Assembly: GCF_000739065.1 (NCBI RefSeq)
Contig: NZ_CP009149.1
Coordinates: 1,311,311-1,375,310, forward strand
DNA length: 64,000 nucleotides
Direction of reading: 5' to 3'
Source of the DNA: Methanocaldococcus bathoardescens
GTDB lineage: Archaea > AGJL01 > Methanococci > Methanococcales > Methanocaldococcaceae
Positions 1 to 64,000 of this stretch are shown here, one piece after another (the stretch's first letter is position 1; every line of letters starts with the position of its first letter). The notes beneath the pieces were generated by a model. That model was not told where the DNA came from, searched no databases, and worked only from the letters and a program-made list of their open reading frames with translations. A program made the translations under genes and the position numbers.

Positions 1-2
1 TT

Positions 3-128
3 GATAAATGTATGGGAGCTTCAAATATATCAACATCAAAACTAACTGTCTATGTTGTGGTAAATAATTCGATAGATGAAATACCTACCAAAATAAAGGA
101 AAAATATGCCATTGTTACATTGGGATAA
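3..128 (+). CDS. C-terminal end of an unrecognised gene, cut by window edge
   Basis: An open frame runs in from the left edge and stops with TAA at 126-128, giving about 41 residues (ending KYAIVTLG). A beta-rich stretch, LTVYVVVNNSIDEIP, looks like the end of a small alpha/beta or ACT-like domain, but this is a guess and I do not recognise the family. The stop lies one base before the ATG at 130 of the next gene, which suggests a tightly packed operon. The rest of the gene is outside the window. Confidence 0.5.
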   Translation, partial: DKCMGASNISTSKLTVYVVVNNSIDEIPTKIKEKYAIVTLG

Positions 129-129
129 C

Positions 130-1170
130 ATGAGAAAGATTGAGCTTCATCATGTATTTGTTATATTATCTTGCATTTATTTAATATTTTCAGACATTTC
201 AATAAATTCAGCAGTTATATTTTTATTTTCAGCAATATTCTTTTATATATCTTTTATTGCTGGTAAAAGGTTATATTATTTAATTTGCATAGATAAGGAG
301 AATTTAAAAATAAACTTAAAGAAACATTATAATTTTGGAATTTTTTTAATGATAGTTGGATTAATAGCAGTTATCTCTGATTTAATTTGGGTAAAGGATG
401 TCCCTTTATTTAATCCATTATCAAGAAAATTTTTAAATGTATATTTTACAACATTATCACATCTATTTTTAGTAGGTTGGGCAATTGTAGTAGCTTCTTC
501 CGATATTGATAAGAAAAAAGTTTTATTTTATACGATTATATTTTCAATACTAATTATGCTTCTTGGATATAGGACAAATGTATTAGTTTTGTTAATTTCT
601 GTCGGTGCAATTCTCTACTATAAAAATAAAATATCTAACAGAGAGATTTTGAAATATGGCATTCTTGTCTTTGTTATTTTGTTGGGATTGTCAATATTGA
701 GATTATATGCTTTGAGAGTAGAAGGAAATCCAATTACATCAAGAATAACATTAACTATGAGCGTCTATGATATAATATTCAATAATTTTAATGGGGTTTT
801 TAATGGCTACATACACTATGCAGCAATATTTTCGTATTTTGGGCTGTGTAATGGAGCGAGAACCGTTATAGCTAAAACGTTAGGGATTTATAGCGTTAGC
901 ATTACACCAACAATAGTTGGGGCAATTGTTGGAGATTATGGAACTTTGGCTATAATTCCATACTTTGGGATGTTGGGGATATTTTTAGGATTTTTTTATA
1001 AATTGGCAAAAGATTTTAGAGGAGTTTATTTGGGAATTTATGGAATATTATTTGCCTATACACTTATAGGAATTGAGAGCGGGATTTTAGATTTAGATGT
1101 AATTCTCTATTATTTCTTTGGGTTGATATTATGCATATATGTAATATTATTGAGAAAATTAAAAAGATAG
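130..1170 (+). CDS. polytopic membrane protein, archaeal O-antigen polymerase-like
   Basis: The product is very hydrophobic, about 346 residues, with roughly ten predicted membrane segments and short charged loops (for example RLYALRVEGNPITS near the middle). This layout resembles the archaeal oligosaccharide-repeat-unit polymerase family (DUF70-type, Wzy-like), which would join glycan repeat units at the outer membrane face. That assignment rests on overall character, not on a diagnostic motif. I chose ATG 130 because the upstream frame stops at 126-128. ATG 106 is also in frame, has an AAGGA a few bases upstream, and would add eight residues. The next gene overlaps the 3' end by about 40 bases and encodes a similar protein, so the two are probably co-transcribed. 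Confidence 0.6.
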   Translation: MRKIELHHVFVILSCIYLIFSDISINSAVIFLFSAIFFYISFIAGKRLYYLICIDKENLKINLKKHYNFGIFLMIVGLIAVISDLIWVKDVPLFNPLSRKFLNVYFTTLSHLFLVGWAIVVASSDIDKKKVLFYTIIFSILIMLLGYRTNVLVLLISVGAILYYKNKISNREILKYGILVFVILLGLSILRLYALRVEGNPITSRITLTMSVYDIIFNNFNGVFNGYIHYAAIFSYFGLCNGARTVIAKTLGIYSVSITPTIVGAIVGDYGTLAIIPYFGMLGIFLGFFYKLAKDFRGVYLGIYGILFAYTLIGIESGILDLDVILYYFFGLILCIYVILLRKLKR

Positions 1171-2255
1171 ATTTGTTTCATCCAGTACCTATTGTTATAA
1201 TTGGGCATTTGATAATTTTTATATTAGCTCTACCGTATTTAGATGATATTGGATTATATCCTTTGCTTAAAATTTTAGGAGTTTTATCAATTTTTATTGC
1301 AGGGTTTTCTTTACCATTTCTTTTTCCTATGCAAATTAAATTTAATGGATGTCTTTTATATATTTCATTTCTTCTGCTATCTTCTTTATCAATATTTGGA
1401 GCTTTTAAAATTACGCATTCATTAGTACTTTCTATTGTTTATTTATTATTTGTCCTTATAATTGCAGAACTCTTTGTTAAATTTTATAAAAAAAAGATAT
1501 TTACAAATATTTTGTTTGTTATTGGAATTACTGCGTTTATTTTGATAGTTTTAATTTATGGAGCAATACCCATACTAAATTACAACGTAAGGATGGCTAT
1601 TAATTCAGAGCCATTAAGATTAGTATCCATGGGGGCTTTAATTTATGCGGGCATTGAGAATAAAATTTATTTTATAGTTGCATTTGTAATTTTGGTATTG
1701 TTGGGCTATAAAGCAGGAGTTTTAATGCTTTTTATTACCTACCTTGTATATAGATATAAAGAAATGTCATTTAAGTATATGGTTCTATCAGTATTTGGAT
1801 TGTTAATTTTTTTAGGAATTATGGGAAAAATTATTTTATTGTCATCTAACCAAAGTTGGAAACTAAATCCAATAGAGCTTTTATGTTATAGAGCTTATTT
1901 TGATTTGTATGTTCTTAGCAAAATTATTGAGAGCAATATAATGACGTTTGGAAAAATCACTTTAATCCCCAACGGAGAACAGCTTATAGGTGAGTTGTTG
2001 TTTAATTATAAACATAATATTACAACAACTTTATTTGGAACGATATATCTTGATTTTGGGATTTTTGGAATTTTATTTGCTATATTATTGGGGGCTGTAT
2101 CAAAATTTATATATGAGGGAGATAAAAAGCTCTATGCAATATACGCTTCTTTATTATTGGCTTATTGTGAGATAGGTATAAATTATGGATTTTTGGTAGT
2201 CTTATCTTTATTATTTTACGCAAATGCAAGATTAAAATCAATTAAAGAGGGATAA
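1131..2255 (+). CDS. second polytopic membrane protein, O-antigen polymerase-like
   Basis: The product has 374 residues and about ten to eleven hydrophobic segments, and resembles the preceding gene product in size and character. It contains a longer hydrophilic stretch in the C-terminal half (NPIELLCYRAYFDLYVLS, then a loop with PNGEQLIGELLFN), which is the kind of large external loop seen in Wzy-type polymerases. The start ATG overlaps the previous gene by 40 bases and has a GGGTTGAT-like site just upstream. The stop is two bases before the next start. A role in surface glycan polymerisation is an inference from topology and from wecC about 3 kb away. Confidence 0.58.
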   Translation: MHICNIIEKIKKIDLFHPVPIVIIGHLIIFILALPYLDDIGLYPLLKILGVLSIFIAGFSLPFLFPMQIKFNGCLLYISFLLLSSLSIFGAFKITHSLVLSIVYLLFVLIIAELFVKFYKKKIFTNILFVIGITAFILIVLIYGAIPILNYNVRMAINSEPLRLVSMGALIYAGIENKIYFIVAFVILVLLGYKAGVLMLFITYLVYRYKEMSFKYMVLSVFGLLIFLGIMGKIILLSSNQSWKLNPIELLCYRAYFDLYVLSKIIESNIMTFGKITLIPNGEQLIGELLFNYKHNITTTLFGTIYLDFGIFGILFAILLGAVSKFIYEGDKKLYAIYASLLLAYCEIGINYGFLVVLSLLFYANARLKSIKEG

Positions 2256-2257
2256 TA

Positions 2258-3343
2258 ATGGCGAAATATATTATAAAAACTCAAAAAGGTTTTGAAAATA
2301 TCGTTGTGAATAATTTAAAAGAAATTATTGGTGATTTTAAATATACTGTTTCTCCTGATGGTTATCAAGGAATTGTTATAGTTGAACATGATGAAGATAT
2401 AGAAGATAAAATCTTAGAGATTCCTGAAGTTGAGAGAGTTTTAAGAGTTTATTTTGAAACAGAGACAGAGTTTGATAAAATAGTTAATTTAGCTGAGAAG
2501 ATTAAAGATTATATAAAAGAGGATGAAACTTTTGCCGTTGAAACTAAAAAAAGAGGAAAACATGATTTTAGCTCAACAGATGTAAATATTGTTTTGGGAG
2601 CTAAGATTAAAGATTTAACAAATGCTTCAGTTGATTTAAACAATCCAGATAAGGTTGTTCATGTTGAAGTGTTTAAAAATAAAACTTATGTATCAATAAC
2701 CCCTGGGGAAAAATTCAAAAAATATACTAAAGAAAAGAGAAATGCAAGAGAATTATTTAGAAAAGTTGTCATTGTGCAGATGCCTTATTTAGGAGAAAAA
2801 ATTGTTTGTAAAAGGTTTGGAGAGGCTATTGGAAGAGCAGCTCAAGGATTTGAAGTTAAGGAATTAATTATAGCACCAAAAGAGAAAGTAGATGCCTATG
2901 AGTTGATGGAATTTATTAAAGGAGTTAAGATTGGGCAACATTCAAGATATGAGATTCAAAAAAGGGCATATCCATTTGAGATTAAGTTAGTTCCGGTAAC
3001 TGTTCAAGATTTGTATCAGGTTGTTAGAGATAAGAGAAGAGATAATAGGTTGCTAATAATTACTGACCCAAAAGGAGATGAGTTGTCAAAAATTAAGGAT
3101 AAATTGGCTTATGATTTAAGAAAAAAGAGAGAAATTATTGTATTTTGTGGTTCAAGAGAAGGAATTCCAAGAGGATTGTTTAGGTTTGCTGACTATATAT
3201 TAGATTTAGCTCCACATATGACATTCGCTACTGAACATGCTATTCCAGCAGCTTTAATTGCACTATGGGGTGTTTATAGTGGAGAAGACTTAGAAAATAG
3301 TTCTGAAGAAGAAAAAACAGAATCTAACTCAAATGACGAATAG
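2258..3343 (+). CDS. THUMP domain-SPOUT family RNA methyltransferase
   Basis: The product has 361 residues. Residues about 60-150 look like a THUMP RNA-binding domain (FAVETKKRGKHDFSSTDVNI, then DLNNPDKVVHVEVFKNKTYV). The C-terminal half ends in a SPOUT-like knotted segment (FCGSREGIPRG, then LDLAPHMTFATEHAIPAAL), the part that binds S-adenosylmethionine in such enzymes. The family is archaeal and is presumed to modify tRNA or rRNA; the target nucleotide is not evident. An acidic tail (SSEEEKTESNSNDE) is probably disordered. It follows the two membrane genes with a two-base gap and has GAGGGATAAT upstream of the ATG, so it is likely in the same transcript although functionally unrelated. Confidence 0.75.
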   Translation: MAKYIIKTQKGFENIVVNNLKEIIGDFKYTVSPDGYQGIVIVEHDEDIEDKILEIPEVERVLRVYFETETEFDKIVNLAEKIKDYIKEDETFAVETKKRGKHDFSSTDVNIVLGAKIKDLTNASVDLNNPDKVVHVEVFKNKTYVSITPGEKFKKYTKEKRNARELFRKVVIVQMPYLGEKIVCKRFGEAIGRAAQGFEVKELIIAPKEKVDAYELMEFIKGVKIGQHSRYEIQKRAYPFEIKLVPVTVQDLYQVVRDKRRDNRLLIITDPKGDELSKIKDKLAYDLRKKREIIVFCGSREGIPRGLFRFADYILDLAPHMTFATEHAIPAALIALWGVYSGEDLENSSEEEKTESNSNDE

Positions 3344-3378
3344 CTTTAGTCTTTAAATTTATTTTAATAGGTTGCACC

Positions 3379-3433
3379 GCACCCACTATGGGGTGCAGTA
3401 AAAATATACACCCTACCTACTTTGAGGCAGGGT
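3379..3433. terminator. two GC-rich hairpins between convergent genes
   Basis: In an AT-rich gap between two convergent genes lie two adjacent inverted repeats. GCACCC/GGGTGC (3379-3396) has a 6-base loop. ACCCTaCC/GGcAGGGT (3410-3433) has seven pairs and one mismatch. Both read equally well on either strand. A bidirectional terminator or RNA-end stabiliser is plausible from position, but archaeal termination normally depends on T-tracts, so the role is not established. The rest of 3344-3550 is plain AT-rich sequence. Confidence 0.4.
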
Positions 3434-3550
3434 TAAAAACAGTGATTAACTATTATAACATAATTTAAACGCTATTTTATTTTAACCTTATCTATTATTT
3501 AAAATTTTTGGTGGTATAAAAAGTTTTATAATAAAATAATTTTAAAATTT

Positions 3551-4375
3551 TTAAAACTTAATTTCATTTAACCCTAAAACATCAAATGTATTGTAAATAC
3601 CTTCTTTTTTGTCAGCAACAAACCTTATAGCTAATATAACTCCATTTACAAATGCTTGCCTACTACTTGCTCTATGGGTTATTTCTATCCTCTCTCCGTC
3701 TCCAGCGAATATGACGGTGTGGTCTCCTACTACATCTCCCCCTCTTAGTGCATGTATCCCAATCTCTTCCTTCTTTCTCTCTCCAGTCATTCCCTTTCTA
3801 CCAAAAACAAATACACTATCAACACTTCTATTAGCTTTTATAATCTCAGCAGCTCTTAAAGCGGTTCCAGAAGGGGCATCCTTTTTATGCCTATGATGCA
3901 TTTCCACAATCTCAATATCATAATCTCCTAATTTCTTTGCCAAAAATTCTAAAGTTTTGAAGAATATATTAACCCCTATTGCAAAGTTTTGAGATATTAC
4001 AGCAGCAACTTTATTTTCTTTTATCGCTTTTTCAATCTCTGTCTTCTGCTCTTCAGTGAAACCAGTAGTCCCAATAACTAAATTAACTCCATTTTTAGCA
4101 GCAATTTTGACATTTTCAACACATGCATGGGCTATAGTAAAATCAACCAACACATCTGGCTTTGTTTCTTTTAAAACTTTATCTAACTCATCCGCAGTTG
4201 ATAATGGAACTCCAATTTTTCCAATTCCAATTAATTCACCAACATCTTCTCCTTTTTTTGGGTGATTTGGAACTTCAAAGGCACAAACAACTTCCATATC
4301 CTCTTGCTGACATATAGTTTTAATTATATTACTTCCCATTCTACCTAAAGCTCCTGTAACTGCTACTTTAATCAT
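3551..4375 (-). CDS. dapB: 4-hydroxy-tetrahydrodipicolinate reductase
   Basis: This enzyme reduces the dihydrodipicolinate precursor with NAD(P)H in lysine and diaminopimelate biosynthesis. The 274-residue product has the expected length. The N-terminal Rossmann motif VTGALGRMGSNI binds the nucleotide, and IVEMHHRHKKDAPSGTA (about residues 155-172) is the signature with the catalytic histidines and lysine. GIHALRGGDVVGDHTV and GERIEITHRASSR follow, as in other DapB proteins. The ATG is preceded by GGTGATGGC. It lies downstream of the wecC group but is separated from it by a T-rich 41-base gap, so it may have its own transcript. Confidence 0.96.
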   Translation of the reverse strand: MIKVAVTGALGRMGSNIIKTICQQEDMEVVCAFEVPNHPKKGEDVGELIGIGKIGVPLSTADELDKVLKETKPDVLVDFTIAHACVENVKIAAKNGVNLVIGTTGFTEEQKTEIEKAIKENKVAAVISQNFAIGVNIFFKTLEFLAKKLGDYDIEIVEMHHRHKKDAPSGTALRAAEIIKANRSVDSVFVFGRKGMTGERKKEEIGIHALRGGDVVGDHTVIFAGDGERIEITHRASSRQAFVNGVILAIRFVADKKEGIYNTFDVLGLNEIKF

Positions 4376-4416
4376 GCCATCACCTATATTTTTCTTAATT
4401 TTTTCTTAATTTTAAG

Positions 4417-4953
4417 TTAATTATCTTCTAAACATCTTTTATGCTCCTCAATATCAAAATCGATTTCGTAATATTTATAGATTTCATCTGCAAGGTTTTC
4501 AGCAAATTCCTTAGCTTTCTCTTTACTTTCAAATCCTAAGACCCAAATTCCCCACATCGTTTCCCAATTTGATGATAGCTTACAACTCTCTTTTATGGGA
4601 TTTTTTCCATTAAACTTATGAATAATTATTTTTTTGTTCTTCCAATCAATATATAAAGCATAGTTTTCTTCTTCTATTTCAACATTTTCAATATTTTCTC
4701 CATACGCTTTATTTTTAACATTCTTCTCTAAATAAATCTTAATAAATTTGTTTAATGGCATTCGTGAAATCTTAACCCTCACATTTTTTAAAATGTCCTC
4801 TAATGTTTCCTCTATCTCTTCTTCTTCAATCCAATCTAGGGTTGTAGGGATTAGGATGGTTATATATCTATCTCCATCAAGTTCTACATCTAAAATCTTT
4901 AAATATTCATTAGAAATGCCAAATTGCTTTAATATTTTTATTAGATTTTTCAT
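4417..4953 (-). CDS. conserved hypothetical protein, 178 aa
   Basis: I do not recognise this 178-residue acidic protein. It begins with an alpha/beta segment ([29 protein letters not shown]), followed by a strongly acidic stretch ([14 protein letters not shown]). Later, [19 protein letters not shown] looks like beta hairpins. The C-terminal helix [20 protein letters not shown] is amphipathic. It has no signal peptide or membrane segment and no nucleotidyltransferase motif. It starts two bases after the HEPN-like gene stop with a GAGG site, so the two are clearly in one operon and may act together. Confidence 0.7.
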
Positions 4954-4955
4954 AT

Positions 4956-5426
4956 TTATTCCTCTAACATTATATAGAGCTTTAAGAGCTTTTCAATAAT
5001 TTCAAGCTTTTCAATAATAATTGCTATGAGTTGATTATATCTGTAGCTATACAGCTCTTGCCTTAATATATGCAAGTAGTGAAAAAATTTTAGTTTCAAA
5101 TAACTCTCCTTAAACTCTTCCCAATGTTCCTCATAATGCTTTCCATGTTCTAATCTCGTGGATAAAATGTAATCTGATGCATGCCTATACAATTTTAAGT
5201 CCATTAAAAAGTTTCTAATCTTTTTACTAAAGTTTGCATACCTCTCTTTATTATGCCAATCTTCTATATTTTCTCTAATATAAAATTCAAATGCATTCAA
5301 TAAATATAACATTCCGTAATAAAATCTCGACACAAAGGTTCTTAAATCAAATTCTTTTAATGCATTTATACAACTGTCTAAAAAATGAATACACTCTTTT
5401 AAGTATGTGTTATTTAGGTTATACAT
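4956..5426 (-). CDS. HEPN-like helical protein
   Basis: The product is all-helical, about 156 residues. [21 protein letters not shown] near residue 38 and [15 protein letters not shown] near residue 82 resemble HEPN domains, which are found in toxins and nucleotide-binding proteins. The canonical catalytic R-x4-6-H motif of RNase HEPN proteins is not obvious, so nuclease activity should not be assumed. The ATG at 5426 is chosen because GGTGAT lies seven bases upstream, inside the 3' end of wecC. The frame also contains an upstream GTG and ATG without such a site. The 4417-4953 gene follows two bases later. Confidence 0.62.
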
Positions 5427-6702
5427 TCTTTCCATCACCTAAGACATAAACTTTAAATCCCCCTTTCTCCCACAATTCTCTATTTATTATATTTTTAGTA
5501 TCAAGGATTAATTTATTTTTTACCTTTAATGCAATATTTTTTATACCCTCTTCATTAAAATTTTTATATTCATCATGCTCAGCCAATACAACAATGATAT
5601 CAGCTCCATCAACAGCTTCATCTAAACTACATAATGGGAAGATAAAATCTCTCGCATATTTATCATAGCATTTAACTTCAAATCCTTCATCTATTAATTT
5701 ACCAACTACTTTTTCAGCCGGACTTTCCCTTGTGTCATCTACATTTCCTTTGTATGTTACTCCAAATATTGCCACTTTTCCATTATCTTTTTTAATAATA
5801 TTTTTTATCTTTTCAACAACAAATAATGGCATGGAATCATTCAACTCTCTTGCAGTTTTTATAAGCTTGGCGTTTTTTGACTTTTCTACAATAAACCATG
5901 GGTCTATGCTTATACAATGTCCTCCAACTCCAGGACCTGGTTTTAAAATATTAACTCTTGGATGTTTGTTAGCTAATTCTATCGCTTCCCAAACGTTAAT
6001 ACCAATCTCCTCACATATTTTTGCAAATTCGTTAGCTAAGGCGATATTAACATCTCTATATGTATTTTCCATTAACTTAACCATCTCTGCTGTTTTGGCA
6101 TCAGTTAGATATATCTTTCCAGTAACAAAGGTTTCGTAAATCTCTTTAGCCATCTCAGCAGATTTCTCATCAACACCACCAATAACTCTATCATTTTCAA
6201 CGAGCTCTTTCAATATATTTCCCGGCAAAACTCTTTCTGGGCAATGGGCTAAATAAATCTTTTTATCTTTTGATAATTTTTTATAAATTTCATCGGTTGT
6301 TCCTGGGGGAATTGTGCTTTCTATGATAATTAGATTTCCATTTTCAAGATATGGTTTTATGTTTTCAATAGCTTTATTTAGATAGCTTAAATCACATTTC
6401 TTTTCTCCTTTATTTTCAACACATGGTGTTGGAACACAAATAATAAAAACATCCGCCTTATCTGGTTTTGTCTGCACTTTTAAATTTCCAGAGTTTATAG
6501 CTCCTTTAACTAAAGTCATTAAATCTTTCTCTGTTGTTTTGAAATTTAATTCTTTAATTTCTTTTACTCTTTTTTCATTTATATCTACACCAATAACATC
6601 AAATCCATGTATTGCTAACATTGAAGCCGTTGGTAAGCCAATATATCCTAAACCAATTACACATATCCTTTTCCCATTACCATTTTTCTCTACTTTTATC
6701 AT
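5419..6702 (-). CDS. wecC: UDP-N-acetyl-D-mannosaminuronate dehydrogenase
   Basis: This NAD-dependent enzyme oxidises UDP-N-acetylmannosamine to the uronic acid used for surface glycans and protein N-glycosylation. The product has 427 residues. The dinucleotide motif [10 protein letters not shown] is at residues 17-26, and [18 protein letters not shown] is in the central domain. The catalytic cysteine lies in [15 protein letters not shown] (about residue 260), and [16 protein letters not shown] is in the C-terminal UDP-binding domain. GGGGATAAA precedes the ATG. It is first in an operon with the HEPN-like and 178-aa genes and is divergent from argG. A TATA-like ATATATATAG lies upstream near 6765-6775 on the minus strand. 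Confidence 0.94.
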
Positions 6703-6855
6703 TTTATCCCCAAATTTTTAATTTTGAGCTATCACAATATTTTTTGTTTCAAAGGTGAGCTATATATATTCCATAATTAGTAAGCATAAAATACAAAAAC
6801 CTTAGATTTTATAGTATACCACTACAAAGTATAAAATATTTTGTGAGGGATTGTT

Positions 6856-8040
6856 ATGGAAAGAATAGCTGTCTTAGCGTATTCTGGAGGGTTAGATACA
6901 AGCTGCTGCTTAAAATTATTAGAGGATAAGTATGGTTATAAGGTAGTTTCTGTCTGTGTAGATGTTGGACAGCCAGAAGAAGAAATAAAAGAAGTTGAAG
7001 AAAAAGCTAAAAAATTGGGAGTTTTAAAGCACTACACAATAGATGCAAAAGAAGAGTTTGTTAAAGATTACATATTTAGAGCTATAAAAGCTAATGCGAT
7101 GTATGAAGGTTATCCGTTATCAACAGCATTAGCAAGACCTTTAATTGCCCATAAGGTTGTTGAAATTGCTGAAGAAGTTGGGGCTGAAGCAGTAGCTCAT
7201 GGATGTACTGGAAAAGGTAATGACCAATTTAGATTTGAAACAACCATAAGAATTAAAGCCCCACATTTGAAAATTATTGCACCAATTAGGGATTTAAACT
7301 TAACAAGGGCTGAAGAAATTGAGTATGCAAAAGAAAAAGGAATTCCAATTCCAACTGAAAGTAAAAAATACAGTATAGATGAGAACTTATGGGGAAGGAG
7401 TATTGAAGGTAGTGAGTTAGAAAACCCTGACTTTGTCCCACCAGAAGAGATATATTCATGGACTAAAAATCCAGTTGAAGATAAAGAGGAGGAGATTGTT
7501 GAGATTGAATTTAAAGAAGGAGTTCCTGTGGCTATAAATGGAGAGAAATTAGAACCAGTTGAACTTATAAAGAAGGCAAATGAAATTGCTGGAAAGCATG
7601 GTGTTGGAAGAATAGATATCATAGAGGATAGAATTATTGGATTAAAATCAAGAGAAAACTATGAATGTCCAGGGGCTGTTTTATTATTAACTGCTCACAA
7701 AGCTTTAGAGCAATTAGTTTTAACAAGAGATGAACTTAGATTTAAGGAGATTGTTGATAGCTTATATGGTGAGTTAATTTATAAAGGATTATGGTTTGAC
7801 CCATTAAGAGAGGATTTAGACGCATTTATTGACAAAACTCAAGAAAGAGTTACAGGAACTGTGAAAGTTAAGTTATTTGGAGGTACTGCAAGAGTTGTTG
7901 GTAGAGATAGCCCTTATGCATTATATAGCAAAGAATTAGTTTCATTTGATGAAAAAGAGATTGACCAGAATGAACTTGCAGGAATGGTTAAGTATCATGG
8001 ATTACAGGCAATGTTGTATGAGATGAGAAAGAAAAAATAA
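6856..8040 (+). CDS. argG: argininosuccinate synthase
   Basis: This cytoplasmic enzyme joins citrulline and aspartate, using ATP, in arginine synthesis. The 394-residue length is normal. The PP-loop AYSGGLDTS is at residues 8-16, followed by [13 protein letters not shown] and [14 protein letters not shown], all hallmarks of the family. The C-terminal half contains [15 protein letters not shown] and [20 protein letters not shown] precedes the ATG. The gene stands alone and is divergent from wecC across a 153-base spacer with several TATA-like sequences, so the exact promoter is not assigned. Confidence 0.97.
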
Positions 8041-8158
8041 GCTTTTATAATTCTATTTTTTGTTTTTTAAATTTTAAGTTAATCAAGATTGCAATTTTTA
8101 GTAAAAGAATTAAATATATAAACCACTAAAATTTAAAAATATTTTTATGGTGATTCCA

Positions 8159-8620
8159 ATGGCTACTACTTATGAACTCATCATTTATGGAAAAGTCCAA
8201 CATGTTGGATTTAGGGATAGGATTGAAAATATTGGAAGAGGTTTGGGCATTAGTGGAATAGTTTATAATCACAAAGATGGGACTGTTAGGATTTTAGTTA
8301 ATTTTCCAAGTGAAAGGAAAAAGCAGTTATTTAAGGAATTTATAAAGGATTTAGAGGATGAGGATAATTTAATTAAAATTGAAAGGATAGAGGAGAGGGA
8401 GTTAAACGCCTATATTGAGTTTCCAGAAGGCATTAGCAGGTTATCGTCAGATGATATTTTAGAGTTAAATAAAAAGCTTGATGAAGGAGTTAAATACATC
8501 AAGTTGATTTTTGGAGAGTTGGTAGAACATAAAAAGATATTGCTGGAAATAAAAGATACACAGTCAAAAATCGTTGGAAAATTAGGTAAAATAGCTGAAA
8601 TATTAGAGAATAAGCTTTAA
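8159..8620 (+). CDS. acylphosphatase-like protein with C-terminal extension
   Basis: Residues 1-90 form an acylphosphatase fold: [17 protein letters not shown] contains the phosphate-binding loop and the catalytic arginine, and [15 protein letters not shown] contains the catalytic asparagine. A typical acylphosphatase stops at about 90 residues. This product has 153, with a tail rich in helix-forming residues ([36 protein letters not shown]) that looks like a coiled coil. I chose ATG 8159 because GGTGATT lies four bases upstream. An ATG at 8147 overlaps that site. It is convergent with dcd, only six bases apart. Confidence 0.82.
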
Positions 8621-8626
8621 CTCTCT

Positions 8627-9241
8627 CTATTTTTTTACACTAAAATCATTATAAATCAATGAGGGCATGACACTTTTTTGATAAGCATATTTTGAGTTCT
8701 TTTTTTCGCAATATCCAACTTCAGCAGGAGAATGTAATTTAAAAAATATCAATTGTCCAATTCTCATATTTGGATATAAAATAACTGGCTTATCATGTGC
8801 AACAATTTCTAAAGTAATCTTTCCTTTAAAGCCAGCATCAATAAAGCCAGCGGTTTGGTGAGAAGTTAAAAATACTCTCCCTAAGCTACTTCTACCTTGA
8901 TAAAATGAAGTAATATCTTTAGGGAGCTCTATATATTCATTTGTTGTTCCTAAAACTCCTCCTTCAACAACGTAATCAACTTTATATTTTTCTTTAAAAT
9001 AGTTAATTTTTTCTTCAGTTAAATTGTAATTTAAAGGGCAAACTAAAATAGAGTTTTTTATTTTTATTCTTTTGTAATTTAGCTCTTTTGATAAATCATA
9101 AACTTCGTCATCGTAGATTATAAATTCATCTCCTAAGGTTACGTCATAAGATGAAGGACCTAAAAACTCTCTATTAAATGGTTCTATTATTAATTTATTT
9201 TCGTCTATTAATTTAAGAATATCCTTATCACTTAAAATCAT
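8627..9241 (-). CDS. dcd: bifunctional dCTP deaminase/dUTP diphosphatase
   Basis: This enzyme converts dCTP to dUMP, combining deamination and pyrophosphate release, and so supplies dUMP for thymidylate synthesis. The 204-residue length equals that of the M. jannaschii DCD-DUT enzyme. QGRSSLGRVFLTSHQTAGFIDAGFKGKI carries the nucleotide-binding and catalytic residues (the serine-rich loop and the glutamate in ITLEIV). EGGVLGTTNEYIELP and QKSVMPSL are also typical. ATG 9241 follows GGTGAAGGCA. The in-frame GTG at 9250 is part of that ribosome site. Confidence 0.95.
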   Translation of the reverse strand: MILSDKDILKLIDENKLIIEPFNREFLGPSSYDVTLGDEFIIYDDEVYDLSKELNYKRIKIKNSILVCPLNYNLTEEKINYFKEKYKVDYVVEGGVLGTTNEYIELPKDITSFYQGRSSLGRVFLTSHQTAGFIDAGFKGKITLEIVAHDKPVILYPNMRIGQLIFFKLHSPAEVGYCEKKNSKYAYQKSVMPSLIYNDFSVKK

Positions 9242-9427
9242 TGCCTTCACCAGAAGTTATTTTGAAGAAGAATTAATTTTGAAGAGCTTTATATTTATTT
9301 GTTGAATATTTAAAACATATGTATCATTAATTTTTAAATTTTCTTTATAGTTTTATAACTATATATTTAAATATTCTGATAATATTAACAATAAAAATAA
9401 AAAATTAATAAAAATTATCTGAAGTGA

Positions 9428-9667
9428 TTATTCTGGACCAAGGTTATTAGTTACAGTTTGTAATTCCTCTGTGTAGTCATTTGCTGTCTCGTTTAAAGTT
9501 TTTGTAAAGTTCTCAGCCTGTTTTCCAGCTGTTTTAGCAGCTGTTCCAGCATTTTTTACATAGTAATAACCTGCAATTATTGCTACCAATACAGCAGCTG
9601 CAACCAAAACTCCAACTTCCATTGACAACTGTCCTTTATTTGACATCAATTTCTTTAAGAGTTTCAT
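9428..9667 (-). CDS. class III signal peptide pilin-like protein
   Basis: This 79-residue precursor begins with a basic leader MKLLKKLMSNKG, followed by QLSMEVGVL, which fits the class III signal peptide motif QxSxExxxL. A 20-residue hydrophobic helix (VAAAVLVAIIAGYYYV) comes next. In methanococci the dedicated peptidase EppA cleaves before the Q, and the mature protein assembles into type IV pilus-like filaments at the cell surface. The mature part is short and ends GPE. The ATG follows GGTGGTTATA. A TATA element on the minus strand lies at 9748-9757, just beside the insertion sequence that starts at 9774. A similar pilin gene lies on the other side of that element. Confidence 0.88.
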   Translation of the reverse strand: MKLLKKLMSNKGQLSMEVGVLVAAAVLVAIIAGYYYVKNAGTAAKTAGKQAENFTKTLNETANDYTEELQTVTNNLGPE

Positions 9668-9747
9668 TATAACCACCCATTAGTATTATCAAAAAATATT
9701 ATAACTACCAACATTTGAACCTACATAACCAATTTTAGATGTGAGAT

Positions 9748-9757
9748 TATATATACT
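9748..9757 (-). promoter_or_regulatory. TATA box of the pilin gene
   Basis: On the minus strand the sequence reads AAAGTATATATAATC, a good archaeal TATA box about 80 bases upstream of the pilin ATG. Only 16 bases separate it from the end of the insertion sequence, so the element has replaced whatever lay upstream of the promoter. Confidence 0.5.
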
Positions 9758-9773
9758 TTTTGATTTTTTGCAC

Positions 9774-10476
9774 GAGACTGTCAAGTTAAACTTTTATTAA
9801 TATATCGATAAAAAATAATAAAATATGAGACTCACGATAGAGATTATAAAGGAGAGAATCAAAGAGAAGAAGCTTTTTAAGAGGAATAGGAAGTCGATAG
9901 AAGTTAAAATCTTAGCAGGGCTTTTATACTATCTCGGGTTATCGTTGAGGAAGACGAGTTTATTTCTCTCCCAATTCGAAAGTATAAGCCACGAGTCAGT
10001 TAGAGTTTATTATCACAAGATTAAAGAAGTCTTAAACGAACCTAAGAGGGGTGTAAGAAACCTAATTGCAATAGACGAGACTAAACTAAAATTTGGAGAT
10101 AGGACTATTTACGTATGGTCTGCTATTGACGTTAAATCGAAGGAATGCTTGGGAGTTTATATATCAGAGACAAGAAATTACCTCGATACTATATTATTCA
10201 TTAGGAGTATATTAAAATTTTGCTCGAATAAGCCTAAAATTTTGGTTGATGGTGGGAGATGGTATCCGTGGGCGTTGCAGAAGTTGGGCTTAAAATTTGA
10301 AAGAGTCCGATTCGGACTGAGAAATTGTGTAGAAAGCTTCTTCTCACTGCTTAAACGAAGAACAAAAGCATTCTTTAATAGATTCCCTAATAATAGTAAG
10401 TTCGATACGGTTATTAGTTGGATAAAGAGCTTCATGATGTTCTATAACTGGATACTATCGATAACTTGACAGTTTC
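9774..10476 (+). mobile_element. insertion sequence, copy 1 (IS6-like DDE type), 703 bp
   Basis: The element is bounded by imperfect terminal inverted repeats. The left end reads GAGACTGTCAAGTTA, and the right end, read inward, GAAACTGTCAAGTTA. One transposase gene fills it, and its stop codon lies within the right repeat. A second copy of almost the same length occurs at 30642-31343 on the other strand. No matching direct repeat flanks this copy (left ...TTTTGCAC, right CAATTAAT...). That suggests the target duplication has been lost, or that the flanks were joined by recombination between copies. It sits between two pilin genes. Confidence 0.88.
9825..10469 (+). CDS. DDE transposase, IS copy 1
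   Basis: The 214-residue transposase appears intact. A basic N-terminal helix-turn-helix-like region ([20 protein letters not shown]) precedes an RNase H-type catalytic core. The three acidic residues are visible in [11 protein letters not shown] (about residue 83), [12 protein letters not shown] (about residue 144) and [18 protein letters not shown] (about residue 176). This spacing and sequence resemble IS6-family enzymes found in archaea. It differs from the second copy at about 11 residues, all within the first 130 or so. The last 80 residues are identical. Confidence 0.92.
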
Positions 10477-10496
10477 CAATTAATCTACAGGTTTGA

Positions 10497-10730
10497 TTAT
10501 ATCGAGTTATTTAACAATTTTATGTAATGGGAGGATTTGTTGTTGGTAACATTTATAAATTTTTCTGCTTTTTCTCCACTTTCATCTACACCATAACCTA
10601 AATCTTTTGCAGATACTATGATAAAATATGCAGTAATTATTGAAACTAAAACAGTAGCAGTCACTAAGATGCTAAATTCTATTGATATTTGTCCTCTATT
10701 GGGTAGCAGTTTTTTTCTTACTGTTTTCAT
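10497..10730 (-). CDS. class III signal peptide pilin-like protein, second copy
   Basis: This 77-residue precursor has a basic leader MKTVRKKLLPNRG, then QISIEFSIL (the QxSxExxxL class III signal) and a hydrophobic helix (VTATVLVSIITAYFIIVS). The mature region contains possible N-glycosylation sequons (NVTNNKSSH). It is similar to the pilin at 9428-9667 in layout but clearly diverged. The ATG at 10730 follows GGAGTTGTCC. The upstream in-frame TTG codons overlap that site. The gene is in the same orientation as the other pilin. The insertion sequence begins about 20 bases past its stop. Confidence 0.85.
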   Translation of the reverse strand: MKTVRKKLLPNRGQISIEFSILVTATVLVSIITAYFIIVSAKDLGYGVDESGEKAEKFINVTNNKSSHYIKLLNNSI

Positions 10731-10878
10731 ATTGGACAACTCCAAATATATCTAAAGTAGTGAATATAAAAATTATGAATATAAAAATTAAAATATTAAA
10801 TTCTATACTATTAATAAAGCTTAATTAATAAAATTAATAATAATTACAAAAAATTTAATAATTATAGAGGTAATAAAA

Positions 10879-11030
10879 TTAATGTTCTATATTTTTTGAT
10901 AGTTGTAAAATTTCGTAATATATATAATTTTTGAATTCTACTCTGCCTTTGTCAGTTATTTTAATTATAGTTTTAATCTTTCCATGTATTATAGATTTTT
11001 CTTGTTTCTATAAAACCCACTTTTCCAATT
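10879..11030 (-). pseudogene. remnant of a winged-helix regulator (C-terminal part)
   Basis: Read on the minus strand, the frame ending at 10879-10881 encodes GKIKTIIKITDKGRVEFKN followed by YIYYEILQLSKNIEH, a typical C-terminal wing and helix of an archaeal winged-helix transcription regulator. Upstream in the same frame there is an internal stop (LEKWVL*). A neighbouring frame continues the expected sequence as KVGFIETRKI, so at least one frameshift separates the pieces. The N-terminal helix-turn-helix is missing, and no start or ribosome site is present. The remnant follows the stop of the 78-aa membrane protein directly. The rest of 10731-10878 is AT-rich without other features. Confidence 0.6.
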
Positions 11031-11032
11031 TT

Positions 11033-11269
11033 TTAAAAATGATGTTTTTTGTAGATGTTTTTTTGTCTAATAATCAACATACCCCCAACAATTATCAGCA
11101 AGGATATTATATAAAGGATATTAAAGTTCCAGTATTTTATAGATATATGAATTAAAACAAAAATTATAGAACTTAAAAAATAAGAAATAAGATAAACTTT
11201 GTTTTTATAGGCAATATCTTCTGATGTATAACTTTCTTCAACTAACTCTAAGATTTCTTTTGCATTCAT
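11033..11269 (-). CDS. small membrane protein, 78 aa, two TM segments
   Basis: I do not recognise this family. An N-terminal amphipathic helix (AKEILELVEESYTSEDIAY) is followed by two hydrophobic segments, VYLISYFLSSIIFVLIHISI and ILYIISLLIIVGGMLII, and a short basic tail (RQKNIYKKHHF). It would be an inner-membrane protein with both ends in the cytoplasm. GGGGAT lies five bases before the ATG. The gene starts nine bases after the stop of the HepT fusion gene, so it belongs to the tgtA-MNT-HepT operon and might be an accessory part of that module. Confidence 0.7.
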   Translation of the reverse strand: MNAKEILELVEESYTSEDIAYKNKVYLISYFLSSIIFVLIHISIKYWNFNILYIISLLIIVGGMLIIRQKNIYKKHHF

Positions 11270-11278
11270 AAAAATCCC

Positions 11279-11962
11279 CTATTTCCTTAAATAAATATAA
11301 ACATCATATTTTTTCCCATCTTCACCTACAGCAGTTGTTTTCTCTCTAATATAATAAACATCTAAATCCTCATAATCATCAAAAATCTCTAATTCTTCGT
11401 CAGTAATATCTAATAATATAATACCACCAATATAACTTCCCTCTTTTTTTCTTGCTCCATAATATCCAATTGTTTCATCAAAAAACCTCTCATAATTATA
11501 AACTCTCCCTTTAATCATCTTTGGGACTCTATTTATTAATTCCAATAATCTCTCTTTTTTCATCAATTCCCCATAAGCAAATACGTTATATTTTTTGTTT
11601 TTATTTAAGTTCCATTCTTTTTCTTTTAATTCATTAATTATCTTCAAAATATCTTCTTTTAATTTAGGAATATCCTTTTTAACAACTTCCCAAGTTAATC
11701 CTAAATCTACTCCAAAATATTTGTGAATTAAAATATCCCTCATCCCAGCAAATTCTTTCCATGGGATTTGGTTGTATTTATTTCTAAATTCCATAGGCAA
11801 GTTTTTAATCGCCTCTCCAATAATTTCTATCCTTCTAATGACCGCATCCTGTAAAAATTTAGAAGTAAAGAAATCATCCTCACTTTTATCTTTAGTGTAT
11901 TCTTCAATAAGTTCAATACTCTCTAAAATATGATTTAGGAAAATTTTCACATCTTTTTTCAT
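11279..11962 (-). CDS. HepT-like toxin fused to AIG2-type gamma-glutamylcyclotransferase-like domain
   Basis: Residues 1-110 form a HepT/DUF86 (HEPN) domain: FLQDAVIRRIEIIGEAIKNL and then RDILIHKYFGVD, which contains the RNase motif R-x4-H-x-Y. Residues about 120-227 form a second domain starting NVFAYGELMKKERLLEL and including FDDYEDLDVYYI. This matches AIG2/gamma-glutamylcyclotransferase folds, with the YGxL substrate loop and a candidate catalytic glutamate in DDYED. HepT proteins are normally about 110-140 residues and stand alone. The frame is open throughout, so this looks like a true fusion, joined by the linker KEKEWNLNKNKKY. The start overlaps the nucleotidyltransferase stop by four bases (ATGA), typical of coupled toxin-antitoxin genes. 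Confidence 0.82.
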   Translation of the reverse strand: MKKDVKIFLNHILESIELIEEYTKDKSEDDFFTSKFLQDAVIRRIEIIGEAIKNLPMEFRNKYNQIPWKEFAGMRDILIHKYFGVDLGLTWEVVKKDIPKLKEDILKIINELKEKEWNLNKNKKYNVFAYGELMKKERLLELINRVPKMIKGRVYNYERFFDETIGYYGARKKEGSYIGGIILLDITDEELEIFDDYEDLDVYYIREKTTAVGEDGKKYDVYIYLRK

Positions 11963-12240
11963 AATATATCCACCGCTTCATTTAAAATTTTCTCTTTTAA
12001 AAGTGGATGTATTGATTTGTAGGTTAATACATCAACTTCTTTTCCTAAAACTTCCTCAAGTTCATACTTTAGTCTAACTAAATCTAATAAACTTTTCCCT
12101 TCTCCAAATTCTACTAAAATATCTATATCGGAAGTTTCTTTCTGCTCTCCTCTAACATAACTACCAAATATTGATGCTTTCTTAACTTTGTGTTTTAATA
12201 GAATTGGAATAATTTTTCTTTTAATTTCATTGATGTTCAT
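11959..12240 (-). CDS. minimal nucleotidyltransferase (MNT) antitoxin
   Basis: The 93-residue product has the nucleotidyltransferase signature GSYVRGEQKETSDIDILVEF (GSx10DxD), followed by SLLDLVRLKYELEEVLGKEVDV, as in MntA-type proteins. In known MNT-HepT systems this protein adds AMP groups to a tyrosine near the HepT active site and so silences the RNase. The downstream HepT domain has that R-x4-H-x-Y tyrosine. The ATG at 12240 follows GGTGG by six bases. It overlaps the end of tgtA by 14 bases and the HepT gene by four, so all are translationally coupled. Confidence 0.9.
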   Translation of the reverse strand: MNINEIKRKIIPILLKHKVKKASIFGSYVRGEQKETSDIDILVEFGEGKSLLDLVRLKYELEEVLGKEVDVLTYKSIHPLLKEKILNEAVDIL

Positions 12241-14197
12241 TAATTCCACCTCTTACTTTAACAGCCAATCCATAATTGAATTCTCTCAACTCAATACCAT
12301 TTAAAATTGTTGTTCCGTAAGCTAAGAGCTCATCATTTTCATTAACAACCAAAACTTCTTCATAAGGTCTTAATTCTTCATCACAATCAATAACAAATTT
12401 GGCAAAAACATTTCTCCCCTCTCTTGCAAATTCCTCTGCCTCTTTATTAACAACAACTCTGTATCTTGGGAAAGGAATTTTTTTCCATAATAGCTTAGCT
12501 CCCTTTTCAGAAGGTATTAAGAGATTATCATTACTTCTAACTGAGAATAAAATATCTCCGTTTTCATCTAAAACCTGCCTTAATCTACCAGTAGTTTTAC
12601 TTCTAACAACTTTTATTTTATCCATTAGCTCATCATCAATTATATCAAAACCATACTGATACTGTAACATCTTCCTAATCCTCAAAGCATCAGCATTGAT
12701 TTTTTTGGTAGCAGAGAAGTAATTTATGTAGTAGTTGTAGGTCATTATATCCAATATATTGTCTTCTCCAACTTTTTTCTTTAGCCAGTTGATGAATTCA
12801 TCAACAAACTTTTTATTAATCTCCTTTTCATAATCAAAAAGCTCAGGAATTTCATGTTGAGATAGTGGGTAGATGGTGTCTATGTAGTATGGGATAAATC
12901 CAAACACGGGGTCTTTAATTAAGATATCAACATCTGTCTCTACTACATTTAAATTCTCATGATATGGCTTTTCTACAGAGCTTGATACGGTTGTTATATA
13001 AACTTTTTCGTATTTTATTCTCTTTAATCTCTTCTTATGCCTTAAAACCTCTGGTCTATACATTGACTCAATGCCAGAGTAAAAGAAGGCAGATTTTTTA
13101 GTTATTGGGTCAAATTTCTCTATATAATCCATATATTTTCTAACAACCCTATAACCTTCCAAAAGCTTTGGATGACATCTACACCTTTCTTCAACCAATT
13201 CCCATAAGCTTCCATCTCTTATTGCCTGTTTTATTCTATTTATCTCTTCAAAAGTTACATATAGGTTGTGTTCTGCCAATAATCTTTCTCTATCTTTTTT
13301 ATTTAAGCTTGCCAACTCTTTTGGTGTATAACTTGAGCAAACAGGACATGAGCAAGGAAATGCCTTTAAATCTTTAATCTCTTCTAAGTGTAAAGTCCCT
13401 CTCTCAGTTAAATATCTGTCATCTTTAGCATATAAGGCATAAGCGGCAGAATCGAACAAATCACATCCTAAAGCAACAGCTAAAGCAAAGAACATTGGAT
13501 GCCCACAACCAAATAAATGCACTGGCTTGTTTGTTGGCAGATACATCTTTGAGTTTATTATGATTTCAGCAACATCTCTGTATCTGTATTGCTCCATCAA
13601 TGGAACAACAGCTCCTATTGGATAGATATCAAAGCCCAACTTAGCCATCTCTTTAGCAGATTTTTGCCTCAAATCTAAATAAGTTGAACCCTGAACAGTT
13701 CCATTTAATAATAATTTAAATCCTTTCTCTTTTTTCAATTCTATTGATGCTTTAGCTCTCTTTAAAGTTTCTTCCAATTCCTTTTCAGCCCTCTCTCTAT
13801 CAACATCTGGTGGTGTTGGAATGTCCAATATTGTTCCAACATCTACTCCAATTCTTTCTTGAAACTCTACAATTTCTAATGGTTGAACATCAACATCCCC
13901 ATAAACTCCCAACTGAAAAGAACCACTATCCGTAACAATTACTTTATCAAACCCAATTAATTTGTGAATCCCTTTTTCTTCGGCAATCTCTCTTAAATGT
14001 TTTGTTCTATAAGTTATGTATGAATTTGTAATAATAACATCTGCCAATTTGTTTATTAAATCCATTGATACAATCTGTTTTTTTGGATTTGGGTGGATAA
14101 CAGGCATTATTGTTGGGGTTTCAATCTTTTTGCCATTTATATTTAAAATCCCTATCCTTCCCATAGCATCTCTGTGTTTTATTTCAAAAGTCATCAT
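12227..14197 (-). CDS. tgtA: archaeosine tRNA-ribosyltransferase (tRNA-guanine transglycosylase)
   Basis: This enzyme exchanges guanine-15 in the tRNA D-loop for preQ0, the first step of archaeosine formation. The product has about 656 residues. The nucleophile region VTDSGSFQLGVYGDVDV is at about residue 88. A zinc site lies in FPCSCPVCSSYTPKEL, and the second catalytic region is LLNGTVQGSTYLDLR. The C-terminal 80 residues form a PUA domain (FAKFVIDCDEELRPYEEVLVVN...). I chose ATG 14197 (MMTFEIKHRD) because GTGAT lies just upstream. A slightly earlier in-frame start is possible. It heads the operon with the MNT-HepT pair. Confidence 0.96.
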   Translation of the reverse strand: MMTFEIKHRDAMGRIGILNINGKKIETPTIMPVIHPNPKKQIVSMDLINKLADVIITNSYITYRTKHLREIAEEKGIHKLIGFDKVIVTDSGSFQLGVYGDVDVQPLEIVEFQERIGVDVGTILDIPTPPDVDRERAEKELEETLKRAKASIELKKEKGFKLLLNGTVQGSTYLDLRQKSAKEMAKLGFDIYPIGAVVPLMEQYRYRDVAEIIINSKMYLPTNKPVHLFGCGHPMFFALAVALGCDLFDSAAYALYAKDDRYLTERGTLHLEEIKDLKAFPCSCPVCSSYTPKELASLNKKDRERLLAEHNLYVTFEEINRIKQAIRDGSLWELVEERCRCHPKLLEGYRVVRKYMDYIEKFDPITKKSAFFYSGIESMYRPEVLRHKKRLKRIKYEKVYITTVSSSVEKPYHENLNVVETDVDILIKDPVFGFIPYYIDTIYPLSQHEIPELFDYEKEINKKFVDEFINWLKKKVGEDNILDIMTYNYYINYFSATKKINADALRIRKMLQYQYGFDIIDDELMDKIKVVRSKTTGRLRQVLDENGDILFSVRSNDNLLIPSEKGAKLLWKKIPFPRYRVVVNKEAEEFAREGRNVFAKFVIDCDEELRPYEEVLVVNENDELLAYGTTILNGIELREFNYGLAVKVRGGINEHQ

Positions 14198-14273
14198 TTT
14201 ATCACAACACTCCAAACTTGTTTTTCATGTTTTTATTAAAAATTTAAAGTTTAGTTAATTTTTAGAATTTTGA

Positions 14274-14513
14274 TTACTCATCTATTCTCTGAGTTCTTCT
14301 AACTGTGAAGGCAAATAAAGCTGGTAAAATAGCTCCACCTAATATTGCTTCTGTTAAAGCTACATCTGGGGCTAATAATGCATAGTATAAATAAGCCATA
14401 CATAAACCAGCAAAGCCAGATAATATAATGCATTTAATTAAATCTTTTTGTAAGAGGGAAGCTAAACTTGATAACAATGTCATTATTATAACTATGTAGT
14501 GTATGATTTCCAT
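14274..14513 (-). CDS. small membrane subunit, DUF4040/EhbD-like (MrpB-type)
   Basis: The 79-residue product has three short hydrophobic segments. The central motif LAPDVALTEAILGGAILPALFAF is the DUF4040 signature shared by the C-terminal part of MrpA/MrpD-type antiporter subunits and by EhbD-like subunits of energy-converting hydrogenases. Those proteins work in membrane ion translocation. Here it stands alone, with no other Mrp or Ehb gene beside it. ATG 14513 follows GGTGAGCCAA. The in-frame GTG at 14522 is part of that site. A T-rich stretch lies between it and tgtA. Confidence 0.75.
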   Translation of the reverse strand: MEIIHYIVIIMTLLSSLASLLQKDLIKCIILSGFAGLCMAYLYYALLAPDVALTEAILGGAILPALFAFTVRRTQRIDE

Positions 14514-14605
14514 TTGGCTCACCCTACAAATTTAATTCATAAGTATAACTTATCATATAACCAATATAAAAAATTCTACACTTAAATAAAAGACGAGGGA
14601 TTTTT

Positions 14606-15751
14606 ATGGATTACTATGTTACACTATCTCCGGGGCTTGAAAAAATATCTAAAAATGAGATTGAATCCTTTGAAGGAAAAATTAAAGAGATTAGAGAAAA
14701 TAAGGGAAGGATATTTTTTAGTGGTGATTTAGAATTAATTCCTAAAATTAACTATCTTTCAAGAACTATAGAGAGATTGAATATTTTGCTGTATAGAGAA
14801 GAGATTCCAAATATATCTTTAGATGATATTTATGAGAGAGTTTATAACATTGATTGGACTGAGTGGATAAAAGAAAATCAATCTTTTGCCATCCGCCCAT
14901 TGAGAGTTGGTGAGCATAACTTTACATCAATAGATATTGGAAGAGTGGCTGGAGAAGCTTTAATAAAATCATATCAAAAAGATAAAAATGTAAGGTTGAA
15001 GGTTAATTTAGATGAACCAGATGTAATTGTTAGGGTTGAGGTTATATTTGATGAGTTAATTGTTGGGATTGATACAACAGGAGATATTGCATTAGATAAG
15101 AGAGGATATAGAGTTTTTAATCATCCAGCACATTTAAATGCTACTATTGCCTCATCATTGGTTTATTTAAGTGTTTGGAAAGATGATGAGATTTTATTAG
15201 ACCCAATGTGTGGAAGTGGAACTATTCCAATAGAGGGGGCGTTAATTAAAAGAAACATTCCACCGGGAAAGTTTAGAGAGGAAAAATATGGATTTAAGTT
15301 TATTGATATTTTTGGTTATGAGCTTTTAAATAAAACAAAAAAAGAGATTGCTGAGAATAAAAATAACTATAAGATAATTGGATTGGATAAAAATCAAAAA
15401 TATTTAGATGGGGCTAAAGAAAATGCTAAAAATGCTGAGGTTTTAGATACTATTGATTTTATTTGTGGGGATGCTACAAAATTGCATGAGAGATTTGATA
15501 GTGTTGATGTAATTATAGCAAATCCACCTTATGGTATAAGAATGGGTAGCAAAAGAGCAGTAAAAAAGCTATACAATGAATTTTTATCCTCTGTAAAAAA
15601 AGTTATGCATGGTTCTTCAAGGCTAATAGTTATAACTGCTGAAGAAAAGATGTTTAAAGATGCAGTAATAAAGAATAACTTTGAGATTAAGGATGAGTTC
15701 GATGTTATGTTTGGTGGTCTAATGACAAAGGTATTTTATCTAACTTTATAA
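14606..15751 (+). CDS. trm14: tRNA (guanine-N2)-methyltransferase Trm14-like (THUMP domain)
   Basis: This enzyme methylates N2 of guanosine-6 in tRNA, as characterised for the M. jannaschii homologue. The 381-residue product has an N-terminal ferredoxin-like and THUMP region (about residues 1-160, with FAIRPLRVGEHNFTSIDIG). A Rossmann methyltransferase domain follows: LLDPMCGSGTIPIEGALI binds S-adenosylmethionine, IIGLDKNQKYLDGAKENA is motif II, and IANPPYGIRMGS is the NPPY catalytic motif. GACGAGGGATTTTT precedes the ATG. It is divergent from the DUF4040 gene. Confidence 0.93.
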   Translation: MDYYVTLSPGLEKISKNEIESFEGKIKEIRENKGRIFFSGDLELIPKINYLSRTIERLNILLYREEIPNISLDDIYERVYNIDWTEWIKENQSFAIRPLRVGEHNFTSIDIGRVAGEALIKSYQKDKNVRLKVNLDEPDVIVRVEVIFDELIVGIDTTGDIALDKRGYRVFNHPAHLNATIASSLVYLSVWKDDEILLDPMCGSGTIPIEGALIKRNIPPGKFREEKYGFKFIDIFGYELLNKTKKEIAENKNNYKIIGLDKNQKYLDGAKENAKNAEVLDTIDFICGDATKLHERFDSVDVIIANPPYGIRMGSKRAVKKLYNEFLSSVKKVMHGSSRLIVITAEEKMFKDAVIKNNFEIKDEFDVMFGGLMTKVFYLTL

Positions 15752-15855
15752 TTTTAGGGTGGATAAAAATCTTAGTTGTTTTGATTGTAGTTTCTCCATT
15801 CATACCGGAAGTATTGAGGAATATTTGGTTATTAATGAAATAATTGAGGGAAATG

Positions 15856-16659
15856 ATGATTGAAAAAATAAGAGATTTTATTTATAAGTATTATATTGAA
15901 CCTGCTGAGAAAGGAACAGGCTACAACCTAATCCAAGAAATAACCTATGGAATTATCTTAGCTTTGGCTTTATATTTATTTTATAAAGCTTTAAGGAAGT
16001 TAAATATAAATATTGATGAGAAATTTGCAATTCCTGGAATTGTTTTTACCGTTTTAATTGCCTTGATGAGGGCTTTAGTTGATTGTGGATATATAGAAAG
16101 AAGTTTTTTAACCATAACTCCAGGAATTGTATTTTTAATTGGTGGATTTTTTATAGCAACGATTTTAATTACGGGATTAATCTTTAAGGAAAAATATTAT
16201 AAAGCATCTGCAATTATTGGGGTAATTCCATTGTTGTATTTTCTCTTTGTATTTTTACAGCATATAGTTCATTTGGAAGCAATTTTATATGTTGGGATTT
16301 TAGTAGGGACATTTTATTATTTGGTTAAGTTTCTTGATAAAAACTTAAAATTAAATATCTTGCAGTCAAAGATTGATAATTATGTTGTAATTGGGCAGTT
16401 GATTGATGCTTCTGCAACAACTATTGGAATTGGTATTTACGGCTATTGGGAGCAACATCCAATCCCAAGATTTTTAATGGAAACCTTTGGAGTTTATTCT
16501 TTCATCCCTTTTAAGCTTTTGGTGGTTTTATTGGTTCTTTATGTTTTAAATAGAGAGATTGAAGATGAAAATATAAGAAATATTATAAAGCTCTGTATAA
16601 TGGCTCTTGGATTAGCTCCAGGACTTAGGAATTTATTTAGAACGGTTATGGGCGTATAA
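15856..16659 (+). CDS. DUF63 family membrane protein
   Basis: The product has about 267 residues and eight predicted membrane segments. Motifs such as [30 protein letters not shown] and [17 protein letters not shown] match the archaeal DUF63 family. Its function is unknown. I chose ATG 15856 because GAGGG lies five bases upstream; ATG 15853 and a TTG at 15844 are also in frame. It sits 27 bases before a TauE-like gene, so the two may be co-transcribed. Confidence 0.8.
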
Positions 16660-16686
16660 ATGTTTATAAAATTTTTGGTGAATTAA

Positions 16687-17475
16687 ATGAAATTTATATT
16701 ATTTCTACCTTTGCTTATATCTGTTGGGTTCATTATTGGGATATTGGGGAGTTTGTTTGGTATTGGCGGGGGATTTTTGGTAGCTCCAATTTTAACGTTT
16801 ATTTTTGATTATTTTGGCATTCCAGATGGAATAAAATTTGCTATAGGGACATCATTATTTGTTGTATTCATAAACTCAATAATCTCAATCTTTAGACATG
16901 CAAAAATTAAAAATATAAATTGGAAGGCATCAATAATAATTGGAATTATTAGCTTAATTTTTTCATACTTTAGTGGGTTTTTGGTAGTTAATTATATTGA
17001 TTCTTATGTTTTAAAAAAGATATTTGGAATTTTTTTAATATCAACTGCAGTATATTTAGCAAAATCACATCATATTGATAAAATTTATGAAAGGGAAGAT
17101 AACTTAGCTCACTTTATTTTTTGTGGAATTATTACTGGTTTTTTATCAGGCTTATTTGGGATTGGTGGGGGGATAGTTATAATCCCAATTTTAGCAATGG
17201 CAAAATATCCTGTTAAAAGAGCTGTTGCAATTTCAGTTGGTGTTATTCCTCTAACTTCCATTGGGGGGCTCATTTCATATTTAATGGCAGATACAAAAAA
17301 CTATATCTACAATATTGGCTACGTCTCAATCCCAATAGCTTTAATTATGGCAATTCCTATAATTTACTCTTCAAAATTAGGAATAAAGATAAATCAAAAG
17401 ATTTCTCCAAAATATCTAAGAATTATACTTAGTGTTATGTTGGGAATAATGGGATTAGTTATGCTGTCTCCTTAA
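16687..17475 (+). CDS. TauE/SafE family membrane permease
   Basis: The 262-residue integral membrane protein has about eight hydrophobic segments and the duplicated family motif: GILGSLFGIGGGFLVAPIL at about residue 20 and LSGLFGIGGGIVIIPIL at about residue 155. TauE/SafE proteins export or import small organic or sulfur anions; the substrate cannot be told here. GGTGAATTAA precedes the ATG. The stop overlaps the 3' end of hypB, on the opposite strand, by 17 bases. Confidence 0.9.
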   Translation: MKFILFLPLLISVGFIIGILGSLFGIGGGFLVAPILTFIFDYFGIPDGIKFAIGTSLFVVFINSIISIFRHAKIKNINWKASIIIGIISLIFSYFSGFLVVNYIDSYVLKKIFGIFLISTAVYLAKSHHIDKIYEREDNLAHFIFCGIITGFLSGLFGIGGGIVIIPILAMAKYPVKRAVAISVGVIPLTSIGGLISYLMADTKNYIYNIGYVSIPIALIMAIPIIYSSKLGIKINQKISPKYLRIILSVMLGIMGLVMLSP

Positions 17476-18133
17476 CTTCTTTAATACTCTTTTCAATAAA
17501 CTCTAAAACCTTATCAAATCCTTCCATCGTCTTTAAACTTAATAAAATAACTTCTACCTCTGGATTTATTTTTTTAGCATCATTTTCCATCTTTTTAATA
17601 TCAGCTCCAACAGCTTCTGCCAAATCAATTTTATTGATTATTATTAAATCAGCTGTTTTCATAATTCCGGGATGTTTTTCTATTGTATCATCTCCTTCAG
17701 TTGTTGAAACAACCACTATCCTTTTATGACTTCCCAAATCAAAATCAGCAGGGCAGATTAAATTTCCAACGTTCTCTATAAATAATAAATCAATTTCATC
17801 TAAGTTTAAATCCTCCAAAGCATGCCCTACTAAATGAGCATCTAAGTGGCATTCTTTACCAGTATTTAAAGGAACAACCTTGGCTCCATGCTTCTCCATT
17901 CTTTCAGCGTCAAATTTTGCTATAACATCTCCAGCAATGCAAGCTATTTTATACTTATCTTTTAAATTATCAATTAATTTTTCAATTAATAGGGTTTTAC
18001 CGCTCCCTATAGCTCCCATAAAATCAAATGCAACGACACCATGTTTATTTAAGAGTTTTCTGTTTTTATCTGCCAATCTTTTATTTGCTTTTAATATATC
18101 TTTAGCAATATCTAAAACTCCTACAATATGCAT
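17459..18133 (-). CDS. hypB: hydrogenase maturation GTPase, nickel insertion
   Basis: HypB is the GTPase that helps deliver nickel into [NiFe]-hydrogenases together with HypA. The product has about 224 residues. The P-loop DFMGAIGSGKT is at about residues 37-47. CHLDAHLVGHAL supplies the metal-binding Cys-His pair at the dimer interface, IENVGNLICPADFDLG is switch II, and IINKIDLAEA is the base-recognition motif. I chose ATG 18133 (MHIVGVLD) because GGTGATGAAT lies just upstream. In-frame codons extend 20 residues further but overlap the KH gene. Confidence 0.96.
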   Translation of the reverse strand: MHIVGVLDIAKDILKANKRLADKNRKLLNKHGVVAFDFMGAIGSGKTLLIEKLIDNLKDKYKIACIAGDVIAKFDAERMEKHGAKVVPLNTGKECHLDAHLVGHALEDLNLDEIDLLFIENVGNLICPADFDLGSHKRIVVVSTTEGDDTIEKHPGIMKTADLIIINKIDLAEAVGADIKKMENDAKKINPEVEVILLSLKTMEGFDKVLEFIEKSIKEVKETA

Positions 18134-18149
18134 ATTCATCACCAAAATT

Positions 18150-18812
18150 TTATTCTTCTTCCTCTTTGTCTTCTTCAAATTCAACATCATCATAATTTGG
18201 ATTCATCTTTTCATATAACTCATCAACTTCATTCTTCTTCTTCCAGAGCTCAAACCTTGTCCTTTTAATTTTTTGCCTCTCCCTCTCTAAAAACTTAAAT
18301 GTTTTTGCGTGTGAAGCACCTCTCAACAACATCTCAACAGCTTCCTTAGCTATTTGAACTGGTTCATGCTCTCCAACTATTGCAACGGTCTTTCCATAAA
18401 CAGATACGTTTGCTCCTGTTAACTCCTCTATATATCTCCTTGACTTTCCTTCTTTACCAATTACTCTTCCTTTTAATCTTCTTACACCATTTTCAGAGCT
18501 TGCGTAATCTTCAATATCTATAACTTCTAAAACATATTCATCGCTAACTAATTTTAAAGCAATTTCCGGATTAAACCCTCTACCAATAGCTCTAACTATA
18601 TCCTTTGCCTTCCAAACAGCCAATGGGTCTTTCTGCTTGTCAGTTCCATAAATGGTTACAGTTCCGTCTTCATCAATCTCCAACTTAACTCCTAACTCTT
18701 TTTCAATAGTTTTTTTAACACTTCCTTTTTTTCCTATTAAAACACCTACTCTTTCTCTTGGAATTTTTAAAATCTCTATATTTTTATCTTGTCCTATATT
18801 TCCAAAAACCAT
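18150..18812 (-). CDS. KH domain RNA-binding protein (Dim2/Pno1-like)
   Basis: The product has about 220 residues and two KH domains. The first has VGVLIGKKGSVKKTIEKEL (about residue 21), and the second RLKGRVIGKEGKSRRYIEEL (about residue 110). The arrangement matches archaeal relatives of eukaryotic Dim2/Pno1, a factor in small ribosomal subunit assembly. The C-terminal tail is first basic, then acidic (DDVEFEEDKEEEE). ATG 18812 follows GGTGG. The gene lies between hypB and rio1 on the same strand. rio1 is also a small-subunit maturation factor, so aIF1A, rio1 and this gene form a ribosome-related group. Confidence 0.92.
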   Translation of the reverse strand: MVFGNIGQDKNIEILKIPRERVGVLIGKKGSVKKTIEKELGVKLEIDEDGTVTIYGTDKQKDPLAVWKAKDIVRAIGRGFNPEIALKLVSDEYVLEVIDIEDYASSENGVRRLKGRVIGKEGKSRRYIEELTGANVSVYGKTVAIVGEHEPVQIAKEAVEMLLRGASHAKTFKFLERERQKIKRTRFELWKKKNEVDELYEKMNPNYDDVEFEEDKEEEE

Positions 18813-18876
18813 ATTTACCACCATATAAAATAAAAATAAAATTAAGATTAAAATTAAAAATAAGAGAAATTCTAAT

Positions 18877-19731
18877 TTACAATTGCTTAATCATCGCTTC
18901 ATCAATTGGATTTATTTCCTTTCCAGTTATGTATCTATATAAATCTTTATAATTACAATCAACTTTTTTCCTTCTAAAGAAATTGCATATATTTATGCAG
19001 TCTCTAATAAGTAGAGGATGAGCTAATGGATGCTGAGTTATAACACTCTGAGAAAAATCAATAAATACTGGCTCATCATCTTTAACCAATATGTTGTATT
19101 CACTCAAATCTCCATGAACTAACTCTCCTTCCTCATATAGCTTTTTCATGCTCTCATTTATGATTTTAAAATATCTCTCCCAATCTAAATCCTGCATATC
19201 TTTAAGTTTTGGTGCTGGAATTCCTCTATAACCAACAAAATCCATAACTAAGACATTTTCCCTCCTTAGCCTTGCCTTTGGTGCATTTATAATCTCAGAA
19301 GCTCTCCTTGAATTCCTAAATTCTTTTTCAACCCATGCATGAATAATTTGCCTTCTACTACTCTTCCTTAAATGAAATCTTGGGTCTCCTTGGATATATT
19401 TACTCATAGTTTTAAAATCGCATGTAGCAACTCTGTAAACTTTAACTGCTCTGTAAAACTTTCCCTTTCTTGCTTTAAATACTACTGCCTCTTTTCCAGA
19501 ATTAACTATTCCTATATATTCTGTTAAATGCTTCCCAGCTAATAAACTAAATAAAGTCATTAAGGTTCTTTTATCAAAAACTTCATTAGCTGTCTTTAAA
19601 TCTTCTAAAAACTTCCTTTCTTTCTCTAAAATTTCTTTTTGATATTCTCTATCCAATTGAAACTCTTCTTTTTCACTCAGCAATTTATTCAATTCATAGA
19701 GTTCTTCATCAATGTTTTTGGCTATAACCAT
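18877..19731 (-). CDS. rio1: RIO1-type serine/threonine protein kinase
   Basis: RIO kinases act in small ribosomal subunit maturation. The product has 284 residues. NSGKEAVVFKARKGKFYRAVKVY holds the nucleotide loop and the ATP-anchoring lysine (about residue 90). LVHGDLSEYNILV is the catalytic loop (about residue 210), and VFIDFSQSV carries the metal-binding aspartate. The N terminus is helical and charged, as is typical. The ATG at 19731 lies directly within the GGTGATG sequence, so the true start is uncertain. Upstream, between it and aIF1A, lies an inserted GC-rich palindromic element. Confidence 0.93.
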   Translation of the reverse strand: MVIAKNIDEELYELNKLLSEKEEFQLDREYQKEILEKERKFLEDLKTANEVFDKRTLMTLFSLLAGKHLTEYIGIVNSGKEAVVFKARKGKFYRAVKVYRVATCDFKTMSKYIQGDPRFHLRKSSRRQIIHAWVEKEFRNSRRASEIINAPKARLRRENVLVMDFVGYRGIPAPKLKDMQDLDWERYFKIINESMKKLYEEGELVHGDLSEYNILVKDDEPVFIDFSQSVITQHPLAHPLLIRDCINICNFFRRKKVDCNYKDLYRYITGKEINPIDEAMIKQL

Positions 19732-19739
19732 CACCTTTA

Positions 19740-19899
19740 TAACAACTCATCTAAATAACCTTTTCTTTCCATAGGGGGCGAAGCCCCCTATTGGTATACC
19801 CCAAATTTAATTTACACCTCCGAGCGTAGCGAGGAGGTGTTAGCTTTGATGAAACTTTCTTAAAGTTTCATAGCAACTCATCTAAGTAACCTTTTCTTT
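19740..19899. repeat. GC-rich palindromic insertion flanked by 29-bp direct repeats
   Basis: Two near-identical 29-bp copies, 19740-19768 and 19871-19899 (27 of 29 identical), flank a segment of about 102 bases. The right copy encodes the last codons of aIF1A; the left copy is a duplicate just before rio1. The segment holds three hairpins: ATAGGGGGC/GCCCCCTAT (19771-19791), ACACCTCC/GGAGGTGT (19814-19840) and ATGAAACTTT/AAAGTTTCAT (19849-19871). It is far richer in GC than its surroundings. The arrangement looks like insertion of a small element at the gene junction with target duplication. Confidence 0.75.
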
Positions 19900-20173
19900 T
19901 AAGCCATTCAACCTGTGTTTTTGTATATCTCCAAATGATATCACATTTTTGGTCTCCTTGAACTTCCCATGGTTTTACTATAACTATATCTCCTTCTCTA
20001 ACCCAAATTCTATTCTTTAATCTACCAGGAATTCTCCCTAATCTTGTTTTTCCATCTAAACATCTAACTCTAACTCTACTTGCTCCTAACATTTGCTCTA
20101 TAATACCTAAAATCTCATTCTCTTCTTTTTTTGGAATTCTTACCCTAATTTGTTGTTCTTGTTGTTCTGTCAT
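19868..20173 (-). CDS. eif1A: translation initiation factor aIF1A
   Basis: aIF1A is the archaeal relative of eIF1A and bacterial IF1 and binds the ribosomal A site during initiation. The product has 101 residues. It is an OB-fold protein with [40 protein letters not shown] and [15 protein letters not shown] 20173 follows GGTGATACTA. The stop codon (TGA) lies at the base of a hairpin belonging to the inserted element at 19769-19870. A duplicate copy of the last 29 bases of the gene lies beyond it and would end the protein with the same residues (LDELL) and a TAA. Confidence 0.97.
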
Positions 20174-20380
20174 TAGTATCACCTTTTTTTCTTTTTGTGT
20201 TTTTGTTGATGATAATTCTATGAATTTTATTAAAATGAGTGTTTCAATAAACCTTAGATTTTTGTGTCTATGGGATTTGTAATATCTATTTTATATATAC
20301 TCTCGCTATATATATCTGTTGATTGTTGATATAATTTTTTTGTATTATTCTAAATTTTTTCAATATTAAAGGTGGATAGG

Positions 20381-21457
20381 ATGATAAGTAGAGAAGAGGC
20401 AATTAACTTCCTTAACTCAACATCTTCTAAAGATATATTAGATAAATTAGCTCAAATTAACAATACATTTAAGAGAGAATATATAACTTACTCAAAAAAC
20501 GTCTTTATACCATTATCAAAGTGGTGTAGAAATAAGTGCGGATATTGCATTTTTAGAGAAGATAAACCAAGTCTAATGAAACCAAATGAAGTTAAAGAAA
20601 TTTTATTAAAAGGGGATAAGTTAGGTTGTAGAGAGGCGTTATTTACATTTGGGGAACATGTGGATGAAAATAAAGAGATTAAAGAGCAATTAAAATCTAT
20701 GGGTTATGATAGCATATTGGAATATCTCTACGATTTAGAGGAATGGACATTGAATAACACCTCTCTTTTACCTCACACAAATTGTGGAATCTTAAATTAT
20801 GATGAGTTAAAGATGCTTAAAGAGGTTAATGCATCTATGGGTTTGATGTTGGAAAATGCTTCAGAGAGGTTGATGGATACAGTAGCCCACAAACACAGCC
20901 CTGGAAAGCATCCAAAATTAAGGATAGAGATGATTGAAAATGCTGGGAAGTTAAAGATTCCATTTACAACTGGTTTGTTAATTGGTATTGGTGAGACAAA
21001 TGAAGAAATTGTTGATTCACTATTTAAAATAAAAGAAATTCATGAAAAGTATGGGCATATTCAGGAAGTTATAATCCAAAACTTTAGAGCTAAGAGAGGC
21101 ATTCCAATGGAAAATTATAAGGAACCCTCACCAATAAAGATGTTGAAGGTTATTATTTTAGCAAAGTTGATTTTAGATGGCATTTCAATCCAAATACCTC
21201 CAAATTTAAATAGAGAGACAGGACAGTTGTTTTTGTTAGCTGGGGTGGATGATTGGGGTGGAGTTTCTCCATTAACAAAAGATTATGTTAATCCAGAGGC
21301 CGAGTGGCCAGAAATAAGAGAGTTGAGAGAATGGACTGAAGAGTTAGGGCTGAAATTAAAGATGAGACTGCCTGTTTATGATAAATACATAAGTGAAGAG
21401 TGGTTAAGTGAGAAAGTTTATAATAAGATTATTGAGATGGGATGGTTAAAGGAATAG
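20381..21457 (+). CDS. cofG: 7,8-didemethyl-8-hydroxy-5-deazariboflavin synthase subunit 1
   Basis: CofG is the radical SAM half of FO synthase, which builds the chromophore of coenzyme F420, the hydride carrier of methanogens. The product has 358 residues. The radical SAM cluster motif is [13 protein letters not shown] (CxxxCxxC, about residue 48). [17 protein letters not shown] and [14 protein letters not shown] are typical of the CofG/CofH family. ATG 20381 follows GGTGGATAGG. The 3' end overlaps by 29 bases the 3' end of the opposite-strand gene at 21429. Confidence 0.95.
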
Positions 21458-21908
21458 CGTTCTCTATTATTGATATTTGTTTTTTTAAGATATCTTCATA
21501 CCTATTTTTTAATATTTGCAGAGCTTTATAAGCAGATTTTCCATCTAAATATACAACTTCCTCTTTTCCCCTTTCCATATACTTAACATAAGCCACGTTT
21601 TCATCAAAACTTATAGTTAGGGATATAAATTTATTTGAGCTTAAAATATCCTTTAACATCTCTTCATAAACATTATTTCCACAGAATAGATTTAATTTAG
21701 CTATCTCTTTTATATCTTCATCTTCAATAAGTAGTTTTATCTTTTCATACTCAGAGATAATTATTTCTAAGTTATCAACCAATTCCTTAAAACTCTCAGC
21801 CCTTTCAATTAAACAAACAAATCTAATCTCAATTTTTCCTTTTCCTTTCCATCTCCATTCTCTATTTTTCCATTCATTGATTTTTTGTTTGATTTCATTT
21901 ATGTCCAT
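21429..21908 (-). CDS. conserved hypothetical protein, 159 aa
   Basis: I do not recognise this soluble protein. It opens with a charged helix ([20 protein letters not shown]), continues with a beta strand ([20 protein letters not shown]) and acidic helices, and has a beta-hairpin ([20 protein letters not shown]) in the second half. ATG 21908 follows GGTGGATATT. It is convergent with cofG and overlaps it by 29 bases. Confidence 0.68.
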
Positions 21909-21985
21909 AATATCCACCAAAAGACCATAAACTATTTATCCTCAAATGCGGGAAAATATAAATCAGATAGATACGACATAAGTAT

Positions 21986-22006
21986 TAGATGTCTTAGAGG
22001 CATCTA
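21986..22006 (+). promoter_or_regulatory. hairpin in the 5' leader of the MBL-fold gene
   Basis: The sequence TAGATG-TCTTAGAGG-CATCTA forms a six-pair stem, with possible further pairing inside the loop and GTAT/ATAC farther out. It lies about 35 bases before the start codon of the metallo-beta-lactamase gene at 22040. It may be an RNA structure in the leader or chance. No known riboswitch is recognised. Confidence 0.25.
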
Positions 22007-22039
22007 TCTTTGATACCTACAACATCTCTTGGTGACATC

Positions 22040-22810
22040 ATGATTAAAATATTAGCTGATAACATAGCTTATAAAAAATTTTTTGCTCAACATGGATTTT
22101 CAGCTTTAATAGAATTAAATAATAAAAGAATTTTATTTGATGCTGGTCAAAACCCAACAACTTTGAGAGAAAACTTAAAATTATTTGATGAAAAGGAAGG
22201 ATTTGACTACATCGTTTTATCTCATGGGCATTACGACCACTGCGATGGGTTGAAATATGTTATAGAGAATGATTTAATTAATGGGAAGGTTATAGCCCAT
22301 AAAGATGCATTCTTAGATAAATACTCTGGCAATAGATATATAGGAATCGACAAAGAAATAAAAGAATATTTGTTAAAAAAAGCTGATTTAGAGATTATTG
22401 AAGAGCCGTATAAGATAGATAAAGATATTATTGTCTCTGGATATGTTCCAAGAGAGCAGAGTTATGAGATGGAAGAGTTTCAATGTATTAGAGATGGAAA
22501 GAGAGTGAAAGATGAGGTAAATGATGACATGTTCTTAATAGCCAAAGGGATTTTGATAACTGGCTGTTCTCATAGTGGAATTATAAATGTAGTTGAATAT
22601 GGGAAAAAGTTGGATAAAATTAGAGGAGTTTTGGGGGGTTTTCATTTAGTAGATGTTTCAGATAACTATTTAAATAAGGTTGTTGATTATTTCAAATCCC
22701 AAGATTTTTGGTTTATGCCTATGCACTGTACTGGATTCAAAGCTTTAACAAAATTATCTCAATTAAATAATTTTGTTTATGGGCATGTGGGTAAAATCAT
22801 TGAGATTTAG
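22040..22810 (+). CDS. metallo-beta-lactamase fold hydrolase (methanopterin-associated type)
   Basis: The 256-residue protein carries the HxHxDH metal-binding motif as LSHGHYDHCDGL (about residue 70). Further metal ligands are in ITGCSHSGIINV and MHCTGF. The order of motifs fits the COG1237 group, named for a domain linked to dihydropterin chemistry in methanopterin synthesis, but the actual substrate is not known from sequence. ATG 22040 follows GGTGACATC. A short hairpin lies in the leader. It is followed nine bases later by a cation efflux gene, with which it likely forms an operon. Confidence 0.85.
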   Translation: MIKILADNIAYKKFFAQHGFSALIELNNKRILFDAGQNPTTLRENLKLFDEKEGFDYIVLSHGHYDHCDGLKYVIENDLINGKVIAHKDAFLDKYSGNRYIGIDKEIKEYLLKKADLEIIEEPYKIDKDIIVSGYVPREQSYEMEEFQCIRDGKRVKDEVNDDMFLIAKGILITGCSHSGIINVVEYGKKLDKIRGVLGGFHLVDVSDNYLNKVVDYFKSQDFWFMPMHCTGFKALTKLSQLNNFVYGHVGKIIEI

Positions 22811-22819
22811 GGGCTGATT

Positions 22820-23671
22820 ATGAGAGAGGTAGAAAAGCCACTGATTTTGAGTATTGTAGGAAATATTCTATTGGGATTGATAAAAATAATAATTGGATAT
22901 GTTTATTCAAGTATATCCTTAATTTCTGATGGAATACATTCATTATCAGATGTTATAACAAGCATTATAGCAATTATTGGTGTAAAAATTGCATCAAAGC
23001 CAGCAGATGACGCTCATCCCTATGGACATTCAAGATTTGAATGCCTATTCTCTTTTTTTATTGGTTTAGCTTTATTCTTTACAGCCTATGAGATTGGGAA
23101 GTTTGCAGTAGAGAGAATTATTTATGGGGAAGTAATTGAGGTAAATGCTATAATGGTTGTAGTAGCCATTTTATCAATAGTTGTTAAAGAGTTGATGACA
23201 AGATACTCTTTGTTTATTGGAAAAAAGCTGAATAGCCAAGTTCTAATTGCAGATGCCTATCATCATAGAAGTGATGCTTTAAGCAGTGTTGTAGTTTTAG
23301 CTGGTTTGTTATTGCAAAAGTTCGGCATCTATTATGGGGATGCCATAGCTGGGATAATAGTAGCTTTTATGATTGCAAAGGTAGCCTTTGATATATGTTT
23401 AACAAACATGCACTATCTCACTGGAAGAGCCCCATCTGAAAATTTCTTTGAAGTTATTAAAAAAGAAGCTTTGAATGTAGATAAAGTTATTGGGGTGCAT
23501 GATATAAAAGCCCATTATGTGGGGCCAAAGATTCATGTTGAATTACATGTAGAAGTTCCGTCAAATATATCTGCAAAAGAGATGCACGACATTGAAGTTG
23601 CAGTAAAAAATAGATTAGAAAGCTTAGATAATGTTGAGAAAGCTTATGTTCATGTGGATATTGTGGATTAG
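22820..23671 (+). CDS. cation diffusion facilitator (CDF) family metal exporter
   Basis: The 283-residue protein has about six membrane segments in the first 200 residues and a cytoplasmic C-terminal domain. The metal sites are visible: SLISDGIHSLSDVITS in helix 2 and IADAYHHRSDALSSVVVL in helix 5 (H/DxxxD pairs), with DDAHPYGHSRFE between. The tail KAHYVGPKIHVELHVEVP is the metallochaperone-like dimer domain. CDF proteins export zinc, iron, cobalt or manganese in exchange for protons; which metal is not evident. GGGGCTGATT precedes the ATG. Confidence 0.94.
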   Translation: MREVEKPLILSIVGNILLGLIKIIIGYVYSSISLISDGIHSLSDVITSIIAIIGVKIASKPADDAHPYGHSRFECLFSFFIGLALFFTAYEIGKFAVERIIYGEVIEVNAIMVVVAILSIVVKELMTRYSLFIGKKLNSQVLIADAYHHRSDALSSVVVLAGLLLQKFGIYYGDAIAGIIVAFMIAKVAFDICLTNMHYLTGRAPSENFFEVIKKEALNVDKVIGVHDIKAHYVGPKIHVELHVEVPSNISAKEMHDIEVAVKNRLESLDNVEKAYVHVDIVD

Positions 23672-23749
23672 TTAATAACTTTTTTTATTTAAAAATATAT
23701 TAAAGTTGAATATTCAAAATAATAAATAAATCTTTCCAAAAAAAGAAAA

Positions 23750-23826
23750 TGGTGGGCTCGGGGAGATTCGAACTCCCGACCACCGCCGTGTCAGGGCGGC
23801 ATCATAGCCATCTAGACCACGAGCCC
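23750..23826 (-). tRNA. tRNA-Val (anticodon GAC)
   Basis: The minus strand folds as a full tRNA. The acceptor stem GGGCTCG pairs with CGAGCCC, followed by discriminator A and an encoded CCA (23750-23752). The anticodon stem CCGCC/GGCGG encloses the loop CTGACAC, giving anticodon GAC (complement at 23790-23792). The T arm is CGGGAGTTCGAATCTCCCG-like with the TTCGAAT loop. There is no intron. Without CCA the gene is 74 nucleotides. Confidence 0.97.
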
Positions 23827-23860
23827 ACAACCACAAGCGAAATTAAAGTATGTATAACTC

Positions 23861-23869
23861 ATATATAAA
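23861..23869 (-). promoter_or_regulatory. TATA box of tRNA-Val
   Basis: On the minus strand AAAGTTTATATATGAG lies about 35-45 bases before the 5' end of the tRNA. It matches the strong archaeal stable-RNA promoter TTTATATA. The remaining AT-rich stretch up to 24059 holds nothing else I can identify. Confidence 0.7.
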
Positions 23870-24059
23870 CTTTTCGGTTTTGTAGGTATGATTCAAATAT
23901 ATAAAAATACTTAAACACGTTAAATAAAGTTTCTATCTTAAATGTTAGTTTTTGTTACTCGTTATGATACCAAACTATAAATATAATTAGAGATTAAAGT
24001 AATTAAAGAGTTAAAATTTAAGAAAGTGTTTAAAAGTTTAATATAGACGGGGAGTTAAA

Positions 24060-24623
24060 ATGGTAGGAGATGTTCCAGTTTTGCTTATCATGAAAAAACC
24101 AATAGTAGTTAGTGGGGACGTATCAGTATATGATGTTGCAAAAATTATGATTAAAGAAAATGTTCCATGTGTTCTTGTAGTATGTGGAAAACCAAATCAT
24201 GAGAGTATTGAAGTAGCTACAGATGAAGATATGATAAATAAGGTATTGATTAAAAAACTACCACCAGATAAAATTAAAGTAGAAGATATTGCCTCGGATA
24301 AATTAGTTACCATCCCACCAGACACTACGATTGATGAAGCTTTGAAAATTATGAATAAATATAAAACTAAAGAGTTGTTTATTGTAGATGAAGGGAAAAT
24401 TGTGGGGGTAATAACACAAGATGATATAACAAAAGTTACTCCGGAGATAATTTCTACTTTAAAAGAGCTTGTAAATTACTTATTGAAAATTATTGACGAA
24501 GTTATTAATGAAAATGAAAATAATGAATCATCAGAAATTCAAAAAACAGATTCGAATGATGACGATAAAAAAGAGAATAATAAAGAGAATAATAATAAAC
24601 TTAAGTTAAAGAAAAGAATATAG
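24060..24623 (+). CDS. CBS domain-pair protein
   Basis: The 187-residue product has two CBS domains: residues about 8-65 (MKKPIVVSGDVSVYDVAKIM) and 75-130 (ASDKLVTIPPDTTIDEALKIM, then ELFIVDEGKIVGVITQDDI). Such pairs bind adenosyl ligands and act as energy or metabolite sensors. No enzymatic domain is attached. The last 45 residues are an unusual asparagine, lysine and acid-rich low-complexity tail (NNESSEIQKTDSNDDDKKEN...). GGGGAG lies six bases before the ATG. It precedes trpF by 36 bases. Confidence 0.9.
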   Translation: MVGDVPVLLIMKKPIVVSGDVSVYDVAKIMIKENVPCVLVVCGKPNHESIEVATDEDMINKVLIKKLPPDKIKVEDIASDKLVTIPPDTTIDEALKIMNKYKTKELFIVDEGKIVGVITQDDITKVTPEIISTLKELVNYLLKIIDEVINENENNESSEIQKTDSNDDDKKENNKENNNKLKLKKRI

Positions 24624-24659
24624 TCCTAAATAACATAATAACATAAATAGGTGAAAAAT

Positions 24660-25328
24660 TTGGTTAAAGTAAAAATTTGTGGAATCACTAATGAAGAAGA
24701 TATGGCGTATATATCAAAAAGAGTCCATGCAGTGGGGGTTATAATAGATGTCCCTGTAAAAACTCCAAGAAAAATATCGTTAGATAGAGCTATAGAGTTA
24801 AAAAAATATATCGCCCCATTCACATCTTTAGTGGCTGTATTAATGCCAAATAGTATAGAGGAAGTTTTAGAGATTTATAATGCTCTAAAGCCAAGTGCTA
24901 TACAACTACATGGGTTTGAAAGTTTAGATTTTGTTAAAGAGTTGAATGAACTCAAAAATAATGGAAAATTAAATTCTCATATAATTAAAGTTATCCACAT
25001 ACCAAAGGATGAAGAAATTGAGTTTAAAAATTTATTAGATATTGCAAAAGATTATGAGAAATATGTTGATGCAATTTTGGTAGATACAAAAATAGAAAAC
25101 ATAAAATTTGAAGGAAAAACTCATAATTGGACAGTATCTAAGAAGTTGAGGGAATCTTTAGAAAAACCTTTAATTTTAGCTGGTGGTTTGAATAAAGATA
25201 ATGTCTTAGAAGCGATAAAAACAGTCAAACCTTACGCTATAGATGTGTCTTCTTCGTTAGAAGCTTATGGAGGAAAGAAGGATTTAAAAAAAGTAGATGA
25301 GTTTTTGGAAGTAGTTAAAAAGGCTTAA
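24660..25328 (+). CDS. trpF: phosphoribosylanthranilate isomerase
   Basis: TrpF catalyses the Amadori rearrangement of phosphoribosylanthranilate in tryptophan synthesis. The 222-residue product has the catalytic cysteine in VKICGITNEEDM (residues 4-15) and the catalytic aspartate in YVDAILVDTKIEN. Phosphate-binding loops are PLILAGGLNKDNV and AIDVSSSLE. The start is taken as TTG 24660 because GGTGA lies five bases upstream. The in-frame GTG at 24651 is part of that site. No other trp gene is adjacent. Confidence 0.95.
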   Translation: MVKVKICGITNEEDMAYISKRVHAVGVIIDVPVKTPRKISLDRAIELKKYIAPFTSLVAVLMPNSIEEVLEIYNALKPSAIQLHGFESLDFVKELNELKNNGKLNSHIIKVIHIPKDEEIEFKNLLDIAKDYEKYVDAILVDTKIENIKFEGKTHNWTVSKKLRESLEKPLILAGGLNKDNVLEAIKTVKPYAIDVSSSLEAYGGKKDLKKVDEFLEVVKKA

Positions 25329-25333
25329 AAAAT

Positions 25334-25777
25334 TTAGATGTTCATTAATATCTCTTTTATCCTATTTACAATTGGCATTGGGTTATGGAAAGCCCTTGCT
25401 GTATAAACTTCTATGTTATTATTCTTTAGTGTTTCAACGTAATCTTTATTTATTTGCTTTCCAAAGACAATTGCATGAGTGTCTTTGTTATATTTGGTTT
25501 TGTATGTTACTGTATAGCTAACTCCTCCATCATTATGGACAAAGCTTATTATTTTATCAATACCTTCAATGCCCTTAAGCCCTTCATCTATATCTACAGC
25601 CCCAATACCTTTTAAATAGTATTTATCATTATCTGCAATCTCTAACAATTTTAAAGCCGCATGATTTCCAGCTATAATGACATTATCTCCCCTTTTTTTC
25701 AACTGACTTATTAGATATAAAACAGAAGGAATTAATGCTGGCGGTTCAGGGCATCCAACTATAACTAATATATTCAT
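25334..25777 (-). CDS. DUF1890-like protein
   Basis: The 147-residue alpha/beta protein has a Rossmann-like start MNILVIVGCPEPPALIPSVL, followed by DNVIIAGNHAALKLLEIAD and FVHNDGGVSYTVTY. This matches my recollection of the methanogen family DUF1890, whose biochemical role is unknown. It is the last gene of a minus-strand group with a DUF1894-like gene, mtnA and a DUF1847-like gene, and starts four bases after the DUF1894 stop. Confidence 0.72.
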   Translation of the reverse strand: MNILVIVGCPEPPALIPSVLYLISQLKKRGDNVIIAGNHAALKLLEIADNDKYYLKGIGAVDIDEGLKGIEGIDKIISFVHNDGGVSYTVTYKTKYNKDTHAIVFGKQINKDYVETLKNNNIEVYTARAFHNPMPIVNRIKEILMNI

Positions 25778-25781
25778 GTTT

Positions 25782-26096
25782 TCACCAGAATTTTAGTTTT
25801 GATAGGAAGCTTTTTTTATTTTTCTCAGTTTCTTCTTTTTTCTCTTCTTTTATCTCTTCAAGGTTTATTTTTAAAACAAACGTTCCATAGCATGGTTTTG
25901 TGTATGGGAAGATTATGTAGTTGTCTTCATAAGCTACTGGTATTGGCGGAATTCCAATTAAAAAGACTCCTTCAAATATCTCTTCTCCGGCATCCATTTC
26001 TCTAACATTTTTGAAATTTTTTCTTATAAACTCTGCACAATCTTTAAATCCTCCTTTATATAAGATTTCATAGTTTAGTTTGTCAATACATGGCAT
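25782..26096 (-). CDS. DUF1894-like protein
   Basis: The product has 104 residues. It begins MPCIDKLNYEILYKGGFKDC and contains GVFLIGIPPIPVAYEDNYII and PYTKPCYGTFVLKI. These fit DUF1894, a methanogen family often next to DUF1890. Two cysteines (PCID, KPCYG) could bind metal, but this is speculative. The tail is a lysine/glutamate-rich helix. It lies between mtnA and the DUF1890-like gene with gaps of four to five bases, clearly one operon. Confidence 0.72.
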   Translation of the reverse strand: MPCIDKLNYEILYKGGFKDCAEFIRKNFKNVREMDAGEEIFEGVFLIGIPPIPVAYEDNYIIFPYTKPCYGTFVLKINLEEIKEEKKEETEKNKKSFLSKLKFW

Positions 26097-26101
26097 AATC
26101 T

Positions 26102-27088
26102 CTACCTAAAAAGTTTTAATATATCATCTTTCTTTGGTTTTACAATTCCTTTTTCAGTTATGATTGCAGTTATTAAATCTGGAGGAGTTTTATCAAATGC
26201 ATAGTTATAACAGCTAACATTTTCTGGCACTATTCTAACTCCATCAATATATGCTACTTCGTCTTCACTTCTCTCCTCTATAATAACATCTTCTTCACTA
26301 CTTTTTAAATCAAACGTTGATAATGGGGCGGCAACATAAAATGGAATATTATGATATTTAGCTAAAACTGCCAAGCTATAAGTTCCAATTTTGTTATAAA
26401 CAGTCCCATCAGCTAAAATTCTATCTGCCCCAACTATAATTTTATCAATCTCTCCCTTTTGCATTAAAAATCCTGCTGTATTATCTGTTATAACCTTAAC
26501 AGGAATGCCTTCATAGCTTAACTCAAAAGCAGTTAATTTAGCTCCCTGCAATCTTGGCCTTGTCTCATCTGCTATAACTCTAATCTTTTTTCCGTTGTAG
26601 AATGCAAATCTAATCACACTTAGAGCAGTTCCATAGGCAGAGCAAGCTAAAGCCCCAGCATTGCAGTGGGTTAATATTGTATCCCCGTCTTCTATAAGTT
26701 TCTCTCCAATCATTCCAATTTTTCTGCAGGTTTCTATATCTTCTTCATGAATTTTCTTAGCTTCATCTAAGATTGATTTTCCTTTTTTGTAAGCTTCTAA
26801 GCATCTATCCAATGCCCAAAATAGATTAACAGCTGTAGGTCTTGTATTTTTTAAGATGTTGTATGCTTTATAGATATCATCCCCTTTAATTTCAGCTAAG
26901 GCTAATCCATAAGCCCCAGATATTCCAATAGCAGGGGCTCCTCTAACAACCATATCTTTTATTGCAAATGCAACATCTTCATAAGTTTTACAAATAAAAT
27001 ATTCTAATTTATGTGGAAGTTTTCTTTGGTCTATTAAAATTAGCTCTTTTTTATCATCATCCCATATTATTGGCCTTAAATCCTTCAT
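26102..27088 (-). CDS. mtnA: methylthioribose-1-phosphate isomerase (5-deoxyribose-1-phosphate type possible)
   Basis: This enzyme converts an aldose 1-phosphate to the ketose during recycling of methylthioadenosine or 5'-deoxyadenosine, the by-product of radical SAM enzymes. The 328-residue length is normal. Key motifs are VVRGAPAIGISGAYGLAL (about residue 48), THCNAGALACSAYGTAL with the catalytic cysteine (about residue 141), and VGADRILADGTVYNKIGTY with the catalytic aspartate (about residue 220). GTGAT lies just before the ATG. The start overlaps the upstream gene by four bases. Confidence 0.95.
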   Translation of the reverse strand: MKDLRPIIWDDDKKELILIDQRKLPHKLEYFICKTYEDVAFAIKDMVVRGAPAIGISGAYGLALAEIKGDDIYKAYNILKNTRPTAVNLFWALDRCLEAYKKGKSILDEAKKIHEEDIETCRKIGMIGEKLIEDGDTILTHCNAGALACSAYGTALSVIRFAFYNGKKIRVIADETRPRLQGAKLTAFELSYEGIPVKVITDNTAGFLMQKGEIDKIIVGADRILADGTVYNKIGTYSLAVLAKYHNIPFYVAAPLSTFDLKSSEEDVIIEERSEDEVAYIDGVRIVPENVSCYNYAFDKTPPDLITAIITEKGIVKPKKDDILKLFR

Positions 27089-27663
27089 TTTATCACTTTA
27101 AGCTTTTTTAGGTAGTATTTGCTATAAATTGCTCCAGCTGTATTGTGAGATAAAACTCTATCTTTAACAATAAATGTAGTTGTTGGAGCTTTTGAATATT
27201 TTTGAAATAAAATGTCATGTCCAATACATAACCCAACAATAATATTTAAATCAGTCCCAATCTCATTTAAAATTTCCGCCTGCCCTATTGGGTTGCACAT
27301 CGCTTCTTTTCCATTATTAATCTTTTTTAACTCAAGAACATCTTTATCAATTCCACAGACCTTACAGCAGACGGAATAAACATCAAAATGTTGTGATAAA
27401 ATTTCATCTAATATTTTTGCTTCATCTTCCAATCCAATACAAAAAGCAATACCTATTTTTTTATAATCCATAAGTTTGCAGAACTCTATAATCTCTTCCA
27501 ATCTCGTTTTTTTCATATAATAGGTTGCTTCAATATAGGCAGAAACCTTAGCTATTTTTAAATTATCTTCTTTTTTATATTCTTCCGTTATTTTCTCTGT
27601 CATGTCTTTTTTACAGTTTTTTCCAGCATAGCAAAGTTTTTTAATACATTTGGAGCACTTCAT
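27085..27663 (-). CDS. DUF1847-like cysteine-rich metal-binding protein
   Basis: The 192-residue product begins MKCSKCIKKLCYAGKNCKKD, with four cysteines suggesting a zinc or iron-sulfur site. Later SVCCKVCGIDKD and GKEAMCNPIGQAEILN carry more. LNIIVGLCIGHDILFQKYSKAPTTTFIVKDRV closes the domain. This matches DUF1847, of unknown function. ATG 27663 follows GGTGTTGATT. The stop overlaps the mtnA start (ATGA), so the two are translationally coupled. It is divergent from the permease gene. Confidence 0.78.
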   Translation of the reverse strand: MKCSKCIKKLCYAGKNCKKDMTEKITEEYKKEDNLKIAKVSAYIEATYYMKKTRLEEIIEFCKLMDYKKIGIAFCIGLEDEAKILDEILSQHFDVYSVCCKVCGIDKDVLELKKINNGKEAMCNPIGQAEILNEIGTDLNIIVGLCIGHDILFQKYSKAPTTTFIVKDRVLSHNTAGAIYSKYYLKKLKVIK

Positions 27664-27690
27664 AATCAACACCATATAGCTGGGATGTGT

Positions 27691-28740
27691 ATGAGAGTTG
27701 ATACATTTATATTTTTAATTTTTATATTTGTGGGCATTTTGATGTTAATGTTTGTAGTTAGCTTATCTGAAGCTATCCATGTAGTAGAATGGAAAACCAT
27801 AATATCTTTGTTTTATTTAATGGCTATTGTAAATGTTCTAAAAGACTTAAAATTTTTAGATTATGTTTCTTTAATTGTGATAAAACATTCAAGTAGAATA
27901 TTTATCACTTTAATAGCTTTAACTTTGATTTTGTCAATGTTAATAACAAATGATGTTGTTTTGTTTGTCATAGTTCCTCTCACATTAATTTTATTTAAAT
28001 ATATAGAAGCTGACAAAAAAGACCTTGAAAAACTTATAATATTTGAAGGTATATCTGCAAATATTGGTAGTGGTTTGACACCAATTGGTAATCCTCAAAA
28101 CATCTTTCTGTATCACTTTTATAATATAGACGCATTTGAATTCGTAAAAAATATGGTTCCTTTTGAAATTTTTGGAATTTTAGTTATTTTGCCATTTATG
28201 GAGTTTAGAAAGTATAATTGTAAGATAGATGTTGATGTAGAGTTTAAAAAAGAGTGGATAATTTATCTTATAATCTTTATGCTGATTTTACTTTGCATCT
28301 TTGGATTTTTAAATTTTATCTATGTATTTCCAATAATTTTAGCTGTTATTTTAATTAAAAAACCAAAAATTGATTATTTGTTTTTATTAACATTCATATT
28401 TTTGTTTGTAGATGTTTATGGTATTAAAAAATTAGGTATAATAAATTTGTTCAACGTAGTTAATAATGATGTGATGTTGATGATTTATTCTTCATTATTA
28501 TCTCAAATTATCTCTAACGTACCAGCAACTGTTCTTCTCTCAAATATCTACGATAACTGGTTACCTATTGCTTATGGAGTTAATGTTGGTGGTAATGGGA
28601 CTTTAATATCTTCATTTGCAAATTTGATAACATTGAGGCTGTCTAATAGGGAAGTTAGTGTAGTAAGGTTTTTATTAATTGGAATGATAATTTATATAAT
28701 GCACTTAACAGCTTTAACTTTGTATCTCAAAATATTTTAA
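27691..28740 (+). CDS. ArsB/CitT-superfamily membrane permease
   Basis: The 349-residue protein has about ten membrane segments. Two conserved hairpin regions are visible: ITNDVVLFVIVPLTLILF with SGLTPIGNPQNIFLYHFY (about residue 130), and IISNVPATVLLSNIY with NVGGNGTLISSFANLI near the C terminus. These resemble the paired substrate-binding loops of the ion transporter superfamily (ArsB, NhaD, CitMHS). The transported ion is unknown. The start could also be ATG 27685; neither has a strong ribosome site (GGGATGTG). Confidence 0.8.
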   Translation: MRVDTFIFLIFIFVGILMLMFVVSLSEAIHVVEWKTIISLFYLMAIVNVLKDLKFLDYVSLIVIKHSSRIFITLIALTLILSMLITNDVVLFVIVPLTLILFKYIEADKKDLEKLIIFEGISANIGSGLTPIGNPQNIFLYHFYNIDAFEFVKNMVPFEIFGILVILPFMEFRKYNCKIDVDVEFKKEWIIYLIIFMLILLCIFGFLNFIYVFPIILAVILIKKPKIDYLFLLTFIFLFVDVYGIKKLGIINLFNVVNNDVMLMIYSSLLSQIISNVPATVLLSNIYDNWLPIAYGVNVGGNGTLISSFANLITLRLSNREVSVVRFLLIGMIIYIMHLTALTLYLKIF

Positions 28741-28807
28741 AAGTAAAAAAAAGATGTGAAAAGAGAAAATAGCTGAAGAAAAAAGAAAAGGTTAAAGGGA
28801 GGCTAAA

Positions 28808-28846
28808 TTATTTCTTTGGGTTTTTTGGTTTTCTTGGAGCTACCAT
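28808..28846 (-). CDS. candidate 12-codon gene with own promoter
   Basis: On the minus strand ATG 28846 is preceded by GGGGGTGA at normal spacing (core GGTGA at 28852-28856) and encodes the basic peptide MVAPRKPKNPKK. A TATA element (TATATATAA at 28896-28904, minus strand) lies about 25 bases before a likely transcript start near 28872. A pyrimidine-rich tract, which could terminate transcription, follows between about 28745 and 28800. This makes a self-contained unit of about 100 bases between two plus-strand genes. It could instead be a small RNA. I know of no family for it. Confidence 0.35.
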   Translation of the reverse strand: MVAPRKPKNPKK

Positions 28847-28895
28847 GGGCTTCACCCCCATACAACTTTTGCAATTATTATACAGCTACTTAGGG

Positions 28896-28904
28896 TTATA
28901 TATA
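28896..28904 (-). promoter_or_regulatory. TATA box upstream of the 12-codon candidate
   Basis: Minus-strand TATATATAA in an intergenic region, with no annotated minus-strand gene downstream other than the candidate tiny gene at 28808-28846. Without that candidate the promoter would be unexplained. Confidence 0.4.
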
Positions 28905-28993
28905 CTAATATTCAACAAAAATTATGGGTTTTTTTGAATAAAGCTTTATAATATCTAATCTGTCCCATGCACACTTAAATTTTGGATGAAATC

Positions 28994-29404
28994 ATGCCAA
29001 GAAAGTTGCATAATAAGCTGGAATTAATGGAAGAGATAATAAATCTTGGGATTAATGGAGAAGAGATTACTATTTACAACATAACCAGAAAAATTAACCA
29101 AAAAATGAAATATAATAAAATTGAAAAACATTATGTTGGGGAACAAACAATAAGTGATATAATTAAAGAACTTGAAAGAATTGGGTGTTTAAAATTAAAA
29201 TCTAAAGAAATGACAAAAATTGGAAAAGAAAAGAAAATATATGAATTAACCAATGATGCGTTAAAAATTTTTCAAATTTATGCAAAATATTACCAAACAA
29301 TACATAAAATAATTAGAATGTTGAATGAGTTAAACCTTTGCGATGAAGATAAAGAAATATTTTTACAAATCCTATCAAACTATGCAAAACGTAAGTTGAG
29401 ATGA
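28994..29404 (+). CDS. winged-helix DNA-binding protein
   Basis: The 136-residue product begins PRKLHNKLELMEEIINLGINGEEITIYNI and continues with GEQTISDIIKELERIGCLKLKS and YELTNDALKIFQIYAKYY. This is the layout of a winged helix-turn-helix domain (about residues 10-95) with a C-terminal dimerisation helix. The recognition helix would be SDIIKELERIG. The target is unknown. ATG 28994 is weakly supported by GGATGAAATC. The stop overlaps an ATG of the following peptidase gene (ATGA), so the two are probably one operon. Confidence 0.78.
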   Translation: MPRKLHNKLELMEEIINLGINGEEITIYNITRKINQKMKYNKIEKHYVGEQTISDIIKELERIGCLKLKSKEMTKIGKEKKIYELTNDALKIFQIYAKYYQTIHKIIRMLNELNLCDEDKEIFLQILSNYAKRKLR

Positions 29405-29409
29405 TAAAT

Positions 29410-30660
29410 ATGGAATTAAAAGAAGAAGCTATAAAGTTAGAGAGTGATTTGATAAGAATAAATTCAGTGAATCCTTCATTTGGTGGAAAAGGAGAGAAAG
29501 AGAAGGCAGAGTATGTTAAGAAGAAATTGATGGAGTATGTTGAAGAATATAATATAAAAAATTACACTTTGAAAGAATACAACATTATAGATAGATGTGG
29601 AATTGAGAGACCAAATATAGTATTTAAAATAGATTTTGGAAGAGATAAGGCATTACATATTATCTCTCATTTAGATACTGTTCCAGAAGGGGATATTAGT
29701 TTATGGGACACAAATCCTTATGAACCAGTTGTTAAAGATGGGAAAATTTATGGAAGAGGAAGCGAAGACAACCATAAGGGAATTGTTTCTTCTTTACTAT
29801 TGTTAAAGATGATTTTTGAAAATAATATTAAACCAAAATACAACTTATCATTAATTTTTGTCTCTGATGAAGAAGATGGAAGTGAATATGGCTTAAAATA
29901 TCTATTGGATAACTTTGAAGATGAGATATTTAAAAAGGATGATTTAATCATAGTTCCTGACTTTGGAACACCAACTGGAGAATTTGTGGAGATTGGGGAA
30001 AAGGGAATTTTGTGGATAAAATTTAACATTAAAGGAAAGCAATGTCATGGTAGCACACCTGAAAATGGGTTGAATGCTGATATAGTGGCATTTAACTTTG
30101 CAAATGAGTTATATAATAGCTTATATGAGAAATTTGATGAAATTAATTCAATATTTCTGCCAGAATATTCAACCTTTGAACCAACGATATTGAAAAATAA
30201 AGTTGAAAATCCAAACACAATTCCAGGATATGTAGAGGTTGTTTTTGATTGTAGAATTTTGCCAACTTACAAAATAGAGGAAGTTTTAGAGTTTATAGAT
30301 GAATTTATTAAAAACTTTGACTTTAAGAAATATCTTAAGCATTATGATAACTCAATAAAGGCAGAGATAACTTATGAAATATTAAAGGCTGAAAATCCAA
30401 ATTACACAGATGAAAATGCAGAGGTTATTAAAGAATTGAAAAAAGCTATAAAGAATGTTTTAAATAGAGAGGCAAAACTCTGTGGAATGGGTGGAGGAAC
30501 TGTTGCGGCATTTTTGAGAGAGAAAAACTATGCAGTAGCAGTTTGGGGTATTGGAGAAGAAACTGCCCACCAACCAAATGAGCATATTAAAATAGAGGAT
30601 TTGGTTAAGATGACTGAAGTGTTTTATGAAATTTTGAAATGGAGACTGTCAAGTTATTGA
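29410..30660 (+). CDS. M20 family metallopeptidase (DapE/ArgE-like), C terminus altered by IS
   Basis: The 416-residue product has the M20 motifs in order: [13 protein letters not shown] (zinc-binding His-Asp, about residue 85), [16 protein letters not shown] (bridging Asp), [16 protein letters not shown] (catalytic Glu) and [15 protein letters not shown] (dimer-domain His). It may act as succinyl-diaminopimelate desuccinylase in lysine synthesis, but the substrate cannot be fixed. The final five residues (RLSSY) and the stop are encoded by the left end of the insertion sequence at 30642-31343. Deleting the element restores AAA-TAG, ending the protein at ...YEILK. ATG 29401 is an alternative start. 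Confidence 0.9.
30632..30640. repeat. left copy of 9-bp target duplication of IS copy 2
   Basis: TTTTGAAAT directly precedes the insertion sequence and is repeated at 31344-31352 on the other side. It lies in the last codons of the M20 peptidase gene (ATT-TTG-AAA-T). Confidence 0.85.
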
Positions 30661-31343
30661 TAGTATCCAATTGTAGAACATCATGAAGCTCTTTATCCAA
30701 CTAATAACCGTATCGAACTTACTATTATTAGGGAATCTATTAAAGAATGCTTTTGTTCTTCGTTTAAGCAGTGAGAAGAAGCTTTCTACACAATTTCTCA
30801 GTCCGAATCGGACTCTTTCAAATTTTAAGCCCAACTTCTGCAACGCCCACGGATACCATCTCCCACCATCAACCAAAATTTTAGGCTTATTCGAGCAAAA
30901 TTTTAATATACCCCTAACGAATAATATAGTATCGAGGTAATTTCTTGTCTCTGATATATAAACTCCCAAGCATTCCTTCGATTCAACGTCAATAGCAGAC
31001 CATACGTAAATAGTCTTATCTCCAAATTTTAGTTTAGTCTCGTCTATTGCAATTGGGTTTCTTACACTCCTCTTAGGTTCGTTTAAGACTTCTTTAATCT
31101 TGTGATAATAAACTCTAACTGACTCGTGGCTTATACTTTCGAATTGGGAGAGAAATAAACTCGTCTTCCTCAACGATAACCCGAGGTAGTATAAAAGCCC
31201 TGCTAAGATTTTAACTTCTATCGACTTCCTATTCCTCTTAAAAAGCTTCTTCTCTTCGATTCTCTCCTTTATTACATCTATTGCGAGCTTCATATTTACT
31301 ATTTTTTATCGACATATTGATAAAAATTTAACCTGACAGTCTC
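30642..31343 (-). mobile_element. insertion sequence, copy 2, 702 bp
   Basis: This copy is on the minus strand. Its ends, read inward, are GAGACTGTCAAGTTA (left) and GAGACTGTCAGGTTA (right). It carries one intact transposase gene. It is flanked by TTTTGAAAT on both sides, with one unpaired G at the left junction. It has landed exactly at the junction between the M20 peptidase gene and mfnE and separates genes that were a few bases apart. The clear target duplication suggests recent insertion compared with copy 1. Confidence 0.93.
30649..31293 (-). CDS. DDE transposase, IS copy 2
   Basis: This 214-residue IS6-like transposase is nearly identical to copy 1 at 9825-10469. [25 protein letters not shown] and [13 protein letters not shown] carry the D, D and E residues. 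It differs at about 11 positions (for example IEE for IKE near residue 12 and RNP for RNL near residue 80), all before residue 131. It looks functional. Confidence 0.92.
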
Positions 31344-31352
31344 TTTTGAAAT
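31344..31352. repeat. right copy of 9-bp target duplication of IS copy 2
   Basis: TTTTGAAAT follows the element immediately. The next bases, AGTGAGAACATG, complete the original TAG stop of the peptidase gene and then form the GTGAG ribosome site of mfnE. Confidence 0.85.
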
Positions 31353-31361
31353 AGTGAGAAC

Positions 31362-32006
31362 ATGCATATAGTAAAAATTGGTGGCTCTCTAACTTATGAT
31401 GCAGAGCCATTATTAAAGGCATTAAAAAACTATGCAAAAGAAAAAAATAAGAAGATAGTTATTATTCCTGGTGGAGGAGAATTTGCAAATGTTGTTAGAA
31501 ATATAGATAAAGCTCTAAATATCTCAAACTCACTATCTCACAAACTTGCTATAAAATGTATGGATTTAATTGGAGAGGTTTATGCTGAAATTGGAGATAT
31601 AAAAGCTTATGATACATTATTTGATTTAAAAAGAGAGATAGAAAAAGAAAAGATAGCTATATTATTACCTTCAAAAATTTTACTATCAACAGATATTGCT
31701 GAGCATTCTTGGGCTATAACATCAGATTCATTAAGTTTATATATAGGAAAGTTATTAGATGTTAGGGAAGTTATAATAGCAACTGATGTTGATGGCATAT
31801 ATGACAAATTCCCAGGAGGGAAACTATTAAATATTATTAATGCAAATGACATTAAAGGTTCAACATCTGTAGATGAGATCTTTCCAATTCTTTTAAAAAA
31901 ATTTAAAATGAACGCTTACGTTGTTAATGGTAAATATCCAGAGAGAGTTATAGATATTTTAGAAGGAAAACACAACATATGTACGAAAATTATTGGAATA
32001 GAATAG
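31362..32006 (+). CDS. mfnE: [5-(aminomethyl)furan-3-yl]methyl phosphate kinase
   Basis: MfnE phosphorylates the aminomethylfuran phosphate to the diphosphate needed for methanofuran assembly; this activity is known for the M. jannaschii homologue. The 214-residue protein belongs to the amino acid kinase family. HIVKIGGSLTYDAEPLL and IIPGGGEFANVVRNID bind the phosphates, and REVIIATDVDGIYDKFPGG is the nucleotide-binding region. The ATG follows GTGAGAAC. That ribosome site is now only nine bases from the insertion sequence, so any promoter would have to come from the element or from read-through. Confidence 0.88.
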   Translation: MHIVKIGGSLTYDAEPLLKALKNYAKEKNKKIVIIPGGGEFANVVRNIDKALNISNSLSHKLAIKCMDLIGEVYAEIGDIKAYDTLFDLKREIEKEKIAILLPSKILLSTDIAEHSWAITSDSLSLYIGKLLDVREVIIATDVDGIYDKFPGGKLLNIINANDIKGSTSVDEIFPILLKKFKMNAYVVNGKYPERVIDILEGKHNICTKIIGIE

Positions 32007-32034
32007 ATAAAATATACCTGCACAAACCTAAGAG

Positions 32035-32093
32035 GCATTGTCCCTTTAGGGGGCAATGCATCCGTTTTGATGGGAACTTTTCCTAAAAGTTCC
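32035..32093. repeat. GC-rich double hairpin before the zinc-ribbon gene
   Basis: Two stems lie between mfnE and the zinc-ribbon gene. GCATTG-T-CCC pairs with GGGGCAATGC (32035-32059), and GGAACTTTT pairs with AAAAGTTCC (32073-32093). The second, with its flanks (TTTTGATG...CATA), closely matches the third hairpin of the element at 19849-19871. The sequence just after it (TACAAAAAATTATTTGG) resembles the end of mfnE (TACGAAAATTATTGG), hinting at a duplicated gene end as at aIF1A, but more decayed. Confidence 0.5.
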
Positions 32094-32120
32094 ATACAAA
32101 AAATTATTTGGGTGGGAGAG

Positions 32121-32285
32121 ATGAAATACATTTGCATAAGCTGTAATGCTGAGATTGCTCCAAGAGAGAAATCAACAAAATTCCCATGTCCAAACTGTGG
32201 AGAAGTAGAGATTGTAAGATGTGAGAGATGCAGAAAATTAAACAACCCATACAAATGTCCAAAATGTGGATTTGAAGGCCCATAA
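32121..32285 (+). CDS. small zinc-ribbon protein
   Basis: The 54-residue product has four CxxC pairs ([31 protein letters not shown]), enough for two zinc ribbons. It belongs to a widespread archaeal small zinc-finger family; nucleic acid binding or a role in translation is likely but unproven. ATG 32121 follows GGGTGGGAG. It is 30 bases upstream of EF-1 beta and is co-transcribed with it. Confidence 0.9.
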
Positions 32286-32315
32286 ATCCAAATTTCAATA
32301 ATATGTGGTGAGAGA

Positions 32316-32585
32316 ATGGCAGCTGTATTAGCAAAAATAAAAATTATGCCTACAAGTCCAGAAGTTAATAAAGAAGAGTTAAAAGAGAAAATTAAAGAAG
32401 TATTAGAAAAGCAAGATGTTGCTATAAGAGGATTATTTGATGAGCCATTAGCTTTTGGTTTATACGCTATATACACCGTTATTGAAATGGAAGAAAGAGA
32501 AGGAGGAACAGAACCAATAGAAAATGCTTTAGCAGAAATTGACGATGTTGAGAGCGTTGAAACAGTAGAAGTTTCATTGGCATAA
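32316..32585 (+). CDS. ef1b: translation elongation factor aEF-1 beta
   Basis: aEF-1 beta promotes GDP/GTP exchange on EF-1 alpha. The 89-residue archaeal form has only the catalytic domain. It starts AAVLAKIKIMPTSPEVNKEE, contains IRGLFDEPLAFGLYAIYTVIEM, and ends with VESVETVEVSLA. This length and the C-terminal motif are diagnostic. GGTGAGAGA precedes the ATG. Confidence 0.96.
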   Translation: MAAVLAKIKIMPTSPEVNKEELKEKIKEVLEKQDVAIRGLFDEPLAFGLYAIYTVIEMEEREGGTEPIENALAEIDDVESVETVEVSLA

Positions 32586-32792
32586 ATTTTACAACTTTTT
32601 TTGGATATTAAGCTAAAAATTATTTTTGTTTTATTGTTTCCTATTTATTCGTAAATTATATATAACACTTTAAAAATTTTATATTCTTACATTCTAAAAT
32701 CTCTAACTGCTGTTGATGAGATATTCATAGTTTAAATAGCATAAACAGACCGCAAATAAATAATAACTATCATAATTTAGAAAATAAGTTAT

Positions 32793-32853
32793 CCCAGAAT
32801 GCTTCGATGATAATTTGATATTATATAATTTTGAAACAATGAGGCATTCTGGG
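32793..32853. repeat. 61-bp inverted-repeat element flanked by TTAT
   Basis: CCCAGAATGC (32793-32802) and GCATTCTGGG (32844-32853) form a perfect 10-bp inverted repeat around a 41-base AT-rich loop. TTAT flanks both ends (32789-32792 and 32854-32857). This looks like a tiny MITE with a 4-bp target duplication, or a stem-loop upstream of the ribosomal operon promoter. The rest of the 32586-32939 gap is AT-rich, with a second TATA-like ATTATATATAAC near 32655. Confidence 0.45.
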
Positions 32854-32878
32854 TTATTGGTAGTTGAACATAATAAAA

Positions 32879-32889
32879 GTATATAAACT
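32879..32889 (+). promoter_or_regulatory. TATA box of the ribosomal protein operon
   Basis: GTATATAAACT lies about 50-60 bases before the L22 start codon, a suitable place for the main promoter of the long operon that starts here. In M. jannaschii the earlier S10-cluster genes (L3 to S19) are elsewhere, so a promoter at L22 is expected. Confidence 0.6.
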
Positions 32890-32939
32890 TCTTATAATCT
32901 AAGATTAGTTAAACCATTTTAAGCTTAAGGGTGATAATG

Positions 32940-33401
32940 ATGGGTAAATTAAAATACAAGATACAAGTCAATCCTGAAAAAACAGCAAGGGCTATGGGAA
33001 GAAATATTCCAATATCAAGAAAACATGCAAGAGAGATATGTAAATCAATAAATGGAATGAAATTGGATGATGCTATAAGGTTCTTAGAAGATGTTATTGC
33101 AATGAGAAGACCAGTTCTCTTTAGAAGACACTGCAAGAAAGTAGGGCACAGAAAAGGTAAGCTTGGCTGGCCTGCTGGTAGATACCCAGTTAAAGCAGCT
33201 AAGACAATCTTAAAGATATTACAGCACGCTAAGGCAAATGCTGAATACAAAGGTTTAAACACTGAAAAGTTAAGAATAAAACATATCTCAACAAACAAAG
33301 GAATAACAATCAAAAGATACATGCCAAGAGCATTTGGTAGAGCTACACCTAAGTTCCAAGAAACAGTTCATATACAAGTTATCTTAGAAGAATACCACTA
33401 A
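32940..33401 (+). CDS. rpl22: ribosomal protein L22
   Basis: This large-subunit protein lines the exit tunnel. The 153-residue product shows ARAMGRNIPISRKHAREICK and the conserved beta-hairpin region HISTNKGITIKRYMPRAFGRA near the C terminus. ATG 32940 is chosen because GGTGAT lies four bases upstream; the ATG at 32937 would be too close. It is the first gene of the ribosomal operon. Confidence 0.97.
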   Translation: MGKLKYKIQVNPEKTARAMGRNIPISRKHAREICKSINGMKLDDAIRFLEDVIAMRRPVLFRRHCKKVGHRKGKLGWPAGRYPVKAAKTILKILQHAKANAEYKGLNTEKLRIKHISTNKGITIKRYMPRAFGRATPKFQETVHIQVILEEYH

Positions 33402-33427
33402 AAAATGAGATATAAAGGTGGAAGTCC

Positions 33428-34054
33428 ATGATAGAAAGAACATTTGTTAAAGAAAATGTTAAGAGATTGTTAATTGATGAGTACTTCAAGAAGGAGTTAA
33501 GCAGAGCAGGATACAGCCACTGCGATATAAGAAAAACCCCTATAGGAACAAAAATCATTATATATGCTGAAAAACCAGGTTTTGTTATTGGTAGGAGAGG
33601 AAGCAGAATTAGAGAATTAACAGAGAAATTAGCTAAAGAGTTTGGTGTTGAAAAACCACAAATCGATGTTAAACCAGTAGAAAACCCAGACTTAGATGCT
33701 CAAGTTGTTGCTCAAAAAGTAGCTCAGTCATTAGAGAGAGGATTGCACTTCAGAAGAGTTGGGCACACTGCAGTAAGAAGAGTTATGAATGCCGGAGCTA
33801 AGGGAGTTATAGTTATTATTTCAGGTAAATTAACTGGAGAGAGAGCAAGAACAGAGAAGTTCATGGCTGGATACATGAAACACTGTGGAGAGCCAGCTGA
33901 AGAGCTTGTTGATAAGGGAAGAGCAATAGCAAAAACAAAGCCAGGGGTTATAGGAGTTACAGTAAAAATCATGAGACCAGATGTCTTATTACCAGATGAA
34001 ATTATAATTAAAGAAGATGCAGAAGTAAAACATGTAGTTGAAGAAGAGCAATAA
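33428..34054 (+). CDS. rps3: ribosomal protein S3
   Basis: This 208-residue small-subunit head protein has an N-terminal KH domain with [18 protein letters not shown] (about residue 55). The C-terminal domain has [20 protein letters not shown] and [11 protein letters not shown]-like segments. GGTGGAAGTCC precedes the ATG. It lies 26 bases after L22. Confidence 0.97.
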
Positions 34055-34066
34055 AGGTGAGGAAAT

Positions 34067-34279
34067 ATGGCTATATTAAGAGCAAGTGAATTAAGAGAAA
34101 TGTCAATAGAAGAATTAAAAGAAAAACTCGTAGAATTGAAAAGAGAATTGTTAAAAGAGAGAGCAAGTAAAGCAGTTGCTGGAGCTCCTTCAAATCCAGG
34201 TAGAATGAGAGAAATTAGAAGAACAATAGCGAGAATATTAACAATAATGAATGAAAAGAAAAGAATGGCTTCACAGTAA
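34067..34279 (+). CDS. rpl29: ribosomal protein L29
   Basis: The 70-residue helical hairpin protein sits at the tunnel exit. [30 protein letters not shown] and [19 protein letters not shown] are the two helices. GGTGAGGAAAT precedes the ATG, 12 bases after S3. Confidence 0.97.
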
Positions 34280-34387
34280 TAACAAAAATTAAACCAAAAT
34301 ATTCAAGGAAAAATTTAAATACCTTATCTAAATATTATTTACTATACTCAATTACTTAGATGGCATATAAAATACAGAGGTGCAGTG

Positions 34388-34696
34388 ATGCCAGAAATTT
34401 GTCCAAGATGTGGATTACCAAAAGAATTATGTGTTTGTGAAGAAATAGCTAAAGAAGAACAAAAAATAAAAATATATGTTACAAAAAGAAGATTTGGTAA
34501 ATTAATGACTATAATTGAAGGTTTTGATACAAGTGTTATTGACTTAAAAGAGCTTGCTAAAAAATTAAAAGATATTTGTGCTTGTGGAGGGACTGTTAAA
34601 GGAGATACTATTGAACTTCAAGGAGACCACAGAAAAAAAGTTGCTGAAGAACTTGTTAAAATGGGATTCTCAAGAGATTCAATTGAAATTAGATAA
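34388..34696 (+). CDS. translation initiation factor SUI1/aIF1
   Basis: aIF1 helps select the start codon on the small subunit. The 102-residue product has a short zinc-binding-like N terminus ([17 protein letters not shown]) and the SUI1 fold with [26 protein letters not shown] and [24 protein letters not shown] 34388 follows GGTGCAGTG. It has a 108-base leader after L29 with a TATA-like stretch (TTTAAATACC), so an extra promoter is possible. Confidence 0.95.
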
Positions 34697-34744
34697 ATTT
34701 TAACTTTTAACTTTTTAATTTAATTTTATTTTGACTTAATAAAA

Positions 34745-34806
34745 TAGAGGGGGCGAGGATGCCCTTAAAAGGGCACACCCCGTCCCCGTAAAACGGTTGG
34801 GGCATC
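34745..34806 (+). ncRNA. GC-rich structured leader before the RNase P Rpp29 gene
   Basis: A 60-base GC-rich island lies between SUI1 and Rpp29. GGGGGCG can pair with CGTCCCC (one G-U), enclosing TGCCCT/AGGGCA with a TAAA loop. A second hairpin is CCGT/ACGG with an AAA loop. The 3' part AACGGTTGGGGCA (34792-34804) is exactly complementary to TGCCCCAACCGTT at 35115-35127, downstream of the gene. Such GC islands in AT-rich hyperthermophiles usually mark structured RNA. Whether it is a leader, a processing site or a separate RNA is open. Confidence 0.45.
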
Positions 34807-35094
34807 ATGATAACTCCACACAACATACTTAGGCATGAACTTATAGGGCTTAAGGTAGAGATTGTTGAAGCAAAGAACAAAGCGATGGTAGGGATTAAAG
34901 GGAGAGTTATTGATGAAACAAGAAATACATTAGTGATAGAAAAAGAGAATGGCAAAGAAGTGAGGATTCCAAAAGATGTTGCAGTGTTTGTTTTCCAATT
35001 AAAGGGATGTAAAGTGAAGGTTGATGGAAGATTGCTAATAGGGAGGCCAGAAGAGAGATTAAAGAGAAAGATAAAGATACTTTATCCTTACTAA
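34807..35094 (+). CDS. rnp1: RNase P protein component 1 (Rpp29/Pop4)
   Basis: Rpp29 helps the RNase P RNA recognise the pre-tRNA body. The 95-residue Sm-like protein has LRHELIGLKVEIVEAKNKAM, VGIKGRVIDETRNTLVIE and VDGRLLIGRPEERLKRKIK, all typical. The start lies inside the GC-rich leader (GGTTGGGGCATC before ATG). Its place between SUI1 and S17 in the ribosomal operon is conserved in archaea. A GC-rich inverted repeat brackets the gene. Confidence 0.96.
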   Translation: MITPHNILRHELIGLKVEIVEAKNKAMVGIKGRVIDETRNTLVIEKENGKEVRIPKDVAVFVFQLKGCKVKVDGRLLIGRPEERLKRKIKILYPY

Positions 35095-35114
35095 TAATAT
35101 TATTAGAACTCTTT

Positions 35115-35127
35115 TGCCCCAACCGTT
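35115..35127. repeat. downstream arm of 13-bp inverted repeat around rnp1
   Basis: TGCCCCAACCGTT is the exact complement of AACGGTTGGGGCA at 34792-34804, about 310 bases upstream. In RNA the two arms could pair and enclose the whole Rpp29 reading frame. The remaining bases up to 35254 are AT-rich, with a GGAGGT site just before S17. Confidence 0.55.
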
Positions 35128-35254
35128 AAAGTAATATATAGGTTTCTATTTATTTAGTAGCCACATCCCTATAAACAATATTTTAGCTTTAACTCTCTAT
35201 AACCCTATGTTATTGATAACAAATCTAAAAACCTAAATGATAGGAGGTAAAAAC

Positions 35255-35608
35255 ATGGCAGCAAGAAATATTGGAATTCCAGTTAAAGCTCCAGAAGTAG
35301 AATGCGATGATAAAAACTGCCCATTCCACGGGACTTTGCCAGTAAGAGGACAGAGCTTTGTTGGAGTTGTTGTTAGTGACAAACCACAAAAAACAGTTAT
35401 TATTAAGAGAGAGGTTGTAAAATACCTCAAAAAATATGAAAGATATGAGAGAAGAACAACAAAATTAGCAGCTCACAACCCACCATGCATAAACGCAAAA
35501 GTTGGAGACATTGTAAGAGTTATGGAATGCAGACCAATAAGTAAAACAAAAGCATTCGTTGTAGTTGAGAAATTAGGAAGAGTTGATGAAATTAAAGGAG
35601 AAGAATAA
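35255..35608 (+). CDS. rps17: ribosomal protein S17
   Basis: The 117-residue OB-fold small-subunit protein shows [38 protein letters not shown] and [18 protein letters not shown]. An archaeal N-terminal extension contains a CxxxxCP motif ([11 protein letters not shown]). ATG 35255 follows GGAGGT at six bases; the in-frame ATG at 35237 lies upstream of that site. Confidence 0.97.
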
Positions 35609-35640
35609 ATTTGATTCATAAATCTAAAAGGTGAAAAACT

Positions 35641-36039
35641 ATGAAAGCAATTGGTTCAAAACCTGTAAGAGGATTACCTGTTGGAGCAAGATGCATTTGT
35701 GCTGATAACACCGGAGCTAAGGAAGTTGAAATTATAGCTGTAAAAAACTACAAAGGGGTTGCAAGAAGATTACCAACAGCAAGAGTAGGAGATATGGTTG
35801 TAGTTACAGTTAAAAAAGGAACACCAGAGATGAGAAAACAGGTTTTGCCAGCAGTTGTTATTAGACAGAGAAAAGAAATTAGAAGACCAGATGGAACAAG
35901 AGTTAAGTTTGCAGATAATGCAGTTGTTATAGTAACACCAGATGGAAACCCAAAGGGTTCAGATATTAAGGGACCTGTTGCTAAGGAAGCAGCTGAAAGA
36001 TGGCCAGGTATTGCAAGAATTGCTAAGATAATTGTATAA
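35641..36039 (+). CDS. rpl14: ribosomal protein L14
   Basis: This 132-residue large-subunit beta-barrel protein contains [39 protein letters not shown] and [32 protein letters not shown] precedes the ATG. It is 32 bases after S17. Confidence 0.97.
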
Positions 36040-36071
36040 ACCAATTTAAACAAATCTTAAAGGTGAAAAAT

Positions 36072-36431
36072 ATGGCTTTTACAAAGTCAAAACAGCCAAG
36101 AAAACAAAGAAAAGCGTTATTTAATGCCCCACTTCACTTAAGAAGAAAAGTTATGTCTGCAATGTTATCAAAAGAGTTGAAAGAAAAGTTAGGTAAAAAC
36201 GCTATCCCAGTTAGAAAGGGAGATGTTGTTAGAATAATGAGAGGAGATTTCAAAGGATTAGAGGGAGAGGTTATCAAAGTTGATTTAAAGAGATACAGAA
36301 TTTATGTTGAAGGAGCTAACAATAAAAGACAAGATGGAAGAGAAGTTCCATACCCAATCCATCCATCAAATGTCATGATTATTAAGTTGTATGATAAAGA
36401 TGAAAGAAGATTTAAACACATTAAAAAGTAA
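36072..36431 (+). CDS. rpl24: ribosomal protein L24
   Basis: The 119-residue KOW-domain protein has [20 protein letters not shown] at the N terminus and [20 protein letters not shown] as the KOW motif, then [23 protein letters not shown] 36072 follows GGTGAAAAAT; the in-frame GTG at 36063 is part of that site. Confidence 0.97.
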
Positions 36432-36444
36432 ATAAGGTGAAAGG

Positions 36445-37179
36445 ATGGCAAAAAAAGGTCCAAAAAGACATTTAAAAAGATTAGCGGCTCCAGTTAGATG
36501 GGAGTTGCCAAGAAAGGTTCACAAATTTACAGTTAGACCATTACCAGGAGCACACCCAATGAGTGAGTCAATACCATTATTGTTAGTCATTAGAGATGTT
36601 TTAAAATACGCAGATAACGCAAGAGAAGCAAAGAAAATCATCAAGATGGGTAAAGTTTTAGTTGATGGAAGAGTTAGAAAAGAAGAGAAATTACCTGTTG
36701 GATTAATGGATGTTGTCTCATTACCAGATGCAAACGAAAATTACAGAGTTCTCTTTGATAGAAAAGGAAGAGTTAAATTAAAACCAACAGAAAACCCAGA
36801 CGTAAAATTATGTAAAATTAAAAACAAGACAGTTGTTAAAGGAGGACACATTCAATTAAACTTACACGATGGAAGAAACATTGTTATAAAAGTTTCAGAC
36901 CCAACAAAAGCAGAAGAAGATGTCTATAAAACAGGAGACACATTATTAATCTCAATCCCAGAACAAGAAATTAAAGCACACATTCCATTTGAAGTTGGTA
37001 AATTAGCTTACATTACAGGAGGAAAACACGTTGGTGACTTTGCAAGAATCGTTGAGATTGAGAAAAGAGGAATTTATCCGGATATAGTCACATTAGAAAA
37101 CTTAGAAGGAGACAAGTTCAAAACAGTTAAGGATTACGTCTTCGTCGTTGGAGATGAAGAACCAATCATTAAATTATAA
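36445..37179 (+). CDS. rps4e: ribosomal protein S4e
   Basis: This 244-residue archaeal/eukaryotic small-subunit protein starts AKKGPKRHLKRLAAPVRWEL. It has an S4-like RNA-binding segment (AREAKKIIKMGKVLVDGRVR) and a KOW-like region (GKLAYITGGKHVGDFARIV). GGTGAAAGG precedes the ATG. Confidence 0.97.
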   Translation: MAKKGPKRHLKRLAAPVRWELPRKVHKFTVRPLPGAHPMSESIPLLLVIRDVLKYADNAREAKKIIKMGKVLVDGRVRKEEKLPVGLMDVVSLPDANENYRVLFDRKGRVKLKPTENPDVKLCKIKNKTVVKGGHIQLNLHDGRNIVIKVSDPTKAEEDVYKTGDTLLISIPEQEIKAHIPFEVGKLAYITGGKHVGDFARIVEIEKRGIYPDIVTLENLEGDKFKTVKDYVFVVGDEEPIIKL

Positions 37180-37211
37180 ACTCTTTATAAATTAGACAAT
37201 GAGGGAGAAAC

Positions 37212-37784
37212 ATGAGCTTTGAAGAATTATGGCAAAAGAATCCGATGTTAAAACCAAGAATTGAAAAAGTTGTTGTTAATTTTGGGGTAGGAGAAAGTGG
37301 AGATAGATTAACAAAAGGAGCTCAAGTTATGGAAGAATTGACAGGACAAAAACCAATAAGAACAAGAGCTAAGCAAACAAACCCATCATTTGGAATTAGA
37401 AAGAAGTTACCAATTGGATTAAAAGTTACATTAAGAGGAAAGAAAGCAGAGGAATTTTTAAAGAATGCATTTGAAGCTTTCCAAAAAGAAGGTAAAAAAT
37501 TATATGATTACTCCTTTGACGATTACGGAAACTTCTCATTTGGTATTCATGAACACATTGACTTCCCTGGACAAAAATACGACCCAATGATTGGAGTTTA
37601 TGGTATGGACGTTTGTGTTACATTAGAGAGGCCTGGATTTAGAGTTAAGAGAAGAAAGAGATGCAGAGCTAAGATTCCAAGAAGACACAGATTAACAAGA
37701 GAAGAAGCTATTGAATTTATAGAAAAAACATTTGGAGTTAAAGTTGAGAGAGTATTGTTAGAAGAGGAAGAAGAAACACAATAA
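37212..37784 (+). CDS. rpl5: ribosomal protein L5
   Basis: The 190-residue protein binds 5S rRNA with L18. [40 protein letters not shown] and [15 protein letters not shown] are conserved. The tail is acidic (LLEEEEETQ). A GAGGGAGAAAC site precedes the ATG. Confidence 0.97.
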
Positions 37785-37796
37785 AAGGTGATGTAG

Positions 37797-37958
37797 ATGG
37801 CAAAAAAACCATGGAAAAAGAAGTATGGTTATGGAATTAGACCATGTCAAAGATGTGGGCATGTAGGTCCAGGTTTAATTAGAAAGTATGGATTAAACCT
37901 CTGCAGACAATGCTTTAGAGAAATTGCTCACAAATTAGGATTTAAAAAATTAGATTAA
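37797..37958 (+). CDS. rps14: ribosomal protein S14 (zinc-binding type)
   Basis: This 53-residue protein sits between L5 and S8 and is easily missed because it is short. It starts [20 protein letters not shown] and has two CxxC pairs, CQRC and CRQC, that bind zinc, followed by [24 protein letters not shown] precedes the ATG, 12 bases after the L5 stop. Confidence 0.97.
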
Positions 37959-38006
37959 ACCAAAACACTCAAGCTCTAAATTAAAAATTCTTAATGGAGG
38001 GAAAAC

Positions 38007-38399
38007 ATGAGTTTAATGGACCCACTAGCAAACGCATTAAACCATATCTCTAACTGTGAGAGAGTGGGTAAAAAAGTAGTTTATATAAAACCAGCGTCTA
38101 AATTAATTGGAAGGGTTTTAAAAGTTATGCAAGATAACGGTTACATAGGAGAGTTTGAATTTATAGAAGATGGTAGAGCCGGGATATTTAAAGTTGAGTT
38201 AATAGGGAAGATAAACAAGTGTGGGGCTATAAAACCAAGATTCCCAGTTAAAAAATTTGGATACGAGAAGTTTGAAAAAAGATACTTACCAGCAAGAGAC
38301 TTTGGTATATTAATTGTTTCAACAACACAGGGAGTTATGAGCCACGAAGAAGCAAAGAAGAAAGGATTAGGAGGAAGGTTGTTAGCTTATGTATATTAA
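38007..38399 (+). CDS. rps8: ribosomal protein S8
   Basis: This 130-residue protein binds the central domain of 16S rRNA. It starts [20 protein letters not shown] and has the conserved C-terminal segment [31 protein letters not shown] precedes the ATG. Confidence 0.97.
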
Positions 38400-38437
38400 A
38401 CACGTTCTAAATTAAATTTAAATTTTGAGGTGAGTTT

Positions 38438-38986
38438 ATGCCAGTTGCTGCCTATATTGAGGAAAGGGTAAAAATCCCTGAAAATGTTCAAGTTGAGATA
38501 AACAACAATGAAGTTGTTGTAAAAAGTGGAGGAAAAGAGTTAAGAAGAAAATTTGAGCATCCAAAAATTGTAATTAAGAAGGAAGGAGATGAAGTTGTTA
38601 TATTTTGCGAATATCCAAGAAGAAAAGATAAAGCTATGGTTGGAACTATAAGAGCTCATATAAACAACATGATTAAAGGAGTTACAGAAGGATTTACATA
38701 CAAATTAAAGATTAGATACGCACACTTCCCAATGAAAGTTAGCGTTAAAGGTAATGAAGTTATCATTGAAAACTTCTTAGGAGAGAAACACCCAAGAAGA
38801 GCAAGAATTATGGAAGGAGTTACAGTTAAGATTAGTGGAGAAGATGTCATAGTTACAGGAATTGACAAGGAAAAAGTTGGGCAGACAGCTGCTAACATAG
38901 AGCAGGCAACAAGAATTAAAGGAAGAGACCCAAGAGTCTTCCAGGATGGAATTTACATTGTAGAGAAAGCTGGAAAAGCTATCTAA
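38438..38986 (+). CDS. rpl6: ribosomal protein L6
   Basis: The 182-residue large-subunit protein has two similar alpha/beta domains. [20 protein letters not shown] and [19 protein letters not shown] are conserved, and the C-terminal signature is [30 protein letters not shown] precedes the ATG. Confidence 0.97.
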
Positions 38987-39013
38987 ATAAAAATTTAAGC
39001 GAGAGGGGAAATT

Positions 39014-39439
39014 ATGAACAGGCTATTAAGATTAAGATTTAAATTAAAAATGAAAAAGCCTGACTTTATAAGGCAAGAAGCTCACAGACACAAAAGATTA
39101 GGAGAGAAATGGAGAAGACCAAAAGGAAGACACAGTAAGATGAGATTAAAGTGGAAAGAAAAACCACCTGTTGTTGAGATTGGATACAGAGGACCTAAAG
39201 CAGTTAGAGGTTTACACCCAAGCGGATTAGAGGATGTTTTAGTTTACAATGTAAAAGATTTAGAAAAATTAAATCCAGAAACACAGGGAGCAAGAATTGC
39301 TTCAACAGTTGGTAAAAGAAAGAAAATTGAAATTATCAAAAGAGCAAGAGAATTAGGAATAAGAATATTAAACATCTCACAAGAAAAACAGGAAGAGTTA
39401 TTAAAATTAGCTGAAAAACAAAATGAAAATAACGAATAA
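39014..39439 (+). CDS. rpl32e: ribosomal protein L32e
   Basis: The 141-residue archaeal/eukaryotic protein is very basic at the N terminus ([20 protein letters not shown]). It contains [39 protein letters not shown] and [30 protein letters not shown] precedes the ATG. Confidence 0.97.
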
Positions 39440-39503
39440 ATTATTTTCCATAATCACTGTTGGCTTCCTTAAAGATAATTTGCTTTTATCATAGGTGATA
39501 ATT

Positions 39504-39953
39504 ATGAACGTATCTGTTCAAAGGAGAATGGCAGCTGAGATATTGAAATGCGGGATAGAGAGAGTTTGGATTGACCCAACACAATTAGAAAGAGTTAAAA
39601 TGGCTATGTCAAAAGATGACATAAGAGCTTTAATTAAAGAAGGAGTTATTAAGAAGAAACAGAAAAAAGGAATTAGCAGTGCAAGAGTTAAAAAATTAAA
39701 AGAGCAGAGAAGAAAAGGTAGAAGAAGAGGTCCAGGTTCAAGAAGAGGGGCCGCTAGAGCAAGAACTCCACAAAAAGAAAAATGGATGGCTACAATTAGA
39801 GCTTTAAGAAAAACACTCAAACAGTTGAGAGATAGTGGAAAAATCGATAGAAAAGTTTACAGAAAACTTTACAGAATGGCAAAAGGAGGAGCATTCAGAA
39901 GTAGAAGCCACCTCTTCCTATACATGAAAGAACACGACCTTTTAAAACAATAA
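39504..39953 (+). CDS. rpl19e: ribosomal protein L19e
   Basis: The 149-residue long helical protein begins NVSVQRRMAAEILKCGIERV and contains the basic stretch RRKGRRRGPGSRRGAARART and KVYRKLYRMAKGGAFRSRSH. ATG 39504 follows GGTGATAATT; the in-frame start at 39495 overlaps that site. Confidence 0.97.
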   Translation: MNVSVQRRMAAEILKCGIERVWIDPTQLERVKMAMSKDDIRALIKEGVIKKKQKKGISSARVKKLKEQRRKGRRRGPGSRRGAARARTPQKEKWMATIRALRKTLKQLRDSGKIDRKVYRKLYRMAKGGAFRSRSHLFLYMKEHDLLKQ

Positions 39954-39982
39954 AACAATTTTTAGCAGGAAGGTGAGGAATC

Positions 39983-40570
39983 ATGGCAACAGGTCCAACT
40001 TATAGAGTTAAATTTAGAAGAAGAAGAGAGGCAAAAACTGATTACAGGAAAAGATTAAAATTATTATTATCAAGAAAACCAAGACTGGTAGCAAGAAGAA
40101 CATTAAACCACTGCATTGCTCAAATTGTATTGTACGATGAGAAAGGAGATAGGACAGTTGTTTCAGCTCATTCAAGAGAGTTAATTAAATTAGGTTACAA
40201 AGGACATACAGGAAACTTGCCATCAGCATACTTAACAGGTTACTTATTAGGTAAGAAAGCATTAGCTAAAGGCTATATTGAAGCAGTTTTAGATATTGGA
40301 TTGCACAGGGCTACAAAAGGGGCTGCTGTATTTGCAATATTAAAAGGAGCTTTAGATGCTGGAATGGAAATTCCACACGGAGAGGAAATATTACCATCAG
40401 AAGACAGAATAAGAGGAGAACACATAAAAGCTTACGCTGAAATGTTAAAAGAACAGGATGAAGAAAAATACAAGAAACAGTTCTCAAAATACTTAGAAAA
40501 GGGATTAGAACCAGAAAAATTGCCAGAACACTTTGAAGAAATAAAGGCAAAGATAGACAGCATGTTCTAA
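39983..40570 (+). CDS. rpl18: ribosomal protein L18
   Basis: The 195-residue protein binds 5S r[43 protein letters not shown] and [20 protein letters not shown] are characteristic of the archaeal L18/eukaryotic L5 type. GGTGAGGAATC precedes the ATG. Confidence 0.97.
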
Positions 40571-40580
40571 AGGTGAGATG

Positions 40581-41234
40581 ATGAGATTCAACATAGACGA
40601 GTGGGAACCAAAAACCACTGTTGGAAGAATGGTTAAAGAAGGACAAATAACTGATATTGATTACATCTTAGATAACAACTTACCAATTTTAGAGCCTGAG
40701 ATTGTCGATGCTCTTCTTCCAGATTTAGAAGAGAAAGTTTTAGACGTTAAGTTAGTTCAGAGAATGCACAAGTCAGGAAGAAGAGCAAGATTTAGAGCTA
40801 CAGTTGTTGTAGGAAACAGAAATGGTTATGTAGGAGTAGGAAAAGGTAAAGCTAAGGAAGTAGGGCCTGCAATTAGAAAAGCTATAGCTCAAGCAAAGAA
40901 AAACATTATTAGAGTTAGGAGAGGTTGCGGTTCTTGGGAGTGTGGTTGTGGAACACCTCACTCAATCCCATACAAAGGATATGGAAAGTGTGGAAGTACT
41001 GCAATAGAGATATTGCCAGCTCCAAAAGGAGTTGGTTTAGTTGCTGGGGATGTTGCTAAGGCAGTTCTTGGTTTAGCAGGAATTAAAGATGTTTGGACAA
41101 AGACATTTGGAGAAACAAGAACAACATACAACTTCGCAATGGCTACATTTGAAGCATTAAAGAGCTTGAACTTTACAAGAACTATGGATAAACACAAGGA
41201 GAAATTAGGAATTGTTGAAGGAAGAGTATTGTAA
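40581..41234 (+). CDS. rps5: ribosomal protein S5
   Basis: The 217-residue protein has [20 protein letters not shown], the S5 signature, and a cysteine-rich archaeal insert [20 protein letters not shown]. The C-terminal domain has [20 protein letters not shown]. The two adjacent ATG codons (40578, 40581) follow GGTGAG; the second is better spaced. Confidence 0.96.
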
Positions 41235-41299
41235 ATTAACTTTTCTCATTTTAAAATTGAGGCTATTTTAAAACTTTTATTTTAAATAAGGTGATAGAT

Positions 41300-41764
41300 A
41301 TGGCTTATGCTGTCATTAGAATAAGAGGGAGAATTGGTGTAAGAAGAGATATAGCAGATACACTAAAAATGTTGAGATTGCACAAAGTAAATCACTGTGT
41401 AATAGTTCCAGAAACAGATACATTTAAAGGAATGTTGCAGAAAGTTAAAGATTACGTAACATGGGGAGAAATTGATAAAGATACATTAGTTAAATTAATT
41501 TTAAAGAGAGGAAGATTACCAGGAAATAAGAGAGTTAGCCCAGAAATTATAAAAGAGCTTACAGGAATGGATGTTGAAGAATTAGCAGAAAAGATTATAA
41601 AAGGAGAAATTAAATTAAAAGAAACACCATTAAAGCCAGTATTTAGATTACATCCACCAAGAAGAGGATTTGAAAGAGGAGGAATCAAAAAACCATTCAG
41701 TGTTGGTGGAGCTTTAGGTTACAGAGGAGAGAAAATTAATGAATTATTAGAAAAAATGATGTAA
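41300..41764 (+). CDS. rpl30: ribosomal protein L30
   Basis: The 154-residue archaeal L30/L7 type protein begins [20 protein letters not shown] and includes [20 protein letters not shown] and [22 protein letters not shown] 41300 follows GGTGATAGAT. It is 65 bases after S5. Confidence 0.97.
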
Positions 41765-41775
41765 GGTGATGATTT

Positions 41776-42207
41776 ATGATTAGAAAAAAGAAAAAAGTTA
41801 AAAAAATTAGAGGTTCAAGAACCTGTGGAGGAGGAAGCCACAAGAAGAGAAGAGGAGCTGGAAACAAGGGAGGAAGAGGAATGGCTGGTGGGCATAAGCA
41901 CAAATGGACATGGATTATAAAATACATGCCTGACTACTTCGGAAAGTATGGATTTAAGAGACACCCAAGCTTAGTTAAGCAGTTAGAAACAATAAATGTT
42001 GGAGAACTTGAAGAAATTGTATTGAAAAACCCAGACAAATTTGAAAAAGAAGATGATAAATTTGTTGTTGATGTAATTGAGTTAGGTTATGAAAAAGTTT
42101 TAGGTAAAGGAAAAGTTACAATCCCAATGATTGTTAAAGCAGTAGAGGTTTCAGAGAAAGCAAAAGAGAAGATTGAGGCAGTAGGTGGAGAGGTTGTTGA
42201 ACTCTAA
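41776..42207 (+). CDS. rpl15: ribosomal protein L15
   Basis: The 143-residue protein has the glycine-rich N terminus RKKKKVKKIRGSRTCGGGSH, then GAGNKGGRGMAGGHKHKW. The C-terminal globular part ends VSEKAKEKIEAVGGEVVEL. GGTGATGATTT precedes the ATG. A 295-base gap follows before secY, AT-rich with T-tracts that could end or attenuate the transcript. Confidence 0.97.
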   Translation: MIRKKKKVKKIRGSRTCGGGSHKKRRGAGNKGGRGMAGGHKHKWTWIIKYMPDYFGKYGFKRHPSLVKQLETINVGELEEIVLKNPDKFEKEDDKFVVDVIELGYEKVLGKGKVTIPMIVKAVEVSEKAKEKIEAVGGEVVEL

Positions 42208-42502
42208 GTTATTAACAATTTTCTTTTTATTTTTAATTTTTGATTCTGAACTTGAAAAATTTTTAGATGAGGGGAGAGTATCTTTTTTTTCACAAAGAAT
42301 TAAAGATATTAAAAATTTAAAGAATAATTTAAAAGAATTTACGAGATACCAGCTGATTTTTACACTCAGCATATTTTCTATTTTTCTATTTTATTGTTCC
42401 ATTTTTAGCCCATTATAAGATTAAATTTCACTAAAAATTTATACTTCCATTAACAAATTATTGATAAAAAACTCATTCTTAATACATTAAAAAGGTGAGA
42501 AC

Positions 42503-43825
42503 TTGGAAGAATATATGAAAAAACTAGTTCCAATATTGGAAAAGATTCCTGAAGTTGAACTGCCAATTAAAGAAATATCATTCAAGGAAAAGCTTAAATG
42601 GACCGGAATAGTTTTAGTTCTATATTTCATTATGGGAACTATTGATATATATACAGCAGGAGCTCAAATTCCAGCCATATTTGAGTTTTGGCAAACAATT
42701 ACAGCATCAAAGATGGGGACTTTAATTACCTTGGGTATTGGGCCTATAGTTACAGCTGGAATTATCATGCAGTTGTTGGTTGGGGCTGGAATTATCCAAA
42801 TGGATTTATCAATACCAGAAAACAGAGCTTTATTCCAAGGATGTCAGAAGCTTTTATCTATAATACTGTGTTTTGTTGAGGCAGTTTTGTTCGTTGGAGC
42901 TGGAGCATTTGGAGCTTTAACACCATTGTTGGCATTTTTGATAATTATCCAGATTGCCTTAGGTTCAATAATCTTAATATACTTAGATGAGATTGTCTCA
43001 AAATATGGAATTGGTTCAGGTATTGGGCTGTTTATTGCTGCTGGTGTATCACAAACAATATTTGTTGGGGCACTTGGGCCAGAAGGATATTTATGGAAGT
43101 TCCTAAATTCATTAATTCAAGGGATGCCTAACATTGAATACATAGCCCCAATAATTGGGACAATAATTGTCTTCTTAATGGTTGTTTATGCTGAATGTAT
43201 GAGGGTTGAGATTCCATTGGCTCATGGAAGAATTAAAGGAGCTGTTGGAAAATATCCAATAAAGTTTATCTATGTCTCAAACATCCCTGTTATATTGGCA
43301 GCTGCGTTATTCGCTAATATACAACTTTGGGGTTTAGCTTTGTATAAGCTTGGAGTTCCAATACTTGGACATTATGAAGGGGGGAGGGCAGTAGATGGGA
43401 TAGCCTATTATTTATCAACTCCTTATGGATTAACAAGTGTAATCTCAGACCCGCTACATGCTATAGTATATATGATAGCAATGATTACATTTTGTATAAT
43501 CTTTGGTATATTCTGGGTTGAAACTACTGGATTAGACCCAAAAAGTATGGCTAAGAGAATTGGTTCATTAAACATGGCAATTAAAGGATTTAGAAAGAGT
43601 GAAAAAGCAATTGAGCAGAGGTTAAGAAAATATATTCCACCATTAACAGTTATGAGTTCTGCCTTTGTTGGGCTTTTGGCAGCGATAGCTGATTTCATTG
43701 GAGCTTTAGGAGGAGGAACAGGGGTTTTACTGACAGTTTCTATTGTATATAGAATGTATGAACAGATTTTAAGAGATAAGGTAAGTGAGTTACACCCAGC
43801 AATAGCAAAATTGTTAAATAAGTGA
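42503..43825 (+). CDS. secY: preprotein translocase subunit SecY
   Basis: SecY forms the protein-conducting channel in the cytoplasmic membrane with SecE and Sec61 beta. The product has 440 residues and ten membrane helices. ITLGIGPIVTAGIIMQLL forms part of the plug and pore region, SGIGLFIAAGVSQTIFVGAL follows, and KRIGSLNMAIKGFRKSEKAI is a cytoplasmic ribosome-binding loop. I took TTG 42503 as start because GGTGAG lies three bases upstream. ATG 42515 would give the 436-residue form known from M. jannaschii. Confidence 0.96.
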   Translation: MEEYMKKLVPILEKIPEVELPIKEISFKEKLKWTGIVLVLYFIMGTIDIYTAGAQIPAIFEFWQTITASKMGTLITLGIGPIVTAGIIMQLLVGAGIIQMDLSIPENRALFQGCQKLLSIILCFVEAVLFVGAGAFGALTPLLAFLIIIQIALGSIILIYLDEIVSKYGIGSGIGLFIAAGVSQTIFVGALGPEGYLWKFLNSLIQGMPNIEYIAPIIGTIIVFLMVVYAECMRVEIPLAHGRIKGAVGKYPIKFIYVSNIPVILAAALFANIQLWGLALYKLGVPILGHYEGGRAVDGIAYYLSTPYGLTSVISDPLHAIVYMIAMITFCIIFGIFWVETTGLDPKSMAKRIGSLNMAIKGFRKSEKAIEQRLRKYIPPLTVMSSAFVGLLAAIADFIGALGGGTGVLLTVSIVYRMYEQILRDKVSELHPAIAKLLNK

Positions 43826-43842
43826 AGTCATTGAAATTTTAA

Positions 43843-44451
<609 letters not shown>

Positions 44452-44522
44452 ATCCTTTAAATTAAATATATTTTAACATATTTTTTTATAACTTTTAAAT
44501 AACCAAATTTTAAGGTGAATGC

Positions 44523-45119
44523 ATGTTTGAATCCATAACAAATGTATTCTATACTACATTGGATGCAATTTTCATGCCCATAATAAAAGTTTTACATCCA
44601 GCTTTAGCAATTTTAATTATCGCAATAATTGTTTCTCTAATTATAAATACAGCCACAAAACTTTTAGTAGACCAGGAAAGAGTGGCAGAGTTAAAAAAGG
44701 AGATTCAGGAATTTCAGGTTAAATTTAAAAAGATGTCTAAAAATCCTGAAATGTTAGAAAAGCTTCAAGAAGAACAACAGAGAATTATGCAACTCAATGC
44801 TGAGCTAATGAAAATGAGTTTTAAGCCGATGATATACACATGGATTCCAATAATTTTAATATTTATTTATTTGAAGCACGTTTATGGATTTGGTGGGATT
44901 TATCAAGAGCTAAATCCTGATTGGAATGGGGTTGTTGTATATTTACCAACAATATTATCTAAGATTTTGCTTATTGATTTCTGGCATTGGCTTGGTTCAA
45001 TATTTTACAAAGGTGGATTTAAAATAGTATCTAATACTGCTTTAGGATGGTTAGGTTGGTATATACTCTGTTCGTTTGTAACATCAACCGTTTTGAGGAA
45101 AATATTTGGAATAAAATAA
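44523..45119 (+). CDS. EMC3/YidC-like membrane insertase (DUF106)
   Basis: The 198-residue protein has three membrane segments. A cytoplasmic coiled coil ([20 protein letters not shown]) lies between the first and second. Its layout matches the archaeal YidC-like Ylp1 proteins, relatives of EMC3 and TMCO1 that help insert membrane proteins. A location just behind secY and adkA is conserved and fits that role. GGTGAATGC precedes the ATG. Confidence 0.92.
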
Positions 45120-45149
45120 TAAAAAAATAAAAATAAAATCTAAATTAAA

Positions 45150-45728
45150 TTATTCTTCTTTTTCATTATCTACTTCTTTATTTTCCTGTTTTTCTTCAAC
45201 CTTTAAAAATTTACTTTTCTTCTTTTTCTCTAATTTTTCTCTATCTAATTGAAATTCTTCCCCAATTTTAATTACGTAATCGGCAATATTCTGTAAAGCT
45301 GTTGAAAATCCTGGTTCAGCTCCTATGACTATAACCTTTTTCCCCCTTTCTTTTGCCTTTCTGATTGCTGGAAGAAAGTCAGCATCTCTTGTTACATAGG
45401 CAATGGTGTCTATATTTGGATTAAACACGAGCTCAGTAGCATCAACAGCCATTTCAACATCTACATCTCCAGCAGATATTTTTGGCTCAAAACCTTGATT
45501 TATAACAGCCTCTATTAACTTATCTGATGCATATTGATTTAAATAAACTCTACCAATAACAATATCACCAAATTCACTTAAAACTTCTCTAATTTTATCC
45601 AAATCAATATTAAATTCTTTTCTAAGCATGTTTGGACCATCAATTAATAGTGCAATTTTGTGTTCTCCCTTTCTTTTTCTCGCCTTTTCGTAAATTTTAC
45701 TTGTCAAACTTTCCAACTTTTTCCACAT
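45150..45728 (-). CDS. NYN domain (PIN-like) protein, putative RNA nuclease
   Basis: The 192-residue protein has the NYN/LabA fold. [20 protein letters not shown] holds the first acidic residue, [18 protein letters not shown] the middle ones, and [26 protein letters not shown] the third. These PIN-like domains are usually metal-dependent ribonucleases; activity here is inferred. The tail is lysine/glutamate-rich and likely disordered. I chose ATG 45728 because GGTGAAATT lies upstream; the frame is open for 47 more codons with unlikely hydrophobic sequence. Confidence 0.88.
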
Positions 45729-45867
45729 AATTTCACCAACATTGAGTAATAAAAAATAATTAACTAACACTGTTAAACGAAACGGAATATATTTATAATA
45801 TATGTGGCAAAATGATAATTTATATAATATGATTAAATAACAATAAATAACTTTATGGGGTGATTTC

Positions 45868-46164
45868 ATGTATAATTGTCCATACTGTGGAAAAGATTGT
45901 GTAAATGAAGCCGCAGTTAATATTTACTTAAATATGGTTGAAAAATTCTTTAAATATCAAAATAAAGAAAGTAAAATTACTTTTGAAAGATATCCAACAG
46001 TCGGAGAAGTTGGAGAGTGTAAAGAAACTGGTGGAAGGATATATCTCTGCCCTTACTGTAAAAAACCATTTAAAGCTTACTATGAAAAAGATAAAGTTAC
46101 TATAACATGCCCAAACTGTAATGAAACTCTCTGCATACCAGCAACAAATAGGACATTCTGCTAA
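45868..46164 (+). CDS. zinc-ribbon protein, 98 aa
   Basis: The product has three CxxC-type motifs: [10 protein letters not shown] at the N terminus, LCPYCKKPF in the middle, and [11 protein letters not shown] at the end, with a final NRTFC. It probably binds two zinc ions. I do not recognise the family, and no enzymatic domain is evident. GGGGTGATTTC precedes the ATG. It is divergent from the NYN gene and convergent with dph2. Confidence 0.8.
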
Positions 46165-46171
46165 CTTAATT

Positions 46172-47143
46172 TTAAAAATCATCCTCTTTAATCTCATCAA
46201 ACTTATATTCAAAGCTATTTTTTAGGAAGAGTTTAAACTCTTCTGGAGTATAAATTGGTTTTTTGTATAGGATATAATCATCTAACACGATTCTTGGGCA
46301 TGCGACTATTATATAGCAATCAACATCATAGAATAAAATTTCTGGAGAGAGATTATCAACAACTATTGGGATATAGTTGATATTATTTTCTTCCAATAAT
46401 TTTATAATTTCATCAAAGACATTTTTCCTACACTGTCCTTTTTTTGTTGATAAAACAACTCCAACCTTTTTTGGTTTATTTAGCATTAATTTGGACACTG
46501 CCAAAATTCTCTTTTTTATAAATTTATTAATCTCTTCTTCAGATATCTTATCAAAACACTTGGAAACAGGGTTATATATGAAAACCTCTCTTTGATACTT
46601 GTAAGCAATCATTAAAGGATGAAATCTTCCAGTTCCAACAAATAATATAACATCCCCTTCTTTAACTTCCCCTCTACAACCTAAAATTATACTTGGATTG
46701 AAATCCTTTAAAAGTTTTTTATATTGGATGGTTGTTGCTATAGCAACTTTTTTTCCTTCATTTTCATGTTTTTCTATAAAGTTTTTTATGTCATTTAGAA
46801 TTTTTTCTTCTTCATCTTTATCAAATACGTGATATGCAGGAATAAAGAGAGTTTTAATCTCTGGCTCTGCGTAGCTTAGTTTTTCATGCCCGTAATGGAC
46901 AATTAAATCAACATTTAAGTTTTTAATATAGTTGTCTATTAAATCACAGGCACCAAAGCAACTACCGCCCCATAGATATATTTCAACATTTTTTCCTTTC
47001 TCTTTAAAATATTTTTTAATTTTTTCAATTTCTTTTTCAATAGGTAGTTTTAAACCTTCTGGAGCTTGAAAAACCACTTTTGGATTCTTTTTATTTAAAT
47101 TTTCGATTTCTTTTATAACTCTTTCTGTTTCTAAATCAAACAT
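46172..47143 (-). CDS. dph2: 2-(3-amino-3-carboxypropyl)histidine synthase (diphthamide step 1)
   Basis: Dph2 uses a [4Fe-4S] cluster to transfer an aminocarboxypropyl group from S-adenosylmethionine to a histidine of elongation factor 2. The 323-residue protein has the three widely spaced cluster cysteines, in YLWGGSCFGACDLID (about residue 65), SIILGCRGEV (about residue 155) and VLSTKKGQCRKNVF (about residue 255). I chose ATG 47143 because GTGATAGTC lies upstream. It is divergent from cobQ. Confidence 0.94.
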   Translation of the reverse strand: MFDLETERVIKEIENLNKKNPKVVFQAPEGLKLPIEKEIEKIKKYFKEKGKNVEIYLWGGSCFGACDLIDNYIKNLNVDLIVHYGHEKLSYAEPEIKTLFIPAYHVFDKDEEEKILNDIKNFIEKHENEGKKVAIATTIQYKKLLKDFNPSIILGCRGEVKEGDVILFVGTGRFHPLMIAYKYQREVFIYNPVSKCFDKISEEEINKFIKKRILAVSKLMLNKPKKVGVVLSTKKGQCRKNVFDEIIKLLEENNINYIPIVVDNLSPEILFYDVDCYIIVACPRIVLDDYILYKKPIYTPEEFKLFLKNSFEYKFDEIKEDDF

Positions 47144-47238
47144 GACTATCACGCAAAAGATATTTAACAAGATACTTAGAGAGTTATAATTCAATGTCAA
47201 AATGTCAATTTAATAAATATTAAACTTTTGGTGACACA

Positions 47239-48717
47239 ATGGCAGAGTTTATAATGGTTGTTGGAACATCATCAAATAGTGGAAAAACAACAATAACTGC
47301 AGGATTATGTAGAATTCTATCAAATAAGGGCTATAAAGTAGCCCCATTCAAATCTCAAAATATGAGTTTGAATTCAAGAGTTGCAAAGGAAGATGGAGAG
47401 ATTGCGATAGCTCAATACACTCAAAGTTTAGCATGTAGGGTAGAGCCGTCAGTCCATTTTAATCCAATATTATTAAAACCAAAAGGTAATTTCATTTCTC
47501 AGGTTATAGTTCATGGAAAGCCATACAAGGATATGAACTACAATGGATATAGAAAGAATAAAGATTTCTTTTTACAAAAAATTAAAGAAAGTTTGGAAAT
47601 TTTAGATAAAGAGTATGATTATGTTGTTATGGAAGGTGCTGGAAGTTGCTGTGAAATAAATTTGTTGAAGGATGATATAGCAAACTTAAGGATAGCTGAG
47701 CTTGTAAATGCTAAGGCAATTTTAGTTGCAGATATTGATAGAGGAGGAGTTTTTGCTTCAATATATGGAACTATAAAACTTCTTCCAGAAAATTGGAGAA
47801 AGCTTATTAAAGGGATTGTGATAAATAAATTTAGAGGAAATGCAGAGGTTTTAAAAGAAGGAATTGAAAAAATTGAAGAGTTAACTGGAATTCCTGTTTT
47901 AGGTATAGTGCCTTATGATGAAAATCTCGTCTTGCCAGAGGAAGATAGTCAAGTTTTGCAGAGTATGAGAAGTTTTGGAAATGTGAAAAGTGGAGTAGAG
48001 ATTAATGTTGTTAGATTTTCAAAGATATCAAATTTCACTGACTTAGACCCATTAAGATACGATGCATTTATAAAGTTTATTGATTTTGATGATGATATTA
48101 CTGGAGATATTTTAATCCTTCCGGGAACAAGAAGTTCAACAAAAGAAGCGTATCTTATGAAAGAACATAACTTTGATGAAAAAGTTTTAGAATTTTTGAA
48201 GGATGGAGGGATTGTTATCGGAATATGTGGAGGTTATCAAGTCATGGGAAAAGAGCTTATTGATAAACAAAAAAAAGAATCAGATGTTGGAGATATTGAT
48301 GGTTTGAAAATTTTTGATGCAAAAACATATTTTGGAAATGATAAAGTAGTTAAAAACTCTTATGGTTATTTAAATATGGACAATAAAACATTTAGAGTTA
48401 AGGGTTATGAGATACATGAAGGGATAACGTATTCAAATGAAAAACCACTTATAAAGGTTGAAAGAGGCTTTGGAAACTGTGGAAATGGTTTTGATGGCTC
48501 TATTAAGAAATTTGGTGATGGATTGGCTATAGGAACATACTTTCATGGAATATTTGAAAATTATGAGTTTAGAAATTATATTATTAATTTAATTAGAAGA
48601 AGGAAAGGTTTGGATGAGATTGATGGAGATTCTTATAAAGATAGCATAGAAAAAAGTTTAAATTACTTTGCTGAAGTTGTAGAGAGAAATGTTAATTTAG
48701 AGCCATTGGGTATTTAA
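47239..48717 (+). CDS. cobQ: cobyric acid synthase
   Basis: CobQ amidates four side chains of adenosyl-cobyrinic acid diamide with glutamine and ATP in cobamide synthesis, which methanogens need for methyl transfer. The product has 492 residues. [19 protein letters not shown] is the P-loop, and [15 protein letters not shown] and [14 protein letters not shown] follow. The glutaminase domain has [18 protein letters not shown] with the catalytic cysteine (about residue 335) and [11 protein letters not shown] with the histidine. GGTGACACA precedes the ATG. Confidence 0.96.
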
Positions 48718-48761
48718 ATAGAATAAAACTATTTAAAATAAAAAAATAAACTGGGATACAA

Positions 48762-49775
48762 ATGGCAGAGATTAACTTAAGAGAGTTAAAGAAATATGCA
48801 AATCCATTCTTTTTAACTATAAGGAAGGACAAAATTTTAGTTAATAACAAGAGAATGGCAAGGTTATCAAGAACAAAGATGGATAAAATTGAAGAAGAGT
48901 TTGGGGTTCCAGTAGTGTATTCAAAAACTTATGAATATGTATCAACAAAGGTTGGGAGATTTATTAATAAGCATAAAATCATAGCTCCAAGGGATGTTGT
49001 TATAGTTGGGTTGAGTGGAGGAAAGGATAGTTTATTGTTGTTGCATTTATTGGAGGTTTATAGAAGGAAATATGGAATAAAATTGATGGCTGTCACTGTA
49101 GATGTGAATATTGGAGGGATTAGGCCTTGGAGTGAGGATAAAGAGGGAGTTAAGTTAATAAAGCATCACTGTGAAATGTTGGATGTCCCTCACTTAATAT
49201 TAAAAAATGATTTGGATGTTGTTGAATTATCTGAAATATTAACAAAAAATTCCAAAGGAATGGAGTTTTCTCCTTGCTTCTCATGCTCTGTAATTAAAAG
49301 GCGTTTGTTGGGAAAATTGGCTAAAGAAATTGCTGAAAAGGAAAACATCCCTCATGAAAAAGTTAAGTTAGCTTATGGACATAATTTAGATGACAATTCA
49401 GATACAATTTTAGCTAATATTTTTAAAGGAGAGAGATTAAAGTTTATGAGGCCATTAACGAGGTTTAAATACAACGAGGTTGATTATCAGAGCTTTAAAA
49501 TTCCGTTGGAGGAGTGCATAATCATTAGACCTATGCTTCCTGTGTTGGAGAGAGATATAATAAAAGCTCTCGAAGAGTGTGGAATAGAGTATTACAAAGA
49601 TAAGGATATGTGTCCATATAGTAGAGATAGAGGAGATAGTGTAAGAAGGAGATGCCACGAAATTTTGGAGAAGTTGGAGGATGAAATACCAAACATTAGG
49701 GAGATGGTAGTTAGCTCTGCTTTAAAAACAGTTGAATATTATAGCAAAAATCCTTATGATGAGGGTAGTATTTAA
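48762..49775 (+). CDS. PP-loop ATPase, TtcA/TtuA family tRNA thiolase
   Basis: The 337-residue protein has a PP-loop VIVGLSGGKDSLLLLHLL (about residue 83), the CxxC pair FSPCFSCSVIKRRLL (about residue 170) and YGHNLDDNSDTILANIF. This fits the TtcA/TtuA group that adds sulfur to a tRNA base using ATP and an iron-sulfur cluster. The N-terminal 50 residues lack the zinc finger seen in TtuA, so the exact tRNA position is uncertain. It follows cobQ by 44 bases. No strong ribosome site is visible before the ATG (GGGATACAA). Confidence 0.85.
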   Translation: MAEINLRELKKYANPFFLTIRKDKILVNNKRMARLSRTKMDKIEEEFGVPVVYSKTYEYVSTKVGRFINKHKIIAPRDVVIVGLSGGKDSLLLLHLLEVYRRKYGIKLMAVTVDVNIGGIRPWSEDKEGVKLIKHHCEMLDVPHLILKNDLDVVELSEILTKNSKGMEFSPCFSCSVIKRRLLGKLAKEIAEKENIPHEKVKLAYGHNLDDNSDTILANIFKGERLKFMRPLTRFKYNEVDYQSFKIPLEECIIIRPMLPVLERDIIKALEECGIEYYKDKDMCPYSRDRGDSVRRRCHEILEKLEDEIPNIREMVVSSALKTVEYYSKNPYDEGSI

Positions 49776-50029
49776 TTTAACTTATTTGGAGGATTTTTAA
49801 TTTAATTTCTAAGGAGTTGTATATTTGGAATTGTTTTTAGATTTTTTATAAATTAGCCAAATAAAATTTCCCCAACTAATAAATCAAATCTTTATATTAG
49901 AAAGATAAAGAAATTTTTAAATATAAGTAGGTTTATATTGTGGGATGGTTATTCATCCTTAGAAAAATAAGGCATAGAAAAGCTTAAATATAGGAAGAGT
50001 TTAAAACTATTGTAGTGGATATTGCCCCT

Positions 50030-50133
50030 ATTAAAATCAGACCTCTTGGAGGATGGAAATACTATCACTTTTACGTGCTGTGTATCTTCTATCTAAATAT
50101 CTATTAAAATCAGACCTCTTAGAGGCTGAAGAC
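50030..50133 (+). CRISPR. one-spacer CRISPR locus, Methanocaldococcus-type repeats
   Basis: Two 31-bp repeats both begin ATTAAAATCAGACCTCTT. The first (50030-50060) ends GAGGATGGAAAT, which retains the ATGGAAAT 3' end of the known M. jannaschii repeat family. The second (50103-50133) diverges at its 3' end (GAGGCTGAAGAC), as terminal repeats often do. The single spacer is 42 bases (50061-50102). The inner CCTC/GAGG palindrome is kept in both. The AT-rich region to the left (49780-50029), with a TTAAATATAGG box near 49985, would be the leader. No cas genes are in the window. Confidence 0.7.
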
Positions 50134-50192
50134 AATCTTAAATCTTTAAATTTGTTTGCTATTATCAAAAAAAGCTTAATTAAAAAAATTAT

Positions 50193-51146
50193 TTAAAAAA
50201 ATCTTGCTCCCTGCTTAGTTCCTCTTTTTTTCAATATTTCACTTACTTTGTTCATAATCTTCAATCTGCCGAGATACCATTCTGGAGATACCTTAATGTT
50301 TTCTGGAACTCTGTCCTTAGATAATCTTTGAATTAGCACATAAGGAGACAAATGCTCTAAAAAATCACAAACTAAATTTATATATTGCTTTTCATCTAAA
50401 GTTTTGTATTCTCCTTTCCAATACAACTCTTCCAATTTTGTGCCTTTAATGACAACTAATGGATAAATTTTAACTGCTTCAATTTCTAATAAAGATAAGA
50501 TTTTTGCAGTTTCCATCATCTCTATCCAAGTTTCCCCAGGTAGAGCTAAAATTACATGACCACAAACTTTTATTCCCCTTTTGTGACATTCTTTTATTGC
50601 TTTTATTATATCAGATACATTATGCCCTCTATTTAAAATATCAAGTGTTTTTTGATGCATACTTTGAATTCCTAAATCTATCCAAATGTCATAGCCATTT
50701 TCAACATACTCAGCCAATATATCAAGTTTTTCTTTTTCTAAGCAATCTGGTCGAGTTCCTATTGATAATCCAATAACATCTTCATAAGATAGGCAAAAAT
50801 CCCAAATTTCTTTTAGTTTTTCTACTGGTGCATAGGTATTAGTTCCGGGATAAAAATAGATGCAGAATTTTTTAAATCCCTTCTTTCTTTGATTTTCCAT
50901 TTGTTTTTCAATTTGCTCTTTTAATGGGATTTTTGCATTGCAGTATTTAACAGATATCGGCCTTCCCATTTTTGGACAATATATGCATCCATTATTTTTT
51001 TTGTGGGGGCAGGAAAGACCAATATCAACAGGAATTTTGAAAATTTTCTGTTTGAATTTTTTCTTTATGTAGATTCCATATTGTGCAAATAGGTGGCCTT
51101 CATTATAAATTTCATCAATTATCTTAATATCTTCATCATTAAACAT
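50193..51146 (-). CDS. radical SAM protein, TIGR01212/YhcC-like
   Basis: The 317-residue protein has the cluster motif GLSCPHKKNNGCIYCPKMGR. This is an extended CxxxxxxxxCxxC form typical of the YhcC/YtqA and Elp3-like group rather than the standard CxxxCxxC. YFYPGTNTYAPVEKLKEIWD, IGTRPDCLEKEKLDILAEY and VCGHVILALPGETWIEMMET follow in the usual order. The group is thought to act on tRNA wobble uridines in bacteria; the archaeal role is unknown. I chose ATG 51146, with GGGGGTTATT upstream. Confidence 0.85.
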   Translation of the reverse strand: MFNDEDIKIIDEIYNEGHLFAQYGIYIKKKFKQKIFKIPVDIGLSCPHKKNNGCIYCPKMGRPISVKYCNAKIPLKEQIEKQMENQRKKGFKKFCIYFYPGTNTYAPVEKLKEIWDFCLSYEDVIGLSIGTRPDCLEKEKLDILAEYVENGYDIWIDLGIQSMHQKTLDILNRGHNVSDIIKAIKECHKRGIKVCGHVILALPGETWIEMMETAKILSLLEIEAVKIYPLVVIKGTKLEELYWKGEYKTLDEKQYINLVCDFLEHLSPYVLIQRLSKDRVPENIKVSPEWYLGRLKIMNKVSEILKKRGTKQGARFF

Positions 51147-51427
51147 AATAACCCCCAAATTAAATGACTAATAAAATAACTATACTAATAATATGGTTCA
51201 TTACATTAATATAAGTTAATCTCAAATATTAGCATAAAAGGTTGATTGATTATTTAGATTTGACTATTTAATAATTATTTAATTAATTATTTAGTTCAAT
51301 AGATGAAAATAAGAATGTTAATGAATAAAAGTCATGAAAAAAATAAAAAGTCATGAATTTAAATCAAAAAATTCTATAAGTAGAAAAAAATAAACAAGAA
51401 AATGCTTAAAAAATAAATATATGAAAT

Positions 51428-51531
51428 ATAGTTTTTTGTAAATTGAAAATTAAACTTAAAAAGGCATATTTGAAGCCCAATAAGGCTTCACATCTTCCTT
51501 ATTCATTCTAAGATATTTTGCAAAAAACTAT
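51428..51531. repeat. 104-bp MITE-like inverted-repeat element
   Basis: ATAGTTTTTTGTAAA (51428-51442) and TTTGCAAAAAACTAT (51517-51531) are inverted repeats with one mismatch. Inside is a strong hairpin TGAAGCC/GGCTTCA. The related hairpin GAAGCC/GGCTTC occurs inside the element at 62029-62198. No convincing target duplication is seen. The rest of the 505-base gap 51147-51651 is AT-rich; a direct repeat AAAAGTCATGAA occurs near 51328 and 51345. Confidence 0.45.
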
Positions 51532-51651
51532 AAATGAACCTATTAAAAAACTTTTGGAAATCTAAAACATAGTTAATAAACATAGTTATCTATTTATTAA
51601 GGAAATGGCATTATACAAACATAATAATTTAAGGGATATGCGGTGATGATT

Positions 51652-53094
51652 ATGGAACTTCACATAGACGAGAAAAGGTTGTTAAAGATTTTTCAAGATA
51701 ATAATAGAGAGGAGTTTGATTTAAATGAGTTAGAAAAGTTTATGCCTAAAGAAAAGATTTTAAGAGTGGCTTTATGGTTATCTGGTAAAGGTTTAGTAGA
51801 AACAGAGGAGAAAGTAAAAAAAGTAATAAAACTCATTAATGAAGATGAGTTTCCAGAGAGAAAGATAGCTAAATATTTAAAGCAACAAAACACAAATGAG
51901 ATTGAAATTAAGAATTTAAAAGATATTTTACCAAAAGAAGAAATTAATGCCGCTTTAGGAGCTATAAAAAGAAAAGGAATAGCAAAGATTGAAAAAGGAA
52001 AAATTATTTTTGAAAATTTGGATTATAAAGATGTTGAAGAAGAGATGTTACAAAAAATTAAAGAAAATAAATATCTTGACGACTTTAATGAAGAAGAAAA
52101 AAAGATTATTGAGATTTTAAAAAAGAGAGGATATGTAGATTTTAATGAAGAGAAAGAAATAAAGATAAAATTAACTGAAAAAGGAAAAGAGTTTATAAAA
52201 AATCCAATTGAGATTGAGGAAGAAATAACTCAATTAACAAGAGATGTTATAATAAGCGGAAGATGGAAAAAGGCATATATAAGACCTTATGATGTAAAAG
52301 TTCCTACAAAGCCAGTATATCCAGCTAAAGTTCATCCATTAACAAGAATTATTAGAGAAGTTAAAGAAATTTTATTGGCTATGGGGTTTAAAGAAGTGAA
52401 AAGTCCAATTGTAGAAACAGAGTTTTGGAACTTTGATATGTTGTTTGAGCCGCAAGACCATCCTGCAAGAGAAATGCAAGACACTTTCTTCTTAAAATAT
52501 CCAAAAGTTGGGAACATCCCAGAAGATTTATTGGAAAAAGTTAAAGAAGTGCATGAGAGGTGCTGGAAATATAAATTTGATGAAAATGTTTCAAGAAGAT
52601 TGATTTTAAGAACTCACACAACTGCATCATCAATAAGATATTTAGCTTCATTATCAGAAGAAGAAAAAGAAAAACCACACAAAGTATTTTGTATAGATAG
52701 AGTATTTAGAAATGAAGCAATTGATTATAAACATTTGCCAGAGTTTTATCAGTGTGAAGGAATTATAATGGATGATAATGTTAATTTCAACAACTTAATT
52801 GGAGTTTTAAAAGAATTTTTAAATAGATTGGGCTTTGAAAAGGTTAGATTTAGACCTGCATACTTCCCATTCACTGAACCATCTTTAGAAGCTGAAGTTT
52901 ACTTAGAAGGCAAAGGATGGTTAGAAATCTTAGGGGCAGGAATATTTAGACCAGAAGTTTTAGAACCAATAGGTATTAAAAAACCTGTCTTAGCTTGGGG
53001 TATCGGGTTTAGTAGATTGGCTATGCTTAGATTTGGATTAACAGACATTAGAGATTTGCATAAGAATGATTTAGATTGGTTAAAGAGAGTATAA
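51652..53094 (+). CDS. pheS: phenylalanyl-tRNA synthetase alpha subunit
   Basis: PheS charges tRNA-Phe together with PheT. The 480-residue protein begins with winged-helix repeats (about residues 1-190), as in archaeal and eukaryotic enzymes. The class II core contains [21 protein letters not shown] (motif 1 region), [29 protein letters not shown] (motif 2) and [19 protein letters not shown] with [16 protein letters not shown] (motif 3). ATG 51652 follows GGTGATGATT. The stop overlaps the upstream flank of hcgB. Confidence 0.97.
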
Positions 53095-53111
53095 TTAAAG
53101 ATGTGATTGTA

Positions 53112-53579
53112 ATGGAAGAAACTATTAAAAAAGCTTTTATTGAATCAATCAACAACGTTAGAAGAGGGGATAAAGAGGAAGAGCTAAAAAAAATTCAGGA
53201 AAAAATAATTAATGCCAAAAAAATTGTTGCTGCTACAAACAATCAAAAGAAATTTAAAGTAATAAGAGATATTATGTTAAGAGTTTGTAATGCAGAGATA
53301 AAGATGCTTGACATAGATACAAGATTTGCTGATTTAACGCGAATGCCAGCCATAACTAAGGGTTTGATAGCTGTTGATACTGAAAGAGCTGATTTATACA
53401 TTGCGAGAGGAAGATTGGGAGTTCCAGGCTCTGGTTCTATGCTTATAATATTGGATGAGAAAGGAAGAATTTTGACGGCTTCTCTATCACCTTCATCAGT
53501 TATTCATAAAGAGGATATAGGGGAGAGAATAAAGAGAGAGTTAATTGAAGCGTTGAGTAGGATTGGAATTTCTATTTAA
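53112..53579 (+). CDS. hcgB: FeGP cofactor biosynthesis guanylyltransferase HcgB
   Basis: HcgB links GMP to the pyridinol precursor of the iron-guanylylpyridinol cofactor of [Fe]-hydrogenase (Hmd). I identify it from recollection of the M. jannaschii protein: the DUF3236-type sequence starts MEETIKKAFIESINN and contains KKIVAATNNQKKFKVIRDIM, ADLTRMPAITKGLIAVDTER and GRLGVPGSGSMLIILDEKGR. The product has 155 residues. ATG 53112 follows GTGATTGTA. hcgC follows after 35 bases. pheS lies directly upstream but is unrelated in function. Confidence 0.85.
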   Translation: MEETIKKAFIESINNVRRGDKEEELKKIQEKIINAKKIVAATNNQKKFKVIRDIMLRVCNAEIKMLDIDTRFADLTRMPAITKGLIAVDTERADLYIARGRLGVPGSGSMLIILDEKGRILTASLSPSSVIHKEDIGERIKRELIEALSRIGISI

Positions 53580-53614
53580 TTTAATATTTTTTCATTTTGT
53601 GGAGGTGTAGGGTT

Positions 53615-54406
53615 ATGAAGTATGGGATAACTGAGACAGTAAAAACAATTGATACAAAAACAAAGGTTATCGATGTAATAAATGAAATAGCTAAGAAAAA
53701 ATACCATGCAATTAGGAATTTCTTAGAGGGAGAGGAATTTAAGGAGGTTGTAATATTTGGGGTTTATTTGTGGGGGAATTATGTAGCTAAAAATCTCTCA
53801 AAATATGCTGATAGAGTTTATTTAGTTGATATACACGAATTTATGAAAGGATTTGTTCCAAACAACAACAGCATAAAATTCTTAAATTTAAATGAATTTA
53901 AATTAAAGCTTATGAAAAATGAGGTAAATCCTGATTTAATTGTTGATTTGACAGGATTGGGAGGAGTTGAACCAGAATTTTTGGCTAAATTTAATCCAAA
54001 GGTTCTTATTGTTGAAGACCCTAAGGGGGTTTTTGATGTTGATATTTATGATGCAGATAACACTTACAAAAGAACAGCCCCATTCATTGAAAAGGCAAAA
54101 GTAGGGGTTTTAAAGACCTATAGAAAGGCGAGAGTTTCAAAAACATCTGGGACTATGACTTTAACAATTGATACAATAGTTGATGCTTCAAGAGAAATAA
54201 CATCATTAGACGGGGTTTTATATGCTATCCCAAATCTAAGGTATTATGAAGGAATTTTATTCCACGAAAATGATATTCACAAATTTTTATCAGAGATTTC
54301 ACAGCCAGCAATTACTATAAGCACATTAAATGATGTATTAGATGAAGCTGAAGAGATACTTTCAAATAATATTAATTTAATCTACTCTTTTGTTGAAGAG
54401 CTTTAA
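53615..54406 (+). CDS. hcgC: FeGP cofactor biosynthesis methyltransferase HcgC
   Basis: HcgC methylates C3 of the pyridinol ring of the FeGP cofactor with S-adenosylmethionine. The 263-residue protein has a Rossmann-like central part (VVIFGVYLWGNYVAKNLSKY, RVYLVDIHEFMKG), then PDLIVDLTGLGGVEPEF and RKARVSKTSGTMTLTID. No classical methyltransferase motif is visible, which is known for this family. The assignment rests on resemblance to the M. jannaschii protein and on adjacency to hcgB. GGAGGTGTAGGGTT precedes the ATG. Confidence 0.85.
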   Translation: MKYGITETVKTIDTKTKVIDVINEIAKKKYHAIRNFLEGEEFKEVVIFGVYLWGNYVAKNLSKYADRVYLVDIHEFMKGFVPNNNSIKFLNLNEFKLKLMKNEVNPDLIVDLTGLGGVEPEFLAKFNPKVLIVEDPKGVFDVDIYDADNTYKRTAPFIEKAKVGVLKTYRKARVSKTSGTMTLTIDTIVDASREITSLDGVLYAIPNLRYYEGILFHENDIHKFLSEISQPAITISTLNDVLDEAEEILSNNINLIYSFVEEL

Positions 54407-54451
54407 TTTCTATTTTAATTTTGATTATTAAAAACTTTTTTGAGGGATACT

Positions 54452-55393
54452 ATGAAAGTTACAATTATAGGAGCTTCTGGTAGAGTAGGTTCTGCAACAG
54501 CTTTATTATTGGCTAAAGAACCTTTTATGAAAGATTTGGTTTTGATAGGGAGAGAACATTCAATAAATAAATTAGAAGGGTTGAGGAGAGATATTTATGA
54601 CGCCTTAGCAGGAACAAGAAGTGATGCAAACATATATGTTGAGAGCGATGAAAACTTAAAGATTATTGATGAGAGTGATATTGTTATAATAACAAGTGGG
54701 GTCCCAAGAAAAGAAGGAATGAGTAGAATGGATTTAGCAAAAATAAATGCAAAAATTGTTGGCAAGTATGCTAAAAAAATAGCTGAAATATGTGATACAA
54801 AGATATTTGTTATAACAAACCCTGTGGATGTAATGACATATAAAGCTTTGGTGGATTCAAAATTTGAAAGAAATCAGGTTTTTGGTTTGGGAACTCACTT
54901 AGATTCTTTAAGATTTAAGGTAGCTATTGCTAAGTTCTTTGGAGTTCATATTGATGAGGTTAGGACAAGAATTATTGGAGAACATGGAGACAGTATGGTG
55001 CCATTATTGAGTGCTACTTCAATAGGAGGTATTCCAATTGATAAGTTTGAAGAATTTAAGGATTTGCCAATAGATGAAATTATAGAGGATGTTAAAACAA
55101 AGGGGGAACAGATTATTAAATTAAAAGGTGGCTCTGAATTCGGCCCAGCGGCAGCTATTTTAAATGTAGTTAGATGTATTGTAAATAATGAGAAGAGATT
55201 ATTAACATTATCTGCCTATGTAGATGGGGAGTTTGATGGAATTAGGGATTTATGCATTGGAGTTCCAGTAAAGATTGGGAGAGATGGAATAGAAGAGATT
55301 GTATCAATTGAGTTAGATAAGGATGAGTTAATTGCATTTAGAAAATCAGCTGAAATTATTAAGAGATACTGTGAAGAAGTTAAAAATTTATAA
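54452..55393 (+). CDS. mdh: malate dehydrogenase (LDH-like type)
   Basis: The enzyme interconverts malate and oxaloacetate. The 313-residue protein has the Rossmann motif VTIIGASGRVGSATALLLAK at the N terminus, the NVIT-type substrate region FVITNPVDVMTYKAL, the catalytic histidine in RIIGEHGDSMVPLLSATSI (about residue 180), and the substrate-binding arginine in SGVPRKEGMSRMDLAKINA. It is of the lactate/malate superfamily form described for M. jannaschii, which can use NADP(H). ATG 54452 follows GAGGGATACT. Confidence 0.95.
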   Translation: MKVTIIGASGRVGSATALLLAKEPFMKDLVLIGREHSINKLEGLRRDIYDALAGTRSDANIYVESDENLKIIDESDIVIITSGVPRKEGMSRMDLAKINAKIVGKYAKKIAEICDTKIFVITNPVDVMTYKALVDSKFERNQVFGLGTHLDSLRFKVAIAKFFGVHIDEVRTRIIGEHGDSMVPLLSATSIGGIPIDKFEEFKDLPIDEIIEDVKTKGEQIIKLKGGSEFGPAAAILNVVRCIVNNEKRLLTLSAYVDGEFDGIRDLCIGVPVKIGRDGIEEIVSIELDKDELIAFRKSAEIIKRYCEEVKNL

Positions 55394-55405
55394 ATTGGTG
55401 TTAGT

Positions 55406-55840
55406 ATGTGGAAGGCTAATATAGGCAGATTAATGCATGCTTTAAATGCTTTTAAGGGTTCTAAGCCATTGTTTGAAACTGATGAGATGTTGATGGTTAA
55501 AGGAGTTTGTAGAGATGATGAATTTGAAAAATATGAAGACATTAAAAATTATTTAACTGAAAAATTGAAAAAAGAAGGTTTTGAGATAATAGAGGACGTT
55601 GATGAGATAGATAAGTTTGTTAGTAGAATAAATGAGATTTTAAATGAAAATCCTCTCTACCCTGACACTTTTGGTTTTGAAAGAATGAAAGAGAGTTTTG
55701 AAATGATTGGATGTGAGTGTGATTACGTTATAGCCAAAAAAAGAAATATAATGGTTGGAGTTTGTATGTATTTTGATAAAAAATTAAAAAATCCAAAATT
55801 TATTGAGGTTGTTGGTGTTTTATTTACTAATCTTTCCTAA
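55406..55840 (+). CDS. conserved methanogen hypothetical protein (DUF2120-like?)
   Basis: The 144-residue soluble protein begins WKANIGRLMHALNAFKGSKP and contains VKGVCRDDEFEKYEDIKNYL and EMIGCECDYVIAKKRNIMVG. It may belong to the methanogen family DUF2120, but I cannot be sure. Three cysteines (VCRD, CECD) could coordinate metal. GGTGTTAGT precedes the ATG, 12 bases after mdh. The stop overlaps the opposite-strand gene at 55827 by 14 bases. Confidence 0.68.
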   Translation: MWKANIGRLMHALNAFKGSKPLFETDEMLMVKGVCRDDEFEKYEDIKNYLTEKLKKEGFEIIEDVDEIDKFVSRINEILNENPLYPDTFGFERMKESFEMIGCECDYVIAKKRNIMVGVCMYFDKKLKNPKFIEVVGVLFTNLS

Positions 55841-56117
55841 TTTTGCTGTAAATATCTACTTCCATAAAGTCATCTTTAAGGGCGTTTTCTAAAAGTGTGT
55901 TTCTGCTATTCATTATATTTTTAATAATGTCATCAGATGCTTTTGAGGATATATTACCTTTTAAGCTTTTTAGCATTTTAATTTCATTATCTATTTTTTC
56001 CTCTTGAAGTTTTTTGTATGTCTTTATTGCCTGAGTTTTATCTTTGTTTAATATGCAATATATCCCAATTAATCCAGCAGATGTCAATAACAGCATGATA
56101 ATAATAATTTCGCCCAT
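55827..56117 (-). CDS. single-span membrane protein with cytoplasmic helical tail
   Basis: The 96-residue product has one N-terminal membrane helix (IIIIMLLLTSAGLIGIYCIL) without a cleavage site. A charged helical domain (QAIKTYKKLQEEKIDNEIKM, then ASDDIIKNIMNSRNTLLENA) ends KIRKD. I do not recognise the family. The start has no strong ribosome site (GGGTCATATT). It overlaps the preceding plus-strand gene tail-to-tail. Confidence 0.6.
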   Translation of the reverse strand: MGEIIIIMLLLTSAGLIGIYCILNKDKTQAIKTYKKLQEEKIDNEIKMLKSLKGNISSKASDDIIKNIMNSRNTLLENALKDDFMEVDIYSKIRKD

Positions 56118-56236
56118 AATATGACCCGAATTTATGTTATTTAATTGTTTACAATTTTAAGTAATAATACCCAATTATTTTACTGATAATATTAGATTAT
56201 TTAGTTATCATTCTTTTTATTTTTTATTATTTTTAT

Positions 56237-57091
56237 CTACTTAGTCGAAAATGTTAAATCTAAACTCATATCAACACTTTTTACTGAATGTGTTAAAGCA
56301 CCCATTGATATGACATCAACGTTGTATTTTGCATATTCTAAAATATTATCTTCTTTAATTCCGCCACTAACTTCAATTATTGGTCTAAAACCAGTATTTT
56401 TTTCAAAATCATCAATTATCTTTAAAGCTTTTTCAACATCTTTTAGCTTAAAGTTGTCAAGCATTATTATATCAGCCCTCTCTCCTAATGCTTCTTTTAA
56501 CTCCTCTAAGTTGCTAACTTCAACTTCAATCTTTTTTGTAAAGCTAACATTATTCTTAGCTCTTTTTATAGCTTCTTTTATTCCAACTATTGCTATATGA
56601 TTGTCTTTAATCAAAACACAGTCATCTAACCTAAATCTATGTGTATCTCCTCCACCGACATATATGGCATATTTTTGTAAAGGAGATAATAGAGGAAGAG
56701 TTTTTCTTGTGCAGGCAATCCTAACTTTTTTATTCACTTTTCTAACTTTTTTAACTACTCTATTTGTCATTGTGGCTATTCCAGATAGATACATTAGTAA
56801 ATTTAAAGCGGTTCTTTCAAGCATTAATATTGTTCTCGCATCTCCTTCAAGCTCTAATATGTTTCCATAAGCTTCTTCCCCATCATTAAATAATTTCTTG
56901 CATTTTATACCATATTCTTCAAAAAATGCAACAATAAAATCAATACCACAAACAATACATGGTTCTTTAGCTTTAATTACACCTTTAGCTTTTATATCTT
57001 CCGGAATTATAGAATTTGTTGTGATATCTCCAAATCCAACATCATATTCCAAAGATTTTTTTAGTATTTTGAGAGCGTAATCTTTGAGCAT
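56237..57091 (-). CDS. nadC: nicotinate-nucleotide pyrophosphorylase (quinolinate phosphoribosyltransferase)
   Basis: NadC converts quinolinate and PRPP to nicotinate mononucleotide in NAD synthesis. The 284-residue protein has YDVGFGDITTNSIIPED at the N terminus, ALNLLMYLSGIATMTNRVV, RIACTRKTLPLLSPLQKYAI, GGGDTHRFRLDDCVLIKDNH and ADIIMLDNFKLKDVEKA, all conserved. The C terminus has PIIEVSGGIKEDNILEYA. The start is preceded by GAGGGATATTT. Confidence 0.96.
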   Translation of the reverse strand: MLKDYALKILKKSLEYDVGFGDITTNSIIPEDIKAKGVIKAKEPCIVCGIDFIVAFFEEYGIKCKKLFNDGEEAYGNILELEGDARTILMLERTALNLLMYLSGIATMTNRVVKKVRKVNKKVRIACTRKTLPLLSPLQKYAIYVGGGDTHRFRLDDCVLIKDNHIAIVGIKEAIKRAKNNVSFTKKIEVEVSNLEELKEALGERADIIMLDNFKLKDVEKALKIIDDFEKNTGFRPIIEVSGGIKEDNILEYAKYNVDVISMGALTHSVKSVDMSLDLTFSTK

Positions 57092-57228
57092 AAATATCCC
57101 TCGGTTAAAATTTTTTTGGTTATTTTAATTTAATAAACCTTAAATAATAAAAACTTTTGTTAAAAAATATGTGTAATATAAAATTTTAAAAATTTCTAAA
57201 TGCAATTGCTATTTGACTGAGTGATAGA

Positions 57229-57624
57229 ATGCTCAAAACACTACCTCCAACTTTAAGAGAGAAAAAGAGATATATTGCCTTTAAAATATTATATGATGAA
57301 GAGTTAAAAGAGGGAGAGGTCGTTAATTTAATTAGAAAAGCTGTTTTAGAATATTACGGCTCTTGGGGAACATCCAAGGCAAATCCATGGCTTGTTTATT
57401 ATAATTTCCCCTATGGAATTTTGAGATGCCAGAGGGAGAATGTTGATTATGTAAAAAGCTCTTTAATTTTGGTTAGAGAATTTAAAGAGAAGCCAATAAA
57501 TATTATCTGCTTAGGAGTTTCTGGAACAATAAGAAAGGCAAAAATCAAATTTTTAGGAATAAAGAAACCAAAAAGATGGTATATAATTAGAAGAGAAAGG
57601 TTAAGAGCTAAAAAACAAAAATAA
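57229..57624 (+). CDS. rnp2: RNase P protein component 2 (Pop5/Rpp14)
   Basis: Pop5 assists the catalytic domain of RNase P RNA. The 131-residue protein has LREKKRYIAFKILYDEELKE, LVYYNFPYGILRCQRENVDY and GVSGTIRKAKIKFLG, matching the family. GTGATAGA precedes the ATG. With rnp1 at 34807, two RNase P subunits are in this window. Confidence 0.92.
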   Translation: MLKTLPPTLREKKRYIAFKILYDEELKEGEVVNLIRKAVLEYYGSWGTSKANPWLVYYNFPYGILRCQRENVDYVKSSLILVREFKEKPINIICLGVSGTIRKAKIKFLGIKKPKRWYIIRRERLRAKKQK

Positions 57625-57687
57625 ATAATTTTAGTCATACGATTCAAAGTCTTTAACGTATATTATTATAAAATGGTTGGACATTAA

Positions 57688-57746
57688 TTGCCTCTGAAAG
57701 AGGCAACTTAATGGACGTCGGGTATACCAATAGGGCGGAGCCCTAT
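57688..57746. repeat. GC-rich palindromic element before selB
   Basis: Two hairpins lie in the leader of selB: TTGCCTCT/AGAGGCAA with a GAA loop (57688-57706) and ATAGGGC/GCCCTAT with a GGA loop (57730-57746). The segment GGGTATACCAATAGGG...CCCTATGGA is shared with the element at 19769-19802 (other orientation), where only the loop and stem length differ. The second hairpin ends directly before the GGAGGTGG ribosome site of selB, so it could affect translation. Confidence 0.6.
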
Positions 57747-57760
57747 GGAGGTGGAGTTTT

Positions 57761-59158
57761 ATGGAAATGAAAAATGTAAATGTTGGATTGTTTGGGCATA
57801 TTGACCATGGAAAAACACAATTAGCAAAACAGCTAACAGAGATTGTCTCAACATCTGCATTAGATAAACCAAAAGAATCTCAAAAAAGAGGAATAACTAT
57901 TGATTTAGGATTCTCTTCTTTCACATTAGATAGATATAGAATTACCTTAGTTGATGCCCCAGGACATTCTGAGTTGATAAGAACAGCTATCGGAGCAGGA
58001 AATATTATAGATGCTGCTTTATTGGTTGTAGATGCTAAAGAAGGGCCAAAAACACAAACAGGAGAACATCTATTAGTTTTAGATTTATTAAACATCCCTA
58101 CGATTGTTGTTATAAATAAGATAGATATTGCAAATGATGAAGAGATTAAAAGAACTGAAACATTTATGAAGCAAATATTGAACTCAACAATGAATTTAAA
58201 GAACTCTAAGATTATTAAAATCTCAGCAAAAACTGGAGAGGGAATAGAGGAATTAAAGAAAGAGCTTAAAAATTTATTGGACAGCTTAAATATTGAGAGA
58301 GAGATAAACAGCTATTTAAAAATGCCTATTGACCATGCATTTAAAATAAAAGGAGTTGGAACTGTTATAACAGGAACAATTCATAAAGGGAAGGTAGAGG
58401 TTGGAGATACTTTAAGGATTCTACCTATAAACCATGAGGTTAAGGTTAAAAGCATACAGTGCTTTAAACAGGATGTTGAGAAAGCTTATGCTGGAGATAG
58501 AGTAGGGATATCTTTAATTGGAGTAGAGCCAGATAGTTTGTTTAGAGGATGTATATTAACTTCAGAAGATACAAAATTAAAGGTTGTAGATAAGTTTATA
58601 GCAAAGATAAAGATTCTTGAATTGTTCAAATATAACTTAGCCCCAAAAATGAAGGTTCATATAAATATAGGGCTTTTAACAGTTCCAGCTACGATAATTC
58701 CATATAAAATAGAGAAGGTTAATGATAAAGAAGAACCAATAGTATTAGAAGAAATTAAAGGTGGGGATTCTTGCTACTGTATCTTTAAATTAGAGGAAAA
58801 AGTTGTTGTTGATGAAGGAGATAAAGTTTTGATAATGAGATTAGACCTACCACCAACAACATTAAGAATTTGTGGTTTTGGGGAAGTTATTGGCTTTGAA
58901 GATGTGGAAGTTAAAAAGATAGTTGTAAAAGAAGGAAAAGTGGTTAAGAAAAAAGATAAAATTTATATTGAAGGATTAGCTTCTTCTAAATCATCTGGAG
59001 AAAAACTTATTGGAGAAAAAGTTTATGTTCCAGATAAAAATGTGTGGGGAATTATAAGAAAGACGTTTGGGACTAAAGGCTTTTTGATTGTTGAATTTAA
59101 CGGAGAGGTTAGTGGGGGAGAAAGAGCTATATTAAAAAGAGTTAGAAAATGGGGATAA
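57761..59158 (+). CDS. selB: selenocysteine-specific elongation factor
   Basis: SelB delivers selenocysteyl-tRNA to UGA codons. The 465-residue GTPase has the P-loop GHIDHGKT (residues 12-19), KRGITIDLGFSSF (switch I with the ITIDLG form typical of SelB rather than EF-Tu), VDAPGHSELIRTAIGAG (switch II) and VVINKIDIANDEE. Three beta-barrel domains follow, with FKIKGVGTVITGTIHKGKVE marking domain II. The short C-terminal domain differs from the bacterial winged helices, as expected in archaea. GGAGGTGGAG precedes the ATG. A SECIS element in this same window (63538-63572) fits its role. Confidence 0.95.
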   Translation: MEMKNVNVGLFGHIDHGKTQLAKQLTEIVSTSALDKPKESQKRGITIDLGFSSFTLDRYRITLVDAPGHSELIRTAIGAGNIIDAALLVVDAKEGPKTQTGEHLLVLDLLNIPTIVVINKIDIANDEEIKRTETFMKQILNSTMNLKNSKIIKISAKTGEGIEELKKELKNLLDSLNIEREINSYLKMPIDHAFKIKGVGTVITGTIHKGKVEVGDTLRILPINHEVKVKSIQCFKQDVEKAYAGDRVGISLIGVEPDSLFRGCILTSEDTKLKVVDKFIAKIKILELFKYNLAPKMKVHINIGLLTVPATIIPYKIEKVNDKEEPIVLEEIKGGDSCYCIFKLEEKVVVDEGDKVLIMRLDLPPTTLRICGFGEVIGFEDVEVKKIVVKEGKVVKKKDKIYIEGLASSKSSGEKLIGEKVYVPDKNVWGIIRKTFGTKGFLIVEFNGEVSGGERAILKRVRKWG

Positions 59159-59244
59159 CAAACCGTATCTTTTATATACTCAAGACAACAAAATAGATTT
59201 TACCGTTAAATTTATCTTAACTTCCAAATGTCCTGGTGAGAACT

Positions 59245-59658
59245 GTGTATGTAGTTGATTTGCCATACAAAAAATTAGGTGTAGAGTGTGATGGAAAAAC
59301 AGTGATTTTTAAAATGAAATCTAAGGATGTTGAGGAAAGTATAAAAATGAATTTTGAATCAGCCGCTTTATTAAAAATTTTAATGGAACAGAGTGCATTA
59401 GTGGCAGAGAAAATAAACAAGGACTTTAAAAAAGATAACATTAAAGTTTATCACATTCATGATATTGGAACAGTTTTTGGTATTGATGGGAGAGTTTCAA
59501 TTGGTGTTTTACCGGCTGATGAAAATAGGGTAGCTTCAATTCTCGTTGGATTTCATAAAGATGATAAACATATATCAGTTGTAGTAAAACCAAAAAAAAT
59601 TGCATTGTTGAGCATTATTATAACAAAAATTATAAGTGAAAACTTAAAATTGGATTAA
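59245..59658 (+). CDS. conserved hypothetical protein, 137 aa
   Basis: I do not recognise this alpha/beta protein. It begins [20 protein letters not shown] and contains [40 protein letters not shown] and [21 protein letters not shown] chose GTG 59245 because GGTGAG lies four bases upstream. It follows selB by 86 bases and overlaps the 3' end of hjc by 15 bases. Confidence 0.68.
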
Positions 59659-60057
59659 ATTATAATTGTCTATTTTTAATTGTTTTCCTCTACCAACAAC
59701 TTCATAAAAATCAACGGCAATAATTTTTATTTTCTCATCAATCACATAGTTTTTTCCATTAGTTGATAAAAGATAAGGATTTATAAATAACATCTCTCCG
59801 TTAAACTTTACCGCCAAATAAGGCTTTCCTCCAAATGTTTTAGAGAAGTTGATGAGTTTTTCTACATCTTCTCTGTTTATATAAAATTTGCTTTTTGAAG
59901 ATGATTTACACTCAAATATTAAAATCTCTCCATTTCTTCCAGCTATTAAATCAACCCCTTTACTACCTGCACTTCTAATTACCGCAAATCCTTCCTTTTC
60001 TAAAAGTTTTTTTAATTCTCTCTCAAAAGTGCTTCCTTTCCTATATTTATGTCTCAT
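59644..60057 (-). CDS. hjc: Holliday junction resolvase Hjc
   Basis: Hjc cuts four-way DNA junctions during recombination. The 137-residue protein has the archaeal resolvase/nuclease motifs in order: [17 protein letters not shown] (glutamate), [20 protein letters not shown] (aspartate) and [13 protein letters not shown] (ExK). The length and the absence of other domains fit. The start overlaps the previous gene by 11 bases. Confidence 0.95.
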
Positions 60058-60514
60058 TTTTGCTCCCTAATACTTTTTCAATGATATTTTTAAACTCTTC
60101 TACCGATATTTTTTTCTCTTTTTCTATCAATTCATTTTCTTTAGCTAAAACTTCTTCCATTGGCTTTAACCCTTCTTTTTCAAGTTTATCTAATGCTAAA
60201 CCAATTTTATCTAAAACCGCTTGCTCAGCCTCTAATTGATGGAAACCCTCTCTTGGCCCCCCTCCTCTAAATGCTCTACATCTTCTTTTATCCCAAATAG
60301 GGTAGCCCCTATCTTTACAAAATATTCTATTCTTTTCATAATTTCTAATTTCTTGAGCTAATTTATCTACCAACTCTTCTTCTCCTTCAATATATGCCCC
60401 AAAACATGTCTCTTTTACAATAATTGGTAGATTTAATGAGTTTAAATACCTCACTAATTTACCTGGGGTTGTTAAGGCATTTTCAGCTAAGACTATGACT
60501 TTTGTTTTTTTCAT
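60047..60514 (-). CDS. methanogen-specific protein, possibly methanogenesis marker 6
   Basis: The 155-residue protein begins KKTKVIVLAENALTTPGKLV and has KETCFGAYIEGEEELVDKLA, CKDRGYPIWDKRRCRAFRGG and GGPREGFHQLEAEQAVLDKI. These look like the methanogenesis marker 6 family (DUF2102-type), but the match is from memory. The three cysteines (ETCFG, FCKD, RRCRA) may be functional. The helical tail is charged. It is the first gene of a two-gene unit with hjc. Confidence 0.65.
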   Translation of the reverse strand: MKKTKVIVLAENALTTPGKLVRYLNSLNLPIIVKETCFGAYIEGEEELVDKLAQEIRNYEKNRIFCKDRGYPIWDKRRCRAFRGGGPREGFHQLEAEQAVLDKIGLALDKLEKEGLKPMEEVLAKENELIEKEKKISVEEFKNIIEKVLGSKNET

Positions 60515-60676
60515 TATTTCACCATATTTTAATATTAATTTAAAATTTTCTTTTTATATTTTATAAATGTTGTCATTCAATTAAACACCAACCAAAGCTC
60601 TAAAAAAGAAAAAATTGGGTTAAATTATTTTTGATATAAAAATAGCAAAAAAGAATAAATAAAATTTAGCTTAGAA

Positions 60677-61951
60677 TTATAAATCTCTTGGGTCTACAAG
60701 TTCTCCTTTAACAGCACATGCAGCAGCTGTTATTGGTGATGCTAAGTAAATCTCTGCTTCCAATGAACCTTGTCTACCTCTAAAGTTTCTGTTTGATGTT
60801 GAAACACAAACTTCTCCAGGACCTAAAACTCCATATAATGAACCCATACATGCAGAGCATGAAGGATTAGTGACAACACATCCATACTTTAAGAATTTCT
60901 CAATTATTCCTTCTTTTAATGCCTTTAAATATTCTTCTCTTGAAGCTGGGGTAACTACAACTCTAACTCCTTTAGCAATTCCTCCATGCTTTTCAATGAT
61001 TTCAATAGCCATTCTTAAATCTTCTAATCTTCCGTTTGTACAGCTTCCTATGAATACTTGGTCTATTGGTTTTCCTGCAACTTCTCTTGCCTGCTTAACA
61101 TTATCTACGTTGTGTGGGCATGCAAAGACTGGCTCTATCTTATCTGCTTCAATCTCATAAACCTCTGCAAATTCTGCATCTTCATCTCCTTTTATTACTT
61201 CAAATGGTCTTTCAGTTCCATGCTTCTTCATAGCTTCTTTTACATACTGTATTGTTTTTTCATCTGGCTCTATAATTCCTGTCTTTCCACCCATCTCTAT
61301 AGCCATGTTTGTCATGGTCATTCTTGAGGCAATACTCATTTTTTTAACTGTTTCTCCTCCAAACTGACATGCTTTGTAAGTGGCTCCATCAACACCAACT
61401 TCTCCTATAATACTTAAAATTACATCCTTTGAAGTAACGTAAGGTTTTAATTCACCAGTAATGTTGAAGTATATTGTTTCAGGAACTTTAAACCATAATT
61501 TGCCTGTTGCAAATACGTGAGCCATGTCTGTTGAACCAATTCCTGTAGCAAATGCTCCTAAAGCTCCGTGTGTGCATGTATGGCTGTCAGCACCAACAAC
61601 AACTTCTCCAGGAGCTATATGTCCTTTCTCAGGCAATACTTGATGACAAACTCCTTCTCTAATATCGTAGAAGTATTTAATGCCCTGTTCTTTAACAAAT
61701 TTTCTCATTAATATATGGTTTTCAGCTGCTTTTATGCTATCAGCAGGAACTTGGTGGTCAAATAAGATAACAATTTTCTCTGGGTCCCAAACTTTCTCAA
61801 TTCCATATTCTTTTAATGTATTAACTGTTAAAGGCCCTGTAATGTCATGAACCATTGCTACATCTATATTTGCCATTACAATATCTCCTGGGCTAACCTC
61901 TTTCTTTCCAGAAGCTTTTGCCAATATCTTTTCAACAATTGTCATTCCCAT
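60677..61951 (-). CDS. leuC: 3-isopropylmalate dehydratase large subunit (aconitase family)
   Basis: LeuC with a small subunit isomerises isopropylmalate in leucine synthesis. The 424-residue protein has the [4Fe-4S] cysteines in [13 protein letters not shown] and [33 protein letters not shown] and [20 protein letters not shown] are diagnostic of the LeuC/homoaconitase group. Methanogens carry a paralogue acting in coenzyme B synthesis (homoaconitase), and the substrate cannot be told with certainty. GGTGAAAGT precedes the ATG. No small-subunit gene is adjacent. Confidence 0.9.
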
Positions 61952-62028
61952 ACTTTCACCTTATCAATTAATTGATAAATGTTTAAGAATGATGGTGCAA
62001 TTATATTTATAATAGTCATATAAAAAAC

Positions 62029-62198
62029 TTAATAGGACTTTCGCACTTTATATATTAACTTTGGAACTTGGATGCTAAAGGTATCATTAACAGGTTGAAT
62101 GCACTTCAAATATTTATTAAGGCAATTTTGAAGCCATCGGCTTCAATTAACCTGTTAATTTTCCTTATAAATATTTATTCCTGCGAAAGTCCTATTAA
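62029..62198. repeat. 170-bp MITE-like element with 17-bp terminal inverted repeats
   Basis: TTAATAGGACTTTCGCA (62029-62045) and TGCGAAAGTCCTATTAA (62182-62198) are perfect inverted repeats. The outer TTAA could be a target duplication. Inside are ATTAACAGGTT (62087-62097) with its complement AACCTGTTAAT, and a hairpin GAAGCC/GGCTTC. A further pair, AAATATTTATTAAGG with CCTTATAAATATTT, crosses the first pair, so the two helices are alternatives. There is no reading frame. It resembles a non-autonomous transposable element whose parent is not in this window. Confidence 0.65.
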
Positions 62199-62200
62199 TC

Positions 62201-62276
62201 AAAATAGTCCTCGATGATGAGTAGCAAAAACTGAAAATGTGATGAGCCCTTTGGGGTATCTGAGAGGAACTATTTT
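62201..62276 (+). ncRNA. C/D box small guide RNA (2'-O-methylation)
   Basis: All four boxes are present in the right order: C ATGATGA (62214-62220), D' CTGA (62231-62234), C' GTGATGA (62239-62245) and D CTGA (62260-62263). The guides are GTAGCAAAAA (62221-62230) and GCCCTTTGGGGTAT (62246-62259). The ends pair: AAAATAGTCCTC with GAGGAACTATTTT, leaving one bulged A. Size and spacing match archaeal sRNAs. The D guide should direct methylation of the C at the fifth position of a target ATACCCCAAAGGGC. The gene lies between two minus-strand genes. Confidence 0.85.
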
Positions 62277-62313
62277 TTATAAAATAGGTTTATAATTGTT
62301 TTATATCAATATT

Positions 62314-63444
62314 TTAATCAAGCATCCAAATATCTATGATATCTCCTTCGTTCTTTTCTAATTCATTTTCTTTTATTATAGCTAATCCATCAGCATCCAA
62401 TATTGAAGTTAATATATTGGAGCCTTTAAATGTTGGATAAGCAATTCCATTTTTTAATTTCACAGGCCTTAAATATAAAAAATCTGGCTCTGAAATTATT
62501 TTTTCAGATAATTTTGCTTTAATAATCTTTCTTCTATATGGTTTATGTGTCATTTTCATTAAAAAAGGAAGTAAAAATACATAGCTACAAACTAAACATG
62601 AAACTACATTCCCAGGCATACAGAAAATTGGCTTTTTGTCTATTTTTCCAAATAGCATAGGCATTCCTGGTCTCATTTTAACTTTATGGAATAAAATTTC
62701 TCCTAAATCTTTTACAACCTTTGGAAGAAAATCTTTCTCTCCAACAGAAACTCCACCAGAAGTTACAACAACATCACATTTTTCTGACGCTTCAATTATT
62801 TTCTCTTTTATTTCATTAAAGTCATCCTTCACAATCCCTAAAAATATTGGCTTACAACCTGCTTTTTTTACAATGGACGAGATTGTTTTTGAATTTATAT
62901 CTTTAGTCATCTTAAATAATTCATTACCAGTTGATATAATCCCAATTTTTGGAATTTTATAAACTTTCACTTCTTCAATTCCTAAGCCAGCTAAAACACC
63001 AATATTTCTCTCATTTATTAAAGTTCCCTTTTTTAAAATTCTCTCTCCTTTCTTTATATCACAACCTTTTCTTGAAATCTCTTCAATTCTATCAAAGCTT
63101 ATAACAACCGCTTTATTTCCAACTCTTACTGTGTTTTCAATGGGAATAACATACTTTGTATTTTTTGGAACTTTTCCACCAGTAGCAACTAAAACACACT
63201 CATTTCCATTTATCTCTAAATCCTTATCATCTCCAGCAAAGACCTGTTCAATTAAAACATACTCATCTAAAATCTCTGCAACTGCATAACCATCAATATC
63301 GCTTCTATCAAATCTTGGAATATCTATATCACTTACTATATCTTCCGCCAAAACTCTTCCATAGGCATCTTCTATTTTAACATATTCAGTTTTGTTAAAA
63401 TGAAATTTGCTTAAAATTTTCTCGGCTTCTTTAACTGAAATCAT
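62314..63444 (-). CDS. moeA: molybdopterin molybdenumtransferase
   Basis: MoeA inserts molybdate or tungstate into molybdopterin. The 376-residue protein begins with the MoeA N-terminal domains (AEKILSKFHF, RFDRSDIDGYAVAEI) and has ISTGNELFKM, VTSGGVSVGEKDFLPKVV, MRPGMPMLFGKIDKKP and CMPGNVVSCLVC in the molybdopterin-binding domain. A C-terminal domain ends DIIDIWMLD. It lies downstream of fwdB, whose product uses a Mo/W-pterin cofactor; this is a sensible pairing, though the 167-base gap with a SECIS element lies between. Confidence 0.95.
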   Translation of the reverse strand: MISVKEAEKILSKFHFNKTEYVKIEDAYGRVLAEDIVSDIDIPRFDRSDIDGYAVAEILDEYVLIEQVFAGDDKDLEINGNECVLVATGGKVPKNTKYVIPIENTVRVGNKAVVISFDRIEEISRKGCDIKKGERILKKGTLINERNIGVLAGLGIEEVKVYKIPKIGIISTGNELFKMTKDINSKTISSIVKKAGCKPIFLGIVKDDFNEIKEKIIEASEKCDVVVTSGGVSVGEKDFLPKVVKDLGEILFHKVKMRPGMPMLFGKIDKKPIFCMPGNVVSCLVCSYVFLLPFLMKMTHKPYRRKIIKAKLSEKIISEPDFLYLRPVKLKNGIAYPTFKGSNILTSILDADGLAIIKENELEKNEGDIIDIWMLD

Positions 63445-63537
63445 AACATCACCGTAATTATATTAGGTTAATTTTTGTCTAATAAATTAATTAAAATTAG
63501 TTACTAAATATTGTAAAAAAAATAAATAATAAAAGCT

Positions 63538-63572
63538 ATGATACGCCTCCCTTAACGGGTTCGGCGTATCAT
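63538..63572 (-). promoter_or_regulatory. SECIS element in the fwdB 3' UTR
   Basis: On the minus strand the sequence folds as stem ATGATACGCC/GGCGTATCAT. An asymmetric internal loop with GAA on the 5' side and A on the 3' side follows, then a CCC/GGG helix and a GTTAA apical loop. This is the described selenocysteine insertion element of Methanococcales, which sits in the 3' untranslated region. It lies about 40 bases after the fwdB stop. A 12-bp palindrome CTAAACGTTTAG (63574-63585) precedes it. Confidence 0.9.
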
Positions 63573-63611
63573 CCTAAACGTTTAGCTGGCTGGACTTCCT
63601 GGCTTAATTTT

Positions 63612-64000
63612 TTAGTTTTTCTTTCCTTCTTTAATTTCCTTAACCTTTACAAATATCTGTCTTAAAGTGTCTTCATTACTCTTTGTGAATGGGAATGGTG
63701 AGGTTGTGAATGGTTTTGCATACAAAGTTAAGCCGTCAAATCTATAGAACGTTGCTCCACATTCCATTCCATCAATAACTCCTGGCAATACTACATCTGA
63801 AGCGTAAGGTGTAGGGCCGGGAGCTATATCTATACAAACCATCGGAATTTCATTTAAATATTTTGCACAGTCTTTTGGTGTATGTGCTACAATATCAGCG
63901 GCAACAACTAACACAGCGTCAATTTCTCTTTCTCTCAAAAGGTCAGCAAATGTGAACTCTCCTGGATTGTATCTTGGATAACCTCTTGCGAAATCTAAAC
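63612..64000 (-). CDS. fwdB: formylmethanofuran dehydrogenase subunit B, C-terminal part
   Basis: FwdB is the Mo/W-pterin catalytic subunit that fixes CO2 as formylmethanofuran in the first step of methanogenesis. Only the last 128 residues are in the window. RGYPRYNPGEFTFADLL and then IDAVLVVAADIVAHTPKDCA, PMVCIDIAPGPTPYASDVVL and PGVIDGMECGATFYRFDGLT are typical of the molybdopterin dinucleotide-binding end. The frame continues past 64000; the active-site codon (Cys or selenocysteine UGA) is outside. The SECIS element just downstream indicates that this is the selenocysteine form. Confidence 0.9.
   Translation of the reverse strand, partial: LDFARGYPRYNPGEFTFADLLREREIDAVLVVAADIVAHTPKDCAKYLNEIPMVCIDIAPGPTPYASDVVLPGVIDGMECGATFYRFDGLTLYAKPFTTSPFPFTKSNEDTLRQIFVKVKEIKEGKKN

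Follow-up and report, generated by a model that had tools for sequence, protein, structure and literature searches.

A dispersed hairpin repeat of Methanocaldococcus flanked by long, variable target duplications

Related repeats and insertion systems

Methanocaldococcus jannaschii is said to carry about 141 copies of MJRE elements, each about 100 nt long. These palindromic repetitive elements were published in 2005 (Suyama, Lathe and Bork, FEBS Lett 579:5281), a title listed among the references of PMC2229807 and PMC2996958. The repeat described below comes from the same genus and likewise forms short, palindromic, dispersed elements. The 1,664,970-base genome, which we take to be that of M. 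jannaschii, gives 58 hits with our covariance model. Judging by genus and description, the repeat probably belongs to or extends MJRE. Independently of the MJRE paper, we show here how the repeat is distributed across the genus, that its sites have empty counterparts in relatives, and that it has long target duplications, a target motif and covarying stems.

Prokaryotic MITEs are, like this repeat, short, non-coding and dispersed, with target duplications, and some copies of the repeat carry the hairpin inverted at both ends; unlike MITEs, it has one conserved end in most copies, duplications of 17–73 nt and no parent transposon found. REP/BIME elements with RAYT (Y1) resemble it as mosaics of extragenic hairpins. 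To our knowledge that system makes no target duplications, whereas the repeat has them, and Y1_Tnp occurs in just 2 of the 14 genomes of the genus.

IS1634/IS1549 (IS1634 family) generate long, variable direct repeats of 8–514 bp on insertion, for which no mechanistic model had been proposed as of 2008 (PMC2266710). They are the closest prokaryotic precedent we found for the duplication pattern of the repeat; unlike it, they are full insertion sequences with a DDE transposase. Casposons target and spare the 3′ ends of tRNA and protein genes, a preference shared by the repeat, and some of their TIRs are palindromic; they differ as large elements with cas1 and polB and with shorter duplications of 1–27 nt (PMC4046053).

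Copies, anatomy and distribution

The window, i.e. the whole 64,000-nt stretch of the Methanocaldococcus bathoardescens genome (G000) analysed here, contains two copies. The initial annotation had noticed a palindromic core common to two intergenic sites, and its coordinates and strands are confirmed: GGGTATACCAATAGGG-CGGAG-CCCTATGG lies before selB (57720–57748, plus strand) and GGGTATACCAATAGGG-GGCTTCGCC-CCCTATGG in an insert between aIF1A and rio1 (19769–19802, minus strand). Searching the window for the 15-base core, with up to 3 mismatches allowed, yields just these two hits against 0.93 expected, and both are exact; across the whole genome (1,607,556 bases) 20 sites match GGGTATACCAATAGGG..CCCTAT exactly, compared with 0 for a reversed-pattern control. 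A covariance model trained on 19 copies finds about 50 places in the genome and recovers both window copies (E about 1e-11 to 1e-12). The difference in stem length and loop between them is real and typical of the family.

The complete selB-side element (57677–57748, plus strand) consists of a TTGGACATTAATTG..CAACTTAATGGACG hairpin module, a GGGTAT linker and the terminal hairpin H2, CC-A-ATAGGGC-GGA-GCCCTAT-GG (57727–57748, plus strand; covariance model, 51.5 bits, E 3.9e-12), a two-module layout common among copies. Its downstream host gene is selB (57761–59158, plus strand; Pfam aSelB_III, E 4.9e-57), and a search of the flanks of the element detected no target duplication.

The second core sits within a complete 102-nt element of three hairpins (19769–19870, minus strand), which is bracketed by a 29-nt duplication of the aIF1A end, a setting missed by the initial annotation. 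Its terminal hairpin H2 (19769–19794, minus strand; covariance model) forms the sharp end, the middle module ACACCTCC..GGAGGTGT (19814–19840, minus strand) is present in many other copies too, and the left-end hairpin TGAAACTTTAAGAAAGTTTCA (19850–19870, minus strand) provides the TGA stop codon of aIF1A. The intact duplicate AAAGAAAAGGTTACTTAGATGAGTTGCTA (19871–19899, minus strand) holds the last codons of aIF1A, a gene assigned by Pfam, and the displaced duplicate AAAGAAAAGGTTATTTAGATGAGTTGTTA (19740–19768, minus strand), adjoining the terminal hairpin, differs from the intact one at 2 of 29 nt. Both changes are synonymous, as is a third in the stop codon (TGA/TAA), which lies just outside the 29-nt duplicate and is supplied by the element; in relatives with an empty site, aIF1A ends in TAA. 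The aIF1A protein thus stays whole because of the duplicate, with the element supplying TGA.

Generally, an element measures roughly 65–100 nt, is built of hairpin modules and ends sharply on the right in the palindrome; copies in M. bathoardescens are short (about 65–200 nt), non-coding, dispersed and numerous. The right-end hairpin has the form CC-A-ATAGG(N)..(N)CCTAT-GG with a bulged A. To its left stand GGGTAT or a variant, another hairpin module and then a variable AT-rich stretch. The modules come from a few alternatives (GAGGCATTGC..GCAATGCATCC; GGACATTAATTG..CAACTTAATGGACG; ACACCTCC..GGAGGTGT; GTGGGGCTGAACG..AGCCCCGC), of which larger copies are mosaics, and a 1,485,061-base relative carries several near-identical composites of about 250–300 nt. 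In some copies both ends bear the terminal hairpin, in inverted orientation (e.g., 145588/145690 in M. bathoardescens), while most simple ones have it at the right end only, their left end not being conserved. A hairpin element GAGGCATTGTCCC..GGGGCAATGCATCC plus GGAACTTTTCCTAAAAGTTCC, lacking the terminal hairpin, was also seen between two genes in the window (32030–32095).

A covariance search of the kind that the initial annotation had proposed as a check yields further copies in this genome and in four relatives and bears out its suggestion of a dispersed repeat family. Positive genomes number 13 of the 36 in the class, namely 12 of 14 Methanocaldococcus and 1 of 22 others. Besides the 58 hits noted above, three relatives have 48, 27 and 10 (genomes of 1,485,061, 1,760,939 and 1,746,329 bases, the first and last presumably M. 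fervens and M. vulcanius). An exact-pattern scan of 84,980 species gave matches in Methanocaldococcaceae/Methanococci records alone; the family is almost confined to Methanocaldococcus. Carriage of the repeat by viruses was rejected, as viral contigs contained no exact match to the pattern.

Target duplications and empty sites

Direct repeats of host DNA, one of them abutting the hairpin, flank 73 of 116 copies from four genomes, a set that partly double-counts, with three inverted-end elements entered once per end and five targets occurring in more than one genome. The repeats are 17–73 nt long (median 31) in a continuous spread, as in the long variable direct repeats of the IS1634 type, and have a mean identity of 90%. 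Abutting repeats occur in 63% of real copies versus 1.1% of mismatched-pair controls, and in the 1,664,970-base relative in 42 of 55 copies. The remaining 43 of the 116 copies, including that before selB, show no duplication; they may be old, nested or composite, or have arrived by another route.

What is duplicated is often the 3′ end of a gene, stop codon included; in some cases it is the start of a gene or the 3′ end of a tRNA. The host gene therefore stays whole. An ORF at least 80 codons long has its stop codon within the duplicate in 38 of 67 cases, compared with 29 of 840 one-sided control windows. Six insertions lie at tRNA genes, and there the duplication begins or ends in the T-loop. 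The native junction shows WW|WT...AAA..TTY, a motif whose strongest positions are +7 (A in 54/73, p 2.6e-10) and +13. Copies are met after stop codons, at gene starts, at tRNA ends and at the ends of CRISPR arrays.

Duplicate pairs show 102 synonymous versus 71 non-synonymous differences, a count over all frames, spurious ones included. The polarised changes in duplicates split 22 vs 17; among 3′ ends, the changes fall more often on the intact copy (22 vs 11). We considered that the intact gene end might be foreign or recoded and borne by the element, and set this aside in view of these counts: by rough estimate 102:71 is compatible with ordinary duplication with one constrained and one neutral copy. 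Single loci are still odd. At the G003 ortholog of the M. bathoardescens site 1208409, the 60-nt gene-end duplicate has 10 differences, all synonymous, and the displaced copy is closer to relatives than the intact one.

Comparison of nine loci with up to seven relatives revealed empty sites at all nine. The selB copy is absent in 7/7 relatives, the copy at 802490 in 6/6 and that at 158609 in 7/7. The aIF1A-rio1 site is empty in G006, G004 and G011, occupied with a further nested insert in G003 and marked by a degenerate remnant in G001; the copy is shared with the 1,664,970-base relative. At four gene-end sites (745358, 1208409, 1237627 and 204898) several species have an insertion, often one with different modules; this may reflect either fast evolution of the hairpin tip in old insertions or repeated hits. 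The junction in G004 at 745358 differs, and repeated hits are therefore favoured there.

The initial annotation had left open a second possibility, an RNA element shared by the two genes, and this part is not supported. Empty sites and target duplications, as expected for insertions, argue against a conserved regulatory RNA of selB or aIF1A, and an RNA specific to selB or rio1 was likewise rejected on the empty sites. The repeat is a genuine dispersed mobile repeat; its reading as a repeat family holds, its reading as a regulatory RNA does not.

Origin of the insertions

The repeat is dispersed and ends sharply in a hairpin. Long target duplications of variable length flank it, and relatives lack it at the same sites. 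It is very likely a non-autonomous, MITE-like mobile DNA element of Methanocaldococcus whose long target duplications spare genes. Compensatory stem changes, among them CG to GC at the outermost pair, speak for this reading too. A protein supplied in trans would recognise the folded terminal hairpin, whose A-T-A/T-A-T stem part is invariant, and join it to one strand at an AT-rich WW|WT...AAA..TTY site. The other end would be joined 17–50 or more bases away, and fill-in would duplicate the intervening stretch; the pattern supports a wide, variable stagger at insertion, made by a putative enzyme. Since the duplicated stretch often extends to a gene or tRNA end, that end would be rebuilt and the insertion would survive, the survivors presumably being those in which the gene is restored by the duplicate. 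On this reading the copies upstream of selB and rio1 arose in this way and need no function there. Against this explanation stand the more often derived intact copies at 3′ ends and the sites multiply occupied by differing modules, neither of which is predicted by a single clock-like insertion. The copies lacking a duplication and the unconserved left end of simple copies also count against it, as does the failure to find a mobilising enzyme among the families searched or an autonomous element with these ends.

The gene-rebuilding, long and variable duplications and the target motif are the interesting part of the repeat. The duplications explain dozens of insertions in a compact genome that has little free space, some beside essential genes and tRNAs, and the long flanking repeats offer a built-in route to precise loss of an insertion via recombination. 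Since the genus holds many comparable insertions, the mechanism of long variable duplication becomes testable. A tentative and rather doubtful speculation is that hyperthermophilic archaea have an undescribed transposition route. An integrase of the host, possibly Cas1-Cas2, would insert hairpins of folded nucleic acid across the genome, and long, variable target duplications would rebuild the genes, so that gene and tRNA ends are replaced while their function is kept.

A 5.2-kb stretch between inverted hairpins in G001, inspected as a candidate autonomous parent with the same ends, was rejected, as it holds only housekeeping-type genes (threonyl-tRNA synthetase-, CobB/CobQ- and transport-type). 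Several enzyme families were likewise rejected as mobilisers, as their presence does not follow the elements. Among the 14 genomes of the genus, Y1_Tnp (PF01797) is absent from M. bathoardescens, G001 and G003; DDE_Tnp_1 (PF01609, IS4-like group) occurs in 4–5 genomes (4 above the cut-off) and is missing from several copy-rich ones; the tyrosine recombinase Phage_integrase occurs in 7, M. bathoardescens not among them; and the reverse transcriptase RVT_1 (PF00078) in none.

Cas1 (12/14 genomes) is the best fit among the enzymes tested, but a weak one: it is found in 11 of the 12 carriers within the genus, whereas G002 has Cas1 without copies and G012 has one copy without Cas1. The Cas1-Cas2 CRISPR adaptation integrase could capture folded hairpin DNA and duplicate about one repeat length of target off-site. 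The median duplication of 31 nt is near the 30-nt CRISPR repeat, copies lie beside several CRISPR arrays and, in G003, directly upstream of cas1, and Cas1-driven casposons target the 3′ ends of tRNA and aEF-2 genes (PMC4046053). However, duplication length varies continuously from 17 to 73 nt and the target motif bears no obvious resemblance to a repeat boundary; together with the exceptions G002 and G012, this leaves the Cas1-Cas2 origin unlikely.

A structured RNA, either a cis-regulator or a small RNA common to selB, rio1 and other genes and kept for its fold, would account for the strict pairing. The initial annotation had pointed to stem changes that keep pairing, and this extends to the family: over 112 distinct rows 99.3% of cells are paired, with 84 double-change cells versus 31.0 (sd 3.1) in shuffles, and the signal is destroyed when the hairpin arms are slid against each other. 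The outermost pair, across the bulged A, changes from CG to GC in 9 rows, the tip pair is split evenly (CG/GC 53:53) and the A-T-A/T-A-T part is invariant. Either selection on a folded form or mutation that corrects the palindrome may maintain the paired stem. The two window copies fold much better than their shuffles (z about −6 for the selB copy as RNA or DNA), and on the element strand G-T mismatches slightly exceed A-C (7 vs 4 in one count, 9 vs 3 in another), at most a weak strand bias. Yet both DNA strands fold equally well, positions are not conserved (0/7, 0/6 and 0/7 relatives for the selB, 802490 and 158609 copies), sites are scattered over stop codons, gene starts, tRNA ends and CRISPR array ends, and the element has no Rfam match, only tRNA and CRISPR repeat families being detected in the window at gathering score. 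We consider this explanation quite improbable.

Retroposition, by which a folded RNA would be reverse transcribed into a nicked target, would leave the 3′ end sharp and let the 5′ end and the duplications vary, much as seen in the sharp structured right end, the variable AT-rich left end, the varying duplication length and the motif at the right-end junction; with RVT_1 absent from all 14 genomes of the genus and both junctions sharp in some copies with hairpins at both ends, its probability is very low. Palindromes can self-correct by template switching, which could keep pairing without selection, but chance similarity or mutation-driven palindromes without mobility, beside unrelated gene-end duplications, are refuted as a full explanation by copy number (20 exact copies vs 0 in the control), abutting repeats (63% vs 1.1%) and empty sites, and have next to no likelihood.

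Several further observations concern individual places. In M. bathoardescens (near 432500, 320180, 287050 and 160500) the hairpin lies directly at the end of a CRISPR array, and the repeat flanking the copy at 320158 is a degenerate CRISPR repeat. Between 145588 and 146600 two identical composites, oriented alike, stand 867 bp apart, suggesting tandem duplication of a segment. Inverted composites about 1 kb apart (131716–132728) enclose a gene whose two ends read as hisA. The window also holds a CRISPR relic or mini-array (50030–50135), made up of one spacer and two degenerate repeats, ATTAAAATCAGACCTCTTGGAGGATGGAAAT and a variant of it.
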